Positions 1-64,000 of a stretch of DNA of 64,000 bases are shown piece after piece. A model generated the notes under the pieces. That model did no database searches. It was not told where the DNA came from and was given only the letters and a program-made list of their open reading frames with translations. The translations under genes were made by a program, and so were the position numbers. Numbering within the stretch: the stretch's first letter is position 1; each line of letters starts with the position of its first letter. The DNA comes from Nostoc sp. T09 (GTDB lineage Bacteria; Cyanobacteriota; Cyanobacteriia; Cyanobacteriales; Nostocaceae): positions 1 to 64,000 of the forward strand of contig NZ_MTAV01000003.1 in assembly GCF_002154695.1 (NCBI RefSeq), read 5' to 3'.

Positions 1-1535
1 CGATTGCAGATGAAGCTACCTTCATACAACCCCAGGATTTAATTAGTCCTGTACCGGAGGCGGTGAATGAAGTTCCCGCAGATCTCGATGATGCAGGTGT
101 GAATGTGGGTACACCGATTGCAGATGAAGCTACCTTCATACAACCCCAGGATTTAATTAGCACTGAGACGGAGGGGGTAAGTGAAGTTCCAGTAGATATC
201 AACGATCAGGATATTGATTGGGATGCAGAAATTCCGCAAGAATTCACCATTGTACAACCCCGTACTATAGTTATCCAACCATCTCAGGCGGTGAGTGAGG
301 TTCCCGCAGATATCAACGATCAAGATATTGATTGGGATGCAGAAATTCTCCAAGAATTTACCAATGTGCAACCACGTGATATTGTTAGTCAACCATCAGA
401 GACAGTGAGCGAAGTTCCCGCAGATGTGGTGGAAATTCTCCAAGAATTTACCAATGTACAACCACGTGATATTGCGAGCCAACCACCAGAGGCGGACACT
501 GAAATCAGTGAAGCTATCAGTAATGAAGATGTTGTAGATGAGTTTCGAGTCGATATTGCAGCAGTAGAAGCTCCAGAATTTGTCAATAGCTTTACGCCAG
601 AGTTTAGCCATGAAGACAGTACATTTATAGAAGAAATCGTTAGCGAACCATTACAAATAGTCTATGAAATACCGGAAGCTGTTAGCAATCAAGTTGCTGA
701 AATTAGTAGTGATGATGCAGCAATAGTTGAATCAGTTTCAGAGACTATTATTGAAATGTCGCCAGTTGAAACACCTGTAGAACTCAGTGAAGTTAACGAA
801 TTAGAGGCATTAAATAATCAAGACGTTAATCTGAGTACGACAGATACCAAAGAAGTGATTGCAGAAGCTAGGTATTTAGAAACTCCAGAAGCTATTGGCT
901 TTGTACCTTCAACATTCAATGAAATCTCAGACTCAACTAATATTGACTTTTTGGAGAAAACAGAAGAACTAAATGTTATATCTAACCTAGCGAATGAAGA
1001 ACTAGAAGATGAAACTATGCCTGAATTAACTAGTTCAAAATCTGAGTCAATTAGTCAAACTCTTGAAGAAATTTTTGGAGCAGAACAAGCACAATCTGAT
1101 GAAATTGCCAACGAAATCCCTGTCAGTGAGCCTCAACAAATGATCACTCAAAAAAACATAGTTCTCATCGCTCACGAAAGCAAAAAATCAGAACTAGCTG
1201 ATTTTGTGAGTCAGCATCAAGAGTTTTTCTCACAGAGTCTCACTGTTGCGTGGCCATCCATTAGTGAAGTCTTGCGTCAACAGGCTGGTATAAATATCAG
1301 TCAACAAATCCCAGCAGCCACATCTGGAGGTTATCAAACAATTAATTCATTAGTGAACTCAGGAGATATTTTAGCAGTAATTTTTCTCAGAGATTTTCTT
1401 ATACCTCAGCCTGGTCAAGCAAATGAAGAAGCACTGTTGAGAAGCTGCAATATTAACCAAGTTCTACTTGCAACCAATGTACCAACAGCAGTGGCGATCG
1501 TGCATTATATTAAACATTTATTGGAGCATCAATAA
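1..1535 (+). CDS. Acidic repeat protein with degenerate methylglyoxal-synthase-like C-terminal domain (5' partial)
   Basis: The reading frame is open from the left window edge (frame of position 3); a GTG at 63 is internal to a repeat, so the gene is 5'-truncated by the window. Numbered from 63, residues 1 to about 145 are Glu/Asp-rich 38-residue repeats (SEVPADINDQD, QEFTNVQPRDI). A long acidic, low-complexity region follows to about 355. The last 130 residues (from about 360, IVLIAHES) match the methylglyoxal synthase fold from start to end: the GGDQQxGALI loop appears as GGYQTINSLV, then VIFLRDFL and VLLATNVPTA. Compared with E. coli MgsA, the first His is kept (H371), but the Asp after it is Glu (E372), the catalytic loop Asp is Tyr (Y424), and the PHDPD His/Asp stretch is PGQAN. 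I infer a non-catalytic MGS-like domain, perhaps binding phosphate or serving as a scaffold. Role unknown. Confidence 0.75.
   Translation, partial: IADEATFIQPQDLISPVPEAVNEVPADLDDAGVNVGTPIADEATFIQPQDLISTETEGVSEVPVDINDQDIDWDAEIPQEFTIVQPRTIVIQPSQAVSEVPADINDQDIDWDAEILQEFTNVQPRDIVSQPSETVSEVPADVVEILQEFTNVQPRDIASQPPEADTEISEAISNEDVVDEFRVDIAAVEAPEFVNSFTPEFSHEDSTFIEEIVSEPLQIVYEIPEAVSNQVAEISSDDAAIVESVSETIIEMSPVETPVELSEVNELEALNNQDVNLSTTDTKEVIAEARYLETPEAIGFVPSTFNEISDSTNIDFLEKTEELNVISNLANEELEDETMPELTSSKSESISQTLEEIFGAEQAQSDEIANEIPVSEPQQMITQKNIVLIAHESKKSELADFVSQHQEFFSQSLTVAWPSISEVLRQQAGINISQQIPAATSGGYQTINSLVNSGDILAVIFLRDFLIPQPGQANEEALLRSCNINQVLLATNVPTAVAIVHYIKHLLEHQ
63..494 (+). repeat. 114-bp in-frame tandem repeats
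   Basis: Units begin at 63, 177, 291 and 405, exactly 114 bp (38 codons) apart; the last is shortened to about 30 codons. A 46-bp block at 1-46 recurs exactly at 115-160, so the array extends left of the window. The near-identity of DNA as well as protein suggests recent expansion or homogenisation within the coding sequence. Confidence 0.9.
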
Positions 1536-1676
1536 AAGCATATACTCTACTGCCATTGTTCTCTGCATATGGCAAGTGGTTGATGAACTTGACCGAACAC
1601 TAATGACGCTGCACCGCACTTATATATCGGGATAATCCCTCTTTTATTCCTCTGGATAAATAAAAGAAGGCAATCA

Positions 1677-2141
1677 TTACCATTGGGAAAAAGGATGCTT
1701 GACTAAATTGCTGTTGAAATATTTGGGGTTGTCTGAAACTTCCTCGCCAATCCAGATTGGCAGTTCAATTTGTTGTTGTTCATCACTAAGTTCAACTTCT
1801 GCTAATATCAGCCCTTTATTGACACCATCAAACTCATCTATTTCCCAAATCAAATTACCGTACTCTATCCTATATCGAACTTTTTCTATTAAAGGGCGAT
1901 CGCACAAAGTATCGAGCATTTCCTGAGCATCTTCCAGAGGTATAGGGTACTCAAACTCTGACCTGCTATATTTGACATTAAGACCCTTAATTGTTAAGTA
2001 ACCTTGGGTTCCTACTATACGCACACGTACTGTAGCTTGTTTTGCCGTAGAAATATATCCTTGAATAAATAGGCTACCCTCAGCTAGCTTTCTCCAGCTA
2101 TCTCCGCTGACTAAAAATTTTCGCTCTATTTCTTTCGCCAT
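1677..2141 (-). CDS. CYTH-domain protein (triphosphate tunnel metalloenzyme)
   Basis: This 154-residue protein is a single CYTH domain. The N-terminus carries the signature ExExK (E4, E6, K8 in EIERKFL), followed by TVRVRI and YLTIKG strands and by alternating acidic and basic residues expected to line the tunnel. In this family the tunnel binds triphosphate with divalent metal. Short bacterial members usually hydrolyse inorganic tripolyphosphate or other triphosphates, and less often act as class IV adenylate cyclases. It is divergent from polyphosphate kinase, sharing about 215 bp of upstream DNA with a Pho-box-like array, which favours a role in (poly)phosphate metabolism. The exact substrate is inferred. 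Confidence 0.85.
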   Translation of the reverse strand: MAKEIERKFLVSGDSWRKLAEGSLFIQGYISTAKQATVRVRIVGTQGYLTIKGLNVKYSRSEFEYPIPLEDAQEMLDTLCDRPLIEKVRYRIEYGNLIWEIDEFDGVNKGLILAEVELSDEQQQIELPIWIGEEVSDNPKYFNSNLVKHPFSQW

Positions 2142-2181
2142 TGTATTTGAGATTGACTGTAATTTGTATTTAAATTTATCA

Positions 2182-2222
2182 TTTAACCTAAATTAAACCT
2201 TTATTTAATTAAAATTAAACCA
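2182..2222 (+). promoter_or_regulatory. Putative Pho box array (four 8-mers, 11-bp period)
   Basis: Four related 8-mers start at 2182 (TTTAACCT), 2193 (TTAAACCT), 2204 (TTTAATTA) and 2215 (TTAAACCA), each separated by 3 bp, usually A-rich. The spacing and the TTAACC-like core fit the direct-repeat box bound by the cyanobacterial PhoB/SphR response regulator. It lies between the divergent CYTH gene and ppk, about 135 bp before the ppk start. The third unit is weak and the region is AT-rich, so chance remains possible. Confidence 0.6.
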
Positions 2223-2356
2223 ACATGGAAGTATAAAATTAGCTTTATTTAATCGCCATACAAAAATCAAAGATAGCTGATTTAAAAGAAATAGCCCATG
2301 TTATCGTAAGTAAAAAATAATTCTGCTTAAATCATTTTAATTTGCTAAAAAGAATT

Positions 2357-4525
2357 ATGGGTAAAGCGAAAAAGACTAGCAAAGATATTAATCTGAATGC
2401 TCCTCAGTATTACTTTAATCGCGAACTCAGCTGGTTGGAATTTAATCGGCGTGTTTTACATGAAGCACTAGACCGCCGCACTCCACTACTAGAAAGATTG
2501 AAATTTACTGCTATCTTCAGTTCTAATCTAGATGAATTTTTCATGGTGCGTGTTGCACTTCTCAAAGAACAATTTCAAGCACAAATAAACCGGCCAACTA
2601 TCGATGGACTTACCCCACAACAACAATTAGAAGCAATCTATCAATGCCTACATCCAATGGTGATTGAACAGCATCGTTACTTTGAGCAAGTACTACGTCC
2701 AGAAATGGCATCGCATGGCATTCATCTTCTTAATTACATTGATCTTAGCCCAGAACAGCGTAGTTACTTACAACAAATATTTCAAAAAAAGATTTTTCCC
2801 GTTCTTACCCCTCTAGCAGTAGATCCTAGTCATCCCTTCCCTTTGATGGCGAATCTTAGTCTCAATTTAGCAGTGGTAGTAAAAGCTCCAAACACAGGAG
2901 AAGAAAAGTTTGCTAGAGTTAAAGTCCCAAATATTTTACCTCGTTTTATTTGCCTACCTCAGGAATTGCAACCACAAAATGGTAAGTTAAACCACTGGAC
3001 AGGTGTTGCTGTAGAGCAGATTATTGCTCACAATTTAGAAGTTTTATTTCCAGGGATGATTATTAAAGAATATCATCTGTTTCGCTTAACTCGTGATGCT
3101 GATTTAGAATTAGCAGAAGAAGCTAATGACTTATTATTAGCAATTCAACAGGAATTACGTAGGCGTCACTTTGGTGGCTCTGTAGTGCGATTAGAAATAC
3201 AACCATCAATGCCTTCTTCAGTACGACAGATGCTGATGGCAGAAATGGAATTGGTTGAGAGTGATATTTATGAAATAGACGGCTTACTAAATTTGAAAGA
3301 TTTGATGTCTTTGATGAAGTTGCCTCTGCCTGAATTGAAAGATCCAACTTGGACACCGATTATTCCACCTCGGCTGCGTCCTTTCCTTCAATCGCGTAAA
3401 ATTGCCAATGTCGATAGTCAGAAAACCAGCATTTTTTCGGCAATTCAACAAAAAGATTTGCTAGTGCATCATCCCTATGAATCGTTTAGTTGCTCTGTAG
3501 AGAAATTTATTGCGCAAGCTGCCCGCGATCCTAATGTATTAGCAATTAAGATGACACTTTATCGCACTACCGGAGATTCTGAGATTATCGGTTCTCTAAT
3601 TACTGCTGCTGAGAGTGGTAAACAAGTTGCTGTTATTGTAGAACTTAAAGCTCGCTTTGATGAAGAGAATAATATTACTTGGGCTACTCAATTAGAAAAA
3701 TCTGGTATTCATGTAATCTATGGAATTGTAGGCCTAAAGACTCACACTAAAATTGTACTGGTAGTACGTCAGGAAGGAGAAGATATACGTCGATATGTGC
3801 ATATTGGCACCGGAAATTATAATGCTAAAACAGCGAATTTATATACTGATGTGGGGCTACTAAGTTGTCGAGAAGATTTAGGGGCAGATTTAACCGATTT
3901 ATTTAATTATTTGACAGGCTATTCCTGTCAAGAGTCTTACCGCAAATTGCTAGTATCTCCCGTCAATATGCGCGATCGCATTATTGCCTTAATTCACAGA
4001 GAAATCGAACACTGTAAAAACGGCAACAGCGGTCAGATCATTGCCAAAATGAATTCTTTGGTTGATTCCCAAATTATTGCTGCTCTATACGAAGCTTCTC
4101 AAGCTGGGGTAAAAATTGACTTGATTATCCGAGGTATTTGTTGTTTGCGTCCTGGAATTCCTGAAGTCAGTGAAAATATCCGTGTTATCAGTATTATTGG
4201 TCGTTTTTTAGAACATTCGCGGATATTTTACTTCTCGAATAATGAACAAAATGAAGTATACATTGGCAGTGCTGATTGGATGCCTCGCAACTTAGATCGC
4301 CGCGTGGAAGCAGTTACACCAGTTGAAGATGCTGAGATTGTCCAAACCTTGCAAAATATCTTAGCAATCATGCTGGGAGATAATCGACAAGCTTGGGAAC
4401 TAAAGTCAGATGGTTCTTACGTTCAACGTTGCCCTGAGCAAGATGGAGCAGAACTTTGTGCCCAAAATATTCTGATGGAAAAGACGCAACAATTATCAGT
4501 TAATCAGTTGTTTGCCACATTATAA
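2357..4525 (+). CDS. ppk: Polyphosphate kinase (PPK1)
   Basis: About 722 residues, full length for PPK1, which reversibly transfers the terminal phosphate of ATP to polyphosphate in the cytoplasm. The N-terminal domain opens with YYFNRELSWLEFN and NLDEFFMVRV. The C-terminal half has two PLD-like catalytic domains. The motif YVHIGTGNYN (His near residue 482) corresponds to the phosphorylated histidine of E. coli PPK (His435); HTKIVLV and the late NEVYIGSADWM stretch are also typical. An upstream TTG at 2342 is in frame, but the ATG at 2357 is preferred because it is a standard start. The gene is transcribed away from the CYTH gene behind the Pho-like array, suggesting induction on phosphate limitation. 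Confidence 0.95.
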   Translation: MGKAKKTSKDINLNAPQYYFNRELSWLEFNRRVLHEALDRRTPLLERLKFTAIFSSNLDEFFMVRVALLKEQFQAQINRPTIDGLTPQQQLEAIYQCLHPMVIEQHRYFEQVLRPEMASHGIHLLNYIDLSPEQRSYLQQIFQKKIFPVLTPLAVDPSHPFPLMANLSLNLAVVVKAPNTGEEKFARVKVPNILPRFICLPQELQPQNGKLNHWTGVAVEQIIAHNLEVLFPGMIIKEYHLFRLTRDADLELAEEANDLLLAIQQELRRRHFGGSVVRLEIQPSMPSSVRQMLMAEMELVESDIYEIDGLLNLKDLMSLMKLPLPELKDPTWTPIIPPRLRPFLQSRKIANVDSQKTSIFSAIQQKDLLVHHPYESFSCSVEKFIAQAARDPNVLAIKMTLYRTTGDSEIIGSLITAAESGKQVAVIVELKARFDEENNITWATQLEKSGIHVIYGIVGLKTHTKIVLVVRQEGEDIRRYVHIGTGNYNAKTANLYTDVGLLSCREDLGADLTDLFNYLTGYSCQESYRKLLVSPVNMRDRIIALIHREIEHCKNGNSGQIIAKMNSLVDSQIIAALYEASQAGVKIDLIIRGICCLRPGIPEVSENIRVISIIGRFLEHSRIFYFSNNEQNEVYIGSADWMPRNLDRRVEAVTPVEDAEIVQTLQNILAIMLGDNRQAWELKSDGSYVQRCPEQDGAELCAQNILMEKTQQLSVNQLFATL

Positions 4526-4551
4526 ATGCTACAACCAACGTTGATGATTAA

Positions 4552-4713
4552 ACCGAACAAATTTGTTCTATTGGCTCTGGTGCAATTGAATCTACTATTA
4601 AACAGATTGACCGTAGAACTAAAATCTTCGCTGCACAATGGCAACTTGAGAATATTCCTCAAGTCATTGCTCATCGTTGCGCTTATCTTAATGAATTAAT
4701 CTTTGCTCGCTAA
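4552..4713 (+). pseudogene. C-terminal remnant of an ISKra4-like transposase
   Basis: A frame bounded by a stop at 4549-4551 and ending at 4713 translates to about 53 residues with no start codon. It includes CSIGSGAIES, IKQIDRRTK and HRCAYLNELI. The GSGAIES motif and the final RCAYLN stretch are characteristic of the C-terminus of ISKra4-type transposases as found in cyanobacteria. Only the tail survives; no terminal inverted repeats were seen. The family call is from memory of the motif. Confidence 0.6.
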
Positions 4714-4855
4714 ATAAAAACTGGGATGCTCCCCTGTTCCCTACCTCTACTTTGTAAGTTCAGCAATTAAATCGGATTACTATATATAAAAACCGAGTCA
4801 AACAAATAATGGGTTTCAATAAATTTAGAGTTCATTTATCAAGCGTAGGTATGAG

Positions 4856-5059
4856 CTATTCTGGCTTTTTATGCCATTGCCCATCATCACCTTTTTCGTA
4901 ATCGCGTTTTACTGCGCTCCAAGCAACACGAAAGGCACGTTCTTCTTCATCATATTCTTCTAAAGCATTATTAAACGCAGCCCGAAAAATTTCTTGGGCG
5001 TGCTTAGGTAAATGTTCTCTTACTGAATCTGGTAAGTCGTCAATTTGTTGATAGGGCAT
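4856..5059 (-). CDS. ChaB family protein
   Basis: A 67-residue acidic protein that matches ChaB over its full length: LPDSVREHLPKHAQEIF, then FNNALEEY, AFRVAWSAVKRDYEK and a final GQWHKK. ChaB-type proteins are small, soluble and found near stress or cation-transport genes; the E. coli member was named as a regulator of the ChaA antiporter, but its biochemical role is poorly established. There is no chaA nearby. The next gene (5312-5755) is also minus strand but more than 250 bp away, so a separate transcript is likely. Confidence 0.9.
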   Translation of the reverse strand: MPYQQIDDLPDSVREHLPKHAQEIFRAAFNNALEEYDEEERAFRVAWSAVKRDYEKGDDGQWHKKPE

Positions 5060-5311
5060 AGATTTGACTCCCTTATCTGAATTTAGTCAGCGATCAGTAG
5101 ATGTACAGAAATATTTCCAGTCATTGCGGGCGAAATCAAATGAAGCGACGCAATCTCATCCTTTGCAATCGCTAGTCTACCTTAAACTGCGCCGTGTCGA
5201 CATTCCGCTACCCTAGCCTATCTTTCGGGAACGGGAACACTAAGGGCGAACGCTCCATACCTTGTAGGAAGGTGTTCCGCCAACGCAATGTCATTGTGTA
5301 ATCAATAATAT
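5060..5311. other. Intergenic region with repeat-like GC-richer block
   Basis: No coding frame is convincing. The segment at about 5190-5290 is richer in GC than its surroundings and contains short palindromic pieces such as ttcgggaacgggaacac and ggcgaacgctcc, reminiscent of dispersed small repeats of Nostocales intergenic regions. Confidence 0.4.
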
Positions 5312-5755
5312 CTACAAATTAATGGTTTGTTGTTGAAAGTTTGATTGACTATCCCAGTAATCAGCCCTGTTAATTTTTACTTTCAGTAAAGCGATATCAG
5401 ATTCGTCCAATCCTTGGGGAAACCAGGCTTGCAGTTCCGGCTTCCATAGCTCTTGCATCTTATTACGATCTTTTACAAGTTCTGCGATACCTGAGATGGA
5501 AACATATCGCGGCTGGTTCGGTGATGTGAAGCTGATATTGACATGCTGACGATGCTCAATCTCAAATACCTTGTGGGTACTGGCGTTGGTAAAAAACCAG
5601 AGTGTGCCATCAGACTCGATATCGCTAGTTTTGTCCATAGGACGACTGTGCAAGCTGCCATCCTCATCGACTGTAGTTAACATGCCACAGCCAATATCTT
5701 GAATCAGTTCATGCAGCTTATGAATATGTTGATTCTGGTCAATAGAAGTTGTCAT
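5312..5755 (-). CDS. Pyridoxamine 5'-phosphate oxidase-fold general stress protein
   Basis: 147 residues with the split-barrel flavin-binding fold of the COG3871 'general stress protein 26' type: IGCGMLTTVDEDGSLHSRPM, then LWFFTNASTHKVFEI, HVNISFTSPNQPRYVSISG and the closing VKINRADYWDS. Relatives bind FMN or FAD and may reduce small substrates or protect against oxidative stress, but no substrate can be read from the sequence. It stands alone, divergent from the CAAD gene at 6061 with about 300 bp between. Confidence 0.88.
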   Translation of the reverse strand: MTTSIDQNQHIHKLHELIQDIGCGMLTTVDEDGSLHSRPMDKTSDIESDGTLWFFTNASTHKVFEIEHRQHVNISFTSPNQPRYVSISGIAELVKDRNKMQELWKPELQAWFPQGLDESDIALLKVKINRADYWDSQSNFQQQTINL

Positions 5756-6060
5756 TTACCTTACTCTGTTGTTGATATTGCTTGCGGAGTTAAAAGTTTT
5801 GATTACAACCAATTGCCGTGTTTGGTAATTCCCTACTTCAGTATCAACATTTTTTCTTTTTAATTGCGTGAGCCTAAAGATATACTTTTGCTGATATTCA
5901 CTGACAACCTGAATATTTATAAAGAGAGTTTTGAAAATTAATATTTATTTTCTAACTTTTGAAGGAAATAAATTTTATTCCAATTGGATGATGAAAAGCA
6001 ACTGAAATAATGCAGGAATGGTAGTGTTATCTCAAAACTCAAATTTTTTTTCTCAAACTT
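5756..6060. other. Divergent intergenic region
   Basis: About 305 bp, AT-rich, between the stress protein gene and the CAAD gene. It must hold both promoters; I could not single out convincing -10/-35 elements, operators or hairpins. Confidence 0.4.
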
Positions 6061-6504
6061 ATGCAAGTTCAAGAACAACAATCAGAATATGTTGACGCTA
6101 CTTTGGCCAACGGCATGGCTACAGTTAAAAGTTCTGAGCCAGGAAATCTGTCAACGATAGCCAGTGCTGAGAAATCTGATGATAAATTTTCAGAAATCGG
6201 CAGAGAAATTTCAGATTTTCTGGAGAGACTGCCGCAAAATATAGTTAGTTTCTTTAACGAATACAAGCTGCCAGTCGTCAGCTTTGGTGTGCTGGTTGCA
6301 TTGATGATTGGTCTGAGAATATTACTTGCAATAACAGATGCATTAAATGATATTCCGTTAGTTGCTCCATTCTTTGAAGTGATTGGATTCGGTTACGTAA
6401 CCTGGTTTGTCTCTCGCTATTTTCTTAAAGCTTCCACTCGCCAAGAGTTAGCTGGAGAAATTGAAATGGTTAAGAAGCAGATTGCAGACGAGAATGCTTC
6501 ATAA
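6061..6504 (+). CDS. CAAD domain membrane protein
   Basis: 147 residues. The first 50 or so are polar and disordered. An amphipathic helix (FLERLPQNIVSFFNEYK) follows, then two hydrophobic helices (about 72-92 and 98-120: VVSFGVLVALMIGLRILLA, and PFFEVIGFGYVTWFVSRYF), then a charged C-terminal tail. This is the CAAD module, known in cyanobacteria both as a free protein and as an appended domain that anchors some aminoacyl-tRNA synthetases to thylakoid membranes; plant CURT1 proteins share the architecture. Here it is free-standing, so a structural thylakoid role is likely by inference. Confidence 0.9.
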   Translation: MQVQEQQSEYVDATLANGMATVKSSEPGNLSTIASAEKSDDKFSEIGREISDFLERLPQNIVSFFNEYKLPVVSFGVLVALMIGLRILLAITDALNDIPLVAPFFEVIGFGYVTWFVSRYFLKASTRQELAGEIEMVKKQIADENAS

Positions 6505-6704
6505 TTACATGGCACGATCGCGCAACTAAATGGCAATCAACCATCGCGAATATAAACAACGCAGAGGGAGTATCTATGAATACTTCCCTCTGGAAGCGAT
6601 CGCTCAAAATTTTTAGGAATTAAAACTGAAAAACCTACTGGCTAGAACTCAGTCTAGTTGCTGGATTTGAGTAAAATATAAAATAAAATCCAAATTTATA
6701 AAAA

Positions 6705-6899
6705 ATGCAACAAGACTCAGTTTTTGTGATATTTCTTGCCTTCGGGTTTATCTGGCTGCTGATGGGAGTTGGCGGTTGGATTGCGCTGCTCAAATCTGAA
6801 GGTGAGGAGATTAAGGTTGGCAAATGGGGGCTGATAGTTGCTATCCCGATTTTAATACCGATAATTATTACCCTAATTATTGGGATATTTTACCGCTAA
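6705..6899 (+). CDS. Small two-helix membrane protein, unknown function
   Basis: 64 residues starting at an ATG after an A-rich leader. Two hydrophobic stretches (about 6-26 and 43-62) flank a short charged loop with EGEEIKVGKWG. The composition is typical of a genuine small membrane protein, but I do not recognise a family. It lies between the CAAD gene and a minus-strand hypothetical gene, convergent with the latter. Confidence 0.5.
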   Translation: MQQDSVFVIFLAFGFIWLLMGVGGWIALLKSEGEEIKVGKWGLIVAIPILIPIIITLIIGIFYR

Positions 6900-6930
6900 T
6901 TAGGGTAGGATTTCCTCACCTCAGTTGTCA

Positions 6931-7356
6931 TCAAGTCGGTTGAGGTTGTCTTTGAGAATAAAGTTGATCGCAGTAGATTGCCCAACCAACACCAAATAAA
7001 CCACTCAGAGAACCTGCGATCGCAGCTACAACACCCCATCCTAAAGGTCCAGTCCAGTTGGTAATCTCTTTCAGAAGTGCCGTACTAGCTTTGCTGACTA
7101 CATAAGCCGTCCCAGTTGCAGCAATTGTGACTAATCCTAACTCTGCCAGAATTTCCACAAGTTCTTTTCTAGATAAATCCTCTTCAAAATAAATTTTCCA
7201 AATGCTGGTGTACATGAGGACATCAGAAGCAGTTAAAAGAATTTGTTTAGGAATTTCTCCACCAGGAGTTGGTGCGGCTGAGGCTGTACCACTACCAACA
7301 GCATAAGTAGCGATCGCTAAACTAGCTTCTAATCTTTTTTTACCTAGACTACTCAC
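6931..7356 (-). CDS. Hypothetical protein with Gly/Ala-rich hydrophobic helices
   Basis: 141 residues starting at GTG 7356. A Gly/Ser/Ala-rich segment (about 15-35) precedes TASDVLMYTSIWKIYFEEDLSRKELVEILAELG (34 residues, first half hydrophobic, second half charged); a C-terminal segment is hydrophobic with PLGWGVVAAIAGSLSGLFG. The layout is that of a protein with helical hairpins that touch or enter the membrane; there is weak resemblance to domains found behind small GTPases (DUF697-like), which I would not press. No partner gene is evident. Confidence 0.5.
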   Translation of the reverse strand: MSSLGKKRLEASLAIATYAVGSGTASAAPTPGGEIPKQILLTASDVLMYTSIWKIYFEEDLSRKELVEILAELGLVTIAATGTAYVVSKASTALLKEITNWTGPLGWGVVAAIAGSLSGLFGVGWAIYCDQLYSQRQPQPT

Positions 7357-7509
7357 AGTCTTGTCTCCGTAATTATTTAAATATTATGTGCGCTGTCATG
7401 TTCATTACTATTGTGGCAATTTAATTTTGGGACTTCTGATTTTTCGAGTTGTAGCTGAACCATGTTCCATAATTAAAAATGAGATTCTCACCGTCAGGAC
7501 TGCTTCACG

Positions 7510-7755
7510 ATGTATCAAACAGACCCACCGCGATCGCCAAAAGATGTCCTACCCACGATGTACGATCTCAAGAGCGAAGACCCAGAGGAACCTGGTTTGC
7601 CAGATCGGGTTCATATATTCCAACCTCGTCTCTTAGACGAAACCTTTCGTCCTCCTAATTACCCGCCAGACCAAATTTTGGTTGCTAGCGACCTAAATCT
7701 TATAATTAGCCATCTTCAAAGCAGACAATTAAAAAATTTAAGAAGATACTTCTGA
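7510..7755 (+). pseudogene. Truncated Uma2-type nuclease (DUF820) N-terminus
   Basis: The first 60 or so residues are the characteristic start of one cyanobacterial Uma2 subfamily: LPTMYDLKSEDPEEPGLPD, FQPRLLDETF, and PPNYPPDQILVASDLNL. In intact members this is followed by a YYD-type segment and the rest of a PD-(D/E)XK-fold nuclease domain of about 200 residues. Here, after DLNL the frame reads an unrelated 17-residue tail and stops inside the 3' end of the convergent CNNM gene. The catalytic part is missing, so I read it as a decayed copy. Confidence 0.7.
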
Positions 7756-9087
7756 TTTTTTGTGCATAGGTACAACCAACACTTTATCTACTCGGTTGCC
7801 ATCCATACTAACTACTTCAAAGCGTAGTCCCAACCACTCAAAATGTTCAGCGATCGCGGGAATATGTCCCAGTTGGTTGACGACAAACCCCCCTAAAGTT
7901 TGATAGTTAACTCCTGCTTGAGGCGACAATTTTCTAATTTCTAAAATTTCTTTAAATTCGTCAATCGGTAATAATCCATCTAACAACCAAGACCCATCTT
8001 CACGCTGCACCACATCAGGGTCAGCTATATCTTCACTCGATGGGATTTCACCCACGATCGCTTCGACAATATCAGTGAGTGTCACCAAGCCCTGGATTAC
8101 GCCATATTCATCCACGATTACGGCAATATGATTGCCCGATTTTTTAAATAACTCCAAGAGTTTCAGTGCGATCATGCTTTCCGGCACATACAAGATTGGT
8201 TTTAATATGGCTTGCAGTTCAAAGGGTTGAGTCGGATTTTGGGCTAAAAATTCTTTGGTCTGCACGACACCTAATAAGTTATCGATGCTGTCCTGACCGA
8301 CTGGAAAGAAAGAATGGATACTTTCGATGACTTGGCGGCGAATTGTTTCTAACGGGTCATTAATATCAAGCCAGACTAGTTCTGTGCGTGGTGTCATAAA
8401 TGCACTGACTCGTCGATCGCCAAGATTAAACACCCGTTCTACTACATCTTGTTCAGCTTCCCCTAACAAACCCGCTTCATGGCTAGCCGCCACTAAAAGT
8501 TTTAGTTCTTCAGTGGAATGCAGCAATTCTTCGCTACTTCCTGGTTCCAAGCCAATCAGCTTCAGAACAAAATTTCCTATGTTATTTAAAGCCAGCACAG
8601 CCGGGCGAAATATAGCCAAGTAAAGTTCTAATGGTTTGATGACCGCAAAGGCTGTTCTTTCTGTGCGCTGGAGTGCTAGGCTCTTGGGGGCTAATTCTCC
8701 CAAGACAATGTGCAGAGCCGTGATGATTATAAAGGCAATCAATACTGATAGGGTATGAGCGCTAGTCTGCGCTAAAGATGTTGGCAGCCAATGGAAAGCA
8801 GGTTCAATGAGTACAGCCAGTGCTGGTTCTCCCAGCCAACCTAAGCCTAAGGAGGACATAGTAACGCCAAGCTGGGTAGCTGCTAAATAAGCATCCAGTT
8901 GATTCACTGCTCGTTGTAAAGCTTTTGCACGAGGGTGCTCTTCCGCCACCAACTGCTCGACACGACTACGGCGTAGCGCAACTAAAGCAAATTCAGCTGC
9001 TACAAAGAATCCATTGGCTAGCACCAAGACAATTACAGATAGTAACTTCCCGGCGGTAAGCACACTGAATGGACTGCTGGCAACCAT
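7738..9087 (-). CDS. CNNM/CorC-type hemolysin-family membrane protein with CBS pair
   Basis: 449 residues with the standard three-part layout. An N-terminal CNNM (DUF21) transmembrane domain (about 10-195, with ANGFFVAAEFALVALRRSR and LGELAPKSLALQ) is followed by a CBS pair (about 205-345, starting at RRVSAFMTPRTELVWLD) and a C-terminal CorC_HlyC transporter-associated domain (about 350-440, ending in VVSMDGNRVDKVLVVP). Relatives are inner-membrane proteins implicated in Mg2+/Co2+ or Na+-coupled Mg2+ export; the old 'hemolysin' name is misleading. It is monocistronic; its 3' end overlaps the Uma2 remnant. Confidence 0.93.
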   Translation of the reverse strand: MVASSPFSVLTAGKLLSVIVLVLANGFFVAAEFALVALRRSRVEQLVAEEHPRAKALQRAVNQLDAYLAATQLGVTMSSLGLGWLGEPALAVLIEPAFHWLPTSLAQTSAHTLSVLIAFIIITALHIVLGELAPKSLALQRTERTAFAVIKPLELYLAIFRPAVLALNNIGNFVLKLIGLEPGSSEELLHSTEELKLLVAASHEAGLLGEAEQDVVERVFNLGDRRVSAFMTPRTELVWLDINDPLETIRRQVIESIHSFFPVGQDSIDNLLGVVQTKEFLAQNPTQPFELQAILKPILYVPESMIALKLLELFKKSGNHIAVIVDEYGVIQGLVTLTDIVEAIVGEIPSSEDIADPDVVQREDGSWLLDGLLPIDEFKEILEIRKLSPQAGVNYQTLGGFVVNQLGHIPAIAEHFEWLGLRFEVVSMDGNRVDKVLVVPMHKKSEVSS

Positions 9088-9405
9088 TTATTTTAGACCT
9101 CGTCTCAACTTTAAACGCTTTTATCTTGTCCTACTCATACCCTGATTAGCAATCCGCCCTAAACTACTATCAAAAGGTTAAATAACAAAAATTAGTAGGA
9201 AAGCGCGATCGCCTGTATTAAATTAGTAAATTTAACGCCAAACGAAAATTCAATAGATCTGTAGTAACTACTAGTCTAATTACTATTTGCAGAGGTATTT
9301 ATGCCCAGTTCATATCACTTTAAAAAAACACTGCCGGACTGGAAGTTTTAGCTAAAATTTGGTAATAATCAGTCCAATAGCAGATGAGGCACTGTTGTTT
9401 GACGA
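9088..9405. other. Intergenic region
   Basis: About 318 bp upstream of the CNNM gene and downstream of the phosphorylase gene, both minus strand. One HIP1-like gcgatcgc site near 9205. I see no ORF, strong hairpin or recognisable operator. Confidence 0.4.
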
Positions 9406-10188
9406 CTAATCAAATTTTTCTAAATTCGTGGCTGCATATACAGCAGTAGTGATCGCATTTTGCACAGCAATATCTTTCTGGGGATAGATGATATTTTCTG
9501 AAACAGTTCGCTGAGCAACTACACCACAAACAGCAGCAGCCGCAAATTGATACACTCCTGCCATTTTAAACAGTGTGCCGCATTCCATCTCATAGTTTAA
9601 GATATTCAAATGTCGATATTCTTCCGTAATCCCATGCAGCGATCGCATCAAATATGGATTGGCTGAATCTGTGCGTTCCTGTCCTTCGTAAAATGTATCT
9701 ACCGATGCGGTAATTCCTAAATGATGCTCAAAGCCTAAATCTTGCGCTGCTTTCACTAAAGCGACTGTAAGAAAAGGATCGGCTGCGGCTGGATACTCCA
9801 CAGGTGCAATATCATTAGCTGCACCTTGGCGACACAATGCTGCACTGCTAATGATAATGCTACCAACCGACACATGAGGTTGAATTGAACCACAAGTCCC
9901 AATCCGAATAATTTGCCGGATTCCTACCTGTACCAACTCATTCACTACAATACTTAAGGAAGGCGCACCCATGCCACTTGTAGCAGATAAAATCGGGCGA
10001 TCGTTGCCTAAGTATCCTATATAGGTATTAAGTCCACGATTCTGTGACAATAATCGCACATCCCGCAAATGAGTTTGAGCAATTAAATGCGCACGTTCAG
10101 GGTCGCCAGATAACAATGCGATACTGGGAGGTAATGCACCTAGATCTTCTTGACCAAAGCCAATATGATAGAAGCGTTTACTAGCCAT
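9406..10188 (-). CDS. udp: Nucleoside phosphorylase, probably uridine phosphorylase
   Basis: 260 residues of the NP-I family, which cleaves nucleosides with phosphate to a base and ribose 1-phosphate. Visible are the SGDPERAHLIA phosphate-site loop near residue 27, the SGMGAPSLSIVVNEL ribose/phosphate loop, RIGTCGSIQP, and the C-terminal EMECGTLFKMAGVY segment where Glu-Met-Glu contacts the ribose. The pattern is closer to uridine phosphorylase than to hexameric DeoD, but purine specificity cannot be excluded by eye. It probably acts in pyrimidine salvage in the cytoplasm. No salvage genes adjoin it. Confidence 0.8.
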   Translation of the reverse strand: MASKRFYHIGFGQEDLGALPPSIALLSGDPERAHLIAQTHLRDVRLLSQNRGLNTYIGYLGNDRPILSATSGMGAPSLSIVVNELVQVGIRQIIRIGTCGSIQPHVSVGSIIISSAALCRQGAANDIAPVEYPAAADPFLTVALVKAAQDLGFEHHLGITASVDTFYEGQERTDSANPYLMRSLHGITEEYRHLNILNYEMECGTLFKMAGVYQFAAAAVCGVVAQRTVSENIIYPQKDIAVQNAITTAVYAATNLEKFD

Positions 10189-10289
10189 ACTGTTTTTCTA
10201 AAATATCGTTTCTAAGTAAAACTAAAAATTAGATTGAGTTGGGCATATTCTGCTTTGGCATTTGCAATATACTTCTAGTGAAAACCCGA

Positions 10290-13200
10290 TTAATCAAACC
10301 TTTGAGGATTTTTCAGAAACTCTCGAAGTTGTTTACCTTTAAAACTTTTAGCAAGTTGACTTACATGAGTGGCAAACGCTACCCATTTTCTATCTAATTG
10401 TTCTAGTTTTTCGGCTTGTCGGATAATAGCTCGTAAGTCACCCTTCTTTGCTAAATCTAGCAAGATTGCAACTTCTGCTGCGGGGGGAACAATAAATTCT
10501 GCATTGAGTATTTTAGATTTTATATTCGGATCTTCTTGCTCTTGATTACCAATTTTCACCTCTTCATAAACCCATTCCAAACCTAAATGAATCCCTATTT
10601 TTTCTAAAAGCTCAGATAGTCTGAATGGTTTGAGAATAAAATCATTGAAACCAGCTTTTTGACTCTGTTGTTTATCCAAGTCAAAAGCGCTAGCTGAAAG
10701 AGCAATTACTACAACTTCTTTTAAGTCTGGTAACATCCTGAGACGACGAGTTGCTTCAAAACCGTCCATCACGGTCATGACTAAGTCCATAAAAATTAAA
10801 TCTGGCTTAAATTCACGCGCTATCCTCAGGCTATCTAAGCCATCTACTGCTTCCATGACTTCAAACCCTAAAGGCTCTAGTAAATTTGCCAAAACAGAGC
10901 GATTTGCCCATTTATCATCTACAACTAAAACTTTGCGTTTAGAACTAACAAAACTGATGATGTTACTTTGATCGATATTTTGAATATTAGTTTGTTGGAA
11001 AACTTGAGGTAAATCTAAATCTAGCCAAAAAATACTTCCTTTGCCTAAAGTACTTTTAACCTTGAGTTCACCACCCATCATCTGCACTAATTGTCTACTA
11101 ATTGCCAGTCCTAATCCTGTTCCTTCCGCTTTACGACTATACTCACCAACCTGCTTGAACGGCAAAAATATTTCTTCTAATTGCTCTTGTGCAATGCCGA
11201 TACCTGTATCTTCAACTTGAAACCGCAGTTTCCCATTTTCAGAGCCAACCTGGAAAGTTATACTACCTTTTTCAGTAAATTTTACTGCATTACTCAGTAA
11301 ATTAATTAAAACTTGGCGCAATCGTTTTTCGTCTGCTCGAATGGCTTTTGGTAGAGGAGAAAGCGCCTTGTAATTTAGTACAACTCCCTTTTGTTCAGCA
11401 CCAATGCGGCAGATTGCAACAATACTTTCTAGAAATTCTACTAAATTAAACTCTTTAATATAAAGCTCCATTTTACGAGCTTCTATTTTAGAGATGTCTA
11501 AAATATCACTAATCAGTGTTAATAGATGTTCACCACACTGATGAATTATGTTAATCCCATTTTTTTGCTGACTAGTTAAAGTTTTATCTTTCTGAAAAAT
11601 TTGCGTATAACCTAAAATACCATTGAGTGGGGTACGGAGTTCATGACTCATGCTAGCGAGGAATTCACTCTTAGCGCGGTTAGCGGTTTCGGCTACTTCT
11701 TCTGCACGTTGGCGATCGCCAATTTCCTGTTGTAGTTGTAAATTTTTATCTTGTAACTCTAGCGTTCGGTGTTGTACTTTTGCTGCCAGGTTCCGGTTAT
11801 ATTCCTCTAAATCATTATAAAGACGCGCATTTTCAATCGAGATTGCTGCTTGAGATGATAAAAGTTGTAAAACTTCCAATCGCTGTGGTGTAAATGCTCC
11901 CACAGTCAAGTTATTTTCTAAATACAGAATGCCAATAACTTTACCTTGATTAATAATCGGCGTAGATAAAATTGATTTTGGTTTATGGTTGATGACATAG
12001 CTGTCTGTTGTAAATACTCCTTCACGGGTAGCATTGTTTAAGACAACATACTGCTGAGTTCGATGCACATAGTTTATAACAGATATGGGTAACTGTTCGC
12101 TTGATTCTACAGGTATGGGTTGCTGTATATTTATCTCATTTTTTCCGATACTGCCTGAAGCTTTGATAAATAGTTTCCCTGAGTCCTCTAAAATCAAAAA
12201 TCCTATTTCTGCACCAGCACTTTCAATAACAATGTGCATTAATTTTGCTAGTAGCTTATCTAACACTATTTCCCCAGAAAGAGCTTGTGAGGCTTTCATG
12301 ACTGTGGCTAAATCGAGAACTTGAGAATTACTTCCAGTCGTGGCTATTTTTGTCAAAGTATTTTCTGTATTGATGTTTGCGATGTTCTGCGATGTCTCAA
12401 GACAAGCCACTTCGTGTCTACGCATAATCAATTGGGGATAGCGTGCTTCTAAATCTTTGACTTTAGCCATCGCTCCCCAATGGCTATAAGCTTGGTAAGC
12501 ATTAGTCATATAGATGCGGGCAATGGTTTGTTTACCCCATGACAGATAAAATTTAGCAGCAAGTTCGTGAGCGAGGGCTTCTTCGTTGATGTACTGGTTT
12601 TCCTTAGCAAGTGCGATCGCTTTCTCATAATTTTCTATTGCCTCTATTTTTTCACCTAAAACTCGATGCTGTTCTGCCTCCACTAGATAGAATTTGTGTA
12701 GATAATTCATTGGGGCATGATGTGCCCATTTCAGCAATTTTTCTTGATTATTTTGTACGCGTTTAAGAATTTCTTTTTGCCCAAACTGTGGACTATCGAT
12801 ATACAGGGCAATCCGCACTAAAGAATCATAGAAATAAAAGAGACCAACCGTTACCATTCCTGTAGCTGCCGCAAAATAACTTTCTAATTGAACGATATTT
12901 TCCAGCGCTTGAGAGTAGTCTTCAAACCAATAACAAAGAACAAATTTGTGGAAGTATAACAATTGAATAGCTACTTGGTCGTTGCTTTGCTGATGAATGG
13001 GAAGCATTTTCTGCTCATCGTAGGCTTCACCCTTTAAAATGCAAGAATTTTCAGCCTTTCCCATCATGTTTAAAACGGCTTGCCAAGTGATTTCGTGATA
13101 ATGAAGTGCTGTTTCTTGCTTGAGTTGTTTAATAGTATCTCCGTAAGTTACTGCTTCTCGTTCAAGGACAGTTAGTTGTTGACCACTTAAATATAAGAAA

Positions 13201-16200
13201 AGACAGTATTCAAATGCACTAAAGGCAGCATATTCTAAATCTCCAGTCTCTAGTCCGTTAGAGTAATCTGAGCGAAAATGTTCTGAGGTATTCCTAAGGT
13301 GTTCTTTCCAATGTCGGACAAAGACATTTACCATGTGGCTGGTCTTGGTGCTGATTTCTTTAGCATTCAATTTTGACAGTAAATTCAAAGCTAATTGACC
13401 AAACTGATAGCCTTGCTCAATATCTCCCGCAACCCCGCACAGAAGAAAGCCATAAAGGGCATAAGCAAAGGGAGAAACAGCAGCATTGCCGTATTCGACG
13501 GATATACCGACCTGTTTCAACACCATTAGAGGTATCAGTTCTGGCGTAACGATGAAGGTAGCAACAAATAAACTTGATAGCAGCCTCAAGATTGCCAATT
13601 TATCAGGGTCGGTCATTAGAGGTAAGTCAATTAAATCAGAAGGTTCTTTTCCATTCAAAATTAATGCAATTTCCTCAAATCCTTGCCCAATATCTGAGTG
13701 GTTCACTTTTTCAGGAAATTCCACCCCCAATAACTTTAAGATTTTTAGCCCTGTATTAACCGCTTCTTTGGGCTGGTTCTGTGATACGTAAGCTTGAATC
13801 TGGACTGTGTACAGCTTCACTGTATCTATTAGGGAATTAGCGCGGTTTTGCACTATCTCAACAAATCCCTGCATCCGCTTAAAGTCACCACTGAGGTAGT
13901 TTGCTTCTACTGCTTCGGTATGTAACGCTAATGTTAGTTCATACTGACTATGCCAACTATCTTCTGTAAGCAGTGCTAACCCTGCTGTGAGGTATTTAAC
14001 AGCAGTTTCATAGGCTGTTGCTGCTTTAGCTTTTTTACCTGCTATTAAATTCAGTTTAGCTAATTCATATTTTTGAGTTTCTTGGGAGATTAATTCAACT
14101 CCAATATTTAAATGATTAACAATCTCAAATATATTTTCTTCTATATCTTTTTCTGATGTATTTTTCAGCAGCAATTCACCTAGTTTTAGGTGTGTTTGCT
14201 TTTGTAAACGATCAGAAATTAAAGAATAAGATGCTTGCTGTACTCGGTCATGCAAAAATTTGTAAGTAATTTTTAAATGCTCAGTTGCAATTTCGGATTC
14301 AAAAGTCAGAGGGATTTTGTAGGCATCACTTAAAGGTATAATTAAACCTGCTTGCAAAGCTTCCCACAAATCATGAGCAGTTTCAAGCTGAGATTTTTCA
14401 TTAACAATTGCTAAAACTTCTAAAGTGAACTTATCTCCTATACAAGCAGCTATTTTCAAAACATTAATTGTTTGCAATGACAGTTTTTGAATCTGGCTGA
14501 CCATCAATTCGACAACATTATCTGTAATATTAATACCTTGTAGCTGCTCAATATCCCATTGCCAAATACCTTGAGAAAAATTAAATTTTATTAAATTATC
14601 TTGATGCAGATATTTAAGTAACTGTGTTAAGAAAAATGGATTACCTTGGGTTTTATCAAATACTAAATTAGCTAGTGGCTTAACTATTAATGTGCTGCTA
14701 TGTATAGTATCAGCCACTAATTCATTCACGCAGTCAATGTTCAAAGGTCGCAAAATAATATTATTAATACTTCTAAACTGTTGAATCTGCTCTAATGTCT
14801 GTATTAAGGGATGAGTAGCACTGACTTCATTATCCCGATAAGCTCCGATTAATAATAAATATTTGCTTTCCTGATCGGTAATAATTAACTCTATTAATTT
14901 TAGAGAAGCTGAATCCACCCATTGTAAATCATCTAAAAATAAAACTAGAGGATGTTCCTGTTTAGCAAAAACATGAATAAACTGTTGAAATACCCGATTA
15001 AAGCGATTTTGGGATTCTGTTCCACCCAATTCTGGTATGGCAGGCTGAGAACCAATAATGCGTTCTACTTCCGGTATTACATCTATGATGATTTGACCAT
15101 TTTCACCAAGCGCTACTAATAGTTGAGATTTCCAATTTTCTAACGATTCAGTACTTTCGGTTAACAGTTGCTGCATTAATTGTTGAAAAGCTTGAGCTAG
15201 TGAAGCATAAGGGATATTACGTTTAAACTGGTCGAATTTACCCGAAATAAAATATCCTCTCTGGTGCACAATTGGCTTATGAATTTCATTTACCAAAGAA
15301 GATTTGCCAATTCCAGAGTACCCCGATACCAGCATCATCTCTGTTTGACCGTTGCTGATACGCTCAAAAGCATTTAATAATATATTTACTTCTGCTTCTC
15401 TGCCATAAAGTTTTTGGGGAATGAGAAATTGACTGGATAAATCTAGCTGTGCAATAGTAAATTCAGTAATTTGACCGTGGTTTTCTAATTGCTGTAAACA
15501 TAATTCTAAATCTGCTTTTAACCCCAAAGCGCTTTGATATCTATCTTCTGCTGTCTTGGCTAAAAGTTTCATCACAATCTCAGAAACCATCTGCGGAATT
15601 TCTGAATTTATTTCGTGAGGTGAAGCTGGAGTTTTAGCAATGTGGGAGTGAATTATTTCTAACGAATCATTGCTATCAAAAGGTAGCAAACCAGTGAGCA
15701 TCTGATACAACGTGACACCCAAAGAATAAAAGTCGGTACGATAATCAAGAGAGCGATTCATTCTGCCAGTCTGCTCAGGAGACATATAGGCAAGTGTACC
15801 TTCGATTAAATTGGGGTTGTTGATATTTGGGTTTTCTCTTGATAAGTATGATGCAATGCTAAAGTCTATAATATTAATAGTTAAGTTTTTAGAATTAATA
15901 ACGATATTTTGAGGTTTAATATCTTTGTGAATAATATTATTTTGATGTATCCGAGCAATTGTTGAAGCCAAAGAAATAGCAATTTTTAAAAAATTACTTA
16001 ATTCAAAGTTATGAGTATCGATGAAATTTTTTAGGGTCTCTCCTGTAAAATCTGACAATATTAATGCCAGCCCATTTTGATAATTTTCTAAAGTCAGGGA
16101 TTTTACAACTCCTTCTATATTCAAAGATTGGAGTATTTGATACTCGTGTCGCAATCTAGCAAGCTGTTCTATAGTCGGATATTCACTTTTAAGTGTTTTA

Positions 16201-16307
16201 ACGATCGCAGAGGTTTTATCTGACTCTCTGACAGCGCGATAAACACAAGTGTTAGTACCGTCATACAAAACTTGAACGATGTTATAACCAGCAATGTTGA
16301 TACTCAT
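10290..16307 (-). CDS. Ser/Thr kinase - AAA ATPase - GAF - histidine kinase - receiver hybrid
   Basis: 2005 residues. Domains in order: a Ser/Thr kinase (about 7-270; catalytic loop HKDIKPQN at 127-134, DFS instead of DFG at 148-150); an AAA/ORC-like ATPase (about 295-600; P-loop GYSGIGKSS near 330, Walker B VLFLDDLQW); a long helical TPR-like region (about 690-1290); a GAF domain (about 1330-1470); a coiled coil; a histidine kinase (H-box SHELRTPLNG, His near 1555; [11 protein letters not shown]); a receiver (phospho-acceptor Asp near 1841 in FMDLVM); and a helical C-terminal tail. This large family is common in filamentous cyanobacteria and is thought to integrate signals through both Ser/Thr and His-Asp phosphorylation. 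No transmembrane segment is seen. Input and target are unknown. Confidence 0.93.
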   Translation of the reverse strand: MSINIAGYNIVQVLYDGTNTCVYRAVRESDKTSAIVKTLKSEYPTIEQLARLRHEYQILQSLNIEGVVKSLTLENYQNGLALILSDFTGETLKNFIDTHNFELSNFLKIAISLASTIARIHQNNIIHKDIKPQNIVINSKNLTINIIDFSIASYLSRENPNINNPNLIEGTLAYMSPEQTGRMNRSLDYRTDFYSLGVTLYQMLTGLLPFDSNDSLEIIHSHIAKTPASPHEINSEIPQMVSEIVMKLLAKTAEDRYQSALGLKADLELCLQQLENHGQITEFTIAQLDLSSQFLIPQKLYGREAEVNILLNAFERISNGQTEMMLVSGYSGIGKSSLVNEIHKPIVHQRGYFISGKFDQFKRNIPYASLAQAFQQLMQQLLTESTESLENWKSQLLVALGENGQIIIDVIPEVERIIGSQPAIPELGGTESQNRFNRVFQQFIHVFAKQEHPLVLFLDDLQWVDSASLKLIELIITDQESKYLLLIGAYRDNEVSATHPLIQTLEQIQQFRSINNIILRPLNIDCVNELVADTIHSSTLIVKPLANLVFDKTQGNPFFLTQLLKYLHQDNLIKFNFSQGIWQWDIEQLQGINITDNVVELMVSQIQKLSLQTINVLKIAACIGDKFTLEVLAIVNEKSQLETAHDLWEALQAGLIIPLSDAYKIPLTFESEIATEHLKITYKFLHDRVQQASYSLISDRLQKQTHLKLGELLLKNTSEKDIEENIFEIVNHLNIGVELISQETQKYELAKLNLIAGKKAKAATAYETAVKYLTAGLALLTEDSWHSQYELTLALHTEAVEANYLSGDFKRMQGFVEIVQNRANSLIDTVKLYTVQIQAYVSQNQPKEAVNTGLKILKLLGVEFPEKVNHSDIGQGFEEIALILNGKEPSDLIDLPLMTDPDKLAILRLLSSLFVATFIVTPELIPLMVLKQVGISVEYGNAAVSPFAYALYGFLLCGVAGDIEQGYQFGQLALNLLSKLNAKEISTKTSHMVNVFVRHWKEHLRNTSEHFRSDYSNGLETGDLEYAAFSAFEYCLFLYLSGQQLTVLEREAVTYGDTIKQLKQETALHYHEITWQAVLNMMGKAENSCILKGEAYDEQKMLPIHQQSNDQVAIQLLYFHKFVLCYWFEDYSQALENIVQLESYFAAATGMVTVGLFYFYDSLVRIALYIDSPQFGQKEILKRVQNNQEKLLKWAHHAPMNYLHKFYLVEAEQHRVLGEKIEAIENYEKAIALAKENQYINEEALAHELAAKFYLSWGKQTIARIYMTNAYQAYSHWGAMAKVKDLEARYPQLIMRRHEVACLETSQNIANINTENTLTKIATTGSNSQVLDLATVMKASQALSGEIVLDKLLAKLMHIVIESAGAEIGFLILEDSGKLFIKASGSIGKNEINIQQPIPVESSEQLPISVINYVHRTQQYVVLNNATREGVFTTDSYVINHKPKSILSTPIINQGKVIGILYLENNLTVGAFTPQRLEVLQLLSSQAAISIENARLYNDLEEYNRNLAAKVQHRTLELQDKNLQLQQEIGDRQRAEEVAETANRAKSEFLASMSHELRTPLNGILGYTQIFQKDKTLTSQQKNGINIIHQCGEHLLTLISDILDISKIEARKMELYIKEFNLVEFLESIVAICRIGAEQKGVVLNYKALSPLPKAIRADEKRLRQVLINLLSNAVKFTEKGSITFQVGSENGKLRFQVEDTGIGIAQEQLEEIFLPFKQVGEYSRKAEGTGLGLAISRQLVQMMGGELKVKSTLGKGSIFWLDLDLPQVFQQTNIQNIDQSNIISFVSSKRKVLVVDDKWANRSVLANLLEPLGFEVMEAVDGLDSLRIAREFKPDLIFMDLVMTVMDGFEATRRLRMLPDLKEVVVIALSASAFDLDKQQSQKAGFNDFILKPFRLSELLEKIGIHLGLEWVYEEVKIGNQEQEDPNIKSKILNAEFIVPPAAEVAILLDLAKKGDLRAIIRQAEKLEQLDRKWVAFATHVSQLAKSFKGKQLREFLKNPQRFD

Positions 16308-16317
16308 GTTTATCTTT

Positions 16318-16389
16318 TCGCTTGTAGAATGGCATTGTTTTACGATCGTGACTAACGAGAATACGTCCCTGTTGTACTGCGCCGCCTAC
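16318..16389 (-). pseudogene. Remnant of a second DUF5615-like toxin tail
   Basis: Just downstream of the truncated toxin at 16417, in a different frame, the minus strand reads GAVQQGRILVSHDRKTMPF. GR(I/V)LVSHDxxTMP is the conserved core of another DUF5615/PIN-like toxin subfamily (the acidic Asp of the active site). It has no start and no clear end, so it appears to be scar sequence from a different toxin fused by deletion to the first. Confidence 0.5.
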
Positions 16390-16416
16390 ACAACTTTCAG
16401 GAACCTCTAACTTCAA

Positions 16417-16581
16417 TCACTTCCCCTGGAGCAGAACCGTGAAGCCTTCTTGACTCATGAGCCGCAGCAATTCACCGTTCTTTTTTCCTGTCCATCCCAT
16501 CTCGACAACTGTACGTATTTCGTAATCAGCAAGTTCACGCTTTAAAGGACGTGGAGCACATTCATCAAGAAGGATTCGCAT
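16417..16581 (-). pseudogene. Truncated DUF5615 PIN-like toxin (54 residues)
   Basis: The ATG at 16581 lies inside the 3' end of the DUF433 antitoxin gene, the normal arrangement for this TA pair. The product begins MRILLDECAPRPLKREL and continues EIRTVVEMGWTGKKNGELLRLM, the standard DUF5615 N-terminus with the first active-site Asp. The family normally continues for another 55-60 residues with an LxVDxN motif, but here it stops after TVLLQGK. The missing half holds essential acidic residues, so toxicity is probably lost. Confidence 0.75.
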
Positions 16582-16789
16582 AGCCTGTCAGCATTTCCTT
16601 CGCTAATTCAAGGGCTGCGATCGCCTGCTCACGACTAACACTAGGAAAATGGTCTAAAAACACATCCAATGAATCACCAACTTCAAGATAATCAAGCAGA
16701 GTTTTTATTGGCACGCGAGTTCCCACAAAAACAGGGGTTCCCCCCAAAATATCGGGGTCACTATGAACAACACGGGATGTTAATGTCAT
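16565..16789 (-). CDS. DUF433 antitoxin
   Basis: 74 residues from ATG 16789 (an in-frame TTG lies at 16804). The DUF433 signature is complete: HSDPDILGGTPVFVGTRVPI, then LLDYLEVGDSLDVFLDHFPSV and REQAIAALELA. DUF433 proteins contain a winged-helix-like DNA-binding fold and serve as antitoxins of DUF5615 PIN-like toxins. Its partner at 16417-16581 overlaps it by 17 bp but is truncated, so this may be an orphan antitoxin retained after toxin decay, possibly giving protection against related toxins. Confidence 0.88.
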   Translation of the reverse strand: MTLTSRVVHSDPDILGGTPVFVGTRVPIKTLLDYLEVGDSLDVFLDHFPSVSREQAIAALELAKEMLTGYANPS

Positions 16790-16885
16790 AACAAATTCAG
16801 CCAAATGGTTGCCAGTCTTTTCTTTAATCCTAATCTAGGTTCTTGTCGTAGAATCTCCGTCACGATTGTCTGATTCAAATCAGTA

Positions 16886-17284
16886 TCAGCCTGATAGAGA
16901 ACACTCACAAAGGTAAGTACAACACAACTCCCTTCCATTCTGCTTGTTCACTAAAATCAAGTTATGTTGTAGTGCAAGGGCTGCAATCCAAATATCATTC
17001 TCAGGTAAAGGACGACCTTGGAGTCTTAACTTGTTTTTGACATCCCCATATCTGTGAGCAGTTTCGGCATCACATACAAGCACTGCGCTGTTGGCAACCA
17101 ACTCATCCACTCTTGCCAAATTCGCTTGGGTTCGCCCCGATTTTCTTGCGCCGTAATACAACTCACCAATTGCAATACTTGGAATAAAGACTTCGTTGGC
17201 TTGAGCAAGGTTGTTTTTGATGACTGCTTCATCTGCGAAAAGAACAATGATGATATTGGTATCCAGCAAGTACCTACCACTCAT
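16886..17284 (-). CDS. vapC: PIN-domain toxin (VapC-like), C-terminus altered
   Basis: 132 residues. The PIN fold is plain: YLLDTNIII (first Asp at residue 8), IGELYYGARKSGR (Glu), and ENDIWIAALALQHNLILV (Asp). VapC toxins are Mg2+-dependent RNases that cut tRNA or rRNA. Most members continue after LILV with S-R-D-x-H-F and a short strand; here the tail is NKQNGRELCCTYLCECSLSG, with no Asp at the fourth position. A frameshift or recombination at the 3' end is likely and activity is doubtful. Its ATG overlaps the end of a short antitoxin gene (17274-17396) by 11 bp, which supports a real TA operon. Confidence 0.85.
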   Translation of the reverse strand: MSGRYLLDTNIIIVLFADEAVIKNNLAQANEVFIPSIAIGELYYGARKSGRTQANLARVDELVANSAVLVCDAETAHRYGDVKNKLRLQGRPLPENDIWIAALALQHNLILVNKQNGRELCCTYLCECSLSG

Positions 17285-17396
17285 TGATGTCTACCTGTTC
17301 ACAGTCTTGCTCAATTGCCTCACGCATTAACTGGAGATCTTCAGGTGGTATTGAACCCGCAAACCGCAGCAATGGGCGATCGCTATCTGTAGTCAT
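17274..17396 (-). CDS. Short antitoxin upstream of the PIN toxin
   Basis: A 40-residue frame starting at ATG 17396: MTTDSDRPLLRFAGSIPPED, then LQLMREAIEQDCEQVDINEW, ending by overlap with the toxin start. The amphipathic MREAIEQDCEQV helix followed by Asp-Ile-Asn-Glu-Trp is typical of the very short antitoxins that precede VapC genes in cyanobacteria, where the C-terminus wraps the PIN active site. There is no separate DNA-binding domain. It is too short for most gene callers. Confidence 0.75.
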   Translation of the reverse strand: MTTDSDRPLLRFAGSIPPEDLQLMREAIEQDCEQVDINEW

Positions 17397-17460
17397 AACA
17401 TTCGCATTCAACAGCAGATAACCTCTCTGCGTTCGGGTGCATTGAGGTTATTATGCCAGC

Positions 17461-17682
17461 TTAAGAAGCCATTGGAAGCGTCCTAGGCTCAGGAATAAGT
17501 TCACCTTCTGATTGCCAAGCTTCCAAATACATTTCAATAACTTCTTCACCGTTATGAATTGCTTCCTCACGAGTTTTGCCGTGAGTACAAGGCATCATGA
17601 CTAGGTCGGTAAACTCTGGGATTGTGACCAGGAAAAGCTGATCTTCATCAGACCATTGAATAATCATGCTATATCGATTCAT
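17461..17682 (-). CDS. hicB: HicB-family antitoxin
   Basis: 73 residues with the HicB partial RNase H-like fold: YSMIIQWSDEDQLFLVTIPEF, then CTHGKTREEAIHNGEEVIEMYLEAW. There is no C-terminal helix-turn-helix extension, so it belongs to the short HicB class. It overlaps the upstream hicA by 4 bp (ATGA), which indicates translational coupling with the toxin first. HicB binds and inhibits HicA. Confidence 0.9.
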   Translation of the reverse strand: MNRYSMIIQWSDEDQLFLVTIPEFTDLVMMPCTHGKTREEAIHNGEEVIEMYLEAWQSEGELIPEPRTLPMAS

Positions 17683-17906
17683 GAATCTTCGTCTTCCTCC
17701 CTCAACTCCTCTAGTTCAGTCAGTAACTTTTCTAGTTGTTTCTCCAGGTAGAGTGGCACATCATCTCCATCTTTGCCTGGGATTGTCAGTGTTTTTCTCA
17801 GGAGAGGATGCCGCCAACGCTCATGGCTACCCTTGCCGCGCTTAGGTAAGTAAACAAATCCTTCACGCGCAATCTGAGCTTTCAACTCTCGAATCTTTCT
17901 GGGCAT
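17679..17906 (-). CDS. hicA: HicA-family mRNA interferase toxin
   Basis: 75 residues of the double-stranded-RNA-binding-like HicA fold: IRELKAQIAREGF, then KRGKGSHERWRHP with the catalytic His at residue 28, and a KTLTIPGKDGDDVP strand. The acidic C-terminal extension (TELEELREEDEDS) is longer than in minimal HicA. The active-site His and surrounding residues are intact, so the pair with HicB looks functional. Confidence 0.9.
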   Translation of the reverse strand: MPRKIRELKAQIAREGFVYLPKRGKGSHERWRHPLLRKTLTIPGKDGDDVPLYLEKQLEKLLTELEELREEDEDS

Positions 17907-17945
17907 GGATATTATTTTGGCACCTCAGCCTATTTTCTCAATTTG

Positions 17946-18188
17946 TCAACGGCGTTCATGCAACATATCCCGTGTAAACCGAGGCGCATTAGCGGGAATA
18001 GGGTTTTGTTGCATTCGCTTAACAAGTAGCTTGAGAAAATTTTGCCTAGCGCTAATATCAGCGATTTTGGGTGGAACAACTTGGGGTGATTGCACAAAAA
18101 GCTCAACTTCAACACCTTCAGGCAAGTCGCAGGCTGTTTGAAGAATGAATGTACCACTACGGTAAATTGCTTTTAAGGCTTGGGGCAT
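17946..18188 (-). CDS. DUF104/AF2212-type antitoxin, partner toxin missing
   Basis: 80 residues. It begins with the DUF104-like barrel strand pattern (LKAIYRSGTFILQTACDLPEGVEVELFVQSP, 31 residues) and has a basic C-terminal tail (RFTRDMLHERR) that in intact modules binds the PIN toxin. In such operons the toxin start overlaps the antitoxin end. Here an ATG at 17959 gives only nine codons (MNAVDKLRK) before a stop at 17930. MNAVD is how many partner PIN toxins begin (MNAVDTN), so the toxin seems deleted from just after its first active-site Asp. That last point is inference. Confidence 0.75.
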   Translation of the reverse strand: MPQALKAIYRSGTFILQTACDLPEGVEVELFVQSPQVVPPKIADISARQNFLKLLVKRMQQNPIPANAPRFTRDMLHERR

Positions 18189-18457
18189 AAAAAAACTCCA
18201 TATTGGGAGTTAGCCAGGTGTATATTGGTTAACGCTGTTTACAGTCTAGACTAGACAATGCCAACTCCGAAACCAAGAATAAACACTATTTTGAGATAAC
18301 TTCTCATCTCATAACTTTTTCGCCGCCAGCCATTTTAGCGATCGCTACCACTATATTTCTTGGATAATAAATTGTTTTGTATTACAATTGTAATATACAT
18401 AATGTTACTGCTCAGGCGGTAACTGTTTTTTTTGCTTCAATAATCAAGGAAGTCATT

Positions 18458-20470
18458 ATGATTCCCCGAGAACGCATCCGGAATATTGGTATTTCTGCTC
18501 ACATCGACTCTGGTAAAACTACGCTATCGGAGCGAATTCTCTTCTACACAGGCAGAATCCATGCAATTGAGGAAGTCCGGGGAGGCGGCAAGGGTGCAAC
18601 GATGGACTTTATGCCAGAAGAAAAATTACATGGTATAACCATCACTTCAGCTGCTACCACCTGTCAGTGGCATGATACGCAAATCAACTTAATTGATACA
18701 CCAGGACACGTGGATTTTACCATAGAAGTTGAGCGTGCCCTGAGGGTATTGGATGGGGCGGTGATGGTGCTGTGTGCTGTGGCGGGTGTACAGTCCCAGT
18801 CGATCACGGTGGATCGCCAGATGAAGCGATATCGTGTGCCGCGTATAGCATTCATCAACAAAATGGATCGCATAGGTGCAAATCCGTTTCGGGTTGTACA
18901 AGCCATGCGCGATCGCTTGCAGTTGAATACCTTGTTACTCCAGTATCCCATCGGTAGCGAAGACCAATTTCAGGGGGTGATTGACCTCATAGATATGGAA
19001 GCTTCGTACTTTGAGGGTGAAAACGGCGAACATTGGGTGAAAAAGCCAATTCCTGACGCACTTGTAGAGGAGGCACAACAAGCACGAGATAAAATGCTTG
19101 ATGCTTTGTCGCTATTCTCGGAACGAATGACCGAGATGCTATTAGCAGGGGAGGAGATTCCGTCAGAACTGATTTGGCAAACCATCCGCCAAGCCACCTT
19201 GAGCTTGCAACTAACACCAGTATTGCTGGGTTCGGCATTCAAAAACAAAGGAGTGCAGAACTTGTTAGATGCGATCGCGCTTTATCTCCCATCGCCTATA
19301 GATCGGGAAGTGGTGAAAACTGTAGAGTCTGTTAGCCTTTACCCCAACCCTGACGATCCCTTAGTCGCGTTGGCATTCAAACTCACTGTGGAATCCTTTG
19401 GACAGTTGACCTACACCCGGATTTATTCGGGGACATTGAAACAGGGCGATACTGTTTACAATTCCCGTACCGGACAACGAGTGCAAATTGGTCGGTTGGT
19501 GAGAATGCACGCCAACAAGCGAGAAGAGGTGAAAGTTGCCGAAGCAGGGGATATTATCGCGCTGTTGGGTGTGGATTGTGCCTCTGGCGATACCTTTTGT
19601 AGTGGGGAACCACTAGTATCTTTAGAGAAAATGTTTGTCCCAGACCCAGTAATTACACTGGCTGTGACACCCAAAAAGCAAGAAGATAGCGATCGCCTTT
19701 CCAAAGCACTCAACCGCTTTCAACGAGAAGATCCAACCTTCAAACTGAGCATTGACCCGGAATCAGGCGCAACTCTGATTTCTGGTATGGGTGAACTCCA
19801 CTTAGAAATCTACTTGGAGCGCATTCAACGGGAATATAACACTGAGGTATACGTTGGTAAACCCGCAGTAGCATATCGAGAAACGATTGGTAAAAAAGCT
19901 TACTTCGACTATCGACTGAAGAAGCAAACTGGGGGATCTGGTCAATACGCTCATGTCAGTGGCTGGATTGAAGCGACAGACGAGCCGTTTGTCTTTGAAA
20001 GTAAGGTAGTTGGAGGTGCAATTCCCAAGGAATATATTCCTGCTTGCGAGAAGGGTTTCCGCGAGGCTATGCAATCAGGCCCCCTAGAAGGTTATCCCGT
20101 TACTGGGGTAAAAGTCGTGCTGGAGGGTGGTTCCTATCACCCAGTTGACTCTTCCGAATTAGCATTTCGGTCAGCGTCCCATCAAGCACTTGAGGGTGCG
20201 ATCGCTAAAGCCAATGCCTACATTCTCGAACCAATTATGCTGGTAGAGGTAGAAACACCAAATGAGTATTTAGGTAGAGTGCAGGGTGATATTTCCTCCC
20301 GCCGGGGTTTGCTATTGGGTTCCCAAACCATGCAAGCATACTCAGTGATTCGGGCGGAAGTACCCCTAACACGAATGTTTGGCTATTCTACAGACTTGCG
20401 ATCGCAAACTGCGGGGATGGCAACTTTCACAATGGAATTTGCTTGTTACAGACAAGCTAGTAGCCAATAG
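18458..20470 (+). CDS. fusA: Elongation factor G paralogue (EF-G, EFG1-like)
   Basis: 671 residues from ATG 18458, preceded by aaggaag about 6 bp upstream; the frame extends upstream to 18377 with no homology. EF-G is the ribosomal translocase GTPase. G1 is [10 protein letters not shown]2 [11 protein letters not shown]3 DTPGHVDF and G4 NKMD, followed by domains II-V. G1 carries Ser where canonical bacterial EF-G has Ala (AHIDAGKTT), and G2 has His for Arg; [21 protein letters not shown] resembles mitochondrial EFG1 and spdEFG1 proteins. It stands apart from any rps/tuf cluster, so it is likely a paralogue to the main fusA. A hairpin terminator lies 10 bp past the stop, and its last ~180 bp are duplicated at 21800. 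Confidence 0.9.
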
Positions 20471-20533
20471 TTGATATAACAAGAGGGTAGATCCTTGGAT
20501 CTACTCTCTTGTCGATCGTTAGGAATTTTTACT
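20290..20533 (+). repeat. Direct repeat copy 1 (fusA 3' end plus terminator)
   Basis: About 244 bp that recurs at 21800-22043 with a constant offset of 1510 bp and roughly 9 mismatches (about 96 percent identity). It covers the last 180 bp of the EF-G gene, its stop, the terminator hairpin and 23 bp beyond. Confidence 0.95.
20481..20510 (+). terminator. Hairpin terminator after EF-G gene
   Basis: aagagggtagatcc and ggatctactctctt form a 14-bp stem (one G-T pair) with a 2-nt loop, 10 bp after the stop codon. A run of five T follows about 15 bp later rather than immediately, so its efficiency is uncertain. Confidence 0.65.
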
Positions 20534-20734
20534 ACTGCTGGAGTAATCCCCACTTCAAGCGCAAACTCCGCAGCTTTGCTCAAAGGCTAAATTATTGTCA
20601 ACACTATTGAATAAATGCTAAAATATTCCCTATAAAGGGATTAATTTAAAATAGCAAATTTCATCAAAATATATCTTATAAAAAGTTTCAAAAGTAACAA
20701 AATGTTTATAGTTTAAAGCTGGAAGGTAATATGT

Positions 20735-21268
20735 ATGTATATAGAAACTTTTACCCCTACTGAAGCTGCCGCATTTGTTGAATTACCAACAAAGAAAATT
20801 TATAAGGAAGTAGAACACAAAATTTTTCCAGAAACTAATCCTCCAAGAATTAATTTTGCTGCATTAGTTTATCTACGTTTAATTAAAGAGATAGACTTCA
20901 TGACTGTTGATTTTCGTTCATCTCTTTATCAAAGCTTGATTCGAGCATTAGAGCAAAAATTACCAACTATTGAAATAGGAAAATTTGTCAAAATAGAAGT
21001 TGAGCTTATTGCCAAGGAGGTATTAGAATTTATCAAACGTTTTCAGGCTTGGAAAGAAAATTTAGTTTCTGATCCCAACATCATGGGTGGAGAAACAGTA
21101 TTTCCTAATTCTCGGCTTACGGTTCGTCATATTGGTTCAATGCTTGATAAAGGCGAGTCGCTAGAAGTTATACGCGAAGACTATCCTTATTTGACTGAAG
21201 AAGATATAAAATTTGCTCAAGTCTACGTGAAAGCTTACCCAAGTGTTGGACGACCTAAAAAGCATTAA
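20735..21268 (+). CDS. DUF433 antitoxin with N-terminal HTH-like domain
   Basis: 177 residues. The N-terminus (FTPTEAAAFVELPTKKIYKEVEH) looks like an excisionase/MerR-type winged helix that reads DNA. A charged helical linker follows, then the DUF433 core from about 122: DPNIMGGETVFPNSRLTVRHI, MLDKGESLEVIREDYPYLTEED. This long form is the antitoxin of the overlapping DUF5615 gene (GTG at 21243, 26-bp overlap). The module sits exactly between the two copies of the EF-G 3' repeat, which marks it as an insertion. Confidence 0.85.
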   Translation: MYIETFTPTEAAAFVELPTKKIYKEVEHKIFPETNPPRINFAALVYLRLIKEIDFMTVDFRSSLYQSLIRALEQKLPTIEIGKFVKIEVELIAKEVLEFIKRFQAWKENLVSDPNIMGGETVFPNSRLTVRHIGSMLDKGESLEVIREDYPYLTEEDIKFAQVYVKAYPSVGRPKKH

Positions 21269-21644
21269 ATTCCTCATTGACGAGGATATTTCACCAGCCG
21301 TTGCACGTTACTTGTGTAACGAGCTTTTTATTGATGCAATTGCTGTTAGAGATAGGGGATTACTTGGTGCAAAAGATTATCAAGTTTTAGAATATGCTTT
21401 TAATGAAGAGCGTATTCTTGTAACAGCAAACGTTCGAGATTTTGAAAAGTTTGCTCGTACTACAGAAATATACGCTGGCATTGTATTTATTTGCCAGGGT
21501 GATTTATCTCGAAATGAGCAAATCGCTATTGTAAAAGAAGCTGTGAATGCAATAAATGCTGAATTAGAAAATGGACGCGATATGTTGAATCGTGTCCTAT
21601 ACATGGAAGAAGATGGCACTAAAAGGTTTGAGGCTTTTGCGTAA
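21243..21644 (+). CDS. DUF5615 PIN-like toxin
   Basis: 133 residues from GTG 21243, within the antitoxin 3' end. The PIN-like core is full length: IKFLIDEDISPAVARYLCNE (first acidic cluster), AIAVRDRGLLGAKDYQVLEYA, ERILVTANVRDFEKFA and GIVFICQGDLS. DUF5615 proteins are predicted RNases related to PIN domains. Compared with the truncated copy at 16417 this one appears intact. The Asp often found in LVTxDxDF is shifted here (TANVRDF), which occurs in the family. Confidence 0.82.
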   Translation: MLDDLKSIKFLIDEDISPAVARYLCNELFIDAIAVRDRGLLGAKDYQVLEYAFNEERILVTANVRDFEKFARTTEIYAGIVFICQGDLSRNEQIAIVKEAVNAINAELENGRDMLNRVLYMEEDGTKRFEAFA

Positions 21645-21799
21645 AAGCATCTTATGATGTGCAGACGCATTTGGCTTGAGTGAGATCAGCAACGACCAAT
21701 TTTGGATGAGAATGGTTAAATTGGTCAACTAAAGGCTGAAGTATGAAGAAATATAAATTACTTATATGGTCGAATTGTGGAATGTCACTGAAATAAGCG

Positions 21800-22043
21800 T
21801 ATCTCCTCCCGCCGGGGTTTGCTATTGGGTTCCCAAACCATGCAAACATACTCAGTGATTCGGGCGGAAGTACCTCTAACACGAATGTTTGGCTATTCTA
21901 CAGACTTGCGATCGCAAACTGCGGGGATGGCAACTTTCACAATGGAATTTGCCTGTTACAGACAAGTCAGTAGCCAATAGTTGATATAACAAGAGGGTAG
22001 ATCCTTGGATCTACCCTCTTGTCGATTATTAGGGATTTTTACT
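21800..22043 (+). repeat. Direct repeat copy 2 (EF-G 3' end, non-coding here)
   Basis: Second copy of the 20290-20533 segment. It is detached from the rest of the EF-G gene and ends 2 bp before the ATG of the FAD monooxygenase. It includes an intact terminator hairpin at 21991-22020 (a perfect 14-bp stem). This suggests the monooxygenase gene originally followed EF-G directly. Confidence 0.95.
21991..22020 (+). terminator. Hairpin terminator (copy 2)
   Basis: Perfect inverted repeat aagagggtagatcc / ggatctaccctctt with a 2-nt loop, 25 bp before the monooxygenase start. It would end transcription from the TA module, so the monooxygenase needs its own promoter or readthrough. Confidence 0.65.
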
Positions 22044-22044
22044 G

Positions 22045-23541
22045 ATGAATATTCCCCAAAGTCAATCTATAGCACATCAGTTCACAGATACACCTATCAA
22101 CAAAATCTACGATGTGGTTATAGTTGGTGCTGGGCCTGTTGGTTTAGCAACTGCTGTTGGTTTACGCAAACGTGGTATTGACAATATTGTGGTAATAGAC
22201 CAGACTCGTGCTTTTCGTCAAGTTGGTCAGGTAGTGGATCTTCTGCCTAATGGGTTAAAAGCTCTGAAATATGTAGATCCTAACGCATATCAAGCAGTCA
22301 AAACAGCGAGTCTTACTTTCGCTAATTCACAGCAGTCTGACGACAAGAAAACCACCGAAGTCATGGGACCAAAACCTCCAAAAGCTTCACAAGAATGGGT
22401 ATCTAAAAACTTTCAGGGGCAAAAAGTTCGGTCAATGTCTCTGAGTTTTGATGTTTGGTTGAATGATTATGGTGAAGGTCGAGTTTCAATTTCTTGGTAT
22501 GATTTGCAGACTACCTTAAGGCAACTACTTCCCGAAGACCTAGTTAAACCTAATCACCGTTGCATTAATGTTGTGGATGAGCAGGAAAATGGATGTGTCC
22601 GGCTCGATTGCGTTAGTAGCGCTAGTGTCGAGGCTAATCCCTATGCATATTGGGCAGAGGAACAAAATAATCATGATACACAGTCCCAAAATTTAGACAG
22701 CGCTTCTCGACCATCAATCACAAAATCATTTCGAGCTAAGCTAATTGTGGCAGCAGACGGTATTAACTCTACAGTTCGTAAAATACTTTATGCTGATAGC
22801 TCTAACCAAGCATTTGCCACGCCAGAATATTCTGGATTTGCTGCAATATATTGTAGAGAAATACCTGACATACCCAACGAACTGCGATCGCAGATTGAAG
22901 AGAAATTTTTGGCAGGCTCGCCAATTGTCACAATAGCTAACTACGATCTGAGCGCTCGCGCTTTTAGTGAATCTGCGAGAATGATGTTAACTAACAGACA
23001 AGGAATGAGCTATTTAGTGCATGTACCTGTACCTTTGCATTCAGTGCAAGGGAAGTCTGGTAGTGATTTACTTGAGTTGATTTTGCAAGAGTTAGAAAAA
23101 GCTGGTTGTTCCAATGAACTAAAAGAATTAGTGCGATTATCTCCGCCAGAGAATATGTCACAACGTCCTTATTACATTCATCGTGCCGCTATATCTGAGA
23201 ATATCTTACTAGCCTGGAGTGCAGGACGAGTTATATTAGTTGGTGATGCTGCACATGGTATGCCTCCTTTTATGGCTCAAGGAGCTAATCAAGGATTTGA
23301 AGATGCAATGGTAGTTACAACATTAATTACTAATATTGCTAAACAAAATAATTGGGATAACAAGCAAGCCATAGCCTCAGCCTTTGAGAAATATGAGCAT
23401 CTTCGTCGCCCGTTTATGGAATATATTCAACAGGCAACATTAACACAATTTCCCAACTTATCAAACCAAGCATGGCAAGAATATAGCCAAAAAGTATATA
23501 CCCGCAACTTTGACCAAATAATTGCGGGATTATTAGTGTAA
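22045..23541 (+). CDS. FAD-dependent monooxygenase
   Basis: 498 residues of the aromatic hydroxylase-like flavoprotein fold. A Rossmann FAD motif (VVIVGAGPVGLATAVGLRKRG) is at about 25-45, a KLIVAADGINSTVRK stretch (the DG motif) near 230-245, and the second FAD motif GRVILVGDAAHGMPPFMAQG at about 395-415. Such enzymes hydroxylate or epoxidise aromatic or isoprenoid substrates using NAD(P)H and O2; the substrate cannot be told. An unusual linker of about 50 polar residues (AEEQNNHDTQSQN) interrupts the region before the DG motif. No transmembrane segment is seen. It starts right after the repeat copy, so its promoter region has been rearranged. Confidence 0.9.
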   Translation: MNIPQSQSIAHQFTDTPINKIYDVVIVGAGPVGLATAVGLRKRGIDNIVVIDQTRAFRQVGQVVDLLPNGLKALKYVDPNAYQAVKTASLTFANSQQSDDKKTTEVMGPKPPKASQEWVSKNFQGQKVRSMSLSFDVWLNDYGEGRVSISWYDLQTTLRQLLPEDLVKPNHRCINVVDEQENGCVRLDCVSSASVEANPYAYWAEEQNNHDTQSQNLDSASRPSITKSFRAKLIVAADGINSTVRKILYADSSNQAFATPEYSGFAAIYCREIPDIPNELRSQIEEKFLAGSPIVTIANYDLSARAFSESARMMLTNRQGMSYLVHVPVPLHSVQGKSGSDLLELILQELEKAGCSNELKELVRLSPPENMSQRPYYIHRAAISENILLAWSAGRVILVGDAAHGMPPFMAQGANQGFEDAMVVTTLITNIAKQNNWDNKQAIASAFEKYEHLRRPFMEYIQQATLTQFPNLSNQAWQEYSQKVYTRNFDQIIAGLLV

Positions 23542-23885
23542 TACGAATTTATTCAAAACCAAATTTGAACGTGCCTATACGCACCACTAGCAGGATCATT
23601 CCTGTACATTACAGCAGTTTCCAGGTTATTGAACCACACTTCCAAAGTAGGGGCACGGCACCAGTAAGATTATTGTATGTACCGGAAGATTGTGGATGTT
23701 CCCTACCGCGTACTCTAGTTAGTTGAAAAACGCTGTAATTCTTGAAAACGATTAAAAAATATCAACTTACCCTCTACTATTGAAGAGTTACAATCACTTT
23801 GATTGTGAGATATTAGGTCTCAATCAAAATCAGACAGGTCGTGCTATGAAATCTCATTCCCACTCTCTTGTGGATGGGGAAAATG
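23542..23885. other. Intergenic region between convergent genes
   Basis: About 344 bp between the monooxygenase and the minus-strand RDD gene. It holds a short inverted repeat (caatca / tgattg near 23790) but no convincing gene or T-tailed terminator. Confidence 0.4.
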
Positions 23886-24665
23886 TCAATATTCTGTCTG
23901 TTTATAAGCTAAATAAATAGCTTCTAAAAATACATCAGGTGCAATACCTACGGGCATTTGCTCTAAGTTAATAATAGCTTGAATTTGTTGGGATAACTTT
24001 AAGGATAGTGAGGCTCTTGCCCTAGGCGACATTCCACCACGTCTTTGTAAATACTCTCGAATCACAGCAAAATCGTCTGGTAACAATGGTGATAAATCAG
24101 CAATTTGGCTCAGTTCCTCATGGAGTGACTTTGCCTGTTCTGAAATAGTTAAAGTTGCTGAAACTGCGGGTATTTGGTCTTGAATGACAATTGTACCTGC
24201 CGCGAAATCACCTAAGCGCTTTTCTTGACGACCCAACATAATTAAAAAAGCGCCGATAAACAAAAACTCATCAATGGGACGCAGCAAACTACGTAAAGCA
24301 GCTTGTTGTAATCCAATTGGTCTGCCATCATCTCGCACAACGCGAATTTTAGCAAAGCGTTTACCAAGAGTTTGCCCTTGCCATAGAGTTTCACAAAATA
24401 CGAAATAACCTGCATAAATTGCAAACGTGATCAGGAAAGCGATCGCCATCATCCACAAAGCTAAAGTAGAACCGAAAACTGTTACCCAAAAATCTGACAG
24501 TTGTACTAGAAGTATCCAAAAAATAATGTAAAACGCCAGTAAAATAAGGGCTAAAATATGATAATCAATTATTAAAGCCCAAGCGCGATTACCAATTCCT
24601 GCAAGGGTAAATTCTAGTTCTACACTTTCTGGGGTACGGAATTTAACACGATTAAAAAGGTGCAT
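23886..24665 (-). CDS. RDD family membrane protein
   Basis: 259 residues from ATG 24665 (an in-frame TTG is at 24671). The RDD domain starts FRTPESVELEFTLAGIGNRAWALIIDY, with Arg and two Asp around the first helix, followed by hydrophobic helices at about 33-60 and 70-100 and the GKRFAKIRVVRDDG loop. The C-terminal 90 residues are soluble and helical (LQRRGGMSPRARASLSLKLSQ). RDD proteins are membrane proteins of largely unknown function, some linked to ion transport. It follows the 24799-25653 membrane gene and is near SpoIIM, a recurrent grouping in bacteria. Confidence 0.88.
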   Translation of the reverse strand: MHLFNRVKFRTPESVELEFTLAGIGNRAWALIIDYHILALILLAFYIIFWILLVQLSDFWVTVFGSTLALWMMAIAFLITFAIYAGYFVFCETLWQGQTLGKRFAKIRVVRDDGRPIGLQQAALRSLLRPIDEFLFIGAFLIMLGRQEKRLGDFAAGTIVIQDQIPAVSATLTISEQAKSLHEELSQIADLSPLLPDDFAVIREYLQRRGGMSPRARASLSLKLSQQIQAIINLEQMPVGIAPDVFLEAIYLAYKQTEY

Positions 24666-24798
24666 AAGCAATTTAAAATTCGCTCATTAGAAAGCGGTTA
24701 TAATAAACTACGTTCATCAACAACCTAGGAGAAAAGTACAAGAAGACAAGGGAAAGAGAACAATGACAAATGACCCTTGACTTCAGCAGTACTAGCAT

Positions 24799-25653
24799 TT
24801 AAATTTCGCGATCGCGTAACTTCAAACCTAAGCCTTCACGCCGACTCCGCAGGTCATAGTAAATAACAGCTTTGATGGTTTGCCAAAATGGAACAATAAC
24901 CGCCCCACTGGCAAAACTCAAACCTAGGATTAGTAAGAATGCCAACACAGCAAAAGCACTAGATCCCTGTTGTATCAAAGGCATGAATATTAACTGAATG
25001 ACAGTGGATAGAATTTGAACCAAAATTTGAAGAGGTATTGTGATCAAAAAGGCCACAAACCCGATCAATAAAATCCGCCACACGTAACCTTGAGTTAACT
25101 CCCAGCTACGACCGATGGTTGAGGTAGCATCAACGTTATCCTCAATTGCAAGGGGTACATCCACCAAATAAAAACGTGTCAACAGCCATAAAACTGCTAC
25201 AAATGCCGCCACACCTAAAATAAAAGCGATTAAACTGACCAACACAACAGCAGCAGGACTTGCTTGTTGACCTATCCCACCCACCACTACAGCGGCTAAA
25301 ACCCCAACTAAAACAAATACAAACCCGACACCAAACACAACTCCCATACCTACAATCAACATTAACAGCATCGTCAGTAAAAACTGCCATAATCGGGAAT
25401 TGACATAACGTTCACCAGCAGCGATGCTTTCGGGCTGATCGACCAAATCTCCAAAAGCCAAGCGAGAAATCAGTGCTGTCAGGGCATAAAACTTTGCCCA
25501 CCCATAAACTGGAACTAGTATCCAAAGATAAGCCCTCAGAGCCAGTAAATAGTATTCCTTGAGGTGAGAACGATACAATCGTATTCCTGCACTCACGACA
25601 TTTCCAACACTAAGGGGTTGCATGGGGCTGGGAGAACCAAAATCACCAGACAT
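24799..25653 (-). CDS. Polytopic membrane protein of the RDD/SpoIIM cluster
   Basis: 284 residues from ATG 25653 (TTG 25674 is the alternative). A short leader with QPLSVGNVVSAGIRLYRSHL precedes about six hydrophobic segments, including LLMLIVGMGVVFGVGFVFVL and the loop RFYLVDVPLAIEDN. The V-GNVVSAGIRLYRSHLK start and the LAIEDNVDATSTIGRSWELT loop are typical of a widespread membrane family resembling the DUF975 or GDPD-membrane domain type; function unknown. It diverges from SpoIIM with only about 80 bp between starts. Confidence 0.8.
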   Translation of the reverse strand: MSGDFGSPSPMQPLSVGNVVSAGIRLYRSHLKEYYLLALRAYLWILVPVYGWAKFYALTALISRLAFGDLVDQPESIAAGERYVNSRLWQFLLTMLLMLIVGMGVVFGVGFVFVLVGVLAAVVVGGIGQQASPAAVVLVSLIAFILGVAAFVAVLWLLTRFYLVDVPLAIEDNVDATSTIGRSWELTQGYVWRILLIGFVAFLITIPLQILVQILSTVIQLIFMPLIQQGSSAFAVLAFLLILGLSFASGAVIVPFWQTIKAVIYYDLRSRREGLGLKLRDREI

Positions 25654-25732
25654 GATGTTAAATTTTCCTCGCAAGTACGGAGATGAATTGAGGCTATCTT
25701 AAAGTACACTCAACCCAATCCTTCTAAAATTT

Positions 25733-26701
25733 ATGAATATTCAACGTTGGATTGCACGACGGGAAATAAATTGGCAGCGTTTGGATACCCTGTTACGGCA
25801 GTTAGAAAAAAAAGGATTAAAGTCGCTGCGGGCAGTGGAAATTCGGGAATTAGCGAGTTTATATCGTTCCGTGGCGGCAGATCTGGCACGTGCCCGTACT
25901 CAAAAAGTCGGCAATACTTTGATACACAGTTTACAATCTTTAACAACTCGTGCCTATACGCAGATTTATCAAGGTTCGCGCCGTCAAGAATGGCAAGCTG
26001 TGGTGGAATTCTACAGATGGGGGTTACCAGCTTTAGTACGGCAAACATTCGCATACATCGCTGCTGCTACGTCCTTATTTTTGTTGGGGGCATTAGTGGC
26101 TTGGTGGTACGCCTGGCAAGATCCAACTTTTATGTCGCTGATCGTACCCGAAAGCTTGATTTCCCGAGTGCGAGATGATCATAAATTGTGGATGGGGTCA
26201 ATTGTCGGCATTGAACCCCTAGCATCTAGCAGTATTATGATTAATAATTTGTCGGTTTCCTTTGGGGCTGTTGCTGGTGGGATGACAGCTGGAGCATACA
26301 CAACATATTTAATGTTATTTAATGGTTTATTGATTGGTGCTATTGGCACGTTGGTAGGTCAAAATCATCTTGCCTATCCGTTTTGGGCGTTTGTGTTTCC
26401 GCATGGTTCCTTAGAATTACCTGCTATCTTTTTTGCTGGTGGTGCAGGATTATTATTAGCAAAAGCAATATTATTTCCTGGTGAATACCGTCGTCGTGAC
26501 GCACTCAAATTCTACGGTTCCCAGGCGGTGCAGTTAGTATTTGGCATTGTGCCAATGTTGATAATTGCTGGCACTATTGAAGGCTTTTTCTCTCCTAATC
26601 CCAGCATTCCAGACCCTTTAAAGTATCTTGCAGGGATGGGTTGCTTTGGGCTTTTGGTGATGTACTGTAGTCGCAAACGTCATTCAGGAATGCAGAGTTA
26701 A
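25733..26701 (+). CDS. Stage II sporulation protein M-like membrane protein (SpoIIM family)
   Basis: 322 residues. A soluble N-terminus (RREINWQRLDTLLRQLEKKG, ELASLYRSVAADLARARTQ) is followed by about five transmembrane helices starting near residue 105, with NNLSVSFGAVAGGMTAGAYT, FWAFVFPHGSLELPAIFFAGGAG and AKAILFPGEYRRRDAL. This matches the COG1300 family; in Bacillus SpoIIM recruits peptidoglycan hydrolases, but in non-spore-formers the role is unknown. The gene belongs by gene content to the RDD / DUF58 / MoxR cluster around it, though it is on the opposite strand. Confidence 0.92.
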   Translation: MNIQRWIARREINWQRLDTLLRQLEKKGLKSLRAVEIRELASLYRSVAADLARARTQKVGNTLIHSLQSLTTRAYTQIYQGSRRQEWQAVVEFYRWGLPALVRQTFAYIAAATSLFLLGALVAWWYAWQDPTFMSLIVPESLISRVRDDHKLWMGSIVGIEPLASSSIMINNLSVSFGAVAGGMTAGAYTTYLMLFNGLLIGAIGTLVGQNHLAYPFWAFVFPHGSLELPAIFFAGGAGLLLAKAILFPGEYRRRDALKFYGSQAVQLVFGIVPMLIIAGTIEGFFSPNPSIPDPLKYLAGMGCFGLLVMYCSRKRHSGMQS

Positions 26702-26775
26702 TTATTATCTGTACTTATACACATTCTCTTCTTTGACGTTCTACCCTACAAGAAGCCGCTAGCCTGCGGCAACCT

Positions 26776-26789
26776 GACACGAACGTGTC
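26776..26789. terminator. Small hairpin between convergent SpoIIM and DUF58 genes
   Basis: gacacgaacgtgtc is a perfect 6-bp stem with a 2-nt loop, followed by tatttataatt on the plus strand, between the stops of two convergent genes. The stem is short, so it is a weak candidate. Confidence 0.35.
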
Positions 26790-26792
26790 TAT

Positions 26793-28115
26793 TTATAATT
26801 GATTCCGTGCTTTGAGTTGCAAATATCGTTCAACCAACTGATCTGTAATTTGATTAGCTGGTGCATCAAGTACCAACACACCTTTTTGTTTTAATTGGGC
26901 AAATGCAACTTGTCGCTGTGCTAATAAATCTAAAGCTACTGCCCGAATATAAGCATCTGTGACATTTTCAGTCAAGCTATGTGCCCGACGATCGACTTGT
27001 GGATCTCGGAGTGTGACGCAAAATGGCAGATAACGGGGCGCTAGCCGAGAAAGGGCGGCGAGGAGTTCGGTAGAGGCGGTGACATCAACTATGTCGGTAA
27101 TTAATACTACTAGTGCCCGGCGACTTTGCTGCTGGACAAAATTGGTTACTGCTCCTAAATAATCAGATTCCAGCAATACTGGTTGAACGGGAGTCAGCCG
27201 ATCAATTAACTGCGTAAGATGATTTTGACCGCGTTCGGGAGGAATCCATGTATGCATTTGACGGTCAAATACACCCACTCCGACGCGATCGCCTCGATGT
27301 AATCCCGCTAAAGCTAAGGACAAAGTTGCATTTAAGCCCCAGTCAAATCGCTGCAATCCCTGCACTTTTGCTGTCATTAACCTTCCGCGATCGAGCAAAA
27401 TCACCAAAGTTTGCTCTTGTTCTGGTTCTAAAACCCTTACCAATGGTGGTGTATTGCCATAGGCCCCGACTCGACGGGCAGTAGCTTTCCAATCAATCAA
27501 GCGTAAATCATCACCAGTGCGATAGTTACGCAGTTCGGCAAACTCTGTACCAATACCCATGCGGCGTTGGCGGATCGATCCAGAAGATTGTAGTGCTAGA
27601 CGAATTGAAAGCGATCGCAACCCCACTAAATCTGGATAAACTTTCACCCGCAGATTTTGGGGAATCTGCCAATCATCCCAAGCTAATCCCCAAAATCCCA
27701 ATTGTCGTACCTGAATGTTTCCCCAAGAAAATTCTCCCCGCTGTGTTGGGTTGACGGTATATGTCAATTCCTGGGTGCTGTTCATCGCTACATTAGCTTT
27801 TAGTTCCGGTGCAGAAACACCAAAGCCTGTGGGGTAGTAGTCACGGATTTGGATGGCAGCATTAACATTCTCCGATGTTACCTTTAGCACGATGGTATTA
27901 TCTCGACCAATAGACAATCGCGATGGAATTTCGCGACTAATTTGCACGCGATCGCGCCTCACCCGCAAACCATCCACAATCATCAATCCTAGGACGAGGG
28001 CATCAAATAACAGTGCGATCGCAATGCTTGCCGGAATACCGAAAAACATGGCTAAGATAGGGGCGATCGCAATTCCGATAACTAATAACAAATAAACTCT
28101 GCTTGCTGGAACCAT
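26793..28115 (-). CDS. DUF58 domain protein
   Basis: 440 residues. Two N-terminal transmembrane helices (about 6-50) anchor the protein. A beta-rich domain follows, then the DUF58 hallmark FAELRNYRTGDDLRLIDWKATAR near residue 195 and a von Willebrand-A-like region (TLVILLDRGRLM, VVLITDIVDV). DUF58 proteins are almost always encoded beside MoxR ATPases and are thought to act with them as chaperone-like partners. Here the MoxR gene lies two genes upstream in the same run, with a CPBP protease gene inserted between. Confidence 0.92.
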   Translation of the reverse strand: MVPASRVYLLLVIGIAIAPILAMFFGIPASIAIALLFDALVLGLMIVDGLRVRRDRVQISREIPSRLSIGRDNTIVLKVTSENVNAAIQIRDYYPTGFGVSAPELKANVAMNSTQELTYTVNPTQRGEFSWGNIQVRQLGFWGLAWDDWQIPQNLRVKVYPDLVGLRSLSIRLALQSSGSIRQRRMGIGTEFAELRNYRTGDDLRLIDWKATARRVGAYGNTPPLVRVLEPEQEQTLVILLDRGRLMTAKVQGLQRFDWGLNATLSLALAGLHRGDRVGVGVFDRQMHTWIPPERGQNHLTQLIDRLTPVQPVLLESDYLGAVTNFVQQQSRRALVVLITDIVDVTASTELLAALSRLAPRYLPFCVTLRDPQVDRRAHSLTENVTDAYIRAVALDLLAQRQVAFAQLKQKGVLVLDAPANQITDQLVERYLQLKARNQL

Positions 28116-28144
28116 TTTTGATATCTACAAATTTAATAAATTAA

Positions 28145-28702
28145 TCAAGTATTCAGTTTTTCATAGCCACCAAAAAATACTAACCAGACTACTACAATCA
28201 CCCAATGCATCACAACAGATGGCCACAAAGACCCACTTTGTAAATAAGCAATAGTACAAATAATTCCTAAAAGTGCTGCCTGTAATAAAAAAACTGGATT
28301 CATAAATGTTGGTAATCCAGCTGGATATGCTGTTAAAGCATTTAGAGGATGGTAAACAATGAAAATTGCCAAACTTATACATCCCCAAAGCCAGTTTTTA
28401 GTTCTTGAAACATCCTCTGTAATATGAGGCAACAGTAAAACTCGAAAAAATATCTCCTCGGTGATTGCAGGTGTAAACAAGCAAATTAATAAAATTTTGA
28501 GGATTTTTTCTAATGTTAATTGGGTCAAACTAAATTTCAAAAATCCAAAATATAAACCAAGTGGTAAAGAAATTAATGTATAAAATCCTAACAGGATTAC
28601 TACTGAATTCATCCAAAAATAGGAAGCAGGAATCGTTGATATTGCTTTCTTCAGACGATGAATTATCTTTAAATTAACTAAACTATTCAATTGGTTTCGC
28701 AT
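28145..28702 (-). CDS. CPBP family intramembrane metalloprotease
   Basis: 185 residues with about five hydrophobic segments. The CPBP/Abi signature EEIFFRVLLLP is near residue 82, and His-containing membrane motifs follow (FIVYHPLNA, and VMHWVIVVVW near the C-terminus). These correspond to the Glu-Glu and two His proposed to ligate the metal in this family (Rce1-like, also bacteriocin self-immunity). It sits 28-29 bp from its neighbours, so it is co-transcribed with MoxR and DUF58. Confidence 0.88.
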   Translation of the reverse strand: MRNQLNSLVNLKIIHRLKKAISTIPASYFWMNSVVILLGFYTLISLPLGLYFGFLKFSLTQLTLEKILKILLICLFTPAITEEIFFRVLLLPHITEDVSRTKNWLWGCISLAIFIVYHPLNALTAYPAGLPTFMNPVFLLQAALLGIICTIAYLQSGSLWPSVVMHWVIVVVWLVFFGGYEKLNT

Positions 28703-28730
28703 TCTGTATTTACTGACTCATCCTCATCTC

Positions 28731-29681
28731 TCATCGAGGAACTGGAACTTGATTAATTACCGACGCAATTACAGCATCAATTTGTAAACCATCCAGCATT
28801 GCTTCTGGCTTGAGAATCAAACGATGACGCAACAATGGTGATGCAACGGCTTTAACATCATCTGGCGTCACAAAATTCCTTCCTTCTAACCATGCAGCGG
28901 CTTGAGATGTCTGCAACCAAGCACCAGCTGCGCGTGGCGATGCACCCAAAGCTAATTCGGGATGTTGGCGTGATGTTTTTACCAATGCTAGAAGATAATC
29001 AATAATCGCCTCAGATACCTTAACTTCTTTGACTGCTTGCCGCGCCTGTAAAATTTCGTTGACTGTTGCTATGGGTTTGAGACGATTAATATCTCCACGT
29101 CGCGCCGCAAACCCAGCCTGACGATTGAGTAACATTTGCTTTTCCGCAGCTTGTTCGGGATAACCTACGGCTAATTTGAATAAAAACCGATCTAGTTGCG
29201 CCTCTGGTAAGGGATAAGTACCCTCAAATTCTAGAGGATTTTGTGTTGCAATTACCCAAAATAATTCTGGTAAAGGTAAACTTTCACCATCTAGAGTTAC
29301 CTGCATTTCTTCCATTGCTTCTAACAGCGCCGCTTGTGTTTTAGGGGGAGTGCGGTTAATTTCATCTGCTAGTAGTACTTCAGTAAAAACTGGACCTTTT
29401 TTTAGAGTAAAACTGCGACTATTCAAATCAAAAATATTTGTACCAGTAATATCTGATGGCAGCACATCTGGCGTTAATTGAATCCGGCGAAACTCTGCTT
29501 GAATTAACTGTGCCAACACTTTGACTAAAAGTGTTTTACCAGTTCCCGGTACTCCTTCTAAAATTATGTGTCCACCTGCTAGCAGTGCCACTAGTAGCTG
29601 TTGTACAAGGCTAGATTGTCCTACAATTATTTGGTTAAGCCCTTTTCCCAGGTGAATTAAACTAGAATGAATTTCGCTCAT
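28731..29681 (-). CDS. MoxR family AAA+ ATPase
   Basis: 316 residues. Walker A is GVPGTGKTLLV near residue 44, Walker B VLLADEINRTPPKTQAALLEAMEE near 105, sensor 1 FWVIATQNPLEFEGTYPLPEAQLDRF, and sensor 2 GASPRAAGAWLQ. MoxR ATPases help assemble or insert cofactors into partner proteins together with von Willebrand-A-domain proteins, here represented by DUF58. It lies 51 bp after the DUF4350 gene. Confidence 0.95.
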   Translation of the reverse strand: MSEIHSSLIHLGKGLNQIIVGQSSLVQQLLVALLAGGHIILEGVPGTGKTLLVKVLAQLIQAEFRRIQLTPDVLPSDITGTNIFDLNSRSFTLKKGPVFTEVLLADEINRTPPKTQAALLEAMEEMQVTLDGESLPLPELFWVIATQNPLEFEGTYPLPEAQLDRFLFKLAVGYPEQAAEKQMLLNRQAGFAARRGDINRLKPIATVNEILQARQAVKEVKVSEAIIDYLLALVKTSRQHPELALGASPRAAGAWLQTSQAAAWLEGRNFVTPDDVKAVASPLLRHRLILKPEAMLDGLQIDAVIASVINQVPVPR

Positions 29682-29732
29682 ATTAGGTTATTAAATACTT
29701 ATGCAAAGATGCAATTAGCGTTATCAAAAATT

Positions 29733-30839
29733 TCAAAAACTTAATTTAGAATTTTTAATTTCTTTTAAGGTTCGCCATTGCCCCAACCAGCTTAACAGTT
29801 CTCGTTCACTCATGGGGCGTTTTTGCGATTGTCGCTTTAATACTGTAGCTAGTTCTATTGAACTAGTACCTGTTTTTTCAACCCAGATATCAATCAAGGC
29901 TTGGGGTTCTAGTAAGATTTCCCCTAATCCTAAAGCCTTTTGTAGTTGTAGCTGTTCTTCTTTGCCCACCATTTCCACAACAAAATCGGTGGATTCAGCT
30001 TTTTGTAAGACTCCTGCTAAAGCTTGGATATATGCTTCGCTATTATCTAAAATAGGTGTTTCTAAGGCTACTGGTTTACCAAAGCGGCGATTTTGCGCCC
30101 AAATTAGAACTAGCAACAAAATACCTGCCTGCAATAAAGCCACAATTAAGGGTTGATGAGCAAAATAACTAAATAAGTCGGCTTTACCTTCTTTTTTGCG
30201 CACATCAGCATCTTTATAGCCATGAATGTATTCATCAACAAAGATGGCGTTATTTTGTTTGCTGACCAAATCTGCAAGAAATTTAAAATTACTTAAATAA
30301 TCTTGATAGGCATTGGCTGCTAAATAGGGAGTTGTCGAAAAAATAACTTTTCCTTTGCCATACTTTTGTTGCCAAACCACAGCACCGAAGCGATCGCCTA
30401 AATAAACTTCTTTTTGCTCGGCTTTCTGTTGCCGTCTGCGTGTAGCAATCTTCACATCGCCAAAGGGCGATTTTTGCATAGTGTTAAAGTCTGCTGCTGT
30501 TGTTTGGTAACGCACACCCAAAATTACTAAGGTATTACCTTTTTCTATCCATCCGCGTTTTTCCGAATTTATAATTGGTGGATTGAGATTGCTGTTTACC
30601 TGTAGCAAGGTAACTGGGCTTTTCTGTGCTTTGATATTATCCCAAGGCTTTTGCCAGCGCTTGATTGAAGTTCCTTGCTCTTGCATAAAAGCATACCAAG
30701 CACCATAGCCATCCGCAGCACGGTTATAGGTGGAACCATTACTGATTGTGGTGTTTCTGGGAGCCGCTATCAAGCTTACTAAAATGATGACCGCCAGAGC
30801 GATCGCTCCCAGCCAAGCCAAGCGGTTTGAACGCTTCAT
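29733..30839 (-). CDS. DUF4350 domain protein
   Basis: 368 residues: an N-terminal transmembrane helix (AWLGAIALAVIILVSLIAAP), a soluble DUF4350 region starting STYNRAADGYGAWYAFMQEQ, and a second transmembrane helix near residue 233 (PLIVALLQAGILLLVLIWAQNRRFG), then a cytoplasmic C-terminus with a final helical region (MSERELLSWLGQWRTLKEI). DUF4350 proteins regularly stand between MoxR and DUF4129 genes; biochemical role unknown. Its start is 63 bp after the DUF4129 stop. Confidence 0.85.
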   Translation of the reverse strand: MKRSNRLAWLGAIALAVIILVSLIAAPRNTTISNGSTYNRAADGYGAWYAFMQEQGTSIKRWQKPWDNIKAQKSPVTLLQVNSNLNPPIINSEKRGWIEKGNTLVILGVRYQTTAADFNTMQKSPFGDVKIATRRRQQKAEQKEVYLGDRFGAVVWQQKYGKGKVIFSTTPYLAANAYQDYLSNFKFLADLVSKQNNAIFVDEYIHGYKDADVRKKEGKADLFSYFAHQPLIVALLQAGILLLVLIWAQNRRFGKPVALETPILDNSEAYIQALAGVLQKAESTDFVVEMVGKEEQLQLQKALGLGEILLEPQALIDIWVEKTGTSSIELATVLKRQSQKRPMSERELLSWLGQWRTLKEIKNSKLSF

Positions 30840-30902
30840 ATTGTATACGAGTTAATGCTGAACTTATTGTCATTTGTCATTAGTAATTTATTCCTCATCT
30901 CC

Positions 30903-31511
30903 CTAATCCCCAGCAATTTCTCGATACGCCTGCTGGCAATGCTCATAATTTTCGGGCAAAATTTCAGCATCGCCAAAACACAATTGTTCGTGAGTAGTAA
31001 TTAAAGTTTCATAGGGCTGGATGGGCGTTACAGACGATCGCAGAAATTGTAAATATTCGCCATCAGTGCGGCTAGGTTGGTGGCGAACAACGCTAGTATC
31101 ATGCAAGTGCTGCAATATTGCTTGATATAAACAACGGCAAGCTTCTCGGTAATTACCCTGACGGTAAAATTCTTGCGATCGCGCCAACCACAAACTAACG
31201 GATAACTCACTGGTCATGGTTGTTTTGCCAGTTGCAGTATGATTGCCTCTTCTATTCATCCAAGAATACAAATAAGGACTGAATTCTCGCCACAATAGCC
31301 AAACCAACCAAACTACGAATACACCTAGTACAAGCCAAAACAGCAGCTTCAGCAATTCACCTAGCCAAGGACTTATTGACCAACCAGGAGGTAATCCTGG
31401 TAATGCTGATTCTAAGCGGGAAAACTGATATTCTATCCATTCTCCCACTTGTTGTTGTAACTGAGAAAGCTGCCAATCCCAGCTGGTTTTTTCAAAGGTG
31501 TCTGTGGACAT
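30903..31511 (-). CDS. DUF4129 domain protein
   Basis: 202 residues. An N-terminal soluble stretch, one transmembrane helix at about 52-73 (LLKLLFWLVLGVFVVWLVWLLW), and a C-terminal helical DUF4129 domain with LWLARSQEFYRQGNYREACRCLYQAILQHL and SRTDGEYLQFLR. The family accompanies MoxR/DUF58/DUF4350 as a presumed membrane complex, and the transglutaminase-like partner seen in some genomes is absent here. Confidence 0.85.
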   Translation of the reverse strand: MSTDTFEKTSWDWQLSQLQQQVGEWIEYQFSRLESALPGLPPGWSISPWLGELLKLLFWLVLGVFVVWLVWLLWREFSPYLYSWMNRRGNHTATGKTTMTSELSVSLWLARSQEFYRQGNYREACRCLYQAILQHLHDTSVVRHQPSRTDGEYLQFLRSSVTPIQPYETLITTHEQLCFGDAEILPENYEHCQQAYREIAGD

Positions 31512-31567
31512 AGAGGATGATCAAGGAGATGGGAAGGGAAGGGAGACAAGGAATAAATAACTAATGA

Positions 31568-32089
31568 CTATTGACCATTGATTTTTGACTCTTGACTATT
31601 TTGTAATTTGCTACTTTTTATCATGAGCCAACCAATGACAACAAGTAGTGCACCAAAGATGAGAAATCCCAAATCCCAAGCTAACTGATTTGGTCCTGGT
31701 TTCACATGGTGGATACCAAGAATTTGGTGATCGATCAGCCCTTCAACTACGTTGAACAATCCAAAACCGAGGAGTATAGACCCGATAAAAGTTTGTGATG
31801 ACCAAGGAACATCATCACGCCCGCCAGCCCGCCATAACAGGGCTATTCCCACCACAGTCATCACCCAATCTAAAGCATGAAATAACCCATCCCATACCAT
31901 GTTCAAATCTATATTTGAGGTGCTGTTTAGGGGTCGAACATTACTTAACATATGATGCCATTGGAGAATTTGATGCAGCACAATACCATCGATAAACCCT
32001 CCTAGACCTAAACCAAGGAAAATCCCAGCAGTAATTAGCGGCGTAGATCGGTTAATGCTCTCACTTTTGGCCTCCATACTCAACCTCAT
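31568..32089 (-). CDS. DUF2243 membrane protein
   Basis: 173 residues with four transmembrane helices. The family pattern is clear: GIFLGLGLGGFIDGIVLHQILQWHHM, then FHALDWVMTVVGIALLW and GFGLFNVVEGLIDHQILGIHHV. The repeated D/E-G-(I/L)-x-x-H-Q-I-L motif with many His residues looks like a metal- or heme-binding arrangement, by inference. It is the first gene of the minus-strand run leading into DUF4129 (56 bp away), though its functional link to that group is uncertain. Confidence 0.88.
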   Translation of the reverse strand: MRLSMEAKSESINRSTPLITAGIFLGLGLGGFIDGIVLHQILQWHHMLSNVRPLNSTSNIDLNMVWDGLFHALDWVMTVVGIALLWRAGGRDDVPWSSQTFIGSILLGFGLFNVVEGLIDHQILGIHHVKPGPNQLAWDLGFLIFGALLVVIGWLMIKSSKLQNSQESKINGQ

Positions 32090-32258
32090 AGACAGGCATT
32101 TTTACCACCATAGAATTTTTTGGCGAGCAATATCTTCTGTCTTGAGGCAAATGCTAGCGTTCTGTTTAAAGTGGACAATTTGCTGTTAGGGAGTCCTTGA
32201 AGACGCTAATCACCATATACAGGCATGATATAAGTTGATATTCAAGAGCAATTTTCAA

Positions 32259-32744
32259 ATGACTATTTACTTTTATAAGGTTTGGCAGCCTTATGGCTGT
32301 TTTTCTAATTTTTCTCCTCACGGAATTCAAATCCAAGGTATTTACTGGCCAACGGTTGAGCATTATTACCAAGCACAAAAGTTTGTTGGCAGCATAGATG
32401 CGGTAATTATACCCGTGATCCATAACGCCCAAACGCCAGAAGAAGCTGCTGCTTTAGGCCGCTGTAGTACTCGCCAAATCCGTGCAGACTGGGAACTTGT
32501 CAAAACTCAGGTAATGCGAGAAGCTGTACTCAAAAAGTTTCTCACTCATGCTGAGATTCGAGATATTCTCCTATCTACAGGCAATGAAATTTTAGTGGAA
32601 AACTCCCCAAAAGATTATTTCTGGGGCTGTGGTGCAAATAAAACTGGTCAAAACCATCTTGGTAAAGTTCTAATGAGTGTACGTGAAGAAATCTGCAAGT
32701 TATTATCTGTGACAGCAATTGCCGAAAAATACTTGCAGCATTAA
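32259..32744 (+). CDS. NADAR family protein (YbiA-like)
   Basis: 161 residues from ATG 32259; TTG 32235 lies in frame but adds no homologous residues. Motifs match the NADAR/COG3236 family: FSNFSPHGI near the start, YWPTVEHYYQAQKF, AAALGR, and the C-terminal GCGANKTGQNHLGKVLM. Characterised members are N-glycosidases that remove ribosylated riboflavin intermediates or reverse ADP-ribosylation of guanine (DNA), so it may be a metabolite-repair enzyme or a DarT-type antitoxin. No toxin gene is adjacent, which favours metabolite repair. Confidence 0.88.
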   Translation: MTIYFYKVWQPYGCFSNFSPHGIQIQGIYWPTVEHYYQAQKFVGSIDAVIIPVIHNAQTPEEAAALGRCSTRQIRADWELVKTQVMREAVLKKFLTHAEIRDILLSTGNEILVENSPKDYFWGCGANKTGQNHLGKVLMSVREEICKLLSVTAIAEKYLQH

Positions 32745-33234
32745 TTACATTGTACGCTTGGTATTTCACAGCCTGAGGGGAATTTAGTTATTCCCCTGAT
32801 TAAATAGGCTTTCACTCTGTAGCGTTCGTGAGATTTAATTATTCCTTTGCAAATGAAATTTCAGGTTTAATGTAAAGCTTTATACTAACCATAGAAAAAA
32901 ACGTGAAATTTTTTAATTTGCATAATATTACCGTATACATATTAAGATTTAAGGTTATAAAATTAATTGTTTAATAATTAACTTTTTCTTAAGCATTTAG
33001 CTTTGAAACTTCAAGATTTTCCGTAGGAAATTCAGGTAAGCATGAGTTCGATAGACCTTTTCCATGCAGTCTTCTCTTTCTTTGAATAGAGAAGAGTAAA
33101 GCCAACTAAGGGTTTTAAATATCTCCCTGACAAGAAGATATTTCTGGAAACAGGTTAAATCAAATTCAGCGAACAACTTTATTTAAGGAAAAGTTGAAGA
33201 TTATTTTTATACATTACTTTAGTTTATATAACTA
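32745..33234. other. Long intergenic/5' region before GAF histidine kinase
   Basis: About 490 bp, AT-rich. It holds a hairpin with arms aggggaa/ttcccct at 32776-32797, 32 bp past the NADAR stop (a possible terminator without a T run), and a second hairpin tcttctct/agagaaga at 33070-33095 in what may be the long leader of the next gene. No ORF is convincing. Confidence 0.4.
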
Positions 33235-36018
33235 ATGGCATTTACCGAGCAACCAAGTGGGTTGCAGCAAACCTTTGATCCAGAGGGTTTACTGCACAGA
33301 ATGACCAACCAGATTAGGCGATCGCTTGAACTCCCAGAAATATTAACAGCTACTGTTGCTGAGGTTCGTTCATTTTTGGGTACAGACCGAGTGATGGTCT
33401 ATCGGTTTGATAGTGATGATAGCGGTGAAGTTATTGCCGAGTCTATTTACGAGCAGAGGTTGCCATCTCTATTAGGGTTGCACTTTCCGGCAAATGATAT
33501 CCCCCAGCAGTCAAGAGAGATGTTTATCGCAGCCCGACAAAGGGCAATTGTGGATGTAGCTAATGGCAAAATTGGGTTATCGCCACTCTGCTCACCACAA
33601 ACCAACGAACCCCTAGAAACAGAGAATATCCACTATCGACAAGTAGACCCATGTCATATTCAATACTTAACGGCATTGGGCGTACAGTCTTCGCTGGTAG
33701 TGCCAATTTTACATCGCGACCTGAAAGAGAAATCAGCGAAGCCAGAACTTTGGGGATTGTTGGTATCACACCACAGCCAAGCACGAAGTATTTTGCCCTG
33801 GGAACTGAAATTATTACAACAAATTACCGATCAGGTAGAAATTGCGCTCGCGCAAAGCAATCTCCTCTCGGAAGCCCGTTCCCAGCGACAACAACAAGCC
33901 CTAATTAACCAAATTGCCATTCTGTTGAACCAACTGCCGACAATCCAATTCCAAACAGCCTTAGAATCTACTATTACGGCTTTTGGTGGTACAGGTGGCA
34001 GACTTTACATTGAGCAGAGTAGAGAACTCTATACCTGTGGCGAACAACCACAATTACCTCACGATTCAAAAAACATTGTCATTGAACAGCATCCCGTATG
34101 GCAAAACTGGATAGCTGAGTGCAAACAAGGTCAGGTTTTAGCAATTCCAGACCTTTACAAAGAAACGCATTTGCGAGTTTTAGCGGTGGGGTTTCAACCT
34201 ACTAAGATTCGGGGAATCTTGGTAATTCCGCTATATTACCGCAATAGTTTTCTCGGTGTTCTCAGCATTTTTCGTCCAGAGTTTGATACCGAAATCTTGT
34301 GGGCTGGACGCTGCGATCAAAACCAGCGACAAAGACAACCCCAGCTTTCCTTTGATGTTTGGCGAGAACAGAAAAAAGGCCAAGCACCTGAATGGAAACT
34401 TGAAGATATTGTTCTAGGACAAGCCTTGGGCTATCACTTCTCAATGGCAATTCAGCAGCAGCAAATGTACCAACAGGTGCAGCTACTGAATACTAACCTA
34501 GAACAGCGGGTGCAGGAGCAAACTGGTGAACTAGAAAAATCATTACTGTTTACCAAAGTGATCAAGCAAATCACTGAGCAAATACGCAGTTCATTAGACT
34601 TAAAAATTACCCTGCAAACTATTGTGCAGGAAGTCCGCCCCCTGCTAAATTCTGACCGAGTGTTAATTTACCAGTTATCAGGTGAATCTGATGGTCATGT
34701 AATCGTAGAAGAAATCAATGGCAGCTATCCATCAGTTTTGGGAATCAAAGCACCGCCAGAATGTTTTCCTGATGAGTATGCTAGTCTTTACGTTCAGGGA
34801 AGAGTGCGGGCAATTAACGATGTGTCCACAGCTACTTTAAGTGATTGTCATCGCGAGTTTTTGCTGAATCTGCAAGTGCAAGCTAACTTAATTATTCCCA
34901 TCAACATGGGTACGCAACTATGGGGATTACTAATTGCTCATCAATGCGATCGTCCGCGAAATTGGCAAGATGCAGAAATTGAGTTAATGCTACAGTTAGC
35001 AGATCAGGCAGCGATCGCTATTCAGCAAGCACAACTCTATGAACAAAGCCATACTGCGGAAAATCAGGCCAAGGCTAAAGCTCAACAGTTAGAGCGAACT
35101 TTATATGAACTGCGACAAACACAAACACAATTGATTCAAAACGAAAAAATGTCTAGTTTGGGACAGTTAGTTGCAGGTGTAGCACATGAAATTAACAATC
35201 CCGTTAACTTTATCTACGGTAATCTGTCTTACGCCAATGACTACACCGAACAACTACTAAAACTTTTACGCCTCTACCAGTCGCACTATTCCCAACCCGA
35301 TAGCGAAATTCGCTCGTTAGAAAAAGCGATTGATGTGGAGTTTGTGGCAGAAGACTTACCAAAAATTATCTCTTCTATGCAAGTTGGAGCCGATCGCATC
35401 TGCTCAATAGTCCAATCTTTACGCAATTTTTCTCGCTTGGATGAGGCGGAACATAAACCTGTTGATCTACATGAAGGCATTGACAACACTTTACTAATTT
35501 TGCAACATCGCCTGAAATCCACTGTCAATTTCCCCGGTGTGAAGGTAGTCAAAGACTATGGTGACTTACCGTTAGTCAGATGTTATGCCGGACAAATGAA
35601 TCAAGTATTCATGAATATTCTTAGCAATGCTCTTGATGCTTTGCAAATGCACGCAGACAATAATCAATCCTTTATCCCTTCAATATGTATTTCAACTAGA
35701 GTCTCAGCAGATAATTCCTTTGTGCTGATTCGGATTGCCGACAATGGGCCGGGAATGACAGAAGACGTAAAAAGGCGGATTTTTGACCCGTTTTTCACAA
35801 CTAAGCCTGTGGGCAAGGGTACAGGACTGGGGCTAGCTATCAGCTACCAGATTATTGTTGAAAAACATGGTGGAATCATTGACTGTGTGTCAGAAGTTGG
35901 TAAGGGTACAGAGTTCTGGATGGAGATAGCCCTTAATCCACAATGCAAAGTCAATAGTCAATATATCAATTCTTTACTCCCATCCTCTGAAAGATGGCAG
36001 GTTAAAACTAATTTTTAA
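33235..36018 (+). CDS. Multi-GAF histidine kinase with possible bilin-binding GAF domains
   Basis: 927 residues, no transmembrane segment. GAF1 (about 20-200) has [20 protein letters not shown] and a phytochrome-like NDIPQQSRE, with Cys140-His in [16 protein letters not shown]2 (about 220-400) lacks these. GAF3 (about 440-595) has [20 protein letters not shown] and Cys538-His in [13 protein letters not shown]. These Cys-His pairs sit where cyanobacteriochromes and phytochromes attach bilin. A coiled coil leads to the kinase: [16 protein letters not shown]-box (His near 650), a dimerisation helix and the ATPase domain ([28 protein letters not shown]). There is no receiver domain and no response-regulator gene adjacent. 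Light sensing is an inference from the motifs. Confidence 0.88.
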
Positions 36019-36689
36019 AACTTAAGCAATAAATGAGCAATAGCTCAGTGAGATAAAAATTTGCATGAGATTATTTGAGCGATTTGTAAAAAATCACTTC
36101 ATATTTCGACAATATTTATCAATAGCAAAAGTAAAGTTTGTTAGCAAAAAAGACTCTAACAATTCTCAGGTGCTAATCTAGTAATTGAAGCTAATAAGCT
36201 TCCCTGGCAGATATAACAGCTGCATTTGAAATTAAGTTAGAGGTATACGCTGTTTGATTTTACGTCTGTCTCGCCAACAAACAGCAACACCCAACGCGAA
36301 AACTGATATTTCCTCAAATACTAAACATCAGGGGGCGCTGTAACTACTTTTCATTGCTTTATTACTAAAGTGATGGAATTTAGTACATCCCTGGCTAGGA
36401 TAAACAATCAGAGGAAAGTGTTCAGGGAGTAGAGGTTTGGGTGTTGTTTTGTTTAATACTCACCTTCGCTGCATTCTGTGAGGTCAAGGGTCAATAGTCA
36501 GTAGTTCTTGGATTTGAGACTCTGGACTGAATGGTACGGAGATATTTTTGAATGAATTTTTCCCACGTCCCCGCGTCGGCTTATCTTAGCTCCATTCGAC
36601 TTTGGACTTTAGACTTTTGACTACCTGAAGCAAAATTGGTATAAGCTTGTACGAAGTTGAATAGCAAAAGTCAGTTGAAATAGCGCCTT
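36019..36689. other. Non-coding 670-bp stretch
   Basis: No frame has a convincing protein. It contains dispersed 7-mer-like tracts at about 36480-36620 (ggtcaatagtcagtag, gactctggactg, tttggactttagactttt), of the kind that fill Nostocales intergenic spaces. Nothing else is evident. Confidence 0.4.
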
Positions 36690-37460
36690 ATGTCAATTAT
36701 TGCGCTCAGAGCATGGTACATTCAAGATTATGAGCCGATTCCCGAACTGGAAAAACGTCAGCCAGACATTCGTCTGAGTAAAAAAAGCCTGCTGAGATCG
36801 GGATTAAGAGCAGACTTTTTAGAAGACAGTGATGAGGTAAAGAAATCGACTTGGTTTGGGCGCTATCTGGAAGGGGAAAATATTGAATTTTATATTGAAG
36901 GTAGTGGTGGCTATTGCGTAGCTAATATTGACTTGATTAGCCATGAAATTTATTTCACTAAGCAGGCGATTTTAGCTCAATTAGACCCAACAATTTTTTT
37001 ATGCTATCAAACTGAGTATGCCGCAGCGAGTGATGCTTTGCGAGAAGGGGTACAAAAAAGTTTAGAAACTTTGAACTTGCGATCGCGCCTTCCCCTAGCA
37101 TTAGTAGAATCATACCGTCCTAGCAATGGTCCTTTACGGCTTTCTGTCGGTATTCTGCGAAAAATCCGTAAGAGTTTATTGTTTATTGCAGACACCACAG
37201 CGATCACTAGCATTAATGGCAAAGAAACTACGCAATTGATTCCTAGCCCAAATGTCTGTATTGAAATGGGCTATGCCATCCAAAGTAAGCGATCGGAACA
37301 AATTTTACTAGCGCAAATGCAACGCCCAGACTTAGAAGGAGACTTTCCTTTTGATTTACCAAAGCAGCAAATTCTCCAATTCCAAGACAGTAAAGAACTG
37401 AATAAAATCCTTACAGGCGCAATTAAAGCCCAGCTAGCAAGGTTTAAGTTGTTTTTTTGA
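36690..37460 (+). CDS. Hypothetical protein with TIR-like / nucleotide-binding C-terminal domain
   Basis: 256 residues; N-terminal ~95 not recognised (contains WFGRYLEGENIEFYIEG). From about 100 the order of strands looks like a TIR-like or nucleoside-deoxyribosyltransferase-like fold: TIFLCYQTEYAAASDALREG (strand then helix with conserved Ser/Asp), a middle strand, RKSLLFIADTTAI, and the signature PSPNVCIEMGYA (E192) then FPFDLPK. The N-V-x-x-E-x-G-Y-A motif carries the catalytic Glu in NAD- and nucleotide-cleaving relatives. It could be an NADase-type effector or a nucleotide-processing enzyme. Neighbours do not show a defence operon. Family unconfirmed. Confidence 0.55.
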   Translation: MSIIALRAWYIQDYEPIPELEKRQPDIRLSKKSLLRSGLRADFLEDSDEVKKSTWFGRYLEGENIEFYIEGSGGYCVANIDLISHEIYFTKQAILAQLDPTIFLCYQTEYAAASDALREGVQKSLETLNLRSRLPLALVESYRPSNGPLRLSVGILRKIRKSLLFIADTTAITSINGKETTQLIPSPNVCIEMGYAIQSKRSEQILLAQMQRPDLEGDFPFDLPKQQILQFQDSKELNKILTGAIKAQLARFKLFF

Positions 37461-37527
37461 AACTCCTACTCTGTTAAGAATTAAAAAGCAATTCATAATA
37501 TAAGGCAGGTGTTATCTTCACTGTGCT

Positions 37528-38307
37528 ATGCATTTAACTTGGTTAGACAGCAATAGTTGGTTGATTGAAATTGGTGGCAAACGCATACTACTTGACCCTT
37601 GGCTAGTTGGTACATTAACCTTCAGCAATTTAGATTGGCTATTTAAAGGTACTCGACCGCAAGAACGGCCAATACCAGAGAATATTGACCTGATTCTGCT
37701 GTCTCAAGGTTTGGAAGACCATGCTCATCCACCAACACTTCAGCAGCTCGATCATCAAATTCCAGTTGTGGCTTCTTTGAGTGCAGCAAAAGTAGTGCAG
37801 AAGTTGGGTTACACCTCTATCACAGCGCTTACTCACGGTGAAACTTTCATATTCAATGATCAAGTAGAAATCAAAGCTACTCCTGGTATGTTTGCAGGCC
37901 CGAATACAGTAGAAAATGGTTATCTCCTCAAAGAGTTGGAGAGTGGTTTAACCTTGTACTACGGCCCTCACGGAACTCATGACCCCCAAATTAAGCAGGC
38001 TGCACCAGTTGATGTGGTAATTACACCCCTGATTGACTTGGCACTACCTTTAGTGGGGCCAATTATTAAAGGAACAAACAGTGCTTTAGAAGTAGCAAAG
38101 TGGTTGCAACCGCAGATAATGCTGCCCACCGCGGCGGGAGGAGATGTCATATTTGAAGGATTGATCAACAAATTTCTCCAGGCTGTGGGTAGTGTTGAAG
38201 AATTTCGTTTGTCGTTAGCAAAGAACAATCTCACCACTCAAGTAATTGAACCATTACCAAGTGATCGCATTGAACTGCAATTAAACAAGCGAGCATTAAC
38301 CATCTAA
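37528..38307 (+). CDS. MBL-fold metallo-hydrolase-like protein with altered zinc motif
   Basis: 259 residues of metallo-beta-lactamase fold: MHLTWLDSNSWLIEIGGKRI (strand pattern), ILLDPWLVG, then LILLSQGLEDHAHPPTL, HGETF, YYGPHGTHD, DVVITPLID and late LPTAAGGDV. The usual HxHxDH is SQGLEDHAH here: the first two His are absent and Asp-His kept. This form is found in a cyanobacterial/plant branch of the superfamily, so it is probably a family trait rather than damage. It lies 68 bp after the TIR-like gene on the same strand and may be co-transcribed. Confidence 0.82.
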   Translation: MHLTWLDSNSWLIEIGGKRILLDPWLVGTLTFSNLDWLFKGTRPQERPIPENIDLILLSQGLEDHAHPPTLQQLDHQIPVVASLSAAKVVQKLGYTSITALTHGETFIFNDQVEIKATPGMFAGPNTVENGYLLKELESGLTLYYGPHGTHDPQIKQAAPVDVVITPLIDLALPLVGPIIKGTNSALEVAKWLQPQIMLPTAAGGDVIFEGLINKFLQAVGSVEEFRLSLAKNNLTTQVIEPLPSDRIELQLNKRALTI

Positions 38308-38330
38308 GTTTTTCTCAATGCACTGGGAGG

Positions 38331-39557
38331 TCATTTGGCTTCCACAGTGGTCTTATTCGCCGCATCCTTGATCAGTTGAATATGTTTAGGTAGTAAATCA
38401 GCTAAGGCGTAACGCTCTAGCACAGTTTTCCGAGCATTTACGCGAATTTGCTCCATCCGCGTTGAATGGTCTAAGACTTCATCAATGCGGTCAGCAATCT
38501 TCTGCGGCGAGAAGAAATCGACTAACAAACCGTTTTCGCCATCTTGAATAATCTCGCTCACCGGTGCAGTATCAGAACCTAAGACTAAGCATCCTGTAGA
38601 CATGGCCTCAATCATCGACCAAGAAAGTACAAACGGTCTGGTTAAATAGACATGTACAGATGATGCTTGAATTACTTGCAGATATTCTCCATAAGGCAAA
38701 GTCCCAGTGAAGTGAACCCGTGATAAATCGAGGGGGACTTTTTTCAGCATCAGGTCTTTGTAGGTACTACCTTCTGGTAAGGATTTGCCGTAGCAAACTC
38801 TATCTGCGCCAACAATTACTACATGGCAATTTGGTCTTCGCTCTTGTACATAAGCAATGGCTTCAATGAACTGAGGAAAACCGCGATATGGCTCCATACC
38901 CCTAGCTACATAGGTGACAATTTCATCCACACCAGAGAGGTCGAGATTAGGCAATACAAGTTTAGCTTTTGGATTAGGTTGAAAAAATTCTGTATCAACT
39001 CCATCGTGCAGCACGGAAATCTTACCTTGAAATTCTGGGGGAAACTGGGATTTTTGCCAATTCGTTGGTGATAGACCGCGATCGCAAGTATATAAATCTA
39101 GTAATATCGGTGCGTTTTTTAACCGGATACGTGCTACATCATCAATAGTTAGTGGCTCTGTGGGGTCAAAATCTGCGTCTGAGCCATGAGCATGATAAAA
39201 CCATTCAAAATAACAGATTAGTGGTGTATCTGGGAATGCATCCTTAACAAATAAAGTTGGTCCCCAACCAGAATGACCGCAAATTACATCGGGTACAAAG
39301 CCTCTTGCTTTCAGTTGCTCAGTCAGCTTATATACTGCTTGACCATGCAAAACTGCACCTTCTAATGGGCGGACGTAATGATGGGTTGTAGGGTGAGGAT
39401 CGCGGCTTGGTTCAAAAATAGCCTTATGGATACCAGGTAGAGTGACTTCTCGATTTTTAGTGGCGAATACAACCAGGTTGTTTGGATCTTGCGCCAGATT
39501 TAGAGCTACGTGGCGGTACTGGGCTGGAAAATTGTTATGGAGAAAAAGAACTCGCAT
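38331..39557 (-). CDS. Family 4-type glycosyltransferase
   Basis: 408 residues, GT-B fold. The N-terminal domain begins MRVLFLHNNFPAQYRHVALN and has VICGHSGWGPTLFVKDAFP; the C-terminal donor domain has VTYVARGMEPYRGFPQFIEA, HFTGTLPYGEYLQVIQASSV and the E-x7-E-like stretch WSMIEAMSTGCLVLGSDTAPVSEII. It probably transfers a sugar in exopolysaccharide or glycolipid synthesis at the cytoplasmic face. No other glycan genes are adjacent. Its 3' end faces the MBL gene. Confidence 0.9.
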   Translation of the reverse strand: MRVLFLHNNFPAQYRHVALNLAQDPNNLVVFATKNREVTLPGIHKAIFEPSRDPHPTTHHYVRPLEGAVLHGQAVYKLTEQLKARGFVPDVICGHSGWGPTLFVKDAFPDTPLICYFEWFYHAHGSDADFDPTEPLTIDDVARIRLKNAPILLDLYTCDRGLSPTNWQKSQFPPEFQGKISVLHDGVDTEFFQPNPKAKLVLPNLDLSGVDEIVTYVARGMEPYRGFPQFIEAIAYVQERRPNCHVVIVGADRVCYGKSLPEGSTYKDLMLKKVPLDLSRVHFTGTLPYGEYLQVIQASSVHVYLTRPFVLSWSMIEAMSTGCLVLGSDTAPVSEIIQDGENGLLVDFFSPQKIADRIDEVLDHSTRMEQIRVNARKTVLERYALADLLPKHIQLIKDAANKTTVEAK

Positions 39558-40010
39558 ACAGTTAAAGCTAGAAGCTGGGGGATCGGGTATGTTTTCAAAC
39601 TTGTTATATCCTAAATAAAAACATGCGATCGCCTGTATTTTGTGATGGTAGCCCTGTCAAGGTGAATAAATAATCTGCTTTCATGGGCTAATTTTTGGTG
39701 ATTAGACTTAGTGGATTATGGTTTTAGTTGGAAAACACACCCTAGAGATTTACCATACTCTTTGCCTAAGTTGAAAAGCTAATTCTCACAATTTAGATAT
39801 GATTGCTATAGTAAAATTGCCTAATTTAATAATATTTTTGATGCCTTCATAGGGGTCATACCCATAATTTCATCTAGCTCAATTTGCTGTGTGTTTATTA
39901 ATTATGTAAGAATTACTATTATTTCTGCTACAGTGTAATCTCCAAGTTAGAATATGATTGTTTATCAATTTCTAGACTAATTTTTTGCGGCGTCAACTCT
40001 AATTTAGCGC
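39558..40010. other. Non-coding 450-bp stretch
   Basis: AT-rich region upstream of the glycosyltransferase. One HIP1-type gcgatcgc near 39626. No ORF, hairpin or operator could be supported. Confidence 0.4.
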
Positions 40011-40211
40011 GTGAATTATCCAGGAAAGCTACAGATATATGCCCCATCGATTACTTCCCTTGAAGAACGTGACTGGAAGGTTATGACCGAACTCTTTGAT
40101 AGGGAAGATAGCGATGAAATTGAAACCGATATCAACAGCAGTCTGATGTTGATGATACCTGAACCATTTTGGGGAGATGATCCTTTTGAATTCTTGCGCG
40201 AATACCTTTAA
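40011..40211 (+). CDS. Small acidic protein, unknown function
   Basis: 66 residues from GTG 40011; a later ATG at 40083 is possible. KLQIYAPSITSLEERDWKVM leads into an acidic part (FDREDSDEIETDI) and PFWGDDPFEFLREYL. The reading frame has protein-like composition, and the Trp/Phe-containing acidic tail resembles a binding motif, but I do not recognise a family. It is convergent with the ABC ATPase gene, 29 bp away. Confidence 0.45.
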   Translation: MNYPGKLQIYAPSITSLEERDWKVMTELFDREDSDEIETDINSSLMLMIPEPFWGDDPFEFLREYL

Positions 40212-40240
40212 AAATTAAAGATTCAAAGCTTTGACAATTT

Positions 40241-40996
40241 TTAAACAGCCTTGAGGCGGCTGAGGAAAGTTCGCAGGCGATCGCTTTGGGGATGTGTCAG
40301 AACTTCATGAGCAGCACCTTGTTCTAACACAAGACCTTGATCTAAAAATATCACCCGATGTGCGACTTCCCGAGCAAATTGCATTTCATGGGTGACTACT
40401 ACCATTGTCATACCCTCTGCCGCTAGTTGCTGCATGACTTGTAGAACTTCGCCAACCAGTTCCGGATCTAAAGCGCTGGTGGGTTCATCAAACAGCATAA
40501 TCTGTGGATTCATACATAAACTGCGGGCGATCGCTACCCGTTGTTTCTGTCCGCCAGAAAGTTGTTCTGGATAAGCAGATGCTTTGTCAAACAGACCAAC
40601 TTTTTCTAGATACAATCCTGCCAATTGGGCACTTTCTCTTGGTGTTTTTCCCAATACTTTACGCGGAGCCAGCGTCAGATTTTCCAGCACACTCAGATGA
40701 GGAAACAGATTGAATTGCTGAAAAACCATGCCTACTTGTGTTCGTAGTTGTCGCAAGTAACTATAGTTGATAACAGGTTGGGATAAGTCGATACCGTTTA
40801 CTACTAAACGCCCATAATTAATACTTTCTAAGCGGTTAAAGCATCTAAGTAGAGTGCTTTTACCACAACCAGAAGAACCAATCACTGCAACCACTTCTCC
40901 TCGGTTGATTTCACCAGTGATTCCTTTAAGGACTTTCAGGGAGCCAAAGCTTTTTTCGATATTGTCAAAAATAATGGCGGGAATAGAGTTGTTCAT
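40241..40996 (-). CDS. Polar amino-acid ABC transporter ATPase (GlnQ/BgtA-like)
   Basis: 251 residues, full length for the PAAT class. Walker [10 protein letters not shown] is at 36-44, Q-loop [17 protein letters not shown], signature [15 protein letters not shown], Walker [20 protein letters not shown], and the H-loop [12 protein letters not shown]. It energises import of basic amino acids or glutamine at the cytoplasmic face of the membrane. No permease or binding-protein gene is nearby, consistent with Anabaena where the BgtA ATPase gene is unlinked to its permease and serves more than one system; whether this is that gene is not established. Confidence 0.9.
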
Positions 40997-41171
40997 TATC
41001 AGTATTAACTACTCTCTAGTCGATTGTAATATTTTTAACCTAGACGCAAGCTGCTTGCAGAGCTACTACTAAAATGCAGAATTAGTACAGAAGAGAGAAG
41101 GAAGAAAAAATTAATTATATAACTGGATTCTGTTTGATAGCGTTTTTCGTACAGTACGCTAAGTAGCCTAA

Positions 41172-41324
41172 ACATATCAAGAAACACATGATTTCCTCAA
41201 GGCAACCCTACCACAAACCAAGGTTGCACTGGATGCAGCAGTAGGTGTTAGAGCCGAAGGTATTGTTGGGTGGACTATTTCCCGAAATGCGATCGCCGCG
41301 TTATGGACAGGCTTGGCTCCTTAG
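41172..41324 (+). other. Unidentified gene remnant
   Basis: A 50-residue frame without a start, following a TAA at 41169-41171 and ending at a TAG: FLKATLPQTKVALDAAVGVR and then GWTISRNAIAALWTGLAP. Composition and periodicity look protein-like, as if the C-terminus of a lost gene, but I cannot name the family. The rest of 40997-41352 shows nothing. Confidence 0.3.
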
Positions 41325-41352
41325 CAGTAGTTTAAATGTAGGCGATCGCAAG

Positions 41353-42177
41353 TTAACCATTCACAGATGCGTAATCTTCTAAAGCTGCTTTGGCACCAAA
41401 TTCTATAATCAAACTCAAGTCACATCCATATTCTCCACTACAGCTAAAGGAGCCAAGTTCTAGTATGTGAAGCTCACCTGCTGATTCACAAATGTCTACA
41501 GTGTAAAGAGATTCTGGATACCAGTTTACTGTTTTTAGTACGTTATTCAAGTAATCTTCTAAATAGCCTCCTTTGATAATTTCATCTCTTCTTTCCTCCC
41601 CTACTAAATATAGTGAACCAGTAATTGCTTGATTTTTGTAAACAAAAAATCTCCATTCTCTAGTAATTGGTTGCTGACCACTGACTAGTACTAAAGTTGT
41701 CTCATCTCTTTGCAGTTCGCTGCCTAAAGATTGCATAGTATTTAACACATTCAAATTAAACACTCCAGCACGAAACGATTTCATATTGCTATCAGGTCTA
41801 ATAAATAAATTTCCATCAGAATCAAAATAATCCATAATTTCTTTTCTTCGACGGATTAGTTCACCTAACGATAGAATAAAATATTTATTATTCAGTAAAT
41901 AGTGACCAAAATAAGTATAGTATGTAGAACAACGCAGATTCTTTTCATCCATATAAGCTCCTGGAATCCAAGAGGTTCGCAAAATATTTCGACCTAAATT
42001 TAGAGTCCCTCGAAATAACACACACTCATGTTCGGGAAAATATTCGTTTGCATCTCTAGGATGAAATCTGAGGTAGTTTGTCTCTTGCCAAAAGTATCCT
42101 TGTCTTTTCAATTCTTCTATAAATTCTTCATCCTTATCAAAAATATGTCTTTCAATCAACCAATTAACTTGTTTCAT
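41353..42177 (-). CDS. ATP-grasp domain protein (DUF4343-like)
   Basis: 274 residues. The C-terminal part has ATP-grasp features: NLFIRPDSNMKSFRAGVF (Arg/Lys for ATP and substrate), EWRFFVYKNQAITGSLY, and VDICESAGELHILELGSFSCSG, where Asp and Glu would bind Mg2+. The N-terminal ~100 residues (ECVLFRGTLNLGRNILR) form the small preATP-grasp part. ATP-grasp enzymes ligate carboxylates to amines; relatives of this size modify proteins, peptides or metabolites. A 29-codon frame sits just upstream on the same strand (42232-42321). Substrate unknown. Confidence 0.8.
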   Translation of the reverse strand: MKQVNWLIERHIFDKDEEFIEELKRQGYFWQETNYLRFHPRDANEYFPEHECVLFRGTLNLGRNILRTSWIPGAYMDEKNLRCSTYYTYFGHYLLNNKYFILSLGELIRRRKEIMDYFDSDGNLFIRPDSNMKSFRAGVFNLNVLNTMQSLGSELQRDETTLVLVSGQQPITREWRFFVYKNQAITGSLYLVGEERRDEIIKGGYLEDYLNNVLKTVNWYPESLYTVDICESAGELHILELGSFSCSGEYGCDLSLIIEFGAKAALEDYASVNG

Positions 42178-42231
42178 AGCTATCTTATTTGAGCAGATGA
42201 TGCTCGATACATTTGGGGAGAAGTATCGAGA

Positions 42232-42321
42232 TTATATGTCTTTTACTGGGCGAGTAATACCAAAATTTCTCTCTAGAGCAACTTCATAAAGCTGAAAAAT
42301 TTTATCCGCTTGGTGAGGCAT
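42232..42321 (-). CDS. Possible small peptide upstream of the ATP-grasp gene
   Basis: ATG 42321 opens a 29-codon frame (MPHQADKIFQLYEVALERNF then GITRPVKDI) ending 54 bp before the ATP-grasp start. The same frame is open upstream into the fur gene (reading FPIFSIHAT before the ATG), so it could instead be the end of a longer decayed gene. It reads like structured protein. It lacks a recognisable graspetide core (TxKxPSD). Offered as a candidate only. Confidence 0.3.
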   Translation of the reverse strand: MPHQADKIFQLYEVALERNFGITRPVKDI

Positions 42322-42358
42322 TGTTGCATGAATAGAGAAAATAGGAAATTTTACCTTT

Positions 42359-42787
42359 TTAAATCTTTGGTTGGGGCTTACGTGCAAAAAATTCAATCCG
42401 ATAGTCGCTCACCTCAAGACCTACTTGCGCTTCTACAGCAGCAATAATCTCTTGAGGAAGGGTCACCATCACATCTATGACTTGTCCATCATCCAAACAG
42501 TGCACATGGGAGTGGCAAAAGGTGGGATGGCTATAAAGACAACCTTCTGCTTTTTCAATGCGCTCAATTACGCCAGTATTCACCAAAATATTTAAATTTT
42601 GATATATCGATGTATAACCAATTTTCTTGTTTTGTTGACGCAGGCGATGGTAGATCGCGCTTGCACTTAGATGCTCATCAGTATCCCATAGCAGTCTCAG
42701 GATGAACTGGCGCTGCTGACTTAAGCGCATTCCCCGTTCATGGCAATACTCTAGAGCATCCTCGTAGGATTTGAGTTGCGGAGCCAT
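42359..42787 (-). CDS. Fur-family metalloregulator, FurC/PerR-like, lacking CxxC pairs
   Basis: 142 residues. The N-terminal winged helix is typical: GMRLSQQRQFILRLLWDTDEHLSASAIYHRL, then IGYTSIYQNLNILVNTGVIERIE. The C-terminal dimerisation domain has HSHVHCLDDGQVIDV where classical Fur has a His-rich motif and CxxC; only one Cys is kept and the second CxxC is absent, so the structural zinc site is missing, as in cyanobacterial FurC/PerR-like proteins. It likely represses genes for metal or peroxide responses. Which of the three Anabaena Fur types it matches cannot be decided by eye. Confidence 0.85.
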   Translation of the reverse strand: MAPQLKSYEDALEYCHERGMRLSQQRQFILRLLWDTDEHLSASAIYHRLRQQNKKIGYTSIYQNLNILVNTGVIERIEKAEGCLYSHPTFCHSHVHCLDDGQVIDVMVTLPQEIIAAVEAQVGLEVSDYRIEFFARKPQPKI

Positions 42788-43124
42788 AAAATTAAGCTCC
42801 TAGAGTCACTTTTCAGGGATAGATATATATTACACAAAATCAGCGTATGCATACCTAGTATGACTACACATTGTCAAGTTAGGGTAACGATTGTTATTAC
42901 ATACTCATATCCAGTATGAATAATTATAAAAACCGAGCGTACTTTCCATGTAATTCTTACAAAATTGAAGTAAGCAAAGTTGTGGAGAGCGATCACATCC
43001 TCATGTTGTACAACTACAGCAGATGTTTTTTTGAGTAGGAAATAGCCGATGCAATATGCAAGGTAAATTCCAGATCTGAGGTAAAAGCCTACAAGCCTGG
43101 AGATGAAGTTGAGAGGCAAATAAT
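42788..43124. other. Divergent region between fur and the pentapeptide gene
   Basis: About 337 bp with starts on both sides. It contains an imperfect palindrome gtaacgattgttattac (42880-42896) and repeats of catactcata / cagtatgaa type near 42900, which could hold a regulator site for the adjacent Fur protein. No consensus match can be asserted. Confidence 0.35.
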
Positions 43125-44069
43125 ATGAACGCCGAAGACCTCCTGAGGCTTTATGCTGTAGGAGAAAGAGATTTTCATACCGCAGATTTACAAGGAGCAC
43201 ACCTGCAAGAAGTAGATCTAAGTGGGGTAATTCTGAAGAAAGCAATCTTGTCTGAAGTAGACCTCAGTGGGGCAAATCTAGTTGGGGCAGACCTAAATGG
43301 GGTTGTTCTCAAGCAAGCTAACCTGAATGGAACACGTCTACATGGATCGCACTTAGTTGGGGCAGACTTATATGAGGCTAACCTAACCAATGCAGACCTA
43401 AACGGGGCAGTTTTGTGGAGAGCAACTCTTAACAAAACAATTTTGAGTGAAGCAAACCTGAGTAGGGCAAACCTGGATGAAGCGATTCTTAGCGGGGCAA
43501 ACCTGAGTAGGGCAAACTTAAAGGGAGCAAAGCTGAGTAAAGCGAACCTGAGTAATGCATATCTAACCGAGGCAAACCTTGGTCGGGCAACTCTGATTGA
43601 GACAAAACTGATTTCGGCAGATCTGCGTGGAGCCAGTCTGGAGTTTGCTGAACTGGCTAAGGCAAACCTCACAGAGGCAGACTTAAGCCGCACAAATCTA
43701 GAGGGTGCCAACTTGAGTGAAGCAAACCTGAGTAGGGTAAACCTGACTGGAGCGAATCTAACTGGAGTAAATTTGCACAAAGCAAATTTAATTGCAGCAA
43801 AATTGATTTTGGCTGGTATGCGTGGGGCAAACTTGGAGTTCGCAGAGCTGACTCAGGCAAACTTAACTGAGGCAGATCTAAGTTGGGCACGCTTATCTAA
43901 AGCAAACTTGAGTGGTGCATACCTACGCCGAGCAATTCTCACAGACCTAGATCTGGATTCAGCGATCCTGCGTGGTGCAGATTTATTTGAGGCAAAGCTG
44001 AGTCAAGTAAAGATGAATAACGTAGACCTGAGTTGGGTAAAAATGCCTGATGGCACAATCCACTTTTAA
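43125..44069 (+). CDS. Pentapeptide-repeat protein
   Basis: 314 residues, nearly all A(D/N)LxX pentapeptides (ANLSGANLSRANL-type), forming the right-handed quadrilateral beta helix. Repeats span about residues 18-305 with an N-terminal MNAEDLLRLYAVGERDF cap. Cyanobacteria have many such proteins; a few mimic DNA and inhibit gyrase, but most have no known role. There is no signal peptide. The gene diverges from fur and ends at a strong bidirectional terminator. Confidence 0.95.
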   Translation: MNAEDLLRLYAVGERDFHTADLQGAHLQEVDLSGVILKKAILSEVDLSGANLVGADLNGVVLKQANLNGTRLHGSHLVGADLYEANLTNADLNGAVLWRATLNKTILSEANLSRANLDEAILSGANLSRANLKGAKLSKANLSNAYLTEANLGRATLIETKLISADLRGASLEFAELAKANLTEADLSRTNLEGANLSEANLSRVNLTGANLTGVNLHKANLIAAKLILAGMRGANLEFAELTQANLTEADLSWARLSKANLSGAYLRRAILTDLDLDSAILRGADLFEAKLSQVKMNNVDLSWVKMPDGTIHF

Positions 44070-44108
44070 CTAATGTCCATGCTGCTGCACAATACCAATT
44101 TTTTCACC

Positions 44109-44137
44109 AAAAGTAGCAGTATTTTACTGCTACTTTT
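44109..44137. terminator. Strong bidirectional terminator
   Basis: aaaagtagcagta / tactgctactttt form a perfect 13-bp stem with a 3-nt ttt loop, with a T tract on the plus strand and A-rich DNA on the other side. It lies between the convergent pentapeptide gene and the kinase gene at 44145. Confidence 0.85.
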
Positions 44138-44144
44138 TATCTGA

Positions 44145-44948
44145 TCATGATGCTCTAATTAATGTGCCTAGAGGCGAATTTCCCAACACAGCATTAGCCA
44201 AATTGCCTGGTATATTTCCATCAATTATCCAGCAATCAATTCCTAAATAGGAGATAGACATAAACTCTTCAACTTTTCTGGACATACCACCAGTAACATC
44301 TATAGATTTACTTTCACCTAGAAAAGCTTTTATCTGAGAATAGTTCGCTTGAGTAATATTAGATATTATTTGCCTTTTTTGGTCATATACACCTGGATAG
44401 TTCCCAGCATTTATTAGCCGAATTTGAAACTTTTGTTTTTTGTGAAAATATTTAGCTAATTCTGCTAATAAAGTGTCTGTAGAGAGGATAGTACCACCAA
44501 TTGCTTTATCTAAAACCACATCACCAAATACTAAGGGAATCAAACCTGCTTCTAAACTGTTTTCTATAGCTGAAAAGTCAATTTTGATTAGCTTTTTATC
44601 TTGAGTAACTGCCATAGTTACAGGTGGTAGGCTAATTACTGGCAAACCCGTTTCTAGAAAAATCTTCGCTAGCAGAAAATTTAGATCTAAAGCATCTTGG
44701 TGAACTAAACAAAAACCCAGTTTATCGACATCAGATTTCAAGCCCTCAATGGTATTGTATTTTTTCGCTGACTGATGACCGAACGAGCCAGCACCGTTGC
44801 CAATAATTAATTTTAGATTAGGATTTTGATTTACAATCTGAGTTACTTCCACAACCAGTTGTTGCATTATTTCGGGTCGAGCAGTATAAGGTTTATCCTT
44901 ATCAGTAATTAAAGACCCGCCCAGCTTGATTAATGCCAGATTCATCAT
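44145..44948 (-). CDS. Isopentenyl phosphate kinase-like amino acid kinase
   Basis: 267 residues with the amino-acid-kinase fold. ALIKLGGSLITDKDKPYTA at the N-terminus, LIIGNGAGSFGHQSAKKY with the diagnostic His58 (counterpart of the catalytic His of archaeal IPK), PLVFGDVVLDKAIGGTILSTD, INAGNYPGVYD and DVTGGMSRKVEE. IPK makes isopentenyl diphosphate from isopentenyl phosphate. Its start overlaps the end of the giant RNA-processing gene by 47 bp, so the two are translated from one message. In that context it may phosphorylate something else, for example a nucleotide or RNA end; that is inference. Confidence 0.8.
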   Translation of the reverse strand: MMNLALIKLGGSLITDKDKPYTARPEIMQQLVVEVTQIVNQNPNLKLIIGNGAGSFGHQSAKKYNTIEGLKSDVDKLGFCLVHQDALDLNFLLAKIFLETGLPVISLPPVTMAVTQDKKLIKIDFSAIENSLEAGLIPLVFGDVVLDKAIGGTILSTDTLLAELAKYFHKKQKFQIRLINAGNYPGVYDQKRQIISNITQANYSQIKAFLGESKSIDVTGGMSRKVEEFMSISYLGIDCWIIDGNIPGNLANAVLGNSPLGTLIRAS

Positions 44949-47943
44949 GAAATGATATCACCTCAAAACTACTATTTTGAAAATTCAACTGTGATACAAA
45001 ATCTTTCGCTACCTGCTCTATGGTATTGTTATGAAAATTAGGAGGAAGATTCAAGCCCAGAACTAAACGAGCAGTATTCTCCATTTTCTGAATACCTGTC
45101 CAAGGACGCACAAAGATATCTAGTTGCTCAAGCTGAATAATTAACCCAATGATATAACCTTCTAAAATACCGCAGCATTTTTCTAGCTCATTATTATCTT
45201 GATTACTCACCCTTAATATTAAGAAAAATTCTGATTCTTGCTGTAATCCTACTGGCTCAAATAAAGATGTCCACTTCTCCTCGCCAGCTAAAATTTGCTT
45301 AGTTAGTGTTCCACCTCTAGCAAATTCACGACAGAGTATCTGTGCGGTAGAAAGGGTGACGTTACGAGCAGTATTTTGACATGGTTCTATTGATGTGACT
45401 ACAGGTAGCCAGTCTCGTGGTGATTGTACCTTATATTGTCTGCCTGCATCTGTAAGAGAGATCGCCTGCTGCCAATTATGTTGGTGTAAAAGTTGGAAAA
45501 AATTAACCAGTAATTCCTCTAAGCTCGATTTTGATTTTTTGTAAAAGATGCAACTCCATGCACAGAGTAAAGCCCAAGAGAAACCACCAAGGAAACCCCA
45601 AGCATTGCTGTAAATATCTCTGGCTTTAGCCCATGCGCGTACTGCTCGCAATAGCTGTCGGAAAGTGTCAAGCGATACATATTTACCAGCTACATCTGTA
45701 ATTACATCTGCTTCCCAACAACCGATAATAGCTTTTAAGCTAACTGGGTCAATGTTTTGTGGAGTTTTCATCTCCAATTGCCAGTTTTGGGCCCGTGCGT
45801 AAAGTAAATCTAGAGATATTCCTTCTAATTGCAAACGCAGTACTGGTACTCGTGCATCTAATACTAGTTGACTGTGACACAATCCTTGCAACCTTTGTTG
45901 GACGCTAACTAGAAAAGCTTCCCCAGATAGATAAGTTGGAATCACACACACAGTATCCAAATCGCTTTCGGGACTTTGTACGCCAAGACGCGCCGAACCT
46001 AATAACTGTAGTGATGGTTGAAAACCCAAACATTCTGCACAAGCTTGAGTCACAACTTCTAACACAGTTTCACGCTGTAATTGCTGTGCTGGAGTTAGTT
46101 CAGGTTCCAATTGGTTAACCAACTCTCCCAATTCGGAAGAATGCGTGACTCCTCTTTCTCCCAAATACACAATATGTCTCACCTCAAAAGGCTCATCACC
46201 TCGACGGCTAATTAAGGCGATAGAGTCAACTGTAAAACTAATTGGATGCCATTGCGGTAATTCAGCAAAGGCTGCTTCCGGACTGGGGAATTGTCCGACG
46301 CTGAGGTGGGGTGTAAAACCTGCTTTTGTTTTGCTGCTTTGTTCGTTACATTGCGGAAACAGATTTTGAAGTACCGCCTGTAACTCATGCAATGCGTTTT
46401 CAGGTTGGGTGACAGGGCGCAACCAGGCTGTAGAACTTTTGCGGTGTGTAAATGTTTGGAAGTCGGCTAAGGTAATTTGAAATGGTTGCAGTTGAGCAAG
46501 TGCAGGCGCAATAATTTCCACGGCTTGAGCAAAATAGGATTCTGGTAAAAAGCCGTAGAGTAAATTAATGTGAGCCATCCAACGCTCAACTCTGGCATCA
46601 TAACGCTGACGAATGGTTTGGATAGCAGGTAAAACATTGTCTGGCGGAATCACAACTACAGCACTTTGATAAACTGGGCGCACTGTAGATAGAGGAGACA
46701 CATCACTCGGAGTGAGAAACATAGGCTTCTCTCCGCGTCGCTGCGTCTGTGTTTCTCCCTGTCTTCTTGCTGAAAGAACTGCACGAAGACCAAAATGATC
46801 GGATGGATAAATTTTCCCCTCTGTATCTGCTATTGGTTCACAAGCAAACAAGTCAATTGACTGCGCTTGCCAATCATTGTTTTGACTTCGCAGTAAAATG
46901 CGATCGAGCCTAGCTGGTATTCCCTGTAAACTCATCAACGCTGCTAAGGGGTTGCGTTGCGGGTCAAATGTATAACCAGCTGCATCGGGATGTAGTTGTT
47001 GCCAAATATCAACAAACCCAGCACCCGCTAATATCTCTTCTTGTTCGTTACCTCGCGTATTGAAGTCACCAGCTATCAAGCTATTTCCTGGTAGCTTTTG
47101 GAGATATGAAACTATGGTAGCTAGCTGATGCTGGCGTTTTTCTAAGGCATTTTGAGCGTAATCGCTGGTTAAATGTACGGCTGCAATGTGCAATAATTGA
47201 CCGTTAATTTCACAACTCCCCACCAATACCCGCTTGTGTCCAGAAAACTGATGCTCAACGAGTGTAAAAGGCAGACGCGACAATAATAAATTACCGTAAG
47301 GTCGCACTGTTTCGGCTACGCTGGATTCGGATATGTAATAATTGCCTACCCAACTTTGTGATAAAAGCAACTCTACTAAATCTGGCGTCGCTTCTTGGAT
47401 GGAGATAATATCGGCGTTACATTGACGTAAATGCTCAACAATTGCTGGTAATCTTTTTTCAGTTTCGATTTTATCCTGTTCGTAGAGGTCACAAAGCACG
47501 TTAAAACTAGCGATCGCCAAACTTTCTAAATTGACGGCTGCGGCTGGTTGTAAATTTGGTTGCCAACCTTGGATATCGTATTTATAAACAAGTCGCGGAT
47601 TGAATATTGCTGTGCTATCTAACACAGTGACAACTTTCTCTTCGACATTCTCTGTAGTCTGGGTTTTCCACGCCGCAGCAGGTAACTCTCCACTGGAAAT
47701 CAAATCCAAATGCTGTTCTCGATCCCAAACAATCACATCTCCACAACGGATATAGCGGATGCGATGCCAAGGAATATCTCCATCTGTCACCCATTGTGCC
47801 AGAGGTTTTTCTCGCATTCCTGTAGATGAAAGACGTTCTTGATAACCGACAACAAAAGCGCTGCTATCAAGACGTACATCCCAGATAATGCGATCGTAAA
47901 CTTCGCGGCTGGTTGCCATTTTTTTCTTTTCTGATTTTGACAT
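44902..47943 (-). CDS. MJ1316(DUF504)-EEP nuclease-2H phosphoesterase-nucleotidyltransferase fusion
   Basis: 1013 residues from ATG 47943 (preceded by aggaag at about 9 bp; the frame runs up to 48042). Domains in order: MJ1316/DUF504 RNA-end recognition (about 14-85, VYDRIIWDVRLD, DIPWHRIRYIRCGDVIVWDR); endonuclease/exonuclease/phosphatase (about 138-390, ASFNVLCD, ISIQE, GDFNTRG, PSDHFGLR all intact); LigT-like 2H phosphoesterase (about 425-600, HINL and HLSV); poly(A)-polymerase-type nucleotidyltransferase (about 615-1000, LGSARLGVQSPESDLDTV plus the third Asp in ISLDLLYAR) with its helical domain. By family knowledge these recognise cyclic-phosphate ends, trim, open cyclic phosphates and add nucleotides. 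The gene follows the HD/kinase and ligase genes; together they form an apparent RNA-repair operon. Confidence 0.9.
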   Translation of the reverse strand: MSKSEKKKMATSREVYDRIIWDVRLDSSAFVVGYQERLSSTGMREKPLAQWVTDGDIPWHRIRYIRCGDVIVWDREQHLDLISSGELPAAAWKTQTTENVEEKVVTVLDSTAIFNPRLVYKYDIQGWQPNLQPAAAVNLESLAIASFNVLCDLYEQDKIETEKRLPAIVEHLRQCNADIISIQEATPDLVELLLSQSWVGNYYISESSVAETVRPYGNLLLSRLPFTLVEHQFSGHKRVLVGSCEINGQLLHIAAVHLTSDYAQNALEKRQHQLATIVSYLQKLPGNSLIAGDFNTRGNEQEEILAGAGFVDIWQQLHPDAAGYTFDPQRNPLAALMSLQGIPARLDRILLRSQNNDWQAQSIDLFACEPIADTEGKIYPSDHFGLRAVLSARRQGETQTQRRGEKPMFLTPSDVSPLSTVRPVYQSAVVVIPPDNVLPAIQTIRQRYDARVERWMAHINLLYGFLPESYFAQAVEIIAPALAQLQPFQITLADFQTFTHRKSSTAWLRPVTQPENALHELQAVLQNLFPQCNEQSSKTKAGFTPHLSVGQFPSPEAAFAELPQWHPISFTVDSIALISRRGDEPFEVRHIVYLGERGVTHSSELGELVNQLEPELTPAQQLQRETVLEVVTQACAECLGFQPSLQLLGSARLGVQSPESDLDTVCVIPTYLSGEAFLVSVQQRLQGLCHSQLVLDARVPVLRLQLEGISLDLLYARAQNWQLEMKTPQNIDPVSLKAIIGCWEADVITDVAGKYVSLDTFRQLLRAVRAWAKARDIYSNAWGFLGGFSWALLCAWSCIFYKKSKSSLEELLVNFFQLLHQHNWQQAISLTDAGRQYKVQSPRDWLPVVTSIEPCQNTARNVTLSTAQILCREFARGGTLTKQILAGEEKWTSLFEPVGLQQESEFFLILRVSNQDNNELEKCCGILEGYIIGLIIQLEQLDIFVRPWTGIQKMENTARLVLGLNLPPNFHNNTIEQVAKDFVSQLNFQNSSFEVISFHDESGINQAGRVFNY

Positions 47944-48014
47944 CTTCCTTTCTTCCTGAATCACGAGAAAAAACCAAGCTATGTAACGAAAAGTAAAATC
48001 TTTGGATTTGGCTC

Positions 48015-48046
48015 GTAGTTGCGCTAAAGCGCTAAAGCGCAACTAC
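48015..48046. repeat. Perfect hairpin repeat between RNA-repair genes
   Basis: gtagttgcgct and agcgcaactac form an 11-bp stem around aaagcgctaa. It lies in the 128-bp spacer between the HD/kinase gene and the multi-domain gene and may stabilise or attenuate the message; similar gcgctttagcgc hairpins are dispersed in Nostocales genomes. Confidence 0.7.
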
Positions 48047-48071
48047 AAACCATGTATCGACTCTGCCTTAT

Positions 48072-49208
48072 TTAATGCACCAGCCAATCCACTGCCTGAG
48101 CTTCAGTAATATCAGGCACATCTAGGCGCTGCCTCATCCGGGAAAGTACTTTCTCTGAAACTTTGGCAGTGCGTTCGCAATTTCTCCGCAGCAGTTCTTG
48201 CCAAGTTGTTTCCAAGTAAACTATGCGAATGTTGGCTTGATAGCTAGCAAATAGCCTTACCAGCATTCCCCGCAATTGGCGGCTGAGATTGGTTGCATTC
48301 CATACAAAAGATTTTCCATCTCGCATATATTCTTTAGCTAAGGCTTTAGCGGCATTTGCTACTACGCCTTGGTCATCTTCTGGCTCGACACCCATTGTCT
48401 GCCGCAGTTTATCTAGGGAAATTACTTCCCAGTCTGGTATATTTTCTTGAATCCAAGTATCTTTTCCCGAACCAGGTAATCCTGACATCATCACCACCTG
48501 CAAGCGGGTGTCATTGTAAGCTTCATAGTCTGGATTGCCATTTTCTTTTTGGAAATACACAAACCGACTATGCGCCGATGGGAATGTTCGCGGTTGGTGA
48601 AAGCAGTGATTTTCCTGACAAAATTCGCGAAAAAATTCGATACGTTCGATTAATTGTGCTTGGTCATCACAATAACGTCCTTTGACATCTGCTTCTGCTA
48701 GCAAACTCAGCATATCGCATCGAATGATTTGGCTGGCTTTGATAACTGCGCGTTCGGGGTTGGGTTTGTCCCAAAACCACAGGGGTAGACTGCCGTATTT
48801 AACCAAAGATGCGATCGCTTCTCGTTCTTTAAATGGTACTTGCAAATCCCAAAGAATCTGCTGTGCCATTTTTGCGCCTTGGAGTACGTGACCTTTCGAG
48901 GAAATGGCTCCGTCTGCTGCTATTTCAGTCGCAGCAGGTTTGGCGACATCATGCAGTAAAGCCGCCGCAAACAAAAGCGATCGCTCTTTAGCAGGTAATG
49001 CTCGCCATTGGGGTAAAGCTACTAATGCCTCACATACTAATTTTGTATGAACGAGAACATTTCCTTCTGCGTGGTAACGCGGATCTTGGGGACAATCAGC
49101 AAGCGATCGCAGCCAATCAAATTCTGCTTCCAATGCTGACCAATTGATCGACCAATCGGTTTCGCTTGGACAATAAGGAAAAGACCAAGATTGCACAGAG
49201 GAATTCAT
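48072..49208 (-). CDS. HD phosphohydrolase - polynucleotide kinase fusion
   Basis: 378 residues from ATG 49208; the frame extends to 49349, but the upstream part is low-complexity and unlike the family. The N-terminal HD domain (about 30-200) has VHTKLVCEAL, AALLHDVAKP (His-Asp at 86-87), GHVLQGAKMAQQ and IRCDMLSLLAEAD. The C-terminal P-loop kinase (about 235-378) has MMSGLPGSGKDTW, VISLDKLR and VWNATNLSRQLRG, the pattern of T4 Pnk-like 5'-kinases. By family knowledge it would remove 2',3'-phosphates and phosphorylate 5'-OH ends before ligation. It lies 73 bp after the ligase stop. Confidence 0.9.
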   Translation of the reverse strand: MNSSVQSWSFPYCPSETDWSINWSALEAEFDWLRSLADCPQDPRYHAEGNVLVHTKLVCEALVALPQWRALPAKERSLLFAAALLHDVAKPAATEIAADGAISSKGHVLQGAKMAQQILWDLQVPFKEREAIASLVKYGSLPLWFWDKPNPERAVIKASQIIRCDMLSLLAEADVKGRYCDDQAQLIERIEFFREFCQENHCFHQPRTFPSAHSRFVYFQKENGNPDYEAYNDTRLQVVMMSGLPGSGKDTWIQENIPDWEVISLDKLRQTMGVEPEDDQGVVANAAKALAKEYMRDGKSFVWNATNLSRQLRGMLVRLFASYQANIRIVYLETTWQELLRRNCERTAKVSEKVLSRMRQRLDVPDITEAQAVDWLVH

Positions 49209-49220
49209 AAATTTTGTAGA

Positions 49221-49241
49221 GGGAGGGTGGGGAGTGTGGGG
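49221..49241 (+). other. G-quadruplex-like motif upstream of HD/kinase start
   Basis: Plus strand reads ggg-a-ggg-t-gggg-agtgt-gggg, four G runs with short loops. It is 12 bp upstream of the HD/kinase ATG and on its template strand. It may simply belong to the ggggagtgtgggg-type spacers common in Nostoc. Confidence 0.45.
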
Positions 49242-49281
49242 AGTATTGCCTATTGCCTTCTTGCCCCATGACAAATGACTA

Positions 49282-50067
49282 CTACCCAAACAAATCAGCA
49301 TCGGCACCCAGAAGATTAGGTATAATCGGACGGTTGAGCCAATGTCCATCGGATTGTTGGATGGTAGTTAAAAAGCTCGAACGCACGTATTTATAACGCG
49401 CAGTCACCGTATCTTCTGGTTCAACTTTGATGTATAAACCTTCCATCAAAGAACTTTGGTCAGTTTGTTTGAGGGAACGCTCAACATCGAGTCTTTTTTC
49501 CTGACAAATTTCGCCCAAACGTTGCAGATATGCAGGGGTTTGATAATGAGACTTACCCAGCAATCCCAACAGTTGTTTATAAGATTGGAGTTTGCCAGAA
49601 AACAGCACGGGTACAGAAACTAAAGGCAATCCAGTTAGTAATTGCTGGCGGCTTTTGGTGCTGAGAAATACCTGCTTTTCTAAATCCAGCACGTCGTATT
49701 CTAGAAAGTAATGGGGTAAGGCATCATAAAATACTGTGTGCTTGGCGTACAGCCATTCTCCAAAGAGAATATAGCGACTTCCCAATACTTGCCAAAATGC
49801 TAAAGCGTGAGTATGCGCCCACTGTTTGAACAAGTTAAAATGCTTTTCTCGCACTCCACCTGTTAAATAGTGTCCCCGGCTTTGCAGTCGAATTTGACCA
49901 TCAGCCGCAAAACTAATTGCAGCATTTGCACCATCAACTTTTTCTTCAACTACTACGTACTGTTGTTTGATTGCATCAAAGGAAATACTATCGAGGTCTT
50001 CATCCCCAGGTTGCAATCGCGAACCCTCTATGTGATGGGTACGCGGATATTTATAAATTTGTTCCAT
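49282..50067 (-). CDS. RNA ligase (Rnl2-like nucleotidyltransferase superfamily)
   Basis: 261 residues from ATG 50067, with aagg nearby upstream; the frame continues to TTG 50091. Motif I is EEKVDGANAA (Lys43 nucleophile, then Asp45, Asn48), motif Ia SRGHYL, motif III/IIIa ILFGEWLYAKHTVFYD and FLEYDVLD, motif IV EGLYIKVE, and motif V ARYKYVR. All five superfamily motifs are present. It would join 5'-phosphate to 3'-OH RNA ends using ATP through a lysyl-AMP. It is first in the minus-strand run leading to the HD/kinase gene and the multi-domain RNA-processing gene, which explains its job as the sealing enzyme. Confidence 0.93.
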   Translation of the reverse strand: MEQIYKYPRTHHIEGSRLQPGDEDLDSISFDAIKQQYVVVEEKVDGANAAISFAADGQIRLQSRGHYLTGGVREKHFNLFKQWAHTHALAFWQVLGSRYILFGEWLYAKHTVFYDALPHYFLEYDVLDLEKQVFLSTKSRQQLLTGLPLVSVPVLFSGKLQSYKQLLGLLGKSHYQTPAYLQRLGEICQEKRLDVERSLKQTDQSSLMEGLYIKVEPEDTVTARYKYVRSSFLTTIQQSDGHWLNRPIIPNLLGADADLFG

Positions 50068-50269
50068 GACTTTATACCTTGGCGACTGCAATCAAATAAT
50101 TTCGCGACGAATTGAAACGAATAAGCAAGTTTCCTAGATGCTTTGATCTCAGGATTGCTAGCATTCGTCATTGAACTGAATTTGATTGAGACGAGGGACT
50201 ACATATGCCGTTACCGTAGTTTTCCAAGAGTATTACTTTTATAATACATATACTTCACAAGCTGAGGCA

Positions 50270-50731
50270 ATGTTTCCGGAAGCATCCCACTTCGAGGAAA
50301 AACTTTTGGGTCTACAAGAAATTGATACTAATAAATTTATGCTCCAATCCCGATGGTTTCAGATATTGCGTTCTCTGGGATTAGAGTTTTGGTTACCCTT
50401 ACCTTTGTTGGGATTAGCCTTTTGGCTAGGATGCGGGTTTGTCATGGATGGGGTGTTAACTCGCTCTTACCAAACCATGAGATACATAAAGGTTGATGCT
50501 CAATCGGCAAAGCAGCCTAACAGAACCATACTTTTAATCCAAGCAGAAATCAACAAGCGTTTAGGTATTTCCAGAGTTAAAGTTAAGACAGATTCCCCAG
50601 TGGTTAAGGAATTAGAATTTAAAATTTTAGTTACAGATTTAAGTCAACTGGAAGCAGCTATTAGCCAAGAGTTAGGATTACCTGTTGAGGATGTGAGGAA
50701 ATTGATGCAAAATCAACCGCAGAAAAAATAA
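50270..50731 (+). CDS. Hypothetical single-pass membrane protein
   Basis: 153 residues from ATG 50270, with gagg just upstream; the frame continues upstream to TTG 50186. One transmembrane helix (WLPLPLLGLAFWLGCGFVMDGVL) follows a charged N-terminal stretch. The C-terminal domain has RTILLIQAEINKRLGISRVKVKT and LEAAISQELGLPVEDVRKLM, an alpha/beta pattern. I do not recognise a family. It diverges from the RNA ligase gene. Confidence 0.6.
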   Translation: MFPEASHFEEKLLGLQEIDTNKFMLQSRWFQILRSLGLEFWLPLPLLGLAFWLGCGFVMDGVLTRSYQTMRYIKVDAQSAKQPNRTILLIQAEINKRLGISRVKVKTDSPVVKELEFKILVTDLSQLEAAISQELGLPVEDVRKLMQNQPQKK

Positions 50732-50792
50732 GTCAACAGTCAAAGGTGATGACTTACCTCATCTAAAAGTTTCTGACTCTAGACTCTGGACT

Positions 50793-51116
50793 TTATAACT
50801 CTGGACTTTTTTTCAACTTTTGCACTAATATTTGCACAGCCAAAGCCAATAGACCAACAGCGACTAGAGCAAATATTCCAGAACCCAAGGCGACTAAGCC
50901 GACTACCAATGTACGAACGGCGGAGGTTAGTCTGACCACTAATTGATTATCTGAATGGATGGGTTTGTTCGCAAAACTTGTGGCGATCGCAATCATCAAC
51001 GAATATAGTGCGTATCCTAATCCTCCCGAAATGATCGCTCCAGTTACACAGCGTAACGGACTGGTTTGTACCTGTGCTTGAGCATCTGGTTGGGGAAGCG
51101 AATTTGGATCAGTCAT
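50793..51116 (-). CDS. DUF3082 family membrane protein
   Basis: 107 residues. A Pro/Gln-rich N-terminus precedes two transmembrane helices (RCVTGAIISGGLGYALYSLM, and RTLVVGLVALGSGIFALVAVGLLAL). The family is cyanobacterial/plastid-specific and usually lies next to ispE, as here (about 90 bp downstream of its stop). Function unknown. Confidence 0.85.
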   Translation of the reverse strand: MTDPNSLPQPDAQAQVQTSPLRCVTGAIISGGLGYALYSLMIAIATSFANKPIHSDNQLVVRLTSAVRTLVVGLVALGSGIFALVAVGLLALAVQILVQKLKKSPEL

Positions 51117-51120
51117 AACA

Positions 51121-51200
51121 ATTTTAGATTTTGGATTTTGCGAAAAGTTGTAAGGAGGGTTTCCCTCCGTAGCAAACTTTTTAAGACGGATTTTGGATTG
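51121..51200. repeat. 80-bp dispersed repeat, copy 1
   Basis: Matches 52165-52244 with about 3 mismatches. Nested inverted arms (aaaagtt...aactttt around ggaggg-ttt-ccctcc) predict a hairpin. It lies between the ispE stop and the DUF3082 start. Confidence 0.9.
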
Positions 51201-51206
51201 ACCATC

Positions 51207-52160
51207 CTAAACTGACGATGCGATTTTAATTCCATGTGTAGCTGTTCTTGTCACAAACAATTCTAGATCTTCGTCAAGAATGGCGGCTCTTATTTGTTGC
51301 TTCACTGCTTCGGCTTGCTGTTGCGATTCAACAAGAGCAAAAACTGTTGGGCCGGAACCGGACATCATTGTTCCTAAAACGCCTGCCTGTGACGCAAACA
51401 ATTCTCGCAGTTGCAGAACTTGCGGATATTCTGGCAAGACTACGCGCTCTAAATCATTATGCAATTTTTGAGCGATGTCTGCTGCATCTTTATTGGCGAT
51501 CGCTTTGACTATTGGCCCGGAATGAACTGCATTAGCACGGGCTACCAAACTAGCGGTATCTTGAATATAAGTATTACCAAACTGCTGCCGATAAGTTTTG
51601 TACGCCCAAGCAGTGGAAACTTCCAAGCTCCGATATTTTGCCAATACTATATATATGTTGTCTAAATTCGGTAGGGGAGAAAGTTGCTCGCCTCTACCTG
51701 TAGCGATCGCTGTTCCACCTGCGATACAAAAGGGTACGTCTGAACCTAGGATAGCTCCTAATTCTTCTAGTTCTGTCTGAGTTAGTCCCAGATTCCACAG
51801 TAAATCTATCCCCACCAACACTGCTGCGGCGTTTGTCGAACCTCCAGCCAACCCAGCTGCTACAGGAATATGTTTGTCGATGGTAATTTCTACACCACCA
51901 TACTTGGCAAAGGTATCGGGAAATTCCTTCACCATAAGTTCGGCTGCACAATATGCCAGATTACTTTTGTCTGTAGGTACTTGTGGGTGGTTGCTGTGGA
52001 CGCGAATATTGTCTGTACTTAAAGAACGCACACTAATCTGGTCTGCGAGTTCGATACTTTGCAGTATCATGGCTAACTCATGAAATCCATCTGGGCGATC
52101 GCCAATGATTTCCAGATACAAGTTGATTTTAGCAGGGGCAATTAAGCTGTAGGAACGCAT
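51207..52160 (-). CDS. ispE: 4-diphosphocytidyl-2-C-methyl-D-erythritol kinase
   Basis: 317 residues, GHMP kinase fold. [25 protein letters not shown] is the N-terminal substrate site (Lys-Ile-Asn), [19 protein letters not shown] the P-loop, and [16 protein letters not shown] the C-terminal motif. It phosphorylates CDP-methylerythritol in the MEP pathway, the source of isoprenoids in cyanobacteria. It follows rsmA closely (34 bp) and precedes DUF3082, a conserved order. Confidence 0.97.
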
Positions 52161-52164
52161 AAGA

Positions 52165-52244
52165 ATTTTGGATTTTGGATTTTGCGAAAAGTTCTAAGGA
52201 GGGTTTCCCTCCGTAGCAAACTTTTCAAGACGGATTTTGGATTG
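52165..52244. repeat. 80-bp dispersed repeat, copy 2 (runs into rsmA)
   Basis: Second copy of the 51121 repeat, between ispE and rsmA. Its last 51 bp are read on the minus strand as the C-terminus and stop of RsmA (QSKIRLEKFATEGNPP), showing the repeat has been taken into the gene. Confidence 0.9.
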
Positions 52245-53081
52245 TTCTCCAAAATCGTCTAAATCATCGGTTACAAGTAACTGATTGGCTAGAGTTACCC
52301 ATTGGGAGACGCTGAGGTCTTCAGCGCGTACCTGGGGATTTATCTCTAATTGTTCCAGTAAGTGGGTCAGGCGATCGCGTTCTACTACTGGTTGTAAATT
52401 ATTTCGTAACATTTTCCGTTTAGCTCCGAACCCCAACTTGAGTAAATTCTCTAATTTTCGCGGGTTAATTGCTGGTGTTTCTATTTGTCGAGGACGCAAC
52501 CTAACCACTGCTGAATCTACTTTTGGTGGTGGATGAAATGCACTTGCTGGCACTGTACAAATTAACTCACATTCTGCTAGATATTGCACCCTTATGCTCA
52601 ATGCTCCAAAAGTTTTGGAACCTGGTTTAGCATACAACCTTTCTGCTACTTCTTTCTGCACTAATAACACTATTGAATCGAACGGTTGGGGATTGGGATT
52701 AGCAATAGTACCAAGGAGTTTTTCGATTATCGGTCCTGTGATGTTATAGGGGATATTAGCAACTACTTTATTTTGATTTTGAAAATTAGGAAATGCTCCT
52801 AAATTACCTGCTAAATCTAGAGTCAAAAAATCTCCTTGCATGAGGAGAAAATTTTCTCTTTTACCCAGTTGCTTTGCTAATAAATCACACAAATCGCGGT
52901 CGATTTCCACAGCCACCAAAGATTGGACCAATGGTAATAAACGACGGGTCAGAATACCTGTTCCGGGGCCAATCTCCAGAACGCGATCGCCCTCTTTACA
53001 CTCCGCCGCCTTCACAATTGCGTCCAGAGCCTTTTCACTTTTGAGCCAATGCTGAGCAAACAGCTTGCGCGGTCGCACCAT
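52194..53081 (-). CDS. rsmA: 16S rRNA dimethyladenosine transferase, repeat-encoded C-terminus
   Basis: 295 residues. The SAM-binding fold has VLEIGPGTGILTRRLL (motif I) near residue 35, VAVEIDRDL, MQGDFL and the catalytic VVANIPYNITGPII (NIPY). RsmA dimethylates two adjacent adenines in the 3' helix of 16S rRNA. RPRQI...LLKLGFGAKRKMLRNNL is the C-terminal domain. The final 16 residues come from an 80-bp dispersed repeat, so the natural end probably lay just after VTDDLDDFGE. It heads the rsmA-ispE-DUF3082 run. Confidence 0.96.
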   Translation of the reverse strand: MVRPRKLFAQHWLKSEKALDAIVKAAECKEGDRVLEIGPGTGILTRRLLPLVQSLVAVEIDRDLCDLLAKQLGKRENFLLMQGDFLTLDLAGNLGAFPNFQNQNKVVANIPYNITGPIIEKLLGTIANPNPQPFDSIVLLVQKEVAERLYAKPGSKTFGALSIRVQYLAECELICTVPASAFHPPPKVDSAVVRLRPRQIETPAINPRKLENLLKLGFGAKRKMLRNNLQPVVERDRLTHLLEQLEINPQVRAEDLSVSQWVTLANQLLVTDDLDDFGEQSKIRLEKFATEGNPP

Positions 53082-53570
53082 CTATTTTCCTCTGTATATA
53101 TAGTTTCTAGCGTTTCGTAAAAAATCCGTTTCTTACTTTTTTCTTACTTTTTACTACCCTTTTTTGACCCATTTACCTCACTTTGCTATTGACTTTTGTG
53201 TCTAAGTATGGTTTATAACTGCCAAAGTGTGGCAACCTGCCAGCGCGGATTTTGATTGTATAGCCCTGACTTCCAGCCGCTATAAGATTTCAGAAAATCA
53301 GACTTTAACTATTCTCTATGAAGATGTGAATAAAGTGAAATTTAGGCGATCGCTTATTATAGCTTGATATTAATTTTTAGAATTTTTAAACGCAGAGGGG
53401 CACGGAGGTAGCGCAGAGTAACGCAAAGGTTTTGGAATTTTACTCATGACTATATTAACTAATTCCTCTCTGGACCTCCGCGTGAGAAAAATTTTATCGA
53501 AATCACCATTGATACCGTTGTATATATATATGGTAGTTTTAGAAAATCTTAGATAAACACTTAATTCATC
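53082..53570. other. Non-coding region with repeat pieces
   Basis: About 490 bp. It contains pieces of the Nostoc-type cgcagagg...cgcagag repeat (about 53390-53425: aaacgcagaggggcacgg, gcgcagagtaacgcaaagg) and the partner cctccgcgtgagaaa near 53473. It precedes the Pepco gene; no ORF is convincing. Confidence 0.45.
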
Positions 53571-53960
53571 ATGTCGGAAACACCTTCGGATAGCATTTGG
53601 ATTGTGACCGATGAAACTCCTCAAATATCCATTCCTGACGGTACTAGAGGCGGCATTACTAGAGGAGGTGACTGGGGAGAGGAAACAAGAGAAATTACCA
53701 GAAGCAAAGGAGCCGGAGATGCAGTTAAAGTTAGTGCACAAAAATTAGAGCAAGAAATGTCTCACTTTCTGCAAGTAGTGGGACGCTTATTTAATCGTGC
53801 AGAACAGCAAGCTAAAGTTAACTCCGGGATGCAGCTAGAAGAAATTGAACTCTCGGTAGAAATTAGCGGTGAAGGGGAAGTAAAGTTAATTGGCAGTGGT
53901 GCTAAAGCTAGCGGTAAAGGAGCAATTAAGCTGACCTTCAAACGGCAAGAACCAAAATAA
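53571..53960 (+). CDS. Pepco-domain protein
   Basis: 129 residues. An N-terminal disordered Gly/Arg-rich stretch ([21 protein letters not shown]) is followed by the Pepco-like domain from about 50: [44 protein letters not shown] and GAIKLTFKR. Pepco and the similar Trypco domains are small adaptor modules described in bacterial conflict systems, placed next to peptidases or other effectors. Here the next gene, 1 bp after the stop, encodes a formylglycine-generating-enzyme-like protein, a partner typical of these systems. The name is given from pattern recognition. Confidence 0.75.
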
Positions 53961-53961
53961 G

Positions 53962-54798
53962 ATGGTGAAAAATTGGGCGATGCCTTCGGCAACCCGAAAC
54001 GGGAACGCGATCGGCACTAAATACTTTGTAGAAGACTTGGGGAATGGTGTCATCTTAGAAATGGTGCAAATACCAGGAGGAAGCTTTATGATGGGTTCGC
54101 CAACAAGTGAAGCACACAGAGGTAACCCTGAAGGTCCGCAGCATCAAGTACAAGTACCTCCATTCTTCATGGGTAAATATGAAGTCACTCAGGCGCAGTA
54201 TCAAGCAATTATGGGTAGTAATCCTTCTAGTTTCAAAGGAGAAACAAGACCCGTAGAACAAGTTAGTTGGGATGATGTAGTAGAATTTTGTCAAAAGTTA
54301 AGCCAAAACACAGGACGCACCTATCGATTACCTAGCGAAGCCGAATGGGAATATGCTTGTCGATCTGAAACGACTACACCGTTCTATTTTGGCGAAACAA
54401 TAACGACAGAGTTAGCGAATTATCGAGGAACAGACTGGAATTATCAAGGTACATTGTACTCAGGCAATTACGGTCAGGGTCCAAAAGGTCAATATCGTGT
54501 AGCACCAACAAATGTCGGAAAATTTCCGCCTAACTCTTTCGGCTTATACGATATGCATGGAAATGTATGGGAATGGTGTCTAGATAGATATCATAAAAAT
54601 TACGAGGGAGCGCCCAAAGACGGCAGTGCATGGCTGAGTGGGAATAATAGTGTTGAGCGGGTGCTACGCGGTGGCTCTTGGAACTACAATCCAAGGTACT
54701 GTCGTTGTGCTTATCGCGATCGGTTTCCGCATAAGGTTAGTACCCACATTCCGCAGGTTAGTTTGAAAATCTTGGTATTTTCTCTAAACCCACTCTGA
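53962..54798 (+). pseudogene. Formylglycine-generating-enzyme (SUMF1)-like protein, frameshifted C-terminus
   Basis: 278 residues. The domain is clear from about 30: [90 protein letters not shown] and [22 protein letters not shown]. The family should end shortly after with IGFR(L/V)V. Here the frame continues with an unrelated 21-residue tail, while another frame at 54722-54766 reads [14 protein letters not shown] and stops. So a small deletion or frameshift has occurred near 54715-54722. The first ~20 residues ([15 protein letters not shown]) come from a repeat-like sequence. Possibly still folded, but probably impaired. Confidence 0.8.
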
Positions 54799-55207
54799 GA
54801 TGGTTTTCAGGCATTAAACCTCTATTCTGCACTCTGCGATCGCAACTCTGGTAAGTGTCAAAATTCAGGTTATTGACACTATTCTCAATAAATTGAGCCT
54901 GTTTGAGACTAAAAAATTCGCTCACCACCCATAGATGATAAAAAGCGTGAAATTGTTGCCATAAATAGGTTTTAACCGTTTTACCAAAATTCATGTTTTA
55001 ATAAAACAACCTGCGGAGGGCAAAATTTTGAGTACAATTACTCATGCGGAATATGGGTTAGTAGCTTCCATGTTGGTTTTCGGTTGGTGTGTGTGGTTGC
55101 GTGAGTGCTCCCAAAAGTCAGGCGTAGGTTAGGTTGAGGAACGAAACCCAACATTCTCTACTACTACACCCATGCGGATGTTGGGTTGAACGACAATGAA
55201 ACCCAAC
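54799..55207. other. Non-coding region with inverted repeat
   Basis: About 410 bp. It carries arms aacccaacat (55145-55154) and atgttgggtt (55178-55187), a hairpin of the ttgggttgaacgaaacccaac type common in Nostocales intergenic DNA, just 3' of the Uma2 gene. A 78-codon minus frame at 54758-54994 is not recognised. Confidence 0.5.
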
Positions 55208-55843
55208 TCATATTTGCTCTCTTACCCAAACCCGAAACGCCCTCATCGCTGCATTTCTCCCCTCAGTTTTACTCCGCATTAAGTATTCAGGAATAACTTG
55301 AGCAATAGGTAAATTCGGAAAAATAGAACTAGTAGATGCTACATATTTACCATTAATCAGCACATTAATTTCTAATCTAGTGCCATTCCAGCGCCATAAT
55401 TCAGGCACACCCAAAACTTCATAGTTATTAAACCGAGTGCGAGAGGTAATATCAATTTCAATTGCTAAATCTGGAGGTGGGTCAATTGTTAAATCAATTC
55501 TGTCTTTTCCACGAACAGCAGCTTCGTTTTGAATATAAAAACAATCATCAGGTTCTACCCCAGCATCCATTTTTTCTTGGTCAAAAGTAGTAGAACCCAA
55601 ACTCCAAAATTCAATATCGAGTTCTTCTAGTAGCGCCTTTACAAAGTCCCCAATAATAACCTTAGCTACCTCATGCTCTGGTAATGGAGCCATTATTTCC
55701 AAAATTCCTCGACTGTAAGATATCCGAGAAGTGCGATTTTCGCCCAATTCTGCCAAAATATTTTTGTATCCTGACCAGGATATATTTTTAATCAATAATT
55801 GATGACCGGCAGGTACAATTAGTTGGTTGAGTTTAAGTAACAT
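55208..55843 (-). CDS. Uma2 family endonuclease (DUF820)
   Basis: 211 residues. The restriction-endonuclease-like core is visible: LAELGENRTSRISYSRGILEIMAP, VEPDDCFYIQN and PPDLAIEIDITSRTRFNNYE (the PD-(D/E)XK acidic residues), with LRSKT-like tail. Uma2 genes occur in tens of copies in cyanobacteria; DNA-nuclease activity is predicted but the biological role is unknown. Unlike the fragment at 7510 this one is full length. It stands alone. Confidence 0.9.
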   Translation of the reverse strand: MLLKLNQLIVPAGHQLLIKNISWSGYKNILAELGENRTSRISYSRGILEIMAPLPEHEVAKVIIGDFVKALLEELDIEFWSLGSTTFDQEKMDAGVEPDDCFYIQNEAAVRGKDRIDLTIDPPPDLAIEIDITSRTRFNNYEVLGVPELWRWNGTRLEINVLINGKYVASTSSIFPNLPIAQVIPEYLMRSKTEGRNAAMRAFRVWVREQI

Positions 55844-55975
55844 AACTTGCCTCGCTTCTACAGTTCACCTAACTCTCACCAATTTCATCATACAGCCAGT
55901 AGTATGTGTTATGCCATACTCAAGAGCGATAAAAGGCCCTACTATTTAAATTAACTGTTTTAAATTTTGAATTCT

Positions 55976-58900
55976 TTACTGTTGAACTTTTGGCTGAGTA
56001 ACGGGAATCTCAATTACAAATTCTGCTCCTTGTCCTGGTACTGAATTACAAGATAATTTACCACTATGTTTATCTACTACAATTTGGTAACTAATCGATA
56101 AACCTAATCCAGTTCCTTTACCCACATCTTTGGTAGTAAAGAAAGGGTCAAATAATTTAGATCGGATTGCTGGAGGGATTCCCTTACCGTTATCTGAAAT
56201 TCGGATAGCTACGCGATTCCTATTGATAACTTCTGTACAAATGCGAATCTGTGGATTTGTCATTTGCTCAAAGTTATTTACTAATGACTCTTCTAAAGCA
56301 TCGATAGCATTACTTATAATATTCATAAACACCTGATTTAATTGACCGGGGTAGCAATCAATCAGGGGAATTTTAGCATATTGTTTAATTACCAAAATTT
56401 CTGGATGATCTGGTTTGGCTTTTAGACGGTTGTGTAGAATCATCAAAGTGCTATCAAGTCCTTCATGGATATCTACCTGTTTAAATTCAGCTTCATCCAA
56501 GCGGGAGAAATTGCGGAGCGATAGAACGATTTCACGAATGCGCTGAGTCCCTACCCGCATAGACTGGAGAAGTTTTACTAGGTCTTCCTTGAGAAAATCA
56601 AGGTCAATATCTGCAATTTCTGCTTGAATTTCTTCTGGAGGCTCGGGATAGTGTTGTTGATAGAGTTCCACCAGTCGCAACAAGTCTTTGGTGTATTCGC
56701 TGGCAGGAATCAGATTACCATGAATAAAATTAACTGGATTGTTAATTTCATGGGCGACACCTGCAACCATATTACCTATTGAGGACATTTTCTCACTGTG
56801 GATAAGTTGGGTTTGGGTGCGTTGTAGTTCGCGCAACATATCTTCCAAATTTTGTGCTTGTTGTTGTAATTTAATTTCTGCTTGTTTGCGTTCTGTGATG
56901 TCAGTTGATACACCCAAAATTTGCTTGAGATTTCCTTCATCAGTACGGTTGAATGGCGTTTCCCGACTGTAGAGCCAGCACCATTCACCGTTGGCTCGTC
57001 TGACTCGAAATTCAAGCTCAACAATATCACCATCTTTAGCGGTAAGAAATTTCTCATGGTGATGCCTGATTCTGTCCAAATCATCTGGATGCATAATGGT
57101 AGGAATCAGATTTTCTCCCATCTGGTAAATTTCTACATTAGAGTAACCGAGAAGAGTAGCAATTTCTTTATTTGCGTAAACATTGCGTTGTTCTTCTAAA
57201 TCGAAAATGTAGAGAATATTAGGAGAAGAATCGGCAATGCGTTGAATGAAGTGTTGGCTGGCTTGGAGTGCTTCTTCTGCTTGTTTACGCTCAGTAATAT
57301 TAAACGTTGTTCCCACAAGTCGATAAATTCGACCTTCGCTATTTTTTAAAGGATTGATTGTGGTAAACCACCAACTTTCTTGACCGTAAAAGGTTAGACA
57401 CTCTTCGTATGTGATAGCAACACCTTTATCTATACAGCTTTGATATCGTTGATGTATTCCTGCACCTTCAACAGTACCAAACACATCCTCTGGAGTTTTA
57501 CCTATAACCTGTGCATTACTAAATCCTGTTGCTTTTTCTGTAAGTGAATTCCAGCCAGCAAACCAAAGCTCACCATTTTCTAGAACGTTAATCACAAATA
57601 TTAGTTGATCGACACCATCGTAAATACTGCGTAAGAATTCCTCTTTTTCTTGCAATTTATCTGCTGCTTGTTTGCGTTCGCTGATATCACGAGTAATAGT
57701 TGCCAAACATAAAGGATCGCCAGTCTCAGAATTCTTAACCAAGAACATACTGAAGTCAACTGGGATTGCTTCTTCAGTTTGAAAGTGTCGGAAACGATAT
57801 TCCCCCTGCCATAAACCACATTCCATAACAGCAGGTAGAATGCATCGCCCCATATATTCTCTGTCTTCTGGCAAGATACAATCAATAATCCTGAAGTCTT
57901 CTACTGCTTCTAAATTATCAACACCAATAAGCTTGAGTCCAGCTTCATTAATAAAAATTGGTTTTCCTTCTAAGCTGGCAAAACCAATGAAGTCACTGCT
58001 GTTCTCAATCAAAGAAACAAATCTTTGTCGTTCTTGTTCAGCTTGCTTGCGTTCTGTGATGTCAGTCGCTGTTACCACCAACTGAGAAATTCGTGAGGTG
58101 CTATCTAAAAGAGGTGTGATATTTAATAGCCACCAAGTTTCCTGTTCATGAGCATAGAAAAACTCCTCATAGAATATAGTCTTGCCCAAATTGATGCATT
58201 CACGGTAGTGTTGGCGATAGTAATGTGCCATCTCAGCAGGTAGGGCCTCTGCCATTGTTTTTCCTAAGAAAGGTTCAAGGGGAATTAGACTATTTCTGAG
58301 CATGGCTGGATTGAATTTAATGTAACGAAACTCTCCGCCATCATCTAAAACATCCAAAACAAAGATGCCATAGTCCACACCTTCCCAGATGCTTTGCAAA
58401 AACTGTGCCTGCTCTTGTAGTTGTTGCTGTATTTGTTGGCGTTGGCGTAGCCCGTCGTAGACATCGCTAATATCAAATAAGCAACCATACCAGAGAATTT
58501 CTCCTTCTGGCTGGCGTTCTGGTCGAGAGAAGGCTTTAATCCATTTCTGCTGACCGGACGGAGTTATCATCCGCCACTCATTTTCAAAGTTTTGCAGAGT
58601 TTGGGCAGATTGAACAGTTTTTTCTTGAATCAGAGGAGCATCTTCAGGGTGAATATGAGCAAATACTAACGACGCATCTTCTTTTATTTGTTCTGGCTCT
58701 ACTCCTAAGATGTCTCGACATCGCGAAGAAGCATAAGGAAAAGACATTCTACCATCAGGTGTTAGCCGAAATTCATAAAGCATCCCTGGTACATTATCTG
58801 CTAATCGTTGCAACCTGGCTTCGCTACAACGCAAAGCTACTGTACGTTCTTCAACTCTGGCTTCTAATTCTTCATTGAGTTGTTTGAGTTCTGCTTCTAC

Positions 58901-59746
58901 CTGCTTGCGGTTAGTGATGTCCAATAGTACGCCACAGAAGATAATCTCTCCTTGGTCGTTTCGTATAGGAGTTGAGTCTCCTTGCCACCAAACAATTTCT
59001 CCGTCGGGCTTAATCAACCGTCCTTCGTAGTGCCAAGGAATGGAATTTTCTATTACCTCTACTACTGAAGCAACATAGTTTTCAATATCCTCTGGGTGTA
59101 CGCGAGCAAAAAAGCTATTGAAGTCCTGTATCATATCTGCTGCTGTAATCCCTGCCAGTTCCCAAATAAAGTCGCTGATATAGTCGACTCTCCAAACACC
59201 ATTACGGTTGGTGAACTGAAAAATTGCACCAGGTACATTAGCGGCAATATCTCTTAAAAGCTTTTCGCTCTTTGTTAAGGCTATTTCTGTCTGTTTGCGA
59301 TTAGTAATCACTTCAGTAAAGATGATGATGCCACCAATTGCACCAGAATCTTTGTACCAAGGATGAATCTCCCACTTTACCCATTCGGTTGTCCCGTTAG
59401 CACGAGGAAAGGCATCTTCTGCGGATTTCTCAATGGCACCTGCTAAACAACGTTGGTAAATTTCCCGCCAATACTGAGGAATCTCAGGGAATATTTCATA
59501 ATGAGAGCGGCCAATAATGTCCTCATCACCCAAGCTGTAATCTTCCCGCCAGCGCCGACTAGCTGAGAGGTAGCACATCTGACGGTCAAATACAGCGATC
59601 GCAGCTGGGGTGTATTCTATAAACAAGCGCATCTGCTGTAGGCTATTTAAGCAGCGATTAGACTCCACTATCTGACGTAGTTCTATCAGCTCTTGTTGAA
59701 GAGATTCGTAAGTATTTTTATCTACAGAGATGAGATTGCAAGTCAT
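55976..59746 (-). CDS. Seven-PAS histidine kinase
   Basis: 1256 residues, no transmembrane segment. Seven PAS/PAC units (about 20-150, 150-285, 305-430, 440-575, 575-705, 705-830 and 835-965), each ending with a T(D/N)ITERKQAE-type linker. A short coiled coil leads to the kinase domain: [25 protein letters not shown] (phospho-accepting His near 1005), NQVFMNIISNAIDALEE (N box), DNGKGI and GTGLGLSISYQIVVDK. The core is closely similar to the kinases at 33235 and 63537, so all three belong to one subfamily. No response regulator is adjacent. Ligands of the PAS domains are unknown; no heme or flavin Cys was identified. Confidence 0.93.
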   Translation of the reverse strand: MTCNLISVDKNTYESLQQELIELRQIVESNRCLNSLQQMRLFIEYTPAAIAVFDRQMCYLSASRRWREDYSLGDEDIIGRSHYEIFPEIPQYWREIYQRCLAGAIEKSAEDAFPRANGTTEWVKWEIHPWYKDSGAIGGIIIFTEVITNRKQTEIALTKSEKLLRDIAANVPGAIFQFTNRNGVWRVDYISDFIWELAGITAADMIQDFNSFFARVHPEDIENYVASVVEVIENSIPWHYEGRLIKPDGEIVWWQGDSTPIRNDQGEIIFCGVLLDITNRKQVEAELKQLNEELEARVEERTVALRCSEARLQRLADNVPGMLYEFRLTPDGRMSFPYASSRCRDILGVEPEQIKEDASLVFAHIHPEDAPLIQEKTVQSAQTLQNFENEWRMITPSGQQKWIKAFSRPERQPEGEILWYGCLFDISDVYDGLRQRQQIQQQLQEQAQFLQSIWEGVDYGIFVLDVLDDGGEFRYIKFNPAMLRNSLIPLEPFLGKTMAEALPAEMAHYYRQHYRECINLGKTIFYEEFFYAHEQETWWLLNITPLLDSTSRISQLVVTATDITERKQAEQERQRFVSLIENSSDFIGFASLEGKPIFINEAGLKLIGVDNLEAVEDFRIIDCILPEDREYMGRCILPAVMECGLWQGEYRFRHFQTEEAIPVDFSMFLVKNSETGDPLCLATITRDISERKQAADKLQEKEEFLRSIYDGVDQLIFVINVLENGELWFAGWNSLTEKATGFSNAQVIGKTPEDVFGTVEGAGIHQRYQSCIDKGVAITYEECLTFYGQESWWFTTINPLKNSEGRIYRLVGTTFNITERKQAEEALQASQHFIQRIADSSPNILYIFDLEEQRNVYANKEIATLLGYSNVEIYQMGENLIPTIMHPDDLDRIRHHHEKFLTAKDGDIVELEFRVRRANGEWCWLYSRETPFNRTDEGNLKQILGVSTDITERKQAEIKLQQQAQNLEDMLRELQRTQTQLIHSEKMSSIGNMVAGVAHEINNPVNFIHGNLIPASEYTKDLLRLVELYQQHYPEPPEEIQAEIADIDLDFLKEDLVKLLQSMRVGTQRIREIVLSLRNFSRLDEAEFKQVDIHEGLDSTLMILHNRLKAKPDHPEILVIKQYAKIPLIDCYPGQLNQVFMNIISNAIDALEESLVNNFEQMTNPQIRICTEVINRNRVAIRISDNGKGIPPAIRSKLFDPFFTTKDVGKGTGLGLSISYQIVVDKHSGKLSCNSVPGQGAEFVIEIPVTQPKVQQ

Positions 59747-59830
59747 AGTTTTGTTACTTGCTAGCTAGGGAAATAAAGGCAACTACAGCACTTATTGTTC
59801 CCTACTCAATTCAGCAAACAACCATTATGG

Positions 59831-61348
59831 CTAAAGAATCTTCTTTGTGTCTTCGTGTCTTTGTGGTTCAATATTTTTGATTTCAAATAATTCACCCAAC
59901 TGATGCTGAATCAATAACCCTTTAAGTGTTGCATTTTCAGCCTTTAAAGCCTGAGTTTCAGCTTCTAATTCACTAATTCTGGCCTTCAATGCTTCCTTGG
60001 TTGTACCTTGTCTGTGAATTACAACTTCTCGATAAATTGCTAAATTTGCATCTTCGTTCATCCATCTTTGATATGTCTTGGTATGCTCTTGCACTGTATG
60101 TCCCATGTAATCGGCCATCGTTTTAATGGGAACTTGCAGTCGATGCCCACGTATGGCATAAGCATGACGTAATTCATAAGGTCTAAAACCTAGATTCGTA
60201 ACTCTAAATCTGATATAAACTTTTGCCGTTTTATTACTTAGTTTCCCCTCGTTGTAAGGGAATTTCACATTTTTTAAATCAAACAGTTCCACCCAATGGG
60301 GATGTAATGGCGGAATCCCACAACTGCGTTCACCAGTTTTAGTTCCATCGGTCAAACTAGGATTTAAATTTACTACATGAAAAGTATTTTGGGGATTAGT
60401 AAAGGCTTCTATATCTACAGCAAATAATTCATGAGGCCTTAAGCCATAAGTGGCTAACATCCCATATGCCCATTGCCATTGTTTAGGTTGTGTCAGATTA
60501 TCTTTACTAGCATATACTGATAAAGGCAGGCCAATTTTAGTAAAGCCTTGGATAATTTCTTCATCTGAGGGGACTTTGCGAATTGTTGGATATGGTTTAG
60601 GAGTGGCATAAGCATCAATTGTTTTTAAGCCATTAATACCGCAAAATTCGCAAAACTTTTTCAGTTGCCATACTAAGAAAAACCGCCCAGATGTATTAGG
60701 TTTAGTTCTTTCTAATGCTTTTTCTATAGCATATAAAGACATTGGTAGATGTTGAGGTAGTTTTTTCAAATGTCTCAGATAATGAGTTTCCCAAGTACGT
60801 ATGCCTTGCCTATTCTTCTCATGAGTTTTCCAAAACTCCCGCTGATAATCTTCAATCCATTCACTGATGAGTTTGGTAGAATTTTCCTGCTCTGGAAAAA
60901 ATACTTTTTGAGCTTGTTTTCCTAGTAACTCTGGTGTCCACCGGAATTGTTTTGTCATCAATAACAAATCTAATTCTCGTGCTTTTACTACTGCTGTTTT
61001 CACACCTACATCATTAGCAGCAAACCCAAACGAAATGGTATACTGCTTACTTGGACTACCATTTTTTCCTACATCACCAGGTTTACAGGGAAAAGTCCCT
61101 TGTAAACCAATAGTTTTCGCACTAGTTAGCTTAAGTTTTACCTTCACTCTTTCCAAACTTAATGCCGAGTTAGCTTGTGCAATAGCGTGTTTTATCCTAA
61201 GATATTCGCGCTCTATCTTCACACCTTCGTCTGATGCGGAAGATTTGGCTTTCCATTGTTTCCATTTGGATGGCTCCCATTGGTCAATTCCAACACCATC
61301 CCATTCAGCATTACGGAGGTCGTAGTTACTGGATTCATTGCTAGACAT
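59831..61348 (-). CDS. Tyrosine recombinase/integrase family protein
   Basis: 505 residues. A long N-terminal region, a core-binding helical part (about 190-260), then the catalytic domain: YGLRPHELFAVD (Arg I), FRPYELRHAYAIRGH (H-x-x-R) , YMGHTVQEHTKTYQRWM with a conserved GH and the probable nucleophile Tyr. A coiled coil (LKARISELEAETQALKAENATLKGLL) closes the protein. Integrases of this type move islands or act in heterocyst DNA rearrangements. No att repeats or adjacent tRNA were seen, but ParA and RHH genes follow within 2 kb. Confidence 0.85.
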   Translation of the reverse strand: MSSNESSNYDLRNAEWDGVGIDQWEPSKWKQWKAKSSASDEGVKIEREYLRIKHAIAQANSALSLERVKVKLKLTSAKTIGLQGTFPCKPGDVGKNGSPSKQYTISFGFAANDVGVKTAVVKARELDLLLMTKQFRWTPELLGKQAQKVFFPEQENSTKLISEWIEDYQREFWKTHEKNRQGIRTWETHYLRHLKKLPQHLPMSLYAIEKALERTKPNTSGRFFLVWQLKKFCEFCGINGLKTIDAYATPKPYPTIRKVPSDEEIIQGFTKIGLPLSVYASKDNLTQPKQWQWAYGMLATYGLRPHELFAVDIEAFTNPQNTFHVVNLNPSLTDGTKTGERSCGIPPLHPHWVELFDLKNVKFPYNEGKLSNKTAKVYIRFRVTNLGFRPYELRHAYAIRGHRLQVPIKTMADYMGHTVQEHTKTYQRWMNEDANLAIYREVVIHRQGTTKEALKARISELEAETQALKAENATLKGLLIQHQLGELFEIKNIEPQRHEDTKKIL

Positions 61349-61550
61349 AAGCTTTTTTGGCTATTTCTAAATTCAATGGCATAGAGTGAAGTGCTGTGAT
61401 GGGTTTGAAGATAGCCAATCACAGCCAGAAAGTAAAGCTTTGCAAAGTCCGTAGTTGAGGCTGGATAGACTGACTCAAAATTGACAACTTTATACGGAAT
61501 AGTTACAAAAAACAGTGTAATTAATAGAACAACCCAACAAGTCCAAAGCT

Positions 61551-62231
61551 ATGAGTAACATGATGAACATAACTAGAAGATATCTCTTACCATTTATTGT
61601 TGTGGCGATCGCTACTACTATCAGCAGCTGTAGTTCTAACCCCACCTCTCGTCAGGATACTATTAGCGACGCACCAACGCCAACGACAACATCTAACAGC
61701 GCATCATCCCCATCCCCCAGCCAAAGCCCTAGTATGGCTCAACTGAGGGCTAAATCAGACGCTGTTGAGACACCCTTGCCTCAAGCATCCCCTAGAGAAA
61801 CTACACCTGCCACAAAGTCATCCTCACCCAAAAAATCTCCTACAGCAAGTGCACCTGCTACAACTTCTCAAGTTGACGCTGGCAAAACTACTAATGTCAC
61901 CCTATACACAAGTGATGCCCAATGTCAACAACTGATTGCCCAAAAAGTTCCAGTATCGGCAGATGAGCCTGTAAACGGTGCAGTGAGTAAAATTTTAGAG
62001 CAAAGAGATTCAGGCGACTTTAACTTATCTAGTTATCGAGTTAACGTTAAAAATGGCGTTGCTACCGTTGATTTGCGAGTAGCTCCTAACTCTAAACGGC
62101 AATTAGCTTCTCTTTCTAGTTGTGAACAGTTTGCCCTGTTTGGTAGTCTCCGTAAAACATTGACAAGTAATGCTCAATGGAAAATTAAAGATGTGCGTTT
62201 TACCGAGAAAGGTCAGGAAATTGTGCTTTAG
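61551..62231 (+). CDS. Putative lipoprotein with GerMN domain
   Basis: 226 residues. The N-terminus has a hydrophobic signal with lipobox SSCSS (LLPFIVVAIATTISSC), followed by a long Ser/Thr/Pro-rich linker (to about 115). The C-terminal domain (VTLYTSDAQCQQLIAQKVPV... NGVATVDLR... SLRKTL) is GerMN-like. The protein is expected to be anchored in the membrane facing the periplasm. GerMN domains are found in sporulation and cell-envelope proteins and may bind other envelope components. Confidence 0.85.
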   Translation: MSNMMNITRRYLLPFIVVAIATTISSCSSNPTSRQDTISDAPTPTTTSNSASSPSPSQSPSMAQLRAKSDAVETPLPQASPRETTPATKSSSPKKSPTASAPATTSQVDAGKTTNVTLYTSDAQCQQLIAQKVPVSADEPVNGAVSKILEQRDSGDFNLSSYRVNVKNGVATVDLRVAPNSKRQLASLSSCEQFALFGSLRKTLTSNAQWKIKDVRFTEKGQEIVL

Positions 62232-62270
62232 TCAATTATCTTTATTTGCCTTAAATAATCAATGACCAAG

Positions 62271-62567
62271 CTAACTATTTCCATCTTTAGCCTGATTATT
62301 AGACAAAAGCCATTGCTCAACCAATTCTGTCATGATGTCGCTCATTTGTCGCTCCTGAGAAGCGGCTGTCGCTTTAAGTTTTCGATGCAGTTGCTTAGGC
62401 AGATAAATAGTTGTGCGGATATATTCTGGATCGGTACTTTTGCTGAGGGAATTAGGTTGAGCTTCAGTTGGCTGTAGGTTGTCTCGTTGTTGACGACTGC
62501 GCGCAGCATCAATTAGGTCATCAAAACGGCTAGTTTTTTTCTTATTATTCAAACTAAACTTCTCCAT
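62271..62567 (-). CDS. Ribbon-helix-helix DNA-binding protein (ParA partner)
   Basis: 98 residues. The C-terminal part is a ribbon-helix-helix: RTTIYLPKQLHRKLKATAAS followed by QMSDIMTELVEQWL. The N-terminus is basic and flexible (KFSLNNKKKTSRFDDLIDAAR). Small RHH proteins serve as the DNA-binding half of ParA-type plasmid partition systems (ParG/ParB-like) or as antitoxins. It lies downstream of parA on the same strand, so a partition role is likely. Confidence 0.8.
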   Translation of the reverse strand: MEKFSLNNKKKTSRFDDLIDAARSRQQRDNLQPTEAQPNSLSKSTDPEYIRTTIYLPKQLHRKLKATAASQERQMSDIMTELVEQWLLSNNQAKDGNS

Positions 62568-62613
62568 ATGAATTAGTAGACAATTAGCAGCTAGATAACA
62601 GACAGATTTAATT

Positions 62614-62630
62614 GGTGGGCAATGCCCACC
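62614..62630. repeat. Palindrome between parA and RHH gene
   Basis: ggtgggca-a-tgcccacc, 8-bp arms with a 1-nt centre. It could be a partition-site or operator element, or one of the dispersed ggtgggcaatgcccacc repeats of cyanobacteria. Confidence 0.6.
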
Positions 62631-62686
62631 CTACTACAAAATTATTAATTTTTAACGAAAGATTGAGTTCATATATGATTATTTAG

Positions 62687-63286
62687 TCATTTTGAATTTT
62701 CTAATATTTCTTTTCCAGCCTCAGCGTAACAGCGCCATGCAATTTGGGCATAAGAATCTTTGACAGCATTGACTGGTACTCCTTCTAAAGCTGCTCTTTG
62801 GAATACGGCCAAGCGTCGAATTCCAGATTTAAATACAGGTAACCCTGCTTTTAACAAAGCTGCTCTAGCATCTTCTCCCGCTTTATTGGGATTTGGTGGA
62901 ATGAGAGTCAGCAAAATCCGATAATTCGTCTTAAATTGCTTAAGTGCTTCAAGCATTTGCATTGTCGCAGCTAAAGCGATCGCGTCAGGAGTGGTAGGTA
63001 TTACTAGTAAATCGCATCCCTGAGCAATAGTTTTTAGTTCATTGATATCTGGCCGGGCTGGCGTATCAATCACAATATGCTCATAAAGTTTTGCTAGAAG
63101 TATCCCCTGCTTTTCATCAGCAACTTTGAATGGCAAACAACCTCGGTTAGACCAATCCAAAGCACTGCGATTGAGGTCGCCGTCCACTAGCAGTGTATCA
63201 GCTATGTTCTGAAGATATGTAGCAAGGTGTAGCGCTGTAGTTGATTTGCCAACACCCCCCTTAAACGCCGCCACAGTAATAATCAT
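62687..63286 (-). CDS. ParA family partition ATPase
   Basis: 199 residues from ATG 63286 (TTG 63313 is in frame upstream). MIITVAAFKGGVGKSTTALHLA holds the deviant Walker A (KGGVGKST), LLVDGDLNRSALDW motif A', and VIDTPARPD the switch II Asp. The size and lack of an N-terminal HTH fit the short ParA (type Ib) class. With the RHH protein 120 bp downstream it forms a likely plasmid-type partition module now in a chromosome-like context, or part of an integrated element with the integrase at 59831. Confidence 0.9.
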   Translation of the reverse strand: MIITVAAFKGGVGKSTTALHLATYLQNIADTLLVDGDLNRSALDWSNRGCLPFKVADEKQGILLAKLYEHIVIDTPARPDINELKTIAQGCDLLVIPTTPDAIALAATMQMLEALKQFKTNYRILLTLIPPNPNKAGEDARAALLKAGLPVFKSGIRRLAVFQRAALEGVPVNAVKDSYAQIAWRCYAEAGKEILENSK

Positions 63287-63536
63287 TTTAGATTTACAAG
63301 CAAATAATCCCAAGATTCTACTACATATCTAAACATCTGGACATTTATTGAATGTTTAAACATCTACACATACAAATTTTCAAGCATTTAGATGTTTTGT
63401 ACTTAAATATTAAGCACACATATAATTAAAAAACGAATATTTGCTATGCGTATGTTAATAAGTAAAGTATAGATTAGCTAGCAAAAAATACACTAAGTAT
63501 AAAACTAGACGGTTTAGTTTGAATTTTGAACGATCT
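63287..63536. other. AT-rich intergenic region
   Basis: About 250 bp upstream of parA and downstream of the partial kinase. Very AT-rich, with catctaaaca/acatctaga-like short repeats (aaacatct, gaaacatct-type at 63330-63395: several catttaga/acatct elements) that could be parS-like direct repeats, but no consistent unit could be fixed. Confidence 0.35.
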
Positions 63537-64000
63537 TCAAACTTCCTCTTTCACAGGCAATACAATCGTAAATTCAGTTCCTTGATTGAGTGTGGAATTA
63601 ACCTTAATCGCCCCACCATGCTTTTCCACTACAATTTGGTGAGCGATCGCCAATCCCAATCCAGTACCTTGACCAACTGCTTTTGTAGTGAACAAGCATT
63701 CAAAAATCTGCTGTCTCACCGCCTCTGTCATCCCAATGCCATTATCTGCAATCCGAATCGTCACAAATTCCGGCTCTAGCATTTCCGTACAGACGTTGAT
63801 GACAAGAGAATTATCGACTCGCTTTCCTTGCTGCCAAACTTCTTCTAGGGCATCGACGGCATTAGCCAGGATATTCATAAAGACTTGATTGAGTTGTCCT
63901 GGATAGCACTCAACCTTTGGCAGGGGAGAGTATTGCCTAACAACTTTGATTTCAGGTCGTTGCCCCAAGCCTTTAAGACGGTGTCGCAGAATTAATAGAG
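63537..64000 (-). CDS. Histidine kinase ATPase domain (5' partial)
   Basis: The frame is open to the right window edge; upstream residues read HRLKGLGQRP-like, so the start lies outside. About 154 residues of the HATPase_c domain: [22 protein letters not shown] (N box), IRIADNGIGM (G1), [27 protein letters not shown] (G2). It resembles the kinases at 55976 and 33235. No receiver domain follows. Confidence 0.93.
   Translation of the reverse strand, partial: LLILRHRLKGLGQRPEIKVVRQYSPLPKVECYPGQLNQVFMNILANAVDALEEVWQQGKRVDNSLVINVCTEMLEPEFVTIRIADNGIGMTEAVRQQIFECLFTTKAVGQGTGLGLAIAHQIVVEKHGGAIKVNSTLNQGTEFTIVLPVKEEV

Follow-up and report, generated by a model that had tools for sequence, protein, structure and literature searches.

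A recurrent Pho-box array, predicted to be an SphR operator, upstream of an accessory polyphosphate kinase gene in Nostoc sp. T09

The cyanobacterial Pho box, as found at pstS, sphX, phoA and nucH, is built of 8-bp units close to CTTAACCT that are separated by 3-bp linkers and run in tandem toward the gene; the unit is also written PyTTAAPyPy(T/A). SphR is reported to activate pst operons (Su 2007, PMC1906773), and in an account of Synechocystis PhoB, mutating any of three TTAA repeats cut or abolished binding (PMC11126600). An array of the same build lies ahead of a polyphosphate kinase (ppk) gene in a 64,000-nt stretch of the Nostoc sp. T09 genome, the whole of which is here called the window. 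Its four repeats are predicted, with a probability of roughly 0.84, to be an operator through which SphR, a PhoB-type regulator, activates an accessory ppk under phosphate starvation.

The array comprises four 8-mers at an exact 11-bp spacing (starts at 2182, 2193, 2204 and 2215), and thus exceeds three tandem direct units at that period; it is flanked by a minus-strand CYTH gene and a plus-strand PPK1 gene, with spacing and flanking genes just as the original prediction gave them (Table 1). In the repeat listing of the window this region appears as a direct repeat of 22 bp, with copies at 2181 and 2203. Units 1 and 3, with their TTAA core in register, match the Pho-box consensus, whereas units 2 and 4, with the core shifted by one base, deviate from it at position 3. 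It is these two that are weak (2.1 and 1.1 bits), and not the third (5.1 bits), which had been singled out as such. The area had rightly been called AT-rich: the spacer between the two genes (2142–2356) has only 21% G+C, so that chance is a real concern.

Table 1. Features of the window around the repeat array, with coordinates, strand and basis of assignment.
Feature	Position	Strand	Basis
CYTH (triphosphate tunnel) protein, 154 aa	1677..2141	-	Pfam CYTH 68.8 bits
Pho box 1, TTTAACCT	2182..2189	+	9.1 bits (Su 2007 matrix)
Pho box 2, TTAAACCT	2193..2200	+	TTAA one base out of register; 2.1 bits
Pho box 3, TTTAATTA	2204..2211	+	5.1 bits
Pho box 4, TTAAACCA	2215..2222	+	TTAA one base out of register; 1.1 bits
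Candidate -10 for ppk, TATAAAAT	2232..2239	+	By eye, 9 nt past last box; tentative
Accessory polyphosphate kinase 1	2357..4525 (ATG; alternative TTG 2342)	+	Pfam PPK domains, TIGR03705, clade placement

Sites were scored with a matrix made from the 27 three-box sites in Table 1 of Su et al. 2007 (PMC1906773); chance levels were taken from 1500 dinucleotide-shuffled versions of the spacer, and ranks from both strands of the window. The three-box score at 2182 (16.3) and the four-box score (17.4) were each reached by just 2/1500 shuffles and ranked first among 127,942 and 127,920 window positions, respectively; scoring against an SphR matrix, which had been suggested as a check, therefore sets the site above background. 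The two-box score was ordinary (reached by 98/1500 shuffles; rank 8 of 127,964), and the two-box consensus had 9 matches in the whole genome versus 9 for a reversed control, so that a pair of boxes is by itself no evidence. Across 400 kb from other stretches of the genome, the three-box score was equalled at 2/798,840 positions, both intergenic, and the four-box score at 0/798,400. Within this single genome the ppk site is good, yet not unique as a three-box site. Helically phased TTAA words might arise in such a spacer by chance, with SphR playing no part, and the base composition, the unremarkable two-box results and the two equally good three-box sites speak for this, although the rarity of the three- and four-box scores among shuffles speaks against it. 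High plus-strand three-box scores at 11044, 14033 and 17025 fall inside open reading frames (10290–16307 and 16886–17284) and were discarded.

A second matrix was derived from pstS, using 32 upstream regions (30 loci of related genomes and two of the Nostoc sp. T09 genome); its two-box model was seeded with the Pho-box consensus and then refined on these Nostocaceae sequences. Pairs near [CG]TT[AT]ACCT, spaced 11 bp, were present in 31/32 upstream regions, the second pstS of Nostoc sp. T09 having no pst-type pair under the two-box model. With the pstS matrix the ppk site ranked first in the window for two, three and four boxes (1, 0 and 0 of 1500 shuffles, respectively), its two-box score being equalled by four sites in the same 400 kb. 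The boxes at ppk have the orientation of those at pst promoters.

The neighbouring gene had been taken for a polyphosphate kinase gene, which holds in that it encodes a PPK1, but it is an accessory PPK1 and not the canonical copy of the genome. The protein scores 879 bits against TIGR03705 (cut-off 466), all four Pfam PPK domains are above cut-off, and GLKTHTK and FLEHSRI, which we take to be the segments holding the active-site histidines, align with the PPK of a solved structure. The closest named PPK1 is that of Desmonostoc vinosum. Three PPK1 genes are present in the genome: C207 (the window copy), C193 (77% identity to it) and C230 (67%). A FastTree phylogeny of the PPK1 proteins collected here unites L093–L119 with the window and C193 copies in one clade with support of 1.000, and leaves the C230 copy (L122) outside. 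The accessory set of 34 used below consists of the window copy, L093–L119, L123 (the C193 copy), L198–L201, which are absent from the tree yet were counted as accessory, and L120, which lies outside the clade and was counted as the second, array-bearing copy in its own genome; the 38 members of the canonical set were assigned by identity. By eye, the sequence following ppk (4526–4715) resembles the end of a transposase, and elsewhere in the window an open reading frame of 490 aa (63–1535) has internal repeats and no Pfam match.

Upstream regions of up to 1200 bp were scored toward ppk and classed as positive where the four-box score was reached by at most 2/200 shuffles. Arrays were found upstream of 29/34 accessory and 6/38 canonical copies (27/32 accessory copies when both from Nostoc sp. 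T09 are removed), counts that overstate the independent evidence, since the genomes are related and the 29 arrays are not independent. The positive accessory copies span ten genera, by database labels. Their period is specific: the mean best four-box score of accessory copies was 19.1 at period 11 versus 3.8–6.4 at periods 8–10 and 12–14, and canonical copies averaged 4.1 at period 11. Scores of the 29 positives ranged from 13.6 to 29.8, that of the window being fourth lowest, and a stronger four-box array (27.7) is present at the C193 copy, 442 bp ahead of its ppk; the canonical copy of Nostoc sp. T09 has no array within 1200 bp. As many as six boxes stand in phase in L103, L109, L110, L113 and L114, and a CTTTACCT unit, which also occurs in pstS upstream regions, was seen in the arrays of L098, L099 and L101. 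The score toward ppk exceeded the reverse in 28/29 positive copies; in L097 the orientation is ambiguous, because the reverse strand scored 23.8 against 16.8 forward. Three canonical loci of one genus (L203, L204 and L205) have in common a weak four-box array 135–145 bp upstream.

That unit sequence varies while the period stays argues for selection. Comparison of the window with L093 showed changes at 1/32 box bases and 16/174 flank bases (0.05 in a neutral simulation), a difference that, for this one pair of sequences, is only suggestive. Across 28 arrays, positions 6 and 7 were pyrimidines in about three quarters of units, a count that is partly circular because the units were chosen by matrix. 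The rarity of the scores among shuffles, this pyrimidine bias and the return of arrays through the clade at period 11, but at none of the six other periods tried, make phasing by chance a very unlikely source of the array.

Five accessory copies (L105, L107, L111, L112 and L116) had no array within 1200 bp. In L105, ppk sits behind a phosphoglucomutase gene, as it does in L001, with the same ppk upstream region; in L001, three boxes (0/200 shuffles) lie ahead of the phosphoglucomutase gene that precedes ppk, the four-box score there being reached by 13/200 shuffles. Phosphoglucomutase is divergent from ppk in L120, with the array in between. The remaining four belong to one subclade (flanks L239–L242), in which the accessory ppk has a pstB-like gene ahead of it, coding for an ABC ATPase that matches Pfam ABC_tran only and, in L111, seen as a partial frame of 194 aa. 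No strong array was found in 6.5–8.7 kb at these four loci (top three-box score 11.5, on the ppk strand), and by eye no other pst genes were recognised beside the pstB-like gene and ppk, so that inclusion of ppk in a Pho-controlled pst operon was considered and set aside as unsupported. The genes alongside in L239 encode a carbohydrate phosphorylase, an aldolase and a phosphoketolase.

The repeats had originally been placed in an upstream region shared by both flanking genes. An operator that serves both, or chiefly CYTH, would accord with the distance of 40 bp between the start codon of CYTH and the beginning of the array and with the occurrence of a CYTH–ppk pair in six accessory loci (the window, L093, L098, L099, L100 and L101), but in 6/6 of these loci the score toward ppk is higher than the reverse, and arrays persist where the neighbour of ppk is not CYTH (L094, L095, L097, L102 and L106). 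Moreover, among 25 upstream regions of unlinked CYTH genes, taken from the 30 loci listed of 104 genomes with a match, 23 had no array toward CYTH and two passed, with scores of 12.0 and 12.9. These two lines of evidence, arrays without a CYTH neighbour and CYTH genes without arrays, make ppk the likely target; a shared operator is unlikely, and control of both genes finds no support, the array reading toward ppk and travelling with ppk rather than with CYTH. On sequence grounds the array most likely belongs to ppk, and CYTH is probably not its target.

The CYTH protein itself has no NCBIfam match; its nearest solved structures are 3typ and 2fbl. It aligns with 2fbl (NE1496), which we take to be NeuTTM, over residues 4–146, with EIERK at the start, and a Tyr and a Lys fit Tyr-28 and Lys-52 provided that the numbering is offset by one. 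By these features (EIERK start, Tyr and Lys) it resembles the NeuTTM tripolyphosphatase of Nitrosomonas europaea; a short-chain polyphosphatase is a possible identity, and the pairing with ppk may be metabolic.

A candidate for the cognate regulator is encoded elsewhere in the genome, where putative sphR, sphS and phoU genes are grouped. The top PhoB-type regulator scores 250 bits to TIGR02154, under the curated cut-off of 296, and its gene is followed by those for a PhoR/PnpS-like kinase and PhoU, the last over its own cut-off; SphR and SphS are accordingly used here as putative names. In Nodularia, phoB, phoR and phoU are given nearby locus numbers (PMC3610870). The genome contains 21 Trans_reg_C matches, and some other OmpR-family regulator might be responsible. 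RpaB sites are likewise 8-bp direct repeats, but the period of their HLR1 element is 10 bp, a period at which accessory copies averaged 4.9 as opposed to 19.1 at period 11, and the unit of the ppk array resembles that of pstS promoters, leaving such a regulator highly improbable. Assignment of the repeats as a Pho box, as first proposed, is instead favoured by the matrix score, the 11-bp period, the orientation, the recurrence in relatives and the sphR–sphS–phoU cluster.

The position of the promoter bears on whether SphR would activate or repress. If SphR bound and repressed, it would occlude a promoter at 2153–2182 and ppk would fall under starvation, and the best sigma-70-like match toward ppk (TTGACT-18-TATCAT, 10/12) does lie just upstream of the boxes, its last base (2182) being also the first of box 1. 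However, the promoter scan returned only three promoter-like sites versus 1.5 expected, and in L093 the last T of TATCAT is lost though the boxes are kept. The tentative -10 downstream of the array is not listed by the promoter scan at 2232–2239 and is altered in L093, and its position was not fixed in the conservation comparison; by eye, many pstS upstream regions have a TATATT-like hexamer about 8 nt past the last box.

Expression data from other cyanobacteria were also weighed, without implying that the genes concerned correspond to the accessory paralogue. In Nodularia, the single ppk listed was higher after 14 days of phosphate limitation, although the authors infer that control over polyphosphate accumulation is mostly post-transcriptional, and the same source states that the polyphosphate genes of Synechocystis are outside the P-regulon (PMC9846622). 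In Nostoc PCC 7118, ppk1 peaks in phosphate-starved cells according to one table row, unlike the text of the same paper, in which ppk has a single maximum around phosphate re-feeding (PMC7564538). Activation is favoured because of the analogy with pst promoters, whose boxes are oriented alike and whose operons SphR is reported to activate (Su 2007), and because the Nodularia ppk goes up (PMC9846622); repression is distinctly unlikely.

Activation by SphR would operate as follows. Under phosphate starvation SphS would phosphorylate SphR, which would align head-to-tail along the 11-bp repeats and bring RNA polymerase to a promoter lying immediately downstream of the array; PPK1 from the accessory gene would then increase alongside the Pst transporter, and the enzyme would thereby be ready to convert incoming phosphate to polyphosphate once the supply returns. 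The window copy of ppk is thus probably induced once phosphate is exhausted; binding, activation over repression, the exact promoter and the physiological role are what we infer. In Caulobacter, according to a 2026 paper, recovery from phosphate starvation requires PPK1, which fits a starvation-primed PPK.

Knowledge of the regulation of cyanobacterial polyphosphate is described as limited in one review (PMC7332688); according to another, most bacteria store phosphate by inducing Ppk (PMC4415409). The main text of Su 2007 (PMC1906773) contains neither "ppk" nor "polyphosphate kinase", and a literature search, confined to main texts and mostly to openly accessible papers, returned no report of a cyanobacterial ppk paralogue bearing a Pho box. 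We consider it reasonably likely that Nostocaceae possess a dedicated, starvation-type accessory PPK1 clade that the Pho regulon has taken over by way of SphR arrays with three to six boxes, unlike most housekeeping PPK1, such that transcription of a second isoenzyme would govern overplus polyphosphate synthesis. A recurrent Pho-box array at a ppk paralogue would point to how filamentous species ready themselves for luxury phosphate uptake, and a switch of this kind at the accessory ppk is relevant to phosphorus removal and to the ecology of blooms.

The type of site is already known, and in other bacteria ppk is known to be under Pho control. Work on Streptomyces lividans reportedly connects PhoP with ppk, and in Microlunatus the phosphate-linked two-component system PolS–PolR is described as tied to ppk (PMC6754071). 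Both are instances, from outside the cyanobacterial phylum, of the arrangement proposed here, a phosphate-linked two-component system tied to ppk. Compared with the known cyanobacterial Pho box, the window array differs in standing at a polyphosphate kinase paralogue, and some of its relatives at ppk have six in-phase units, as against three per target in Table 1 of Su 2007 (PMC1906773).
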